A DNA stretch of 32,443 nucleotides from Calditrichia bacterium (lineage in GTDB: Bacteria; Calditrichota; Calditrichia; JAJRVZ01), in the NCBI GenBank assembly GCA_023132435.1, contig JAGLYF010000012.1:1-32443 (forward strand), given 5' to 3'. The notes below the pieces were generated by a model. The model searched no databases, was not told the origin of the DNA, and saw nothing but the letters and a program-made list of their open reading frames with translations. A program made the position numbers and the translations under genes. Below, piece by piece: positions 1-32,443 of the stretch (position 1 is the first letter of the stretch; each line of letters opens with the position of its first letter).

Positions 1-101
1 GCAAGCCCGCTCAAATGACAAAACATTGCCCACATTCTTTCTTCACGATTCTCCGGAGTTGCTTTTGCAACTTCTTGTTTAGCTTCATTCTCATCACTCA
101 T
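1..101 (-). CDS. DUF4870 domain membrane protein (partial, N-terminus only)
   Basis: Only the first 33 codons are in the window; the gene continues to the left of position 1. The peptide begins MSDENEAKQEVAKATPENRE and then reads ERMWAMFCHLSGL, which resembles the opening of DUF4870 proteins (a charged, soluble lead followed by a Trp-Ala-Met-x-Cys-His-Leu-Ser motif entering the first membrane helix). The ATG at 99-101 is preceded by a GGAGG ribosome binding site (111-115 on the minus strand) at 9-nt spacing, which fixes the start. DUF4870 proteins are small inner-membrane proteins of unknown function. The gene is divergent from the protease at 930. The identification rests on a short stretch. 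Confidence 0.7.
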   Translation of the reverse strand, partial: MSDENEAKQEVAKATPENREERMWAMFCHLSGL

Positions 102-226
102 CGGTCGTTACCTCCCTATTTTTAAATGCTTCGTAAAATTATTATTTAGAGATTATGTTTTTTATATCACTAATAAACACGATATATTCATAAATATCTC
201 AAGCAAATAATCACTAGATGTATTAA

Positions 227-346
227 TGTCATTCCCGTCCCGCATCAAGTGCGGGGTAAACTCCAGCGGGAATCTGTATACCCCAAGTTGTCATCCCCGC
301 GCAAGCGGGGATCCATGGATTCCCCCGAGTACTCGGGGGAATGACA
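227..346. repeat. 120-bp palindromic element with TGTCATTCCC ends
   Basis: The element begins TGTCATTCCC and ends GGGGAATGACA. Inside are three hairpins: CCCGCA/TGCGGG (239-255 region), TCCCCGC/GCGGGGA around a GCAA loop (294-311), and a perfect 24-bp palindrome centred on GAGTACTC (319-342). A stretch with TAAACTCCAGC recurs in the element at 7026-7156, and the ends match the 119-bp elements at 16604 and 26232. It belongs to the class of dispersed palindromic intergenic repeats that carry no gene. Confidence 0.75.
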
Positions 347-576
347 CATATAATTTTATCGCTGCGTCGCTGCGAGAGATTAATTATCCGGGTTAATTAA
401 ATTCCTGATGTAGAATTAAAATACTAATCACACAACATATCTGCAAGGATAATTTCCAGGCTGGTAATTTAGCAGACGATATATTTTTTTTTGCACAAAT
501 ATAGGCAGGAGAGATTAAGGAGGTTGTTTGAGCATCATGACCCGGAATTCGATTCTTGCCAATCGTCTACTTGTAA

Positions 577-616
577 TAGACCACGGATAACACGGATCAG
601 ACGGATTGTCACGGAT
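577..616. repeat. CACGGAT direct repeats
   Basis: Four imperfect copies of a CACGGAT-like unit lie here (ACCACGGATAACACGGATCA, then AGACGGATT and TCACGGATT). The same motif family, as an inverted pair, recurs at 4856-4985 between the TRAP P and Q genes. It is a low-complexity dispersed intergenic repeat with no coding potential. Confidence 0.6.
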
Positions 617-660
617 TTGAAATACTATTTTATCCTCTAACTTAAATTACTACAAAATGA

Positions 661-710
661 AAAACCCCGGCAGGAGTGAAATATTTGTAGCCCGGTACGG
701 AAGTGCCGGT
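661..710. repeat. Dispersed repeat with GNRA-like hairpin
   Basis: A phrase of the type ACCCCGG...GAGTGAAATATTTGTAG is followed by a hairpin CCGGTAC-GGAA-GTGCCGG (692-709; 7-bp stem with one G-T pair and a GGAA loop). This resembles a short repeat unit known from intergenic DNA of FCB bacteria. Only one copy is in the window, so the repeat status rests on recalled resemblance. Confidence 0.35.
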
Positions 711-929
711 AAAAATGTACTTTGCGTCTTGGCGGTTTTTTGTCACAAAACTTAATTTGAAGTAATTTTTGAAACATTATGACAATTTTATTAGTTTATA
801 GTTTAGATTATAAAAATCAATCCGATGGATTATTAAAGGTCCTTAGTGGGTTTGATAGTAGACAACTGTGAAATGATACATAGAAATCACGAATTAATTG
901 ACATCTCGAAATGTTAAGGGTAGTTCAGA

Positions 930-2921
930 ATGAAATATATTAGATTTTACATTTTACTTCTCATCAGTATCCGGCTATTGGCATCCGACTCAACAAAAAT
1001 CGAGTTTGGTAATCTGGAACCTGAGCCGCAGCACATGAAGGTTGCACCCTTAATTGTTAAATACCTGGCTAATTTTCATTATCAAAAAAGAGCGATCGAT
1101 GATTCTCTATCGGCAGAAACCTTTGATCGTTATATTGATAAACTTGATCCAATCCATGTGTATTTTTATGAATCAGATATAGAACGCCTTCAGAAATACC
1201 GATACCGTTTAGATGATTATTTAGTGGTCGGTCATCTTGAACCCGCCTACGAAATCTTTCACCTATATCAACAGAGAATGGCTGAACGATTGATGTATGC
1301 TTTCAAAAGGCTTGAGGCTCCATTTGACTACACAAAAGATGAATATCTTGAAATTGATCGCGACCAGGCTCCCTGGGCAAATTCAGAACAGGAGTTAGAT
1401 GATTTTTGGCGAAAACGTCTTAAAAATGAATCTTTAAGCCTGAAATTGGGTGGGAAAGAACAGGATGAAATTGTAAAACTTCTCAGAAAACGATACAAAA
1501 GGGCTAAAAAAAATATTGAACAGTTTCAGAGTGAGGATGTTTTTCAGATTTTCATGAATTCCTTTTCAGAATCCTTTGATCCTCACACCAGTTATTTTTC
1601 GCCAAAAAACTTTGACGACTTTAAAATTCAAATGAGTCAGGCCTATAGTGGTATTGGCGCCCGGCTTACAACAGAAGAAGACTATACGGTAGTCAAGGAA
1701 ATCATAGCCGGAGGGCCGGCGGCAAAAAGTGATGTCTTGCATGAAGATGATAAGATAATCGGCGTCGGACAAAATAAACAAGGGGAAATTGAAGATGTCG
1801 TTGGTTGGCGCATTGATGATGTGGTGCAGCTGATCCGGGGAGAGAAAGAAACAATTGTCCGGTTACAAATTCTAAAAGCGGGTAGCATACCCGGAGCGCC
1901 TTCGGATACTATTTCCCTCATGCGTGATAAGGTAAAACTGGAGGATCGTTCAGCCACAGGAAGGGTGATCAAAATTTCACTGGAAGACAGGGATTTTCAC
2001 TTCGGTGTGATAGATATTCCCTCTTTTTATTCTGATTTTGATGGAAAAAATGCCGGGGAAAAAGACTTTAAAAGTACGACACACGATGTCAATAAAATAT
2101 TAAGAAAATTACAGGCCGATACACTTGATGGCGTTATTATTGATTTACGCCGAAATGGTGGCGGTTTTCTGAATGAGGCGATCTCTCTTACTGGCCTGTT
2201 CATCGATGAGGGGCCTGTCGTTCAGGTACGAAGTACAACCGGGAGAGTCAGTATCGAGTGGGACGATGAGCCCGGTCAGGCATATTCCGGACCTCTTGCC
2301 GTTTTGGTAGATCGTATCAGTGCTTCTGCTTCAGAAATTTTCGCCGCGGCAATTCAGGACTATGGCCGTGGAATTATTATTGGCTCCCAGACCTTTGGCA
2401 AAGGGACTGTGCAAAATGCAGTTGGATTAAATCGTTTCTTACGAAACACAGATAAAAAATTGGGCCAGATAAAAATTACCATAGCCAAGTTTTACAGAAT
2501 TGATGGTGGCAGCACCCAACATGTAGGAGTTATACCGGATATTTCATTCCCCTCCCGATTTGAATTAATGGATTTTGGTGAAAGTGCTCAAAAGAATGCC
2601 TTGCTCTGGGATCAGATTGAAAGTCTTAATTATTCACAGAATAATGATCTGACAACAGTTATTCCAAAACTAACGACCAGAACGATTTTACGTGTCAGTG
2701 AAGATCCTCAGTTCGTTGAATTAACCCAATCTTTAGAAGAATTTGACAGAAACCGCAATCGAAAACAGATTTCTTTAAATATGGAAATTCGCGAAAAGGA
2801 GCGGGAAGAAGCAGAAAAGAAGAAAAAGGAAAGAAAAGAAAAAGAAGAGGATGACGAAGATCTGTTAATAACCGAAAGTGCACGCATTCTTAGCGATTAT
2901 ATCCTCATCTCAGACCAATAG
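930..2921 (+). CDS. prc: Carboxy-terminal processing (tail-specific) protease Prc, S41 family
   Basis: Envelope serine protease of 663 residues, close to E. coli Prc/Tsp (682). Order of domains: signal peptide (1-19), helical N-terminal region (about 30-215) with the SFDPHTSYFSP motif (213-225), PDZ domain (about 235-330, with YSGIGARL), S41 core (about 355-545), and a charged C-terminal tail (DUF3340-like) with a Lys/Glu-rich helix at 618-645. The catalytic Ser is S466 in RISASASEIFAAA and the general-base Lys is K491 in TFGKGTVQ; their spacing of 25 matches Ser452/Lys477 of the E. coli enzyme. It probably trims or degrades periplasmic proteins and lipoproteins from their C-termini. The ATG has AAGGG nine bases upstream. 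It stands alone, converging on the TRAP operon. Confidence 0.93.
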   Translation: MKYIRFYILLLISIRLLASDSTKIEFGNLEPEPQHMKVAPLIVKYLANFHYQKRAIDDSLSAETFDRYIDKLDPIHVYFYESDIERLQKYRYRLDDYLVVGHLEPAYEIFHLYQQRMAERLMYAFKRLEAPFDYTKDEYLEIDRDQAPWANSEQELDDFWRKRLKNESLSLKLGGKEQDEIVKLLRKRYKRAKKNIEQFQSEDVFQIFMNSFSESFDPHTSYFSPKNFDDFKIQMSQAYSGIGARLTTEEDYTVVKEIIAGGPAAKSDVLHEDDKIIGVGQNKQGEIEDVVGWRIDDVVQLIRGEKETIVRLQILKAGSIPGAPSDTISLMRDKVKLEDRSATGRVIKISLEDRDFHFGVIDIPSFYSDFDGKNAGEKDFKSTTHDVNKILRKLQADTLDGVIIDLRRNGGGFLNEAISLTGLFIDEGPVVQVRSTTGRVSIEWDDEPGQAYSGPLAVLVDRISASASEIFAAAIQDYGRGIIIGSQTFGKGTVQNAVGLNRFLRNTDKKLGQIKITIAKFYRIDGGSTQHVGVIPDISFPSRFELMDFGESAQKNALLWDQIESLNYSQNNDLTTVIPKLTTRTILRVSEDPQFVELTQSLEEFDRNRNRKQISLNMEIREKEREEAEKKKKERKEKEEDDEDLLITESARILSDYILISDQ

Positions 2922-2970
2922 GTTTAAGATTGCATTATCCCGACAAAGTCGGGATAATGCAATCTTAAAC
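2922..2970. terminator. Perfect 23-bp hairpin between convergent prc and dctM
   Basis: The left arm (2922-2944) and right arm (2948-2970) are perfect reverse complements of 23 nt around an AAA loop. The hairpin starts one base after the prc stop codon (2919-2921) and its right arm includes the TAA stop of the opposite dctM gene (2965-2967). Neither side has a run of T, so it is not a textbook intrinsic terminator, but a stem this strong between convergent genes probably ends or protects both transcripts. Confidence 0.7.
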
Positions 2971-4242
2971 TTCTAGTAAATCGACCAACCATAAACTCAA
3001 TTCGGGTATATAAGTTATCAACATCAGGGCAATCAGAAGTATAATGAGAAAAGGAATGGTTGCCACATATAACTTTAAAATCGGCTTTTCAAAGCGGAAT
3101 GAAGCAATGAACAGATTCATTCCTACCGGGGGCGTCGAATATCCGATTCCTAAATTGGCTAAAAAGATAATACCAAGATGCACTGGATCCACACCAAAAT
3201 TGATAGCGATAGGAGCGATCAAGGGTACAACTACCAGGATGGCCGAAAAAATATCCAGCATAGCGCCGACAATTAATAGAAATAAATTTAATACCAGCAA
3301 AAAGGCTATTTTTGAGGTGATAAATGTTTTCATCCAATCCAGGATTTGCATAGGAATTTCTTCATAGATCATATAATTGGCCATTCCCATTGCGGCGAAT
3401 AAAATTACCAGTATACCCCCTACCAGGATCATACTATCCTTCATCACTTTGGGCAGCCCTTTTGTCAGGCTGACTTCTTTATATATAAACACTTCCACAA
3501 TCAGAACGTAAAACGCCGTAACTGCAGCCGCTTCGGTTACCGTAAAAAAACCACCATATATTCCAACCAAAATTATAAACGGCAGGGGTATTTCCCAGGA
3601 AGCATTTTTAATCGCCTCCCAGGCCTTTTGAGCCGAGAATGGTTCCACTTTCGAGTGTACCTTTTTCATACGGTTTACACTATATACCGAAAGCAGCGTT
3701 ATCATTAACAATCCGGGAATGATTCCGGCTATAAAAAGTTTATCGATGCTGGTTTGAGAAACCAATCCATAGAGGATGATCGGGAGACTGGGTGGAAATA
3801 AAAGTCCCAAATTTCCTGAAGAAGTAAGAATTCCCAGATTAAATTTTTCAGGGTATTTTTCCTTTTGCAGGACCGGATATAATAGTCCTCCCAGTGCTAT
3901 TATTGTTACACCGGAGGCTCCGGTGAAAGCGGTAAATATAGCACATGAAACTAATGTGACAATGCCCAGTCCCCCGGGTAACCAACCGAAAAATGCCCGG
4001 GAAAGGGCGACCAGTCGTAGTGGTGTTTTACTTGCTGCCAGAAGGTAGCCGGCGAAGGTAAAAAGTGGGATGGCAAGAAGCACCGGCTGACTGGCAAGCC
4101 GGTATAATTCTATAATCACGGCAGATAAATCAATCTCAACAAAATAAAAAGCGATGAGCGCGATAGCCGCAATAATGACAAACAGACTGGTCCCAAACAG
4201 TGCAAAAAGTAATAAAAATAAACCTATCAGAAAGGTTGTCAT
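2965..4242 (-). CDS. dctM: TRAP transporter large permease (DctM-type, M subunit)
   Basis: Inner-membrane subunit of a tripartite ATP-independent periplasmic transporter, which uses an ion (usually sodium) gradient to import the solute delivered by the binding protein. At 425 residues it has the usual length for the family. It is hydrophobic throughout with about 11-13 membrane segments. Family-typical stretches include FTGASGVTIIALGGLLYPVL (about 105-125), TSSGNLGLLFPPSLPIILYG and NLGIGYSTPPVGMNLF near the C-terminus, the last being the second half of the M-subunit inverted repeat. Its ATG overlaps the upstream dctQ stop by 4 nt (ATGA), so the two are translationally coupled. Last gene of the operon; it ends inside the strong hairpin shared with prc. 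Substrate cannot be read from this subunit. Confidence 0.93.
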   Translation of the reverse strand: MTTFLIGLFLLLFALFGTSLFVIIAAIALIAFYFVEIDLSAVIIELYRLASQPVLLAIPLFTFAGYLLAASKTPLRLVALSRAFFGWLPGGLGIVTLVSCAIFTAFTGASGVTIIALGGLLYPVLQKEKYPEKFNLGILTSSGNLGLLFPPSLPIILYGLVSQTSIDKLFIAGIIPGLLMITLLSVYSVNRMKKVHSKVEPFSAQKAWEAIKNASWEIPLPFIILVGIYGGFFTVTEAAAVTAFYVLIVEVFIYKEVSLTKGLPKVMKDSMILVGGILVILFAAMGMANYMIYEEIPMQILDWMKTFITSKIAFLLVLNLFLLIVGAMLDIFSAILVVVPLIAPIAINFGVDPVHLGIIFLANLGIGYSTPPVGMNLFIASFRFEKPILKLYVATIPFLIILLIALMLITYIPELSLWLVDLLEV

Positions 4243-4742
4243 GAGTCACCACCTTTCTGTGTTCGGAAAACTTCGACAATATTTTCCAGGGCCAGGATCA
4301 GAAACCTGAAAGACATAAGGAAAAAGCCTATCGGGATAATAATCTGGAAATACCAGGCAGGAACATCAGCAAAAATCTCGGTGCCCATCATTTGTTCGTC
4401 CTGAACAAAGGTCCAGCTGGCATTGGCCAATAAATAACAGATAAACACAGAAAAAAGATTCGTCACAAACCGGACAACAGTTTTCCCTTTATCAGACAAA
4501 AACCGGCTGAAAAGATCTATATTGATATGTTTTTGTTTACGTGTGGCCAGTGACGCTCCAAGAAACCCCACCCAGAGAACAAGGTGCCGAAGAAAAATAT
4601 CGCCCCACAGGATACCTTCATGAAATATATTTCGTAAAATTACCTGAAGGAAGGCAAAGATCACCATAATTCCTAGCACAAAAACAAGGACGATTGTCTC
4701 AGCCCTTTCAATCCACGAATTTAGCTTTTCTATTATTCTCAT
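4239..4742 (-). CDS. dctQ: TRAP transporter small permease (DctQ-type, Q subunit)
   Basis: Small inner-membrane subunit of 167 residues with four hydrophobic segments (about 16-38, 47-68, 88-108, 128-152), the normal layout of DctQ. The stretch LRHLVLWVGFLGASLATRKQ is typical: the family carries a conserved Trp and a Gly-Ala-Ser before a basic loop. It pairs with DctM, whose start codon overlaps the dctQ stop by 4 nt. Q and M are separate genes here; from memory, the TatT-associated system of Treponema carries them fused. A 258-bp gap containing an inverted repeat separates it from the binding-protein gene, which is long for one operon. Confidence 0.88.
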   Translation of the reverse strand: MRIIEKLNSWIERAETIVLVFVLGIMVIFAFLQVILRNIFHEGILWGDIFLRHLVLWVGFLGASLATRKQKHINIDLFSRFLSDKGKTVVRFVTNLFSVFICYLLANASWTFVQDEQMMGTEIFADVPAWYFQIIIPIGFFLMSFRFLILALENIVEVFRTQKGGDS

Positions 4743-5000
4743 GACCTATTTTACCATCTCTTTTTGTATCAACAAATAATAAGTGTACGGCTAAAATTAT
4801 TCAGTTTCAACTTATGATTGCCCTCTCATATCAGAATAGGGGGCTAAGGGGTGAGTTTTTTTTAACCACGGAAGGACACTGAAAAACACAGAACTTATTA
4901 ATTTAAAATAATTGTACCTAATAGCTTAAATATAATTTAATTCATTCCGTGTATTTATCCGTGGTATTCCGTGGTCAAAAAAAAATATAAAGCAGCTAAA
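4743..5000. other. Intergenic gap inside the TRAP operon with a long inverted repeat
   Basis: This gap holds no gene. A phrase at about 4823-4855 (CCCTCTC...AGGGGGCTAAGGGGTGAG) resembles widespread CCCCTTA-type repeats. From 4856 to 4985 there is an inverted pair: eight T, one base, then ACCACGGA (4856-4872), matched by TCCGTGGT, one base, then nine A (4968-4985), around a 95-nt AT-rich centre. Transcribed from either strand it could fold as a stem and lower expression of the permease genes relative to the binding protein; that role is inference. Confidence 0.6.
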
Positions 5001-5999
5001 TCAATTGGCCTGATCCGATCTATATTTATCCAGTAAATCTTCAACTTTAAACAGAAAATCTTCATCATATAATTTGCCGATCAGATCACGGCGGGCTTTT
5101 TTTCCTGATTCGTAAAAACTATCTATATTGTTTTTATCATCTATTGTAGTAAAAGTGATCCCCGTTTCTTTGAGTAATTGTAGCGATTCTGCATTGTCTT
5201 TACGACTTAATTGAGTGAGCTGGTCGAAATACTCACGTGAAAGTTTTTTCAAAATCTCTTTTTCTGTATCACTTAACCTGTTGAATTTCTTCTTTGATAT
5301 TAATATCGCCCCATTGGAATCGGCCAGAGGGAGATCAAGCATATATTTTACTTTTGTGTGCCATTGTACAACAGTACATGCATAAGGGGAAATATATACA
5401 CCATTGATCAAATTTGTTTGTAATGATGTCAATACGTCCGTAATAGAAAGTGGAATAGGACTGATATTAAAAGCCCTGAAAGTTGCTTCTGCAATGGGAT
5501 CGCCTTCCCACATCCACATTTTTACACCATTCATATCTTCTAAGGCATTGATAGGTTTATTGGTAAATACATACACGAATCCAACTTCTGCCCAACCGAG
5601 AAGGATAAATCCCTTCTCTTCAAACTTTTTTGAGAAATAATTATAAAAATGTTCGGCTACAAAATCAACTTCTTCATAGGACCTAAATAAAAAAGGAGAA
5701 TCCATGATCCGAACTTCCGGTAATATTTCTCCCAACCCGACCCCGGTAAACCCCCCGCTGTCGAGTTGACCGATACGAATTTTTCTTAAGACATCTTTTT
5801 CATCACCGGCAACCTGACCTGGATAAATTTTAAATTCAATCTCGTTGTTGGTAGCATCCTCAACAGCATTTGCGTACTCTCTCATCACCTTCATCCAGGT
5901 AGATCCCTCAGGCGCAACTGTGGCAAATCTGATTTTTGTTTGTCCAAAAACCAATCCTACAGAGAATATCATAAAAGCTACGATAATATATCTTCGCAT
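5001..5999 (-). CDS. dctP: TRAP transporter substrate-binding protein (DctP-type)
   Basis: Periplasmic solute receptor of 332 residues. Signal peptide MRRYIIVAFMIFSVGLVFGQ (cleavage after about residue 20), then the DctP fold: KIRFATVAPEGSTWMKVM (22-39), GLGEILPEVRIMDSPFLF (88-105), and SITDVLTSLQTNLINGVYIS (185-204), the family's substrate-pocket region. The family-signature Arg of the GLKIR-type motif, which binds the ligand carboxylate in SiaP/DctP proteins, is replaced: the sequence reads DMNGVKMWMWEG (155-166) with W162 in its place. The ligand may therefore not be a simple carboxylate. Preceded by tatT 90 bp upstream and followed by dctQ-dctM. Could be called TatP by analogy with the Treponema TPAT system. 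Confidence 0.92.
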   Translation of the reverse strand: MRRYIIVAFMIFSVGLVFGQTKIRFATVAPEGSTWMKVMREYANAVEDATNNEIEFKIYPGQVAGDEKDVLRKIRIGQLDSGGFTGVGLGEILPEVRIMDSPFLFRSYEEVDFVAEHFYNYFSKKFEEKGFILLGWAEVGFVYVFTNKPINALEDMNGVKMWMWEGDPIAEATFRAFNISPIPLSITDVLTSLQTNLINGVYISPYACTVVQWHTKVKYMLDLPLADSNGAILISKKKFNRLSDTEKEILKKLSREYFDQLTQLSRKDNAESLQLLKETGITFTTIDDKNNIDSFYESGKKARRDLIGKLYDEDFLFKVEDLLDKYRSDQAN

Positions 6000-6089
6000 A
6001 CAGCCTCCTGGTCGTGAAAGAATCTTTATTCCCTTATATCCTTATTCCCCTATACCCATATATCTTATACCCTTTTATTACTAAGTACT

Positions 6090-6950
6090 TTAAAACCAAT
6101 TTTCACCAAATTCCCTTAAGTACTTTACCTTCTTTTTTGCAATCATATTCAGAAATTGGTACCCTGGCAGGACATCGGCCGGAGTTTTTTCTATTTTAAC
6201 GATAAAACTGTTAAAAAGATCTTCATCCAGAACTCTCGCCGCATAATACAGGGCATAGTAAACATAGGTAAGTAAAAATTTACCTTCTGTTATCTGTAGA
6301 TTTCTTTCAAAGTGTTCTTTTGCTTTCTCAGGATCCCCACCCAGCATCCTTGGTTTAATTCCCCATATACTGCCGAAAAAGAGGTGGGTAGATCCATGAA
6401 AGTAAGTTTCATCAATTTCAAGCACTCGTTGCATCAATACCTGTACTTTTGTTAAATCAATCATTGCCCGCGGATTATCGATACTCAGATTGATCCAACC
6501 GGCCCAGGCAAAACCGGTCCAGAACAGGGCGTCAACATAATCCTCATCCAGATTGTTGACCGCAAGCGTATAATCATCAAGCGATCCTGTATCAGCTTCA
6601 GCAAAATCATCATCCTCGCGCAATACACGCAATCCATACTCCTTTGCCCGCAGATAAAATACCTTTGCCCGCTCAGGCTCCTCATCTTCCGCAAAGCCGA
6701 GGGCATATCCGGCAAGGGCCTTAGCCGTAAGTAACAGCAAATGTTCATTTTCAGGATCACCTTTTATCATTCCCTCTAATAATTTTATATCCGATGCCAT
6801 GGCCTGCTCAGCAAGTTTTAGATCTGTTTCTTCATATAAAGCAAGAACACCATAATCAAGCAAACCGGCTGTTTGCCGGATGATAAATCGGTCCATACTA
6901 CAGGCCTGAAATAAAAATATTCCTATAAAAATAAATAGTGTTTTTCGCAT
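6090..6950 (-). CDS. tatT: TatT-like TPR lipoprotein, TRAP transporter-associated
   Basis: A 286-residue lipoprotein of the TAtT family (TRAP-associated tetratricopeptide protein; T. pallidum Tp0956 is the type member). The signal ends in a lipobox-like FQAC with C17; Ser at +2 suggests the outer membrane. The rest is helical: DYGVLALYEETDLKLAEQAM, then repeats such as AKVFYLRAKEYGLRVL and NLDEDYVDALFWTGFAWAGW, the last being family-typical. In TPAT systems TatT is thought to form a complex with the P protein and hand it ligand. The reading frame is open up to 7097, but residues upstream of MRKTLF are translated intergenic repeat, so I place the start at 6950. No clear Shine-Dalgarno is seen; the heptamer array lies directly upstream. 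Confidence 0.85.
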   Translation of the reverse strand: MRKTLFIFIGIFLFQACSMDRFIIRQTAGLLDYGVLALYEETDLKLAEQAMASDIKLLEGMIKGDPENEHLLLLTAKALAGYALGFAEDEEPERAKVFYLRAKEYGLRVLREDDDFAEADTGSLDDYTLAVNNLDEDYVDALFWTGFAWAGWINLSIDNPRAMIDLTKVQVLMQRVLEIDETYFHGSTHLFFGSIWGIKPRMLGGDPEKAKEHFERNLQITEGKFLLTYVYYALYYAARVLDEDLFNSFIVKIEKTPADVLPGYQFLNMIAKKKVKYLREFGENWF

Positions 6951-6957
6951 CTTGCTA

Positions 6958-7020
6958 CTCGTTTCTCGGTTCTCGTTGCTCGGTTCTCGTTTCTCGGTTC
7001 TCGGTTCTCGGTTCTCGGTA
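6958..7020 (-). repeat. Heptamer tandem array, 9 x 7 bp, just upstream of tatT
   Basis: Nine units of CTCGGTT/CTCGTTT on the plus strand, that is AACCGAG/AAACGAG when read in the sense direction of tatT. The array ends 7 nt before the tatT ATG. The same family, in the same orientation relative to the gene, precedes the genes at 16781 and 18381. Confidence 0.9.
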
Positions 7021-7025
7021 TTGAA

Positions 7026-7156
7026 TGTCATCCCTGTCCCTTTTGTCATTCCTGCGAAAGCAGGAATCCAAAGGGATAAACTCCAGCAGGGATCCATGTA
7101 TAAATATTGCCTAAGTCATTGTTATTTTATAGATTCCCGCTTCCGCGGGAATTACA
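7026..7156. repeat. Palindromic intergenic element
   Basis: Begins TGTCATCCCTGTCCC and ends GCGGGAATTACA, a slightly decayed match to the GAATGACA end of its relatives. Internal hairpins are ATTCCTGC-GAAA-GCAGGAAT (7049-7068) and ATTCCCGC-TTCC-GCGGGAAT (7133-7152). It shares the GGGATAAACTCCAGC segment with the element at 227-346. Translated, it gives the well-known spurious peptide IPAFAGMT. Confidence 0.75.
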
Positions 7157-7226
7157 ATTTGCGCGTTTTAAACATCAAAATTGTTTAATTTGCAACAGCC
7201 TTTTCTAAGGGGGAACAGATTTTTAT

Positions 7227-7247
7227 CATCCAGCATCCAGCATCCAG
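7227..7247 (-). repeat. GGATGCT heptamer array (3 units) just after a stop codon
   Basis: Three CATCCAG units on the plus strand. In the sense of the gene ending at 7251 they read ATACTGGATGCTGGATGC, starting directly after its TAG. The same phrase begins directly after the valS stop (16576). Confidence 0.8.
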
Positions 7248-7250
7248 TAT

Positions 7251-8717
7251 CTAATCATCCTCATGAAAATTAGGGACTTCTGTCTTTTCTTCATCCACTT
7301 CGACGGAAATCGAGCCGACAATGATCTCAATACTTCCCTTCAGAGGTATAGCCTGTTGGTCCGGGGTAAACCAGCCCCAGGCGTCACCATTCATTCCTGC
7401 CACCCCTTTAAATTCAGCCCGGGCAAATATTTTTAACGATTCGATTTCATTTCCTTCAACTGAAAGACGTTCAGTTTCATTGAGGTATTCAATTTGTCCA
7501 TATTTATATTCTTCGTCAATAACAACCGTGGTAACACCACTCAATTTATCTGAAACCAGACCACGGGCAAAATACAACATGGAGGTACTGTCCTGAACCT
7601 TTCGTGGCAAATCCTTGAAAATATAACTAAACCGGCCCTCCTCAGTCATTGCATAAGCTTCAAAAATGTTATTATTATAATCATAATAATATACTTTTAC
7701 GAAAGAATGATCACTTCCCGGTGTATACAGGCGTGATTTTACGGCGTTTAATGTCTCCGGATCAAGATAGGATTCATAAATATGATGTAAGGATATGATA
7801 AATCCAAAAGAAGGATTACTATCGACAAAGAAAATAATGGGATATATCGTTTTCCCGCCGATTATCTCCGGCTTTTTGGTCAGGACTTTTAACCACCCCA
7901 GGGTTATCGGACCATAACTAACTTTGTAATGCAACTCCTCATTGGGGTCAATTTTGTAGGTGTATAAAGGAAGTGGTTCAGGTGCCGGTAAATTATCCAT
8001 ATTATAAAGTACCTTCAGAGTATCTTTGATATGAGACCATGTCTTTGAATTTGGATAGTCGAGGATAATTTGTTTCAGGAAACGTTTGCTTTCCTTATCC
8101 TTTCCCATAGTGCGATACAAATTGGCTTTTTCCTGCAGGATAAGAGCTTCAGGGAAAATGTCGGGATTACCTTCGAGTAGTTCTTTTGCTTCCTCAAGTT
8201 TACCCTGCTGACGGTATAATGACGCCAATCCTACAAGTGCCGGAACATTATCATCATCGATATCGAGAGCACGGTTATATAATTCTTCGGTTTTTTCTAT
8301 TTGCTTTAACTCTTTAGTAATTTCAGCCATTTCAAGAATCAGATTGATATTGTCATCCTCTTCCTCCAGACCCCGTTGGAGATCATCATGCGCGGCATGA
8401 ATAAATCCGACCTTTTTATGAATTCGTGCCATTTGCAGATAGCAATAAGTAAAGTCGGATTCTTGTTCAATGACGGTTTGAAAATATGATAGAGCCTTGG
8501 TGAAATCTCCTTGTAAAGAATAGAGATAGCCAATATTATATAGGGTCGTAATTTCAGGATTCCCGGATTTTCCCCTTGCCAGAAGTAATTCAAGGGTCTT
8601 CTGACGGTCTCCTTCTAACCAGGCTTCTGTTTCTGCACTTAACCGGACAACTTTTTGTTTACTCTGAGCACATACGGTTGTAGCCAGAACAAGTAGAAAT
8701 AGAATCGTTTTTTTCAT
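7251..8717 (-). CDS. Secreted TPR protein with C-terminal DUF3108 domain
   Basis: 488 residues. A signal peptide (MKKTILFLLVLATTVCAQ, 1-18) is followed by a TPR solenoid (about 30-225), with units such as TTLYNIGYLYSLQGDFTKAL (57-76), AEELYNRALDIDDDNVPALV-like repeats around 143-162, and LASLYRQQGKLEEAKELLEG (164-183). From about 257 to 475 comes a DUF3108-like beta-rich domain (LHYKVSYGPITLGWLKV, then ESYLDPETLNAVKSRL and YFARGLVS), a family of predicted periplasmic or outer-membrane-facing proteins with a LolA/LolB-like fold. The gene lies 8 bp after the slipin gene, so it is the third gene of the nfeD operon. That suggests an envelope job linked to membrane quality control. Function not known; the DUF3108 match is from sequence pattern only. 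Confidence 0.8.
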   Translation of the reverse strand: MKKTILFLLVLATTVCAQSKQKVVRLSAETEAWLEGDRQKTLELLLARGKSGNPEITTLYNIGYLYSLQGDFTKALSYFQTVIEQESDFTYCYLQMARIHKKVGFIHAAHDDLQRGLEEEDDNINLILEMAEITKELKQIEKTEELYNRALDIDDDNVPALVGLASLYRQQGKLEEAKELLEGNPDIFPEALILQEKANLYRTMGKDKESKRFLKQIILDYPNSKTWSHIKDTLKVLYNMDNLPAPEPLPLYTYKIDPNEELHYKVSYGPITLGWLKVLTKKPEIIGGKTIYPIIFFVDSNPSFGFIISLHHIYESYLDPETLNAVKSRLYTPGSDHSFVKVYYYDYNNNIFEAYAMTEEGRFSYIFKDLPRKVQDSTSMLYFARGLVSDKLSGVTTVVIDEEYKYGQIEYLNETERLSVEGNEIESLKIFARAEFKGVAGMNGDAWGWFTPDQQAIPLKGSIEIIVGSISVEVDEEKTEVPNFHEDD

Positions 8718-8725
8718 CTATCTAA

Positions 8726-9484
8726 CTATTCTTCACCTTTCTTTGCTATACTTTCAAGAAATGGTTTGAACAGATCAATCGGAACCGGAAAGATCGTGGT
8801 CGAATTATTTTCAGTGGCTACTTCACTCAGCGTTTGGAGATAACGTAGTTGAATTGCCACAGGATATTTACTTATTATTGAAGCCGCCTGAGAAAGCCTC
8901 TCTGCTGCCTGAAATTCACCTTCCGCATTAATGATTTTTGCCCTTCTTTCGCGTTCAGCTTCAGCCTGTTTGGCCATCGCCCTTTTCATTTCCATAGGGA
9001 GGTCAATATGTTTTACTTCCACTAGTGAAACTTTAATTCCCCAGGGATCGGATGAATTGTCGATTATACTTTGTAGTTCATGATTAATTTTTTCCCGTTC
9101 ACCTAACAGTTCATCCAGTTCAACCTGGCCGGCAATACTTCGCAGGGTGGTTTGTGAAAGCTGAGATGTGGCAAAGGTAAAATTTTCCACTTCCACAATC
9201 GCTTTTTCCGGATTTATCACCCGAAAATAGACGACGGCATTAACCTGTACAGAAACATTATCTTTGGTTATAACATCCTGTGGTGGTACATCCATAACGA
9301 CCGTCCGCAAACTGGTTTTCACCATCCTATCAATAAACGGTATCAGAATAATTAATCCCGGTCCTTTCGCACCGACCAGTCGGCCGAGACGAAAAACCAC
9401 CCCACGTTCATATTCCCTTAAAATTCGAATCGCCGAGGCAATTATCAGAATGACAACGATAGCAATGCTAGCAATAAAAGGCAT
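8726..9484 (-). CDS. Slipin / stomatin-like SPFH membrane protein
   Basis: 252 residues. One N-terminal membrane segment (about 4-20) precedes the SPFH domain: [20 protein letters not shown] (23-42), [25 protein letters not shown]-type strand [18 protein letters not shown], and [21 protein letters not shown] coiled-coil region follows (about 165-210, [20 protein letters not shown]) and a short C-terminal tail. Slipins oligomerise and scaffold membrane microdomains. The neighbour upstream is NfeD with its protease domain; the slipin-NfeD pair is a conserved bacterial and archaeal operon in which NfeD-type protease cleaves the slipin C-terminus. A strong AGGAGGG ribosome site lies about 5 nt upstream of the ATG. 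Gene spacing is 43 bp from nfeD and 8 bp to the TPR-DUF3108 gene. Confidence 0.93.
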
Positions 9485-9527
9485 TTTTCCCTCCTGTTTT
9501 TATGGTTATTCTTTAATCTAAAAAATT

Positions 9528-10808
9528 TTATTTTACGGTTTTTACTTTTAGACGTAAATGTTGTGAATGTACCTCCTCAACGATGACCCGTTGTCCTTTT
9601 TTGATCCTGCGGTCAGAAACAGCCTTCCAAATTTCTCCATGAACTTCTATCTGACCCGTAGGATTAAGATCATCAATGGTCACACCCTCTTCACCGACAA
9701 GACCTTCTTTTCCTGTCGATGGTTTCTTTCGATGTGCTCTTATGACAAAACTAATCGCAATAATAAAAAACAGCGTCATGGTGATCGTTGCACCAAGAAT
9801 GACTTTCCAACTGATTTGTAAAAATGGAAGAGGGCTGTCTACAAGCATAAGGGACCCCAATACTAATGATATTACACCACCAATGGTCAATATACCATAA
9901 CTTGGTATTTTTATTTCGAGTAGAAATAATATGGCTGAAAAAAGGATCAGTAAAAGACCGGCGATGTTGATAGGAATTGTTTGAACCGAATATAGAAAAA
10001 GAATAATACAGATACCACCAACGACACCAGGTAAAATAGATCCCGGATTATAGAGTTCGAGTGAAATTCCTGTTATCCCGATAAGGAACAAAATATAAAG
10101 TATATTTGGATCACTGAGAATATCCAGAGCTCTTTGCCGCCAATTCATTTCATAGGATTCAATCCGCGCATTCTCAGTATCCAGAACCCGATATCCACTC
10201 AATACTTCAACTTTTCTTCCATGTACTGCAATTAACAGACTATCGACGGTCGGTACAATATAATCGACGACATTTAGCTTCAGAGCTTCTTTTTCTGTGA
10301 TATTTGCACTTTCCCGGATCGCACTTTCGGCCCAATCAGCATTACGTTCTCTTTTTTCTGCGACCGAACGAATATGGGCAACGGCATCATTAACTATCTT
10401 TTCCTCCATTACCTTAGAAGTATCCTGCGTCCCACCCATACTGACCGGATGAGCCGAGCCGATATTCGTTCCCGGGGCCATTGCGGCAATATGCGCCGCT
10501 ATCGTTATAAATACACCGGCTGATCCTGCCCGTGAACCTGAAGGTGAAACGTAAACAGCTACAGGCACATCGGCTCCGAGGATTCCTTTTACAATGTCAT
10601 GCATCGATACCATCAATCCACCGGGTGTATCCATTTCTATTATCAACAATTCAGCTCCTGCTTCTTCTGCCTTCTCTATTGATTCAAGAATATATTCGGT
10701 GGCAATAGGATTAATAATACCATTGATCGTGATTTTATGGATAATTTTTGTTTGGGCTAATATCGAAGCAGCCAGAATAAATAGCCAGATTAAAATTTTG
10801 TTTTTCAT
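9528..10808 (-). CDS. nfeD: NfeD-family membrane serine protease (long form, ClpP-like)
   Basis: 426 residues, long NfeD. Signal peptide (1-19, ending ILAQ), ClpP/crotonase-like protease domain (about 22-215), four to five membrane segments (about 237-355), and a C-terminal OB-fold NfeD domain (about 365-426, GLVGEEGVTIDDLNPTGQIE). The catalytic Ser is S96 in GSRAGSAG and the Lys is K137 in EEKIVNDA. Their 41-residue spacing equals Ser97/Lys138 of Pyrococcus PH1510. EMDTPGGLMVSM (58-69) is the oxyanion-side motif. Downstream (43 bp) is the slipin gene, its expected partner and substrate. First gene of a three-gene operon. It acts at the inner membrane with the protease domain outside the cytoplasm. 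Confidence 0.94.
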   Translation of the reverse strand: MKNKILIWLFILAASILAQTKIIHKITINGIINPIATEYILESIEKAEEAGAELLIIEMDTPGGLMVSMHDIVKGILGADVPVAVYVSPSGSRAGSAGVFITIAAHIAAMAPGTNIGSAHPVSMGGTQDTSKVMEEKIVNDAVAHIRSVAEKRERNADWAESAIRESANITEKEALKLNVVDYIVPTVDSLLIAVHGRKVEVLSGYRVLDTENARIESYEMNWRQRALDILSDPNILYILFLIGITGISLELYNPGSILPGVVGGICIILFLYSVQTIPINIAGLLLILFSAILFLLEIKIPSYGILTIGGVISLVLGSLMLVDSPLPFLQISWKVILGATITMTLFFIIAISFVIRAHRKKPSTGKEGLVGEEGVTIDDLNPTGQIEVHGEIWKAVSDRRIKKGQRVIVEEVHSQHLRLKVKTVK

Positions 10809-11237
10809 AGGCTTAAATTTTACAGATAATCATATATTTTTTCAACTTATATGTTATATTTTCTAAAGTCAAGATAATTCAAATTGGTGAGATTTACTAT
10901 ATGTAAACAAGAAGATTTTTAATATATTCCTGAAAGTTTTAAATCTATTGACGTTAATAGGGTAACCAGTGAAAAATTATAGACTTTATTGACATCAATT
11001 TGTGTTTTTAATACATTGATTAATCTGATCTATTCATAGTGCGGTAAACCGCAAGTGACTAAAGTTAAAAGTGATCTAAAGTGCCTAAAATAATCCCCTT
11101 TTTTAATCACGCCACGTCGTAGACCCCGTTAAACGGGGTAGACGGATTAGCCTGCCGGCGAAGGGGAAACTTTACTGTCACTATTTGATAAATCTAAAAT
11201 TCATGAATTAACCAGGACAATAAATATACGTATAAAA
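10809..11237. other. Divergent intergenic region between nfeD and the potassium channel
   Basis: 429 bp without a gene. Both flanking genes start here, so two promoters are expected. A hairpin ACCCCGTT-A-AACGGGGT lies at 11123-11139, next to GCCTGCCGGCGAAGGGG-type repeat sequence, and a degenerate copy of other dispersed repeats lies at 11041-11095. I see no small open frame with a convincing ribosome site. Confidence 0.5.
10846..10872 (-). promoter_or_regulatory. Possible sigma-70-like promoter for the nfeD operon
   Basis: On the minus strand, TTGACT (10867-10872) and TATAAG (10846-10851) are separated by 15 bp, about 38 bp upstream of the nfeD start codon. The spacing is shorter than the optimal 17 and the region is AT-rich, so chance is a real alternative. 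Confidence 0.25.
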
Positions 11238-11777
11238 ATGATAAAAAACCTTGCGGAATTTACTCATCAGACACTGACACGGATTGTCTTTGCCATCACA
11301 TTTTTTGCCCTGATCGGTGCATCACTTGTTTTTCTATTCGAAGGCAGTGTCAACGAGCAATTTAAGGCCATGGGCGATGCAGTCTGGTGGGTCCTTGTGA
11401 CCATGACAACGGTCGGTTATGGGGATAAGGTACCAATGACAACCGGTGGTAGAGTCATCGGTATTATTATTATGTTTTTTGGGTTAGCCTTATTATCTTC
11501 CTTTACAGCAACCATTTCATCATTTTTTATCACAAAAAAAATTAAAGAGGGTAGAGGTTTGGAAGAGATAAAATTAAAAAACCATCTGATTAGTTTCAGC
11601 AACATTCTTAGCGATGATTATTCATATATCGATCAGTTTATTCGAAGAAAATTTGAGGAAGCCGGTCGGGGATTGAGTGAAGAAAAGAGGATAAATATTC
11701 GTATAAATCCGGTCTCCGAAACAATTATAGATTCAAAAGATTTTCTTATTTTGATTAGTAAGGGAGACAACCTTTAG
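11238..11777 (+). CDS. Two-helix potassium channel lacking its RCK (TrkA-N) domain
   Basis: 179 residues. TM1 lies at about 14-35, the pore helix and selectivity filter at 47-63 (WWVLVTMTTVGYGD, filter T58-V-G-Y-G-D63), and TM2 at about 72-97. The filter is that of a K+-selective channel. In ligand-gated bacterial channels of this type TM2 leads through a linker such as EIKLKNH into a Rossmann RCK domain of 130 or more residues. Here EIKLKNHLISF (110-120) is followed within 40 residues by INPVSETIIDSKDFLILISK (156-175), which looks like the very end of a TrkA-C/RCK-C domain. The nucleotide-binding part appears to be missing with the frame intact. Followed 58 bp later by the unknown 608-residue gene. 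Confidence 0.85.
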   Translation: MIKNLAEFTHQTLTRIVFAITFFALIGASLVFLFEGSVNEQFKAMGDAVWWVLVTMTTVGYGDKVPMTTGGRVIGIIIMFFGLALLSSFTATISSFFITKKIKEGRGLEEIKLKNHLISFSNILSDDYSYIDQFIRRKFEEAGRGLSEEKRINIRINPVSETIIDSKDFLILISKGDNL

Positions 11778-11835
11778 CCATGTCAAATCCATTAATTGAC
11801 GACTGCCTTCAGTCTTGCCTTAGAAGGAGACTGAG

Positions 11836-13662
11836 TTGATTAAAAAGGGCAGGTTCATTTTTCAAACCGAGAGCGAATATTTCAAATTTGTCATGGAACG
11901 GTATTTTCGCAAAATTCCGCCTATCCCGACAAATGTATATCTAAACCTTGGAAACGCCATCGATGAAAAGAACCGGATAAAACTTGCTACACTCTGCCAT
12001 TTTCCATCGATCGTCAATACACTTGCCAGGGACAAAAATTATAAAGTTGCCGAAGCAGCTCTAAAAAATGATTTCTGGTTACTTGTCGGAGAACTGCAAG
12101 ATGTTCTGGGATTTGGTAAAAGAGAAAGAAGAGAATTTGCCCGTCAGGAAGTTTTTCGCATCATTCTTGTCCTTTTAATGTTTGAAGATGATCTGGATGT
12201 TATTCGGGAGGTATTACGTAACGCTTCTGTCTCTACTCAAATGCTCGCAATATTTATTAACCTGCTGGATAAAAGAGGAAGAGGTCAAAAAGATCGGCAA
12301 ATTTTAAAAGAAGCGCAAGATGTTCTTTTGGCAAAAAAACAGCGGATCATAAAAGCTTCAGAAATAAAAAAATCCAGAAAGCACCTTTCCCAAAATGAAT
12401 ATCAACTCTCTCTGGTCCAGAAACTCGCTGACGATGACAAAGTGATCCGTAAAGCGGTTCACAATATCCTTGTGGATCTAAAGCCTGAACTCATATTAGA
12501 ATTTATCCTGCTGACCACCAAGGAAGGTCCGAAGGAAGAAATTCTCTCACAATTTATTATTCTGTCTGAATTAACTCAGGTAATTGAAAAGCGGGAGGAT
12601 CTTCGAAAAACTTCGGCAATGGAACTTTTTGAGGAAAAATCGGCGGATTCGAAATTCAGGAATTTAAACGTGGCCGAATACTTTAGTGATTTGATCAATC
12701 GACAGAGATTATCTTTACTCGATCAGTGCCAGGAAGATCTGACTGATTTTCAACATGTTTTACTCCTCGCAAACTGCCATTGCGATTTCAACGAGGAAAT
12801 CAGATCGATTGCTAACAACATCATAAGTCTTGATGATATATTTTCACTGGTAAATGATATTTCCACACCACAACATATTTTCAAGGCCATCCTGGATATT
12901 TTACGCGATCATCCGCTCGAAGGGATACAAAAAAAGGTTGAATCAACTTATCAGGATGAAAGTAAGCGTCTCTGGACCCGGTTAAAAGAGTTAGAACAAA
13001 CCATCAATGCCTATTTTGATATTATTTTTCAATCCCTGGGATTTACCCAGATCAATGAATATAATGTTTCAATAAAATCATTGGAACAGGCTGAGAGGAC
13101 GATCGAGCACCTGTCACCAAGACTGGATGATTCAACCCGAAAAAAGATAGATCAGGCGCTCCCTGCCTTTGTTGAAATTAAAAAAGCGGTTGAAATGCAG
13201 ATTTATGAAATCAATGCCGATACAACACCAGGCAAGTTAAAAGACCTTTATCATATCCAGGACATAATTCAGCAAATATATGATCTCAAAAATATCGGGA
13301 AAGAAGGTCTGCGTCCGGGAATATTGAAAGATATTGATCCCGAATTGCTGACAAAAGCCGGTAAAATATGGCAGAGTGCCCTGGGTCAATTTTTAGGAAG
13401 AATTAAACATCTCAACGAAATGATCAAAATAAAATTTACCATACTGGCCAAAGAAGTGGAAAAACATGAAAATATTCAGGGTGATTTTGTCGAGGTTGTC
13501 GAAACCTTTGAAGAAAACCACAAAAAGAAGATAAAATGTGATCTTACCATTGCCTGCAATCAATGCTCCAAACGTGGCTGTGCTTCCGAAAGATTTCTTA
13601 CTGAAACAGAATTTTTTATCGATGAATTGTTAGATAATTTTATGGACAGCAACAGCCAATAA
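11836..13662 (+). CDS. Unknown helical protein with C-terminal four-cysteine cluster
   Basis: 608 residues, not recognised. No signal peptide or membrane segment is seen, so it is probably cytoplasmic. It is almost all helix: residues about 30-370 have HEAT-like or leucine-rich-variant character (KLATLCHFPSIVNTLARDKN, IREVLRNASVSTQMLAIFIN, and a second block at KVIRKAVHNILVDL), and residues about 375-560 are long amphipathic helices that may form coiled coils. The C-terminus carries C568-x5-C574-x2-C577-x4-C582, a possible zinc or iron-sulfur site. The start is TTG, supported by AGGAGA about 7 nt upstream; no better ATG lies nearby. It follows the K+ channel gene by 58 bp and may be cotranscribed with it. 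The HEAT-like reading is pattern-based. Confidence 0.8.
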   Translation: MIKKGRFIFQTESEYFKFVMERYFRKIPPIPTNVYLNLGNAIDEKNRIKLATLCHFPSIVNTLARDKNYKVAEAALKNDFWLLVGELQDVLGFGKRERREFARQEVFRIILVLLMFEDDLDVIREVLRNASVSTQMLAIFINLLDKRGRGQKDRQILKEAQDVLLAKKQRIIKASEIKKSRKHLSQNEYQLSLVQKLADDDKVIRKAVHNILVDLKPELILEFILLTTKEGPKEEILSQFIILSELTQVIEKREDLRKTSAMELFEEKSADSKFRNLNVAEYFSDLINRQRLSLLDQCQEDLTDFQHVLLLANCHCDFNEEIRSIANNIISLDDIFSLVNDISTPQHIFKAILDILRDHPLEGIQKKVESTYQDESKRLWTRLKELEQTINAYFDIIFQSLGFTQINEYNVSIKSLEQAERTIEHLSPRLDDSTRKKIDQALPAFVEIKKAVEMQIYEINADTTPGKLKDLYHIQDIIQQIYDLKNIGKEGLRPGILKDIDPELLTKAGKIWQSALGQFLGRIKHLNEMIKIKFTILAKEVEKHENIQGDFVEVVETFEENHKKKIKCDLTIACNQCSKRGCASERFLTETEFFIDELLDNFMDSNSQ

Positions 13663-13701
13663 CCTTCAGAATACAATAATTACAAAGACGCCAAGAAAAT
13701 A

Positions 13702-13748
13702 TAACCCACCCCTTAATCCCCCGAGTACTCGGGGGATGGGGAGGGTTA
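13702..13748. repeat. Palindromic hairpin repeat downstream of the 608-residue gene
   Basis: The core is a perfect inverted repeat centred on GAGTACTC (13716-13737), extended by CCCC/GGGG, CCC/GGG and TAA/TTA pairs with a 3-nt bulge (13713-13715) and one A-A mismatch. The core CCCCCGAGTACTCGGGGG is identical to that in the element at 319-342. It could also end transcription of the upstream gene, though no T run follows. Confidence 0.7.
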
Positions 13749-13805
13749 AATAAAAAATCATTAGATAATTTTACAGAAGATTTGTAAATTTTATGTTTAT
13801 TCAAT

Positions 13806-13846
13806 ATACGGCAACTAGTTATATATAGTTGAACTTAAAGCCGTAT
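13806..13846 (+). promoter_or_regulatory. Bipartite hairpin in the valS upstream region
   Basis: ATACGGC (806-812 of the 13-kb block) pairs with GCCGTAT (13840-13846), and inside it CAACTA pairs with TAGTTG (13812-13831). It lies 84 bp before the valS ATG. It could be an operator or a leader RNA structure. It does not show T-box features that I can recognise. Confidence 0.25.
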
Positions 13847-13929
13847 TCAACCACGGCTGCTCCTGTAATCAAAAGGATCTTTAACCATAGAATTCGCGTA
13901 ATATATTTAATGAAGAAATCGGAGACTTA

Positions 13930-16575
13930 ATGAGAAATTGTCAAATTGACAAGATCTACGATCCTAAAAAGGTTGAAGACAAGTGGTATGATTTCTGGCT
14001 TAAAAAGAATTATTTTGCCGCCAGTCCGAATAAAGACAAAAAACCGTACGTCATAGTAATTCCACCACCAAATGTTACTGACATTCTCCACGCCGGACAT
14101 GCGTTCAACAATACCATACAGGATATCTATATCCGCTATAAAAGAAAAAAAGGATTTGAAACATTATGGCAACCCGGAACCGATCATGCTGGTATCGCTA
14201 CTCAAAACGTGGTTGAAAGAAGCCTGGCCAAGGAAAATATTACCCGTCATGATTTGGGAAGGGAAAAATTTGTAGAAAAGGTTTGGGAATGGCGTGAAAA
14301 ATATGGGTCAACAATTATCCACCAGCTGAAAAAACTCGGTTGTTCCTGTGACTGGTCCCGGGAACGTTTTACGATGGATTATAGCCTTTCAAATGCTGTT
14401 AAAGAAATATTTGTTCGTTTATATGAAAAAGATCTCATCTATAAGGGAAAATATATTATAAACTGGTGCCCCCGCTGTTCTACTGCTCTATCTGATGAAG
14501 AGGTTGAACACAGAGAATCCGCCGGTCAATTATGGTACTTTATGTATCCGTATAAAGATAAACATGGAACGGTTGTTGTGGCGACAACCCGACCGGAGAC
14601 GATGCTCGGGGATACAGCTGTGGCGGTCAATCCTAAAGATAAACGCTACAAACATCTGATAGGCAAAACGCTGATTTTACCCCTGATGGATCGTAAGATC
14701 CCGGTTGTGGCCGATGAATTTGTTGATCCGGAATTTGGAACAGGTGCGGTAAAAGTAACACCGGCCCATGATCCAAACGATTTCCTGATCGGTGAGCGAC
14801 ATAATCTTGAGCAAATTAATATTCTCAATCCTGATGGTACCCTGAATGATAATGCCGGACAGTTTGCCGGTGCCGATCGATTTGTTGCCCGTAATCAGGT
14901 AATTCAGGAGATGAAAAATCTTGGCTATTTGGAAAAAGTGACTTCTCATCACCATAATGTTGGCCATTGTCATCGCTGTAACACAATGATTGAGCCTTAT
15001 CTATCTGAACAATGGTTTGTCAAAGTGAAACCACTGGCGAAACCTGCTTTGCAAGTGGTTAAGTATGGGAAAGTGAGATTTCATCCGCATGACCGCTGGT
15101 ATCGAACATATGAGCATTGGATGGAAAATGTGCGAGACTGGTGTATTTCCAGACAGCTCTGGTGGGGACATCGCATCCCCGTGTATTACTGTGATGATTG
15201 TAAAGAAATGATGGTTCTCAGAGAAATCCCGGAAAAATGTACAAAATGTGACAGTTCAAATATCCGGCAGGATGAAGACGTATTGGACACCTGGTTTTCT
15301 TCCTGGCTCTGGCCCTTTTCCACCCAGGGTTGGCCTGAACAGACTGAAGATTTAAAATACTTTTACCCCACAGACCTGCTGGTAACAGGACCGGATATTA
15401 TATTTTTCTGGGTCGCGCGTATGATTATGGCCGGTCTTGAATTTATGGAGGAAGTGCCGTTTCATGATGTTCTTCTTAACGGGATTGTCCGTGATGAACA
15501 CGGAAAAAAAATGAGTAAGTCCCTCGGTAATGGTATCGATCCACTGGAAATGATCGAACAGTTCAGCGCCGATGCTGTTCGCTTCACCCTGATTATACTC
15601 AGTTCAGAAGGTCAGGATATTAATTTGTCCACCAAGCATTTTGAGATGGGACGAAATTTCTCGAATAAAATCTGGAATGCTTATAGATTTCTTTCCATGC
15701 ATTTTAAGAAAGTCGATACTGATTTTGAAAAATATCAGGATCATTTTGAGTTAGCTGATCAATGGATATTGAGCAGTTTTCAGAAAACCATCGAGGCGAC
15801 AGAGTCAAATCTAAACCGTTTCAGAGTCAATGAGTCACTAAATGTAATTTATCAGTTTTTCTGGCATAATTACTGTGACTGGTATCTTGAATTGATAAAA
15901 AAACGCCTGTATGCCGATGAATCAGATTCCCGTAAAGCCGCTCTCAGCATTGCCGCTTACATTATGAAAGAAACGATGAGTGTCATGCATCCTTTTATCC
16001 CATTCATCACAGAAGAAGTCTGGCAGGCCTTTAAAAACCGTCATGATGAAAGTATCGTAATTCAATCCTGGCCTCAGGTACTGAAGAATCATGTAAATGA
16101 TTCCGTGGAAAAGAAAATGGTGTTTATCCAGTCTTTAATCGGGGCGATAAGAAACATTCGGGCGGAAATGAATGTTCCTCCGGGAAAAGATGCTCCATTA
16201 TATGTGCGTTCAAATGATGCGGTAATGGATATGATTAAACGTTATAAAGAATATTTTAGTAGTCTGGCAAAAGTTGAGGATATATTTCCTTATTCAACCG
16301 AACTTGAGGAGACAGTAACCGCGACCGCTGTTGTAGAAGGGACTGAATTGTTTATCCCCCTGGCGGATCTCATCGATATAGAAAAAGAGAAAGAACGATT
16401 ACATAAAGAAATGCAACGTCTGCAGGGACTGGAAAAAAGTATATCGGGTAAACTGTCCAATCAAAACTTTATCAGCAAAGCACCGGAAGCAGTGGTTACA
16501 AGTGAAAAGGATAAACTCGCAAAAATTCAGGAGAGTCTGAAAAAAGTAACAAAGAATTACCAGAAGCTTTTGTAA
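13930..16575 (+). CDS. valS: Valyl-tRNA synthetase
   Basis: Cytoplasmic class I synthetase that charges tRNA-Val. 881 residues, the normal bacterial length. In order: N-terminal helix, HIGH-type motif HAGH at 54-57 within PPPNVTDILHAGHA, CP1 editing domain (about 190-340, including TTRPETMLGDTAVAV and GTGAVKVTPAHDPND), a zinc-ribbon-like segment CDDC...CTKC (about 418-440), VLDTWFSSWLWP, the KMSKS loop at 527-531, the anticodon-binding helical domain, and a C-terminal coiled coil (about 815-881) that grips the tRNA. The residue before the HIGH box is Asp (T50-D51) where many homologues have Gly or Ala. It is preceded by 267 bp of repeat-rich DNA and followed by the GGATGCT repeat. GGAGAC ribosome site upstream. 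Confidence 0.97.
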   Translation: MRNCQIDKIYDPKKVEDKWYDFWLKKNYFAASPNKDKKPYVIVIPPPNVTDILHAGHAFNNTIQDIYIRYKRKKGFETLWQPGTDHAGIATQNVVERSLAKENITRHDLGREKFVEKVWEWREKYGSTIIHQLKKLGCSCDWSRERFTMDYSLSNAVKEIFVRLYEKDLIYKGKYIINWCPRCSTALSDEEVEHRESAGQLWYFMYPYKDKHGTVVVATTRPETMLGDTAVAVNPKDKRYKHLIGKTLILPLMDRKIPVVADEFVDPEFGTGAVKVTPAHDPNDFLIGERHNLEQINILNPDGTLNDNAGQFAGADRFVARNQVIQEMKNLGYLEKVTSHHHNVGHCHRCNTMIEPYLSEQWFVKVKPLAKPALQVVKYGKVRFHPHDRWYRTYEHWMENVRDWCISRQLWWGHRIPVYYCDDCKEMMVLREIPEKCTKCDSSNIRQDEDVLDTWFSSWLWPFSTQGWPEQTEDLKYFYPTDLLVTGPDIIFFWVARMIMAGLEFMEEVPFHDVLLNGIVRDEHGKKMSKSLGNGIDPLEMIEQFSADAVRFTLIILSSEGQDINLSTKHFEMGRNFSNKIWNAYRFLSMHFKKVDTDFEKYQDHFELADQWILSSFQKTIEATESNLNRFRVNESLNVIYQFFWHNYCDWYLELIKKRLYADESDSRKAALSIAAYIMKETMSVMHPFIPFITEEVWQAFKNRHDESIVIQSWPQVLKNHVNDSVEKKMVFIQSLIGAIRNIRAEMNVPPGKDAPLYVRSNDAVMDMIKRYKEYFSSLAKVEDIFPYSTELEETVTATAVVEGTELFIPLADLIDIEKEKERLHKEMQRLQGLEKSISGKLSNQNFISKAPEAVVTSEKDKLAKIQESLKKVTKNYQKLL

Positions 16576-16596
16576 TACTGGATGCTCGATGCTTGC
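16576..16596 (+). repeat. GGATGCT heptamer repeat just after the valS stop
   Basis: TACTGGATGCTCGATGC follows the valS TAA without a gap. It is the same phrase, in the same orientation relative to the gene, as that found after the stop codon of the TPR-DUF3108 gene (7227-7247, minus strand). Confidence 0.7.
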
Positions 16597-16603
16597 CACC
16601 AAG

Positions 16604-16722
16604 TGTCATCCTGTCCCGAAACGGGATCCCGTTGGGATAAGGATCTTTGCAGTTGTCGGTACTAATTCACACTTGTCTTCACATGAGAGGCAAGCACATA
16701 CAAAGATCCCTACGGGATGACA
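16604..16722. repeat. 119-bp palindromic element, copy A
   Basis: Starts TGTCATCCTGTCCCGAAACG and ends CTACGGGATGACA. The first 47 bp (16604-16650) are identical to the first 47 bp of copy B (26232-26278), and both copies are 119 bp long. The arms are inverted: GGATCTTTG on the left, CAAAGATCC on the right. The 50-bp core reads in the opposite orientation to that of copy B. No open frame or transposase is present. Confidence 0.9.
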
Positions 16723-16733
16723 ATCATCAAGTA

Positions 16734-16768
16734 GCGAGCGACGAGAAACGAGTACCGAGAAACGAGAA
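16734..16768 (+). repeat. ACGAGAA heptamer array (5 units) upstream of the DUF4139 gene
   Basis: Five 7-bp units of the ACGAGAA/ACGAGTA type end 12 nt before the ATG at 16781. The last unit runs into AAAGGA, which serves as the ribosome binding site. Same family and same sense orientation as the arrays at 6958 and 18291. Confidence 0.85.
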
Positions 16769-16780
16769 AGGATACATAAA

Positions 16781-18142
16781 ATGAAATTAATAATTTTATT
16801 TTTAATTATTTCCCTTTTAGGGATCACAGTTCATGCGCAAAATGCATCTTTGAGTATAACGCAGGATAATCTCGCTCTGGTAAAGGAGACAAGGTCTCTT
16901 TCCCTGAAAAAAGGATCCAATTCTGTTGCTTTAAGTAATCTACCCTTATTACTGGAACCAACATCTGTAAATTTTATTTTTAAAGATCCATCGATAAAAC
17001 TTCTTGAACACTATTTTGCCTACGACCTGAAAAATACACAGGTGATGCTGGAAAAAAGTATTGGTAAAACTATTCGCGCGTTACATCCGGAACTGGGTAC
17101 GGTACAGGGTAAGTTAATTTCAGTACAATCAAGAATGCTGGTTATTGAAACCATCGATGGAGAGTTGCGGGTAATTACCGATTATACCGGAATACAATTT
17201 ATAATTGAGAAGTCAACATCGCAGGAAAATCTTGTTACTCAACCTACCCTTTTTTGTTCTCTGGAATCTAAATCAAATTCCGACATTACGGCTGAGATAT
17301 CTTATCTGACAACCGGTCTGAACTGGAGTGCTGAATATACAGCGATTATCGATGAATCGGAGAAGGAAATGTCACTATCCACCAAAGCGGTTTTATCAAA
17401 TTACAGCGGCAAAAAATTTCAGGATTGTGATTTATTGCTTCTTGCCGGAGATATAAACAGGCGCCCCACCATGAGGCGTGGCGTTGCAAGGGCCGGTGTT
17501 CAACAGTTGAACGATATGATTACTATGGCCTCTGAATCAGACTTTAAAGAGACTGAAATCTTTGAATATCATACTTACCGTCTGGGAAGAAATATTACGC
17601 TCGAAAACCAACAACAAAAACTATTACCGCTTTATCCCGTACAAAAAACTGACATCTCCAAAATTTATAATTACCATTATCAGAAAGATCCAACCGGAAT
17701 TTCTGTCATGATATCTGCCCTTAATTCGACTGAAAGTGGATTGGGTCATCCACTTCCACAAGGCACTGTGAGAATATACAAGGCAAATGATAATCAACTT
17801 CTCATTCTTGGCGAAGACAATATTCCTCATACACCAAAAGATGAAAAAATAGAACTTAAAATTGGCAAAGCTTTCGATATCATGGCTGAACGAAAAATTC
17901 TGGATCGAAAAAGAGAAGGTAAAAATAATGAAAAGATGAAAATTATAATCGATTTTCGAAATCGTAAAAATGAAGATATCGAAATTCTTGTTACCGAGCC
18001 AATTACAAGACGATATGATTATAGAATTCTTTCCAGCAATATTAAAGTTCACAAAAAAGAGGCCAAACAGGTTGAATTTATTGTCCCTGTTAAAGCGAAT
18101 CAGACAAATAAACTTGAGTATGAAATATTCTATAGCTGGTAA
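16781..18142 (+). CDS. Exported DUF4139-domain protein
   Basis: 453 residues. Signal peptide MKLIILFLIISLLGITVHAQ (1-20), then a start typical of DUF4139 proteins: SLSITQDNLALVKETRSLSL (24-43) and GSNSVALSNLPLLLEPTSVN. The middle part has SDITAEISYLTTGLNWSAEY (about 167-186), a family signature, and the C-terminal half is beta-rich (VMISALNSTESGLGHPLPQG, GTVRIYKAND). Related proteins are annotated as DUF4139 or mucoidy-inhibitor-like and are predicted extracytoplasmic beta-sandwich proteins of unknown function. AAAGGA lies 9 nt before the ATG. The next gene is a PEGA-repeat protein 238 bp downstream; no operon link can be shown. Confidence 0.82.
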   Translation: MKLIILFLIISLLGITVHAQNASLSITQDNLALVKETRSLSLKKGSNSVALSNLPLLLEPTSVNFIFKDPSIKLLEHYFAYDLKNTQVMLEKSIGKTIRALHPELGTVQGKLISVQSRMLVIETIDGELRVITDYTGIQFIIEKSTSQENLVTQPTLFCSLESKSNSDITAEISYLTTGLNWSAEYTAIIDESEKEMSLSTKAVLSNYSGKKFQDCDLLLLAGDINRRPTMRRGVARAGVQQLNDMITMASESDFKETEIFEYHTYRLGRNITLENQQQKLLPLYPVQKTDISKIYNYHYQKDPTGISVMISALNSTESGLGHPLPQGTVRIYKANDNQLLILGEDNIPHTPKDEKIELKIGKAFDIMAERKILDRKREGKNNEKMKIIIDFRNRKNEDIEILVTEPITRRYDYRILSSNIKVHKKEAKQVEFIVPVKANQTNKLEYEIFYSW

Positions 18143-18182
18143 AACTATGAGAAGCTGGTATGATATTGATACTGGTCGGAGC

Positions 18183-18242
18183 GAAGCGGAGATCCCGTGA
18201 CTCGGGATGCCCGGTAGAGACGGGCCGATGGGCCGTCTCATT
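18183..18242 (+). repeat. Hairpins downstream of the DUF4139 gene
   Basis: Two adjacent inverted repeats: ATCCCGTGACTCGGGAT (18192-18208), then GAGACGG/CCGTCTC (18217-18239) with CC/GG inside and one G-G mismatch. The second is followed by ATTTTAGG, so it may act as a weak terminator about 75 bp after the stop codon. Confidence 0.5.
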
Positions 18243-18290
18243 TTAGGATTAAATTATAATATAAGGGCGAGATTAGGTTTCCCAATATTT

Positions 18291-18325
18291 TCGAGCAACG
18301 AGAAACGAGTAACGAGTAACGAGTT
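18291..18325 (+). repeat. ACGAGTA heptamer array (5 units) upstream of the PEGA gene
   Basis: Units TCGAGCA, ACGAGAA, ACGAGTA, ACGAGTA, ACGAGTT lie head to tail, ending 55 nt before the ATG at 18381. This is the third sense-oriented array of this family in front of a gene in the window. Confidence 0.85.
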
Positions 18326-18380
18326 GATTTATGTAAAGATCAGGTAAATATATTAACTCATAAGGATTGAAAACAAGCAA

Positions 18381-20414
18381 ATGAGCGATCTTCCCATTTC
18401 TTTAAAAAAACACCTGCATGAAATTGTAGAAGCTGAACTATTCTCACAGCACAAGCAATTTATTAAATGTACCAATCATTTAGGCGAGACTAAATGGCTG
18501 ACCGAAACTGAAATCGAGGATCAACATGAGTTTTATCCACACCATCCAACCGTCTTAGAGAAACTGTCAAAAAAAGATTATAAAAAGAGAAAAGTAAAAG
18601 TTCCCAAATCAGATGCAGTCGATGACTTTGTTAACGCTCTGAAAGAAGAATTATCTAATGACATCGAAAAACGTCTTCAAACAGATCGTGAAAAAAGAGA
18701 AGAAGCAAGGGCCAGGCTGAAATCAAGACAGGACAAGGAAGCAGACAAAGCATTGGATGACAAATCTTACAGGGCTCATCCTGATTATAAACTATACGAG
18801 AATCATCTTGGAGAAAGACGTTGGCTGACTCTCGAAGAGTATGAAAGTCAGGATGAGTTTACTCTGGAAATTATACCGTTAGGCCAGAAAATATTTTCTG
18901 TTCTCAAATGGGCTGTACCGATTATTCTATTGATAATGATTGGCGGTTATTTTCTATCACCCGAGCTGGTCAAACCCACGCATCGGGGATATTTACAGGT
19001 TGAATCAAATGAAGATCTTGGCCAATTATACATCGACCATAAACTAAAATTGGGGCTGTCTCTTGACAAGCCAATCAGACTTTTAGAAGGGACATATCGT
19101 ATTTCATACAGAAAATCGGGGTATAAATCATCACCACCTTTTCATACTGTACAAATAAATCAGATAGAGACAGCAAGAATTTATTTCACGCTCACACCGA
19201 CTGAGACTGAAGATATCGCCGTTATCCAACTTAGTTCCGCCTACCCTGATGCAAAGGTATTTGTAGAAAATAATTTTCATGGTCTGGCAAAAGACAATTC
19301 TAAAATGATTCTCAAACCTGGAAACTACCGGATAGCTTTGAAAAAAGAGAATTATACTACTATACCACCATTTGCTGACGTAACCCTGAGTAAGGGAGAT
19401 TCAGTCAATTTATCTTTTACATTTACCGAACGCTCAATTACCCGTCGGAGAAATAGTGATGATGATCATGGATTAATAGAGGTTACCTCTAATCTCCCCG
19501 GCACAAAGATATTTATCAATGGAAGATACACAGGTTTTAATACGGATCATATCTTTAATAAAATTCCCTTTGGAAAACAGGTCATTTCTTTACAAAAAGA
19601 GGGATATATCATTGAACCAAAAGATAAATCCATAAGATTATCAAGTTTAAATGTTGACCAAAAAGTCCATTTTATCTTAAAAAAGGCTGAAATTGACATA
19701 ACACTAAAAACAACCCCGGTCGAAGGGAAAATTTATCTGAATGACAAAGAAATAGCGACAGGCCGTTGGCAAGGAGGATTATCACCAGGCAAATATAAAC
19801 TGCGATTTGAATCTGTTGAGTCTTATCACTCCCCAAAACCAGTGACCATTGAGATTGATGAAGGAAAACAAACGAAATATACTTTTTTATATATACCGAT
19901 ATACTCTCTGACATTCAGTCCTCTTGGCAGATTTCCCAAAAGTGCATTCGGCAACATCCAGCTCGGATATGTCAGCGAAGATCAGGTCTTTCATGCTGAT
20001 CCCAATAATGCTCCTGAGATATTAAGGCCAGAGGAGATAGGAGAAAAGGTATGGGTTTTAGGATATGCCTTTGCCTATAGAAATCCTCCGGAAAATGATG
20101 CTGTTGTTTTTACTTTTAACATTCCATCAACAATCGATCTTTCTAATAATCTCTGGTTGAAAATGTGGGGTTATAGAACAGAAGAGAAGTATCCCATGGA
20201 ATTCAACAGCATTAGTGAAATCCGCATTTCAATCAATAATCGGATGATTCAGAAAGATTATACACCCAGATATTCATTAGAAGAAGCCGATGAATCCAAA
20301 TTTGAACGATTTCGAATCAATAATCTTGTCCGCCATGGGAAAAACCGTTTACAAATATCAACAGGGCCGGTTAATACCACTTATTTTGCTCTATGGAAAA
20401 TTGCTATCGAGTAA
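18381..20414 (+). CDS. Membrane-anchored PEGA-repeat protein with duplicated cytoplasmic motif
   Basis: 677 residues. The first 170 are soluble and charged and contain a motif twice: NHLGETKWLTETEIEDQHEF (32-51) and NHLGERRWLTLEEYESQDEF (141-160), separated by a Lys/Glu-rich helix (about 80-128). One membrane segment follows (about 173-193), then four PEGA-like beta repeats (about 203-272, 280-350, 363-435, 437-500), each with a phrase such as PGTKIFINGRYTGF and PFGKQVISLQKEGY. The C-terminal 160 residues look like a separate beta-sandwich domain. With the short part inside and PEGA repeats outside, it could bind cell-wall or surface polymers and signal or anchor across the membrane; this is inference. 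The Shine-Dalgarno (AAGGA) lies a long 14 nt upstream, so the start is moderately sure. Confidence 0.8.
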   Translation: MSDLPISLKKHLHEIVEAELFSQHKQFIKCTNHLGETKWLTETEIEDQHEFYPHHPTVLEKLSKKDYKKRKVKVPKSDAVDDFVNALKEELSNDIEKRLQTDREKREEARARLKSRQDKEADKALDDKSYRAHPDYKLYENHLGERRWLTLEEYESQDEFTLEIIPLGQKIFSVLKWAVPIILLIMIGGYFLSPELVKPTHRGYLQVESNEDLGQLYIDHKLKLGLSLDKPIRLLEGTYRISYRKSGYKSSPPFHTVQINQIETARIYFTLTPTETEDIAVIQLSSAYPDAKVFVENNFHGLAKDNSKMILKPGNYRIALKKENYTTIPPFADVTLSKGDSVNLSFTFTERSITRRRNSDDDHGLIEVTSNLPGTKIFINGRYTGFNTDHIFNKIPFGKQVISLQKEGYIIEPKDKSIRLSSLNVDQKVHFILKKAEIDITLKTTPVEGKIYLNDKEIATGRWQGGLSPGKYKLRFESVESYHSPKPVTIEIDEGKQTKYTFLYIPIYSLTFSPLGRFPKSAFGNIQLGYVSEDQVFHADPNNAPEILRPEEIGEKVWVLGYAFAYRNPPENDAVVFTFNIPSTIDLSNNLWLKMWGYRTEEKYPMEFNSISEIRISINNRMIQKDYTPRYSLEEADESKFERFRINNLVRHGKNRLQISTGPVNTTYFALWKIAIE

Positions 20415-20475
20415 AAGGTGCTTAATTTTCAAAATATCGATATTTAATAGTGGCCTAAACTAAATCTTTTAATCT

Positions 20476-21816
20476 ATGAAGAATACCAAAGATTTATTTA
20501 TATCAACAAGTAATGAGGTTGATAACTCGTATATCCCCCTGGCCGAGAGATGCCGTCCAGGAATTTTTAACGAAATAGTCGGCCATGAAGAATATTTTAA
20601 AAAGGGTTCTCCTCTTCGCCGTCAAATAGAAAGTGGTAATCCACCATCCCTAATATTTTGGGGTCCTCCCGGTGTTGGTAAAACTACTCTGGCGAAAGTT
20701 ATTGCTGCTGAAAGTGAGCTTCCATTCTCGATACTGTCTGCGGTAACTTCTGGTAAAAAAGAGATGAGAGCGATTATAGATCGGGCCCATGCAGAAACCC
20801 GTCAGGGACAAAAGAGCCATTTGTTATTTATTGATGAAATTCATCGTTATAACAAAGCCCAGCAGGATGGGCTGCTTCATGCCGTTGAGGACGGCACGAT
20901 TAAATTGATTGGTGCCACGACCGAGAATCCTTCTTTTGAGGTCATTTCACCACTTCTTTCCCGCTGTCAGGTAATAAAATTGGATTCTTTAAAGATAGAG
21001 GACCTGGAGAAAATTGTTCTCCGTGCTTTACATGAAGACACTATTCTATCTGAGATGGTAATTACGATATCAGATATTGAGGAATTGTTACATTATGGCG
21101 GAGGGGATGCCAGACGTACTTTAAACTTATTAGAGAGCTGTATAATTCAAATCGGGAAAGATGAAGGAGTCATTGAAATCTCCAGCGATTTAATTAAGGA
21201 AACGGCCAGGCATAACGCCTTACTGTATGACAAAAAAGGCGACTTTCATTATGACACAATCAGTGCCTTTATAAAAAGTATAAGAGGGAGTGATCCGGAC
21301 GCAGCTGTATATTATCTAGCCCGAATGCTTGAGAGTGGTGAAGATCCGGTCTTTATTGCCCGCCGGTTGATAATCCTTGCCTCCGAGGACGTCGGGAATG
21401 CGGAACCGTATGCGCTTTCTCTGGCGAATGCTGGTCTTCAGGCTGTTCATGCCATCGGCTTGCCCGAGGCTCGTATCGTCCTTTCACAAGTCAGCACCTA
21501 TCTGGCTGCTTGTCCAAAAAGCAATGCGGCCTATCTGGCATTGGAACGTGCCCGGGAAGATGTAAATCAGAATCCCACCCTGGAAGTACCTATGCACATT
21601 AGAAATGCGCCAACAGAATTAATGAAGAATATGAAATACGGTAAAAATTATAAATATCCCCATGATTATTCGGAACATTTTGTTCTTGATACGTATTTAC
21701 CGGAAGAATTAAAAAATAAAGTATACTATCAACCAACACAACTTGGAAGAGAAAAAATACTTTATGAAAGATTGAATAATCTGTGGCCAAAACGCAAAAA
21801 ATCTGAGAAAAAGTAA
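20476..21816 (+). CDS. rarA: Replication-associated recombination protein A (RarA/MgsA)
   Basis: AAA+ ATPase of the clamp-loader group, 446 residues against 447 in E. coli RarA. It acts at stalled replication forks, binding SSB and single-stranded DNA ends. Walker A GPPGVGKTT (63-71), Walker B LLFIDEIHRYNKAQQDGLL (Asp120-Glu121), sensor 1 GATTENPSFEVISPLLSR, sensor 2 region GGGDARRTLNLLES, and the C-terminal tetramerisation domain with KSIRGSDPDAAVYYLARMLE, IARRLIILASEDVGNAEPYA and the basic end RERLNNLWPKR-type. No Shine-Dalgarno is visible before the ATG, as is common in Bacteroidetes-like genomes. Sits 61 bp after the PEGA gene and 137 bp before a short unknown gene. Confidence 0.96.
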   Translation: MKNTKDLFISTSNEVDNSYIPLAERCRPGIFNEIVGHEEYFKKGSPLRRQIESGNPPSLIFWGPPGVGKTTLAKVIAAESELPFSILSAVTSGKKEMRAIIDRAHAETRQGQKSHLLFIDEIHRYNKAQQDGLLHAVEDGTIKLIGATTENPSFEVISPLLSRCQVIKLDSLKIEDLEKIVLRALHEDTILSEMVITISDIEELLHYGGGDARRTLNLLESCIIQIGKDEGVIEISSDLIKETARHNALLYDKKGDFHYDTISAFIKSIRGSDPDAAVYYLARMLESGEDPVFIARRLIILASEDVGNAEPYALSLANAGLQAVHAIGLPEARIVLSQVSTYLAACPKSNAAYLALERAREDVNQNPTLEVPMHIRNAPTELMKNMKYGKNYKYPHDYSEHFVLDTYLPEELKNKVYYQPTQLGREKILYERLNNLWPKRKKSEKK

Positions 21817-21847
21817 TTAGCCTGATAAATTAATTAAACTGAGATAG

Positions 21848-21943
21848 TTAAAAGTAAAAAGGCATAAGGTATAATAAAAAATTAGTTTATACTATCTATG
21901 AGTTTTAACTTTTTACTTTTTACTTTTACCTTTTTACTTTTAA
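21848..21943. repeat. AT-rich inverted repeat with TTTTTAC tandem copies
   Basis: TTAAAAGTAAAAAGG (21848-21862) is the reverse complement of CCTTTTTACTTTTAA (21929-21943). Between the arms TTTTTAC/CTTTTTA units are tandemly repeated (21907-21940). It lies between rarA and the next gene; it may be a weak terminator or a slippage-prone tract. Confidence 0.6.
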
Positions 21944-21953
21944 GTTAGTTAAG

Positions 21954-22481
21954 ATGGATATAAAATCACAAAATTTTGTAAAAAACTATTTTTTAGAAAA
22001 ACTTCTTGAAGCGCGGTTATTTTTTATAAAACAAAAAACCGATTTAACCGACTTCTTTGAAGAAGTAAAAAAGGTAAAAAAAATATTGATAATCCTGCCG
22101 ATAGATAAATCCGAAGAGGCAATCGCCAGGGAATATCTGCCGGAGATACAACATGTGTTTGGCAGAGCAAAAGTTTCTACTCTCGATCTCTCAACATTAC
22201 GAAAAATTGATACCAACTGGCTTGGTGTTCCAAATCAAAAATATTTAGCAAATATTCAGGGTGAAGAATTTGATCTTCTCCTGGATCTTAACGGACATCA
22301 TGACAGACTTTGTGCATATTTGTGCGCATTAACTGCGGCGCCGATGAGACTGCACATTTCGGAAGGTAAATTTGATAAAATCTACAATCTGCACTTCAGG
22401 ATTCCCGGGGGAGCTCCCTTGAGTTCCCGTTATCAAAACCTTCTTGCTTATATGGGCCGGATGAGACAAAAACCCTCATAA
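21954..22481 (+). CDS. Short unknown protein resembling the N-terminal half of a GT9-type glycosyltransferase
   Basis: 175 residues, no signal peptide. Residues 41-50 (VKKILIILPI) form a beta strand, followed by a helix with REYLPEIQHVFGRAKVSTLD (59-78), and EEFDLLLDLNGHHDRLCAYLCALTAAPMR (104-132). This order (strand, helix, a DLLLDL strand and a helix with Ala-Pro-x-Arg) resembles the first Rossmann domain of heptosyltransferase-like (GT9) enzymes and the DUF6913 family of Bacteroidetes. The second, nucleotide-sugar-binding domain is absent, so catalysis as a transferase is unlikely. The gene ends 23 bp before an ABC permease gene. Function unknown. Confidence 0.7.
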   Translation: MDIKSQNFVKNYFLEKLLEARLFFIKQKTDLTDFFEEVKKVKKILIILPIDKSEEAIAREYLPEIQHVFGRAKVSTLDLSTLRKIDTNWLGVPNQKYLANIQGEEFDLLLDLNGHHDRLCAYLCALTAAPMRLHISEGKFDKIYNLHFRIPGGAPLSSRYQNLLAYMGRMRQKPS

Positions 22482-22504
22482 TAATATTACTCAATCCACT
22501 TATT

Positions 22505-23851
22505 ATGAATGCAATTTTAAAATACCATGTTCGTCAGCTATTTAATTATTGGCATCATTTAAAATTCAGGATTCGGGCAGAAATTATTATTCTCTTTATC
22601 ATTTTCTATTCTTTTTTTACCGACAAACTTGTCTTCTACTTTAATCAAATACTCGACTACCAGGACACGTCTCTAACCGGTTTAAGTACCATTGTCCTTC
22701 ATCTTCTCATGCTGATCGTTATATTATCAACGCCTTTTATTTATTTTAACCTTTTTCCCAGACAAAAAGGACTGACAAATTTAAGTCTCTATCCTCTTAA
22801 AAAATCTGAGGCGCTGACTACCCTGATGATATATTTTGTTAAATATCAAATTATAATCATTTTGATTGCCACGCCGGTTTTTACAGCGCTCATGCTTTCA
22901 ACCGGACCTTTAATGCTGCTTTACATTCTATTTTTATTATGTTCTTCTCTCTTTCTTTCCGGACTCATGGTTCTTATACTGGCATCCAAATATCTGTCTC
23001 GTTCCAGGATATTCTACCAATATTTTTTATTTTTCTTTTTATATTTTGTTTCTTTTGCCATTGTATACTGGACAACATATCTGTTTTTTTATTACACCAT
23101 TCTGGTCATTTTTTGTGGATGGATTGTTTTATTAAGGTATTGGAATGCACGATGGCAATCCTGGGATCATGTACTAAACAGATACCGTCCTGTTGTTCAA
23201 AAGTCCACCCAAAACATGTCCAAACTGACCTATTTTCAATTTCCTTCTGCTATTCCTAAAACAGTTCGGCCTCTCTTTATCAAAGAAATATTATCACATA
23301 TTCGAAATAAGAATTATATGCGGCTTAAAATAATAAGCTTGTTCATATATCTGATCATCATGATTCTGGTTGATATTTTTTACCATGAGTATTTTACTAC
23401 TGCTATTTCTCTCCTGACAATACTTCTAATCTGGGAACATTATTCACATCAATTCAATGAAAAATATGTTATGAAGGAAACCCGGTTTTTTATAAAAGTG
23501 CTACCAATAAAATTTTATCAATATAGTCTATCAAAATTTTTTAGTGAATTTCTTTATATTGCTCTCATATTATTTGTTGTTTTAATCTTAACTCTCATAC
23601 ATGGTATAGCACTGTTTAAGATTCTAAACATCCTTGGAATCATTACTATATTTTCGCTATTTGTCCTTTATATCATTACTCTGATTCGCATTATCTTTTA
23701 TGATAATCCGCGAGTGGCTGGATATGCCTATCACTTTTTAATCATTTTTACTGTGGTAATGAGTTTTAGTTTTTATCTGGTCGGACCAATTGTCACTCTC
23801 TTTATCATTATATATTTACATTTCATAAGTAACCGTCAATTCGCCAGATGA
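22505..23851 (+). CDS. ABC-2-type transporter membrane subunit (permease)
   Basis: 448 residues with about ten hydrophobic segments in two blocks (about 25-210 and 270-440), separated by a soluble stretch (about 210-265, with YRPVVQKSTQNMSKL). It is rich in Phe, Ile and Tyr, as in Bacteroidetes-type ABC-2 or DUF5687-like permeases. The link to ABC transport rests mainly on position: the ATP-binding gene starts 7 bp after its stop. An exporter role is likely for a pair of this kind without a binding protein. Substrate unknown. No Shine-Dalgarno is visible at the ATG. Confidence 0.75.
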   Translation: MNAILKYHVRQLFNYWHHLKFRIRAEIIILFIIFYSFFTDKLVFYFNQILDYQDTSLTGLSTIVLHLLMLIVILSTPFIYFNLFPRQKGLTNLSLYPLKKSEALTTLMIYFVKYQIIIILIATPVFTALMLSTGPLMLLYILFLLCSSLFLSGLMVLILASKYLSRSRIFYQYFLFFFLYFVSFAIVYWTTYLFFYYTILVIFCGWIVLLRYWNARWQSWDHVLNRYRPVVQKSTQNMSKLTYFQFPSAIPKTVRPLFIKEILSHIRNKNYMRLKIISLFIYLIIMILVDIFYHEYFTTAISLLTILLIWEHYSHQFNEKYVMKETRFFIKVLPIKFYQYSLSKFFSEFLYIALILFVVLILTLIHGIALFKILNILGIITIFSLFVLYIITLIRIIFYDNPRVAGYAYHFLIIFTVVMSFSFYLVGPIVTLFIIIYLHFISNRQFAR

Positions 23852-23858
23852 GGCTATT

Positions 23859-24587
23859 ATGATCAAAGTTTCTAATCTCACCATTCGTTACCCGGAAGTC
23901 GTAGCTGTTGATAACGTTTCTATTCAACTAAAGGAAGGGATAATTTATGGTCTGGTTGGTCCAAATGGTGCCGGTAAAAGCTCTTTTATAAAGGCCCTGG
24001 TTGGTTTGATTGCGGAATATGATGGTGATATTTATTTTGATGAATTCTCACGCAGTAAGGACCGTCATATAATAAAATCTTTATTTGGTTACGCACCAGA
24101 GGATCCGGATCTTTATCCTTATTTAACTGGCAAAGAGTATCTACACATGATTGCCGATATACGACAGGTTGATGCAAATTCACAAATCAAGGCTCTCCAG
24201 TCTGATTTCGGGCTCGATAATGTATTTGATGACCTGATTAACCGATATTCACACGGTATGCGTCAAAAAATATCTTTTGCAGCGGCCTTAATTGGTGAAC
24301 CAAAAAACCTGATTCTGGATGAAGCACTGAATGGTTTTGATCCTATCTCACAATATAACTCAAAAAACATCCTGCTTACTCTGGCCAGAAATGGTCACAC
24401 GATCCTTCTTTCATCCCATGTTTTGGAACTGGTCGAAAACTGGTGTCAGGAAATTATTATATTGAATGAAGGAAAGCTATTAGCGGAATACACACTAGAA
24501 CAGATCGAGGATATAAAAGCCCGGACAGGTAAAGATTTTAGTGAACATTTCGTCTCGCTTGTTCAACGACCCTCTGAGGGATTGTAA
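23859..24587 (+). CDS. ABC transporter ATP-binding protein (ABC-2 exporter type)
   Basis: 242 residues. Walker A GPNGAGKS (34-41), Q-loop region with Glu in place of Gln (FGYAPEDPDLYPYLTGKEYL, 76-95) as in many drug or lipid exporters, signature YSHGMRQK (130-137), Walker B LILDEALNGFDP (151-162), and the H-loop His187 in TILLSSHVLE. It would power the permease encoded 7 bp upstream. The signature has Ser-His-Gly instead of Ser-Gly-Gly, and the Walker B Glu is followed by Ala rather than Pro. The last 25 bp overlap the 3' end of the convergent amidohydrolase gene. Confidence 0.93.
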   Translation: MIKVSNLTIRYPEVVAVDNVSIQLKEGIIYGLVGPNGAGKSSFIKALVGLIAEYDGDIYFDEFSRSKDRHIIKSLFGYAPEDPDLYPYLTGKEYLHMIADIRQVDANSQIKALQSDFGLDNVFDDLINRYSHGMRQKISFAAALIGEPKNLILDEALNGFDPISQYNSKNILLTLARNGHTILLSSHVLELVENWCQEIIILNEGKLLAEYTLEQIEDIKARTGKDFSEHFVSLVQRPSEGL

Positions 24588-26170
24588 TCAATCAAATTTT
24601 TCCTGTCAAACACCACATCACCCCCAAGAACAGTTAATTCCACACGAGCATTTCTTAAAGCATTTTCATCCGCATTTTCAAGGTCAATTGGTAATCCGAT
24701 AAAATCAGCCAATTTTCCTTCTTCAAGTGTTCCCTTCAGATTTTCCTCATAGGAAGCATAAGCCGCTTCGCTGGTATAGCAGCGTAAGGCCTTTGGAACC
24801 GATATACATTCAGATTCATTCCATTGAGGCTCATTTTTATCCAAAAGATAGCGTCTGCTATGAGCAGCAAGGATTCCCTTTATGGGATCTGGATCGGCAA
24901 TCGGCATGTCCGATCCGAATACGACTTTGACCCCGTTGTTAATCAGACTGCCCACCCGGTAAGCATTATGAGCACGATTACTCATATATTTTTCGGTAAT
25001 TTTTACATCATCAGCAATATGTAAAGGCTGCATTGAGGCAATCACCTTCTGTTCAGAAAATCGTTGGATATCTTCATCTACTAAAATCTGAGCGTGTTCA
25101 ATCCTGTGCCTAAAACCAGATTTTATTGAAATATTTCTCACACTCTGCAAGGCGTTAAGAGTTTTATGATTTGCCTTATCACCAATGGCATGAATTGTGG
25201 CACTAAAACCCTTCTCTGTCGTATATTGCAATTTATCTGTAAGTTCATCTTCAGTTAAGACTTCAATTCCGGCATGATCAAGTCCTGTATATTTCTCAAA
25301 CATTTCAGCCGTTTGGGATCCAAGTGATCCATCAACGAAATATTTTAGTCCTCCCAGACGAAGCCACTCATTTCCAAATCCCGAACAAAATCCACCATCA
25401 ATAAATTTATCCGCCACCTCAACAGGCGGGTGCATGCAAATCCTTAATTTAAGATCATTCTGCAAAGCCATCTTCTGGAATAAAGACCAGATTTCCAGAC
25501 TTTCGCAACTATGTACAGATGTTAGTCCCAGGGCATAAAATTCCGGGTAGATTTTTTCCATACAACGTTGCAGTTGTTCATAGCTGACTTTTTCCGAAAA
25601 ACTATTGACAATATCACATGCTTTCTCATAAACAAGCCCGGTCAGCTTATTATCTGAATCGCGCCCTAATTTACCGCCTGCGGGATCGTTTACCATTTTA
25701 TCAAACCCACACAATTCCAGAGCCTTTGAATTTAACCACTGGGTATGACAGTCTTTATTATAAAGGGCTATCGGATGGTCGGTGGTGATTTGATCCAGAT
25801 ATTTTTTATGAGGAAATCCATCTGACCAAAGATTTGCATTCCATCCCCCGCCCAGTATCCAGGATTCACCATCAAAATATGCTGAATGTTCGGATATATT
25901 TTTATACGCTTCTGCCAGAGAGGAGCAAAGATCGAGCCGGATACGTTCCCTTCCTAAGGCCACTGAGGCTACATGGGTGTGGCAATCTGTAAATGCCGGA
26001 TAAACATAAAGACCATTTAGATTTATTCTTTGTATTAAATCTTCCGGTAAATTAATGTCTTTTTCATCTCCACAATAGACGACCCGGTCTTTAGAAACGA
26101 GTAGAGCCGTGGTATATGGTTGCTTATCATTAAGGGTATGGATATTTCCGTTTACAAATAATTTATACAT
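24563..26170 (-). CDS. Metal-dependent amidohydrolase, YtcJ-like (amidohydrolase family 3)
   Basis: 535 residues, normal for the group. An N-terminal composite beta sandwich is followed by a TIM barrel with the metal-binding His-x-His at TDCHTHVAS (H64, H66). Later motifs are typical: EKACDIVNSFSE region, KYFVDGSLGSQTAEMFEKYT, FSATIHAIGDKANHKTLNAL, FRHRIEHAQILVDEDI, and VVFGSDMPIADPDPIKGI near the end, with LADFIGLPIDLEN closing the second half of the sandwich. YtcJ/NfdA relatives hydrolyse N-substituted formamides or amides; the actual substrate cannot be deduced. No signal peptide, so cytoplasmic. Its 3' end overlaps the ABC ATPase gene by 25 bp tail to tail. Upstream is repeat-rich DNA. 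Confidence 0.9.
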   Translation of the reverse strand: MYKLFVNGNIHTLNDKQPYTTALLVSKDRVVYCGDEKDINLPEDLIQRINLNGLYVYPAFTDCHTHVASVALGRERIRLDLCSSLAEAYKNISEHSAYFDGESWILGGGWNANLWSDGFPHKKYLDQITTDHPIALYNKDCHTQWLNSKALELCGFDKMVNDPAGGKLGRDSDNKLTGLVYEKACDIVNSFSEKVSYEQLQRCMEKIYPEFYALGLTSVHSCESLEIWSLFQKMALQNDLKLRICMHPPVEVADKFIDGGFCSGFGNEWLRLGGLKYFVDGSLGSQTAEMFEKYTGLDHAGIEVLTEDELTDKLQYTTEKGFSATIHAIGDKANHKTLNALQSVRNISIKSGFRHRIEHAQILVDEDIQRFSEQKVIASMQPLHIADDVKITEKYMSNRAHNAYRVGSLINNGVKVVFGSDMPIADPDPIKGILAAHSRRYLLDKNEPQWNESECISVPKALRCYTSEAAYASYEENLKGTLEEGKLADFIGLPIDLENADENALRNARVELTVLGGDVVFDRKNLIDYNPSEGR

Positions 26171-26493
26171 TGTACTCTATGCTTATGTCTAGTTTAACCG
26201 CGAAGACGCAAAGAATTCTATTAATTTTTCCTGTCATCCTGTCCCGAAACGGGATCCCGTTGGGATAAGGATCTTTGCTATTGCTTGCCCCATCTTTATC
26301 GTAAACTTCATAATATCACCGACAACTGCAAAGATGCCTTCGGTATGACAAAACCAGGACCAATGGTATTTTTTATTTATTTCTTTGTGAACTTTGTGCC
26401 TACTTCGTGTCCTTTGTGGTTAATAAATCGATGACAGCTCGGAGCTGACGAACAAGGAAAAAAGTAATCTATTTTTTTGCAAAAAAAAAGCCC
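26171..26493. other. Nested inverted-repeat intergenic region
   Basis: No gene is present. The outer pair is TTAACCGCGAAG (26194-26205) and CTTTGTGGTTAA (26412-26423), belonging to the dispersed CCGCAAAGACGCAAAG family. Nested inside is copy B of the 119-bp element (26232-26350). The right end leads into the rpoZ terminator. Confidence 0.65.
26232..26350. repeat. 119-bp palindromic element, copy B
   Basis: Starts TGTCATCCTGTCCCGAAACG and ends CCTTCGGTATGACA. The first 47 bp are identical to copy A at 16604. The core carries ACCGACAACTGCAAAGAT and TTGCTTGCC in inverse orientation to copy A. Confidence 0.9.
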
Positions 26494-26510
26494 TCATTCT
26501 GAGGGCTTTT
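26486..26510 (-). terminator. Intrinsic terminator of rpoZ overlapping its stop codon
   Basis: AAAAGCCCTCA / TGAGGGCTTTT is a perfect 11-bp stem around a 3-nt loop, followed on the minus strand by an uninterrupted run of T. The first arm (in rpoZ sense) encodes Lys-Pro-Ser near the protein's C-terminus; the TGA stop (26494-26496) begins the second arm. Confidence 0.9.
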
Positions 26511-26811
26511 CATCTTTATTCACATCTTTTTCGGAAATGTACCGATATTTTATCTTGCCGTTCAATAACTGGTTTTGAGCAATAACCGTTGGATTGATCT
26601 CTCTTTCATGCTCGATTCCTTCCATGAATTCACGGTCATATATATCCAGCTCCTGATCATATCCTGACTCTTCCAGTATTTCTTTTTCTTTTCGTTCAGC
26701 AATTCTTCCCGCATTTATTTCTCTGGCCCGTTTAGCGATGACAAGACAAGCTTCATATACATTATCGGTTTGCATTTCTAAGTCTTTCAAATCTAATGTC
26801 TTAATGGCCAT
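26494..26811 (-). CDS. rpoZ: DNA-directed RNA polymerase omega subunit
   Basis: 105 residues. The core TDNVYEACLVIAKRAREINA (about 14-33) is the RpoZ/Rpb6 signature (Asn/Asp-x-Tyr-Glu-Ala ... Ala-Lys-Arg-Ala-Arg-x-Ile-Asn), where the helix clamps the beta-prime C-terminus. The tail from about 40 is acidic (ESGYDQELDIYDREFMEGIE) and then conserved-looking NPTVIAQNQLLNGKIKYRYI. I chose the ATG at 26811 because GGAG (26818-26821) lies 6 nt upstream; the frame is open to a TTG at 26841, which has no ribosome site. It is 70 bp downstream of the symporter gene. In many genomes rpoZ follows gmk; that neighbour is not here. Confidence 0.88.
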   Translation of the reverse strand: MAIKTLDLKDLEMQTDNVYEACLVIAKRAREINAGRIAERKEKEILEESGYDQELDIYDREFMEGIEHEREINPTVIAQNQLLNGKIKYRYISEKDVNKDEKPSE

Positions 26812-26881
26812 GCACATCTCCATTTTATTCAGGTTTATCAAAGAAATTTAATATAATAACTATGTTGTGTCAATTAATATT

Positions 26882-28102
26882 TCAGACATTGAGTTCTTCA
26901 CCTTCCAGGCGGGCTACAATAACTGCTCCCACACTGTCACTCAACACATTGACTGTTGTTCGGAACATATCAAGAATGCGATCAACAGCGAGAATAATTG
27001 CCACCCCTTCTAGCGGTAATCCAACTGCCTTTAGAATAATGGACATCATGACAAGACCACTCATTGGAACACTGGCTGCTCCAATTGATGCAAGAAGTGC
27101 CGTTATAACTACAATCATCTGTGCACCAAAGGACAGATCAATACCATACACCTGAGCAATAAAAATAGTCGCCACGCATTCATATAAGGCAGTTCCATCC
27201 ATATTGACGGTCGCTCCAATCGGGAGTGTAAAACTTGCTACTTTTCTGGAGACTTTTGAATTCCCGGTAACGGCATGCATTGTTAATGGAAGTGTGACAA
27301 TCGAAGAGCAGGTGGAGAAGGCGGTAAGTAAAGCCGCTGGCATTCCTTTATAATGCCTGAGTGGTTTGATTCGGGCAACCAATCGAAGCATAAGAGGCAA
27401 ATTAATACAAGCATGGATAAACAAACCCAATAAAACAACGGCAAAATAAACACCCAGAGATTTAAATGCACCAAATCCGGATTTAGCGACAATACGTGCC
27501 ATAATGCCGAAGACTCCCAGGGGTGCACTCCAAACTACAAACCGCGTCATTTTCATCATTGTCTCAAACGCAGCCTGAAAAAAAGTGCTCAGTTGCAACT
27601 TTGATCTATCTGACAACCGTGTGATAAAATATCCAAAGAGGATTGAAAAAAAGATAACAGGTAATACATCGCCTGATGCCATTGCCTGGAATGGATTCTC
27701 AGGTATAATATGTAAAAGAAGATCGGAAATACTCTGTTCGGCTGCAACTACTTTTTCCGGCGTTTCCTCCAAACCGATTTCAGCACCTGTTCCCGGGCGA
27801 AAGATGTTTACCAGAATCAATCCGGTTATGATAGCAAAAAACGAACTGGCTATATAATAGCTAAAAGTCTTTATCCCTAACCGGCCAAGACCAACCGCAT
27901 CCCCGACGCTAACCACACCTGAAATTATGGAAGTTATAATTAGTGGCATAATAGCCATACGTAGCAAACGTAAAAAAACTTCGGCAAAAAACTCCGCATA
28001 GGGTAAAATTGGCGTCCCGATCTGCCAGCCGGCTAAGGCGCCAAAAATCAGACCAATAAAGATGTAATGGGTTAGGTTAAGTTTATTCAGGACCAATGGC
28101 AC
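26882..28102 (-). CDS. Dicarboxylate/acidic amino acid:cation symporter (DAACS, GltP/DctA type)
   Basis: 406 residues, about eight membrane helices plus two re-entrant loops. Family motifs: SGVVSVGDAVGLGRLGIKT, the serine-rich substrate loop region AFSTCSSIVTLPLTM, NMDGTALYECVATIFIAQVYG (sodium and substrate binding), SIGAASVPMSGLVMMSIILK, and DRILDMFRTTVNVLSDSVGA, where the Asp and Arg of DMFRTTVNV bind aspartate or glutamate. The Arg there is the residue that in this family reads the side-chain carboxylate, so an acidic amino acid or dicarboxylate is the likely substrate. The start is GTG (28100-28102), overlapping the 3' end of the KamA-like gene by 20 bp; translational coupling is likely. 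No Shine-Dalgarno is visible. Confidence 0.93.
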   Translation of the reverse strand: MPLVLNKLNLTHYIFIGLIFGALAGWQIGTPILPYAEFFAEVFLRLLRMAIMPLIITSIISGVVSVGDAVGLGRLGIKTFSYYIASSFFAIITGLILVNIFRPGTGAEIGLEETPEKVVAAEQSISDLLLHIIPENPFQAMASGDVLPVIFFSILFGYFITRLSDRSKLQLSTFFQAAFETMMKMTRFVVWSAPLGVFGIMARIVAKSGFGAFKSLGVYFAVVLLGLFIHACINLPLMLRLVARIKPLRHYKGMPAALLTAFSTCSSIVTLPLTMHAVTGNSKVSRKVASFTLPIGATVNMDGTALYECVATIFIAQVYGIDLSFGAQMIVVITALLASIGAASVPMSGLVMMSIILKAVGLPLEGVAIILAVDRILDMFRTTVNVLSDSVGAVIVARLEGEELNV

Positions 28103-29213
28103 GATAAGGATTCTCGATTGAATACTCTCTTATAATCTCATCATAATCATCATACCAGTAAGCGTTTGGATTTCGTTTAAATATCATAAAACGTGCTTTT
28201 TCTTGTGGATTGGCCGCCCGGTGATAACGAAAATAAACTCTTTCCTCTGTTTGGCCAACAATCTCGATTTTACCTGTACTATGTGACATTACCAGGCGAG
28301 ACCGTTTGGCCAGGCCGGAGCACTTCATACGCGCTTGTTCAAAAATTTCAAACGCTTTTTCAACCGGAATTGCATAGGTTTTGTTACCTAATGTTGGCCT
28401 GCAAATAAATAGATAATAAGGAGGGATCCCAATATATGATAGTTTATTAAACAATTCTGCTAACACATTGGGATCATCATTTACACCACGAATTAAAGGG
28501 GTTTGATTGACTGTAACCGCACCGGTTTCTCTTAACCGATTCATCCCTTCAATTGCTTCCCTGGTTAATTCTCTGGGATGATTAAAATGTGCCATTATAT
28601 AAATTTTCTTTTCATCCGTACTGTATTTATGAAATAAATCGAAGAGTGATGGATCGTTTAATACCCGGTAAGGATTAAAGACAGGAACTTTTGTACCAAT
28701 GCGGATAATTTGTACATGCTCAATTTCACGCAAGGGCCGGATCACATTTTCCAGTTTATTGGTAGACATGATCAGAGGATCACCGCCTGTCAATAAAACA
28801 TTGTTAATCTCAGGATGCTCCCTGATATAATTAATTCCGGCAGTTATATCACGGACAACCTCATCATTATCATTCATAAAAATACGTTTACGAAAGCAGA
28901 ACCGGCAATAGGCGCCACAGACATCATTCACTAATAATAGCGCTGTAAATTCATACTTATGTTCAAGTCCCGGTACAACTGTATATTCCTCCTCATCGGA
29001 GGCATCCAGCCGACCCCAGGTGGCCAGTTCCGCCTGATTCGGGATCACAATACGCCGAATCGGATCATCAGGGTCATCCCAATTAATGAGTTTTTGATAA
29101 TATTCATTGGTCCGGAACATAAATTTTTCTGTAACTTTTTTCAGTTTTTTTCGTTCCCCGGCCGGGATTTCCGTTATCTGATCCAGATTGGTGATGTACT
29201 TTGGTTTATACAT
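28083..29213 (-). CDS. KamA-family radical SAM aminomutase, probable acidic amino acid 2,3-aminomutase
   Basis: 376 residues. The radical SAM cluster motif is C99-x3-C103-x2-C106 (CGAYCRFCFRKR). LLTGGDPLIMS (140-150) is the SAM-binding GGD motif, and K315 in SHSTGKIEIVG is the expected PLP lysine. In clostridial lysine 2,3-aminomutase, Asp293 and Asp330 hold the lysine side chain. By eye, Asp293 aligns with R272 (LFICRPTLG against LYQCDLSEG) and Asp330 with about S310 or V308. Lysine is therefore an unlikely substrate; loss of both Asp with gain of a basic residue recalls glutamate 2,3-aminomutase. Its 3' end overlaps the acidic amino acid symporter gene by 20 bp. AGGAAGGG lies about 8 nt before the ATG. 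EpmB-type function is an alternative but less fitting. Confidence 0.88.
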   Translation of the reverse strand: MYKPKYITNLDQITEIPAGERKKLKKVTEKFMFRTNEYYQKLINWDDPDDPIRRIVIPNQAELATWGRLDASDEEEYTVVPGLEHKYEFTALLLVNDVCGAYCRFCFRKRIFMNDNDEVVRDITAGINYIREHPEINNVLLTGGDPLIMSTNKLENVIRPLREIEHVQIIRIGTKVPVFNPYRVLNDPSLFDLFHKYSTDEKKIYIMAHFNHPRELTREAIEGMNRLRETGAVTVNQTPLIRGVNDDPNVLAELFNKLSYIGIPPYYLFICRPTLGNKTYAIPVEKAFEIFEQARMKCSGLAKRSRLVMSHSTGKIEIVGQTEERVYFRYHRAANPQEKARFMIFKRNPNAYWYDDYDEIIREYSIENPYRAIGPE

Positions 29214-29672
29214 ATCTTAATCCCTTCCTAATACTGATCGAGAAGGATCTACAAAACCTCATTTTTGCTTGTATTCCTTTCCATGATTGAGTATGTTTTT
29301 ATTACATTTAATCAACATTGCCGGTTAAGAATATTTAATATAAATTATATCTTATCGGATTCCAAATTTAAGTAGGAGTGCCATCTGGCATTTATTTTCC
29401 TATAGTTATGTTTTCGGATTGAAAATGTTTTTCTTGAATAAGTAATTAATCTGGTTAATTTATAAAATTAGGCCACCACGCCTAAGGGGGGCAGGCAAAG
29501 ACTCTAAGTCTCAAAGAAATAATTACTTAATTGTATTGTGACTTTTCAACAGAGTATTTTAAATATATTTATTCAAGATACCTTAAATCCATGATTTTAA
29601 TCCCGCTTAGGCGGGAGAGTCTTGAGGCTACGAATTATTCAAGTTAATATGAATCATAAGGATTAATATGAA
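29214..29672. other. Divergent intergenic region upstream of KamA-like gene
   Basis: 459 bp without a gene between divergent transcripts. Hairpins TTAGGC/GCCTAA (29468-29485) and TCCCGC-TTAG-GCGGGA (29601-29616) are seen, plus a degenerate AAAGACTCTAAGTCTCAAAG repeat (29497-29516). Promoters are expected but not identifiable with confidence. Confidence 0.5.
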
Positions 29673-30323
29673 ATGATTAGAATTGATAGGGCATATTACA
29701 TTTATATATCAATATTTCTTGTTTTCATATTAACTCTGTCCTTAAAAGCGCAACCAGATATTGATTTACCGAGCGAAATACAACTTATTGTCAATGGATC
29801 AGATATGCCACTTACCTCGGGTTGGATTGATAGTCTTGTTGATGATGCCTTTGCCGGAAAGATTTGCTATAAAATCGTTGGGGCATCAAGAGCAGAGTTT
29901 TCAGTGACGACACAGGTTCAGCTCCCGCAAATATTGACTCTCAATGAAGTTTACAAACAGATTGTTTTGTATTATATCATGCTCCCGGATGAAGATATAC
30001 GGGAAAGAGAATTTTTAAATATCTATCCATATTTTGAATCTACGGAAGGAGAACCGGCTTTAAGATGTCAATATATACCTGAGGGAAAATATCATATTGA
30101 AGTTCAGCGTTGGAATCAGATCCCGGTTCCTGCCCAGCCGATTATAGAAGACAGAGAGATCTATAATCAGATACTTCAGATCTCGTTTCATGAATTGCAA
30201 TCCTTCGGGGACGTTTCAGATAATGTCTTTGAGAAGGTGGCAATTAAGAATAAACTGCCCATTGAACGGATCAGAGAAATATATCAAAATACAATTCTGT
30301 GGCAACTGGGATGCCAGCCTTAG
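29673..30323 (+). CDS. Exported protein of unknown function
   Basis: 216 residues, not recognised. A basic start and hydrophobic stretch (about 8-26) ending LSLKAQ gives a signal peptide with the Ala-Gln ending usual in this genome. The mature part is rich in acidic and aromatic residues with strands and helices: DLPSEIQLIVNGSDMPLTSG (31-50), then KICYKIVGASRAEFSVTTQV, and a helical end NKLPIERIREIYQNTILWQL. A pair of Cys is present (about 69 and 213 regions), which could form a disulfide. AAGGA lies about 10 nt before the ATG. The next gene, a debranching-type glycosidase, starts 60 bp later on the same strand, so the two may form an operon. Confidence 0.7.
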   Translation: MIRIDRAYYIYISIFLVFILTLSLKAQPDIDLPSEIQLIVNGSDMPLTSGWIDSLVDDAFAGKICYKIVGASRAEFSVTTQVQLPQILTLNEVYKQIVLYYIMLPDEDIREREFLNIYPYFESTEGEPALRCQYIPEGKYHIEVQRWNQIPVPAQPIIEDREIYNQILQISFHELQSFGDVSDNVFEKVAIKNKLPIERIREIYQNTILWQLGCQP

Positions 30324-30383
30324 GTAATTTGAAATTGTAATTTATTTGATATTTGGAATTTATTATTTTCAAGGTAATTATCA

Positions 30384-32443
30384 GTGAGAACAATGAAATA
30401 TATAGCTTTTGTATGGCTTGTGATTTGGATGATCTGTTGTAAAAGTGATCCCTATGAATCTTTGCCGGTTATCAGATTAGTTGAAAACGAGAATAAACAA
30501 TTTACCTTTACTAATAAAATTTCCGGTTTTTATGTTGGAAATAGTCACCGGGAGAATAATATTGGTCATCAGGGATGGACCGTTAACGAATTTCACTATT
30601 TAAAGGACTACCGGATCTACGCAGATACAACCCCTATACCCAGGGATTCTCTCCAGCAATTTAATTACTATCCCTTTGCCTTGATTAGAAATTATATGAT
30701 CCCGATAAAGGAAACATTTACGCTTCTCGATTCGATAAATGCCATCATTTGGGAATTTGAGTTACCTTCTGATTTAGAAAAGTTTTCTTTTGAACCCCAA
30801 TTACATCGAGTGGTTACAGAAAAAAATATTTTATTAACAGCCTCATCGTCACGGCTTATCTTTTCTCCCCATGAGTTAAGTGGCAGCGAGACAGAACAAG
30901 ATGTTGACTGGATGGGCTTTCTATATATACCTGATGGAAAAAACAAGGTAGTCGTATTAGGCGCCCTTGAAACTAGTAAAAACCGTTTGAATCAAATGCT
31001 TGATCTCCTCTCAAAAAACTTTGAAGATAAAAAAGATGAGAGAATAAATCGTATTGCCTCTTTTTTAGAATTAAACAATACTCACACAAATATACCGGAA
31101 ATAACCGAAGCCATTGCCTGGGCTCAACTCTCTCTCGATGCCCTTATTACACAGCAACTAGGAAAAGGTATCTGGGCAGGGCTTCCCTGGTTTAATAGTT
31201 ATTGGGGCCGGGACAGTTTTATTTCATTTGCAGGAGCCTTATTGTTTAACGGAAAATTTAATGAGGCCAGGGAAATACTTGAATCTTTCAGTCGTTTCCA
31301 GTTACAAAACGAAAATGATACCTGGGATGGTCGGATACCTAATCGTGTCACCAATAAAGAAATAATTTATAACACGGCAGACGGTACCTGGTGGTTTGTA
31401 CGGGAGGTATATGAGTATCTCTTATATAGCGGAGATACTACCTTTGTTCAACATATTTATCCGGTGATTAAAAGAGCCATTAAGGGTGCGATACGCCATC
31501 GGATTGATGAAAATTTCTTTTTACTTCACGACGATGCCGATACCTGGATGGATGCCAAAGGACCAGAGGGAGCCTGGTCACCAAGAGGAAACCGGGCTAT
31601 CGAGATACAAACTTTGTGGTATACCGCCCTTCAAATCGGTTCCATATTTGCCGGTTTGAATGAGGAAAATCATTTAAAAGAACACTGGCTGGCCATCTCT
31701 CACTCCCTAAAAGAAAATTTTGTCAAAAAATATTGGAGCCGTGTTAAATACCATGCTTATGATCACCTAAACGAAGATGGAATCCCTGACAGAAAAATCA
31801 GACCGAATCAAATTTTCGCCGTATACGTTCCCCGATTACCCGGACTTGAGCCACTGTTTCCGGAAGACATTTGTGCCAGAATTACCAGTAATGTTGTTCA
31901 TAAATTAACTTATCGGTATGGCGTGGCCTCTTTGTGGCAGGAAGATGAAAACTTTCATCCCTGGCATCTTTATCCACCTTATTATGTTAAGGATGAGGCG
32001 TATCATAATGGTACTGTCTGGACTTGGCTTGCCGGTCCGGTTATAAGTAGTCTGCTCATGTTTAACCGTCAGGAATTAGCATTCAATCTTTTTTATGATG
32101 AAGCAATTCAAATTCTACAGGATGATGCTATCGGTAACTATGCTGAGTTGCGTGATGCTCTTCCCCGAAAAGGACAGGATGAACCTTCCATATCCGGGAC
32201 AATTTCTCAAGCATGGAGCCTAGCTGAATTTACCAGAAATTTTTATCAGGATTTTATCGGTTATCAGCCTAATGTGTTAGATCAAAGAATTATCTTTAAT
32301 CCAAAAATCCCCGGCGAATTACAATATATCTCCTTGATCCTGCCGTACGCTAATAATTTTATCTCGTTTATTTACACTGCCAATGAAGAAAAGCTTTCTT
32401 TCGAATTTTCTATGGAAGGTGGAAAAAATACTGTAGAAATAAT
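30384..32443 (+). CDS. Glycogen-debranching-type glycoside hydrolase lipoprotein (partial, 3' end outside window)
   Basis: At least 686 codons; the frame is still open at the window edge. It begins MRTMKYIAFVWLVIWMICCK, a signal with a lipobox-like MIC-C, so it is probably a surface or periplasmic lipoprotein. The start is GTG (AAGGT eight bases upstream); an ATG three codons later is the alternative. The N-terminal beta part (about 20-240) has WTVNEFHYLKDYR. The catalytic barrel from about 240 carries PWFNSYWGRDSFISFAGALL, IYNTADGTWWFVREVYEYLL, DADTWMDAKGPEGAWSPRGN (Trp388-Met-Asp390), EIQTLWYTALQIG and SGTISQAWSLAEF, which match the amylo-alpha-1,6-glucosidase (GDE C-terminal) family. It lacks the cytoplasmic transferase half of eukaryotic enzymes. 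It likely attacks alpha-glucans or similar branched sugars outside the cytoplasm. Confidence 0.87.
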   Translation, partial: MRTMKYIAFVWLVIWMICCKSDPYESLPVIRLVENENKQFTFTNKISGFYVGNSHRENNIGHQGWTVNEFHYLKDYRIYADTTPIPRDSLQQFNYYPFALIRNYMIPIKETFTLLDSINAIIWEFELPSDLEKFSFEPQLHRVVTEKNILLTASSSRLIFSPHELSGSETEQDVDWMGFLYIPDGKNKVVVLGALETSKNRLNQMLDLLSKNFEDKKDERINRIASFLELNNTHTNIPEITEAIAWAQLSLDALITQQLGKGIWAGLPWFNSYWGRDSFISFAGALLFNGKFNEAREILESFSRFQLQNENDTWDGRIPNRVTNKEIIYNTADGTWWFVREVYEYLLYSGDTTFVQHIYPVIKRAIKGAIRHRIDENFFLLHDDADTWMDAKGPEGAWSPRGNRAIEIQTLWYTALQIGSIFAGLNEENHLKEHWLAISHSLKENFVKKYWSRVKYHAYDHLNEDGIPDRKIRPNQIFAVYVPRLPGLEPLFPEDICARITSNVVHKLTYRYGVASLWQEDENFHPWHLYPPYYVKDEAYHNGTVWTWLAGPVISSLLMFNRQELAFNLFYDEAIQILQDDAIGNYAELRDALPRKGQDEPSISGTISQAWSLAEFTRNFYQDFIGYQPNVLDQRIIFNPKIPGELQYISLILPYANNFISFIYTANEEKLSFEFSMEGGKNTVEI

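Follow-up and report, generated by a model that had tools for sequence, protein, structure and literature searches.

The window analysed here, a stretch of 32,443 nucleotides that makes up one whole contig of a 3.7-Mb draft genome from a Calditrichia bacterium, encodes a KamA-family radical SAM protein belonging to an Arg-type branch set apart from lysine 2,3-aminomutase, glutamate 2,3-aminomutase (EAM) and EpmB. On balance, the evidence favours a 2,3-aminomutase acting on an acidic amino acid, with glutamate as the most likely substrate; the product, beta-glutamate, would be used as an osmolyte. This interpretation rests on the established chemistry of aminomutases, a specificity residue of reversed charge at the site that EAM uses, osmotic regulation in relatives, a distribution complementary to that of EAM and a solitary gene lacking an acetyltransferase.

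In the proposed reaction, the Arg-type enzyme would cleave SAM at its [4Fe-4S] cluster, bind the amino acid through an aldimine with the PLP on K315 and shift the amino group from C2 to C3. The side-chain carboxylate, most likely that of glutamate, would be bound by R272, which occupies the column of Asp293 in lysine 2,3-aminomutase. The product, beta-glutamate (3-aminoglutarate), would act as a compatible solute under osmotic stress, and in the window genome a GltPh-type symporter encoded in the same transcript may import the acidic amino acid and might also recover product that leaks out.

Overall features of the KamA-family protein

The gene and the motifs of its product, all on the minus strand, are as follows.

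28083..29213, minus: KamA-family radical SAM/PLP aminomutase of the Arg272 type, 376 aa, ATG start (open reading frame, TIGR00238, structure model, best PDB match 2a5h)
28896..28919, minus: CxxxCxxC [4Fe-4S]/SAM motif, C99-x3-C103-x2-C106, clade-invariant
28890..28892, minus: R108, column of KamA R134, kept in 202/202 family members
28788..28790, minus: T142 ahead of the GGD motif (residue census)
28398..28400, minus: R272, column of KamA Asp293 (Lys in EAM), from alignments; invariant in 52/52
28269..28289, minus: M309-S-H-S-T-G-K315 loop in place of DAPGGGGK, carrying the PLP lysine K315 and lacking an Asp330 equivalent (alignments; predicted strands)
28146..28157, minus: W353-x-D-D C-terminal motif common to the Arg-type clade, W353 invariant and D355/D356 nearly so

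The protein passes the general family model TIGR00238 (KamA family radical SAM protein; 226.3 bits, curated cut-off 199.2), the only KamA profile that it passes, and misses every equivalog cut-off: TIGR03820 for lysine 2,3-aminomutase (230.1 bits, cut-off 525.4), TIGR04368 for EAM (230.1 bits, cut-off 650), TIGR04468 for arginine 2,3-aminomutase (212 bits, cut-off 600) and TIGR03821 for EpmB (196.4 bits, cut-off 369.3). Its sole close PDB relative by sequence is 2a5h, the lysine 2,3-aminomutase of C. subterminale, which is also the top PDB match (TM 0.76) of its structure model (pLDDT 92.9). The original prediction that the cluster motif and the PLP lysine are retained is borne out, C99, C103, C106 and K315 all being invariant.

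A second Arg-type KamA, 67% identical, is present in the window genome (L002; G000:C328:25259-26347). DksA/TraR zinc-finger genes precede it, and behind it lie genes for a carbonic anhydrase-like protein (PF20393) and for an exchanger of Na+/H+ or K+/H+ (PF00999).

A charge-reversed substrate pocket

Both aspartates by which lysine 2,3-aminomutase recognises lysine had been read as missing, and pairwise and multiple alignments agree; careful alignment places Asp at neither lysine-binding position. Pairwise alignment sets R272 opposite Asp293 of 2a5h, as first proposed. For the Asp330 position, Ser310 or Val308 had been suggested. The multiple alignments firmly indicate that the window protein has no Asp at this site, in keeping with that suggestion, and in the MAFFT multiple alignment the site falls in a gap of one residue between V308 and M309, the loop being one residue shorter, so that the exact facing residue cannot be fixed from sequence. 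The structure model predicts a strand (307-311), a turn and a second strand (314-321) in this region.

A residue census of the pocket took in 202 distinct members of the KamA family: 167 of them have R at position 272, 19 have D, and all 15 EAM have K. The arginine pairs with an MS[HT]-type loop in 166 proteins, a single further R having another loop, and the aspartate with a D-x-P-G loop in 19. At position 142, Thr is found in all EAM and in 141 Arg-type proteins, and Ser in all Asp-type enzymes. Among 52 diverse clade members, R272, P273, S310, H311, G314, K315 and W353 are invariant, and a pattern thus fixed across the clade is not attributable to chance. K315 is retained in 202/202 proteins, as is R108, whose KamA counterpart R134 binds the substrate alpha-carboxylate; this joint conservation suggests that the basic chemistry has probably been kept.

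The original statement that EAM carries Lys and Asn in the two specificity columns is confirmed by 15 EAM loci and by the SFLD paper, which assigns these residues to glutamate binding (PMC3965090). The window protein has Arg at the first column and no Asn at the second, and the missing counterpart of the EAM Asn counts against glutamate as substrate.

The symporter and the gene neighbourhood

The KamA gene is followed by a transporter gene on the same strand.

26882..28102, minus: SDF-family (GltPh/aspartate transporter-like) symporter, 406 aa, GTG start, PF00375 413.8 bits
26945..26971, minus: symporter substrate motif DMFRTTVNV, gap-free alignment to DMARTTVNV of 9bgz

The open reading frames and the alignment uphold the predicted 20-bp overlap between the symporter start and the KamA stop, as well as the retention of DMFRTTVNV. 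The domain score and the TM8 D..RT..N motif place the transporter in PF00375, and its closest solved relatives are the aspartate transporters 9bgz/9bgy, with which it shares a RILDM-RTTVNV stretch. Judged by these signatures, it is a symporter of the acidic amino acid type (GltPh/EAAT family), which we count in favour of our preferred explanation.

The pairing of aminomutase and symporter, from which a joint function had been proposed, does not extend to relatives in general and was discarded as a rule, being found at two loci only. The second locus is that of Bacterium BMS3Bbin03, where a symporter 76% identical to that of the window is found near the KamA gene. The gene order differs there: the symporter is upstream, with a phosphatidylglycerol lysyltransferase-like gene between the two. 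The locus of L004, the closest family member, retains omega/Rpb6 and amidohydrolase as neighbours and has no symporter. The symporter may be a lineage-specific addition, and the lack of a generally conserved pairing counts against our preferred explanation. A conserved operon was likewise rejected as a functional clue, gene neighbourhoods being very different across relatives, with no partner emerging. In particular, no conserved acetyltransferase (ablB-like) partner was found across the relatives' neighbourhoods, where the gene is mostly solitary, unlike the ablA-ablB arrangement.

Other genes of the window include an RNA polymerase omega (Rpb6-like) gene beside the symporter and an Amidohydro_3 gene (26494-26841, minus strand), the omega-amidohydrolase order recurring in L004; a TRAP transporter cluster (2965-7097, minus strand) encoding DctM, DctQ, DctP and the T component TatT; and a small two-helix potassium-channel-like protein (Ion_trans_2; 11238-11777, plus strand).

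A widespread Arg-type clade separate from known aminomutases

Across species genomes, 542 encoded relatives were detected, of which the best 80 (58-70% identical) were kept. These best 80 of 542 come from Nitrospina, Nitrospinaceae, KSB1, Calditrichota, Latescibacterota, Chitinivibrionales, ANME-2, Methanoregulaceae, Methanolinea, Methanoculleus, Bryobacterales, Phycisphaerae and Aquificaceae, among others; marine or saline and methane-cycling lineages are common among them, which we count towards an osmolyte role. The more than 500 relatives overall also span Methanomicrobiales and Paenibacillales. In archaea, 183 matching genomes were found among 298 relatives of one Methanomicrobiaceae genome, most scoring within the range of the clade. 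No viral copies of the gene were found.

An IQ-TREE phylogeny, calculated from an alignment stripped of the specificity columns, separates the Arg-type proteins (main clade, CRPVKR type and CFRWPQF type) at 100/100 from the Asp-type enzymes, EAM and E. coli EpmB, with the caveat that the bootstrap is not fully settled and that EpmB and L031 form long branches. The protein thus falls outside the EpmB group, membership of which would have contradicted the original prediction, and an EpmB identity was dismissed on both this position and the score of 196.4 bits against 369.3. Because of the same split, the basic residues of the Arg type and of EAM most simply arose separately, and the tree suggests that the Arg of the clade evolved apart from the Lys of known EAM.

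Two further subfamilies were observed. The first (L023, L028, L029) consists of KamA-type proteins of ~450 aa with CFRWPQF instead of CFRKR, VxR[ND]TGAQHYF and SMSTxPGK; it also carries Arg at the specificity column and has similar matches in many genomes of the same class. The other, which makes a third Arg-type subfamily (L012, L153-L163, L222-L229), carries a CRPVKRV/CRPVKG motif, occurs in archaea and Bacillota, has mostly Ser before GGD and is devoid of a riboswitch where scanned.

Family membership agrees with the usual database annotation, that of a lysine 2,3-aminomutase, which would here recognise lysine by other residues and make beta-lysine or Ne-acetyl-beta-lysine. Such an enzyme is highly improbable: both lysine-binding Asp are lost, the invariant Arg would repel the epsilon-ammonium, the profile score is 230 against a cut-off of 525, no ablB-like partner is conserved and the Asp-type enzymes lie across the 100/100 split. 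Placement among lysine enzymes was rejected on the score and the split.

The separate origin of the pocket means that its substrate need not match that of EAM. An aminomutase for another acidic or polar substrate (aspartate, 2-aminoadipate, glutamine or a small dipeptide), in which R272 would bind a carboxylate or an amide and which would yield a different beta-amino acid or, starting from aspartate, the enantiomer, would also suit an R272 combined with a remodelled MSHxTGK loop unlike the Lys/Asn pair of EAM, as well as a symporter whose nearest solved relatives are aspartate transporters. Nevertheless, we regard this as unlikely, since beta-glutamate is well known as an osmolyte, a role that the riboswitch described below suits. 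Moreover, we know of no substrate other than glutamate for a basic residue at the Asp293 column.

Riboswitches and mutual exclusion with EAM

The osmolyte role in the original prediction gains support from c-di-AMP riboswitches upstream of relatives, which point to osmoregulation. Rfam searches detect such a riboswitch (RF00379) upstream of 12 of the 15 EAM loci and, in a first scan, also upstream of the Arg-type gene in one Paenibacillales-type genome, the order being named from gene content. In Paenibacillales, RF00379 is predicted on the same strand, 127-466 nt ahead of the start, in 27 of 30 Arg-type loci, and one of the three loci lacking it (L204) is cut at the gene start. A cobalamin riboswitch lies downstream of the KamA gene in another Paenibacillales-type locus (L211; 1117-1314, minus strand). 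No c-di-AMP riboswitch was found in the window or in the Arg-type loci scanned outside Paenibacillales, which counts against our explanation.

The only literature that we found on a KamA-type gene under a c-di-AMP riboswitch is a study of Na+ riboswitches (PMC9337991), in which the lysine aminomutase gene ablA of Dehalobacter has tandem Na+ and c-di-AMP riboswitches upstream and Na+ riboswitches also occur with eam. Together, these arrangements indicate that the riboswitch context marks osmolyte-making aminomutases in general. Since c-di-AMP control would also fit a lysine aminomutase (PMC9337991), it supports an osmolyte role and not glutamate in particular.

The Arg-type gene is present in 77 of 250 Paenibacillales genomes, and no EAM was found in the same 250 at E 1e-170, a threshold at which control genomes gave no match; the same model did recover 104 EAM in 300 genomes of the phylum. 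Among these 300 Bacillota genomes, 11 carry the Arg-type gene and none of these 11 has EAM (Fisher P 0.008, assuming independent genomes, which is a false assumption). This mutual exclusion may reflect lineage, not function.

The lack of a riboswitch near the window gene, the greatly varying neighbourhoods and the TRAP transporter cluster for organic acids in the same window would be compatible with an amino acid 2,3-aminomutase of catabolism or secondary metabolism, having no osmotic role in the window lineage, with the symporter importing a nutrient. We consider this distinctly unlikely, since relatives repeatedly show the riboswitch context and the best 80 of 542 matches are biased towards marine/saline lineages.

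A candidate source of beta-glutamate

Synthesis of beta-glutamate by the Arg-type enzyme would bear on an abundant metabolite. According to sections of PMC8269262, beta-glutamate is a major osmolyte of methanogens, rises with ocean depth and, at 730 mM, is the most abundant identified metabolite of Nitrosopumilus maritimus; those sections assign no gene to this high level. No archaeal AmoA was found in the 86 genomes searched for ammonia-oxidising archaea. A review passage reports early NMR work in which a glutamate aminomutase was ruled out as the source of methanogen beta-glutamate (PMC1224877), which counts against our explanation; the passage names no organisms tested. EAM, found in Bacillota in our genome searches, is the only beta-glutamate route with an identified enzyme that we found described.

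We tentatively propose, as a possibility somewhat short of probable, that glutamate 2,3-aminomutase evolved a second time, independently, as the Arg-type clade, which would be under c-di-AMP control in Bacillota and serve as the principal beta-glutamate synthase in marine nitrifiers, methane-cycling archaea and Paenibacilli. If so, it could explain part of the ocean's unexplained beta-glutamate, and together with EAM it would offer a clean case of the same substrate switch evolving repeatedly in a radical enzyme family. The clade is probably misannotated, and its wide occurrence, charge-reversed pocket and c-di-AMP control yield a single testable candidate gene.

Comparison with known systems

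The predicted symporter of the window resembles GltPh and the aspartate transporters of the SDF family in its TM8 motif and in a full-length, high-scoring alignment. EpmB, the EF-P beta-lysylation enzyme, and arginine 2,3-aminomutase share the KamA superfamily with the window protein; for the latter (TIGR04468) the score is below cut-off, and R272 is ill-suited to a cationic side chain. Lysine 2,3-aminomutase (KamA/AblA, TIGR03820, 2a5h) has the same fold and CxxxCxxC motif, and its R134 and K337 have equivalents in the window protein, whereas its Asp293 and Asp330 do not. EAM (TIGR04368, C. difficile type) matches the window protein in its radical SAM/PLP fold, in its motifs, in the basic residue at the Asp293 column and in the Thr before GGD and, like Arg-type relatives, has an upstream c-di-AMP riboswitch in Bacillota. 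However, EAM is only ~31% identical to the window protein, has Lys instead of Arg at the Asp293 column, an Asn with no counterpart, a NAPxGxGK instead of an MSHxTGK loop and CQRRR instead of the CFRKR of the clade, and lies on the opposite side of the 100/100 split.
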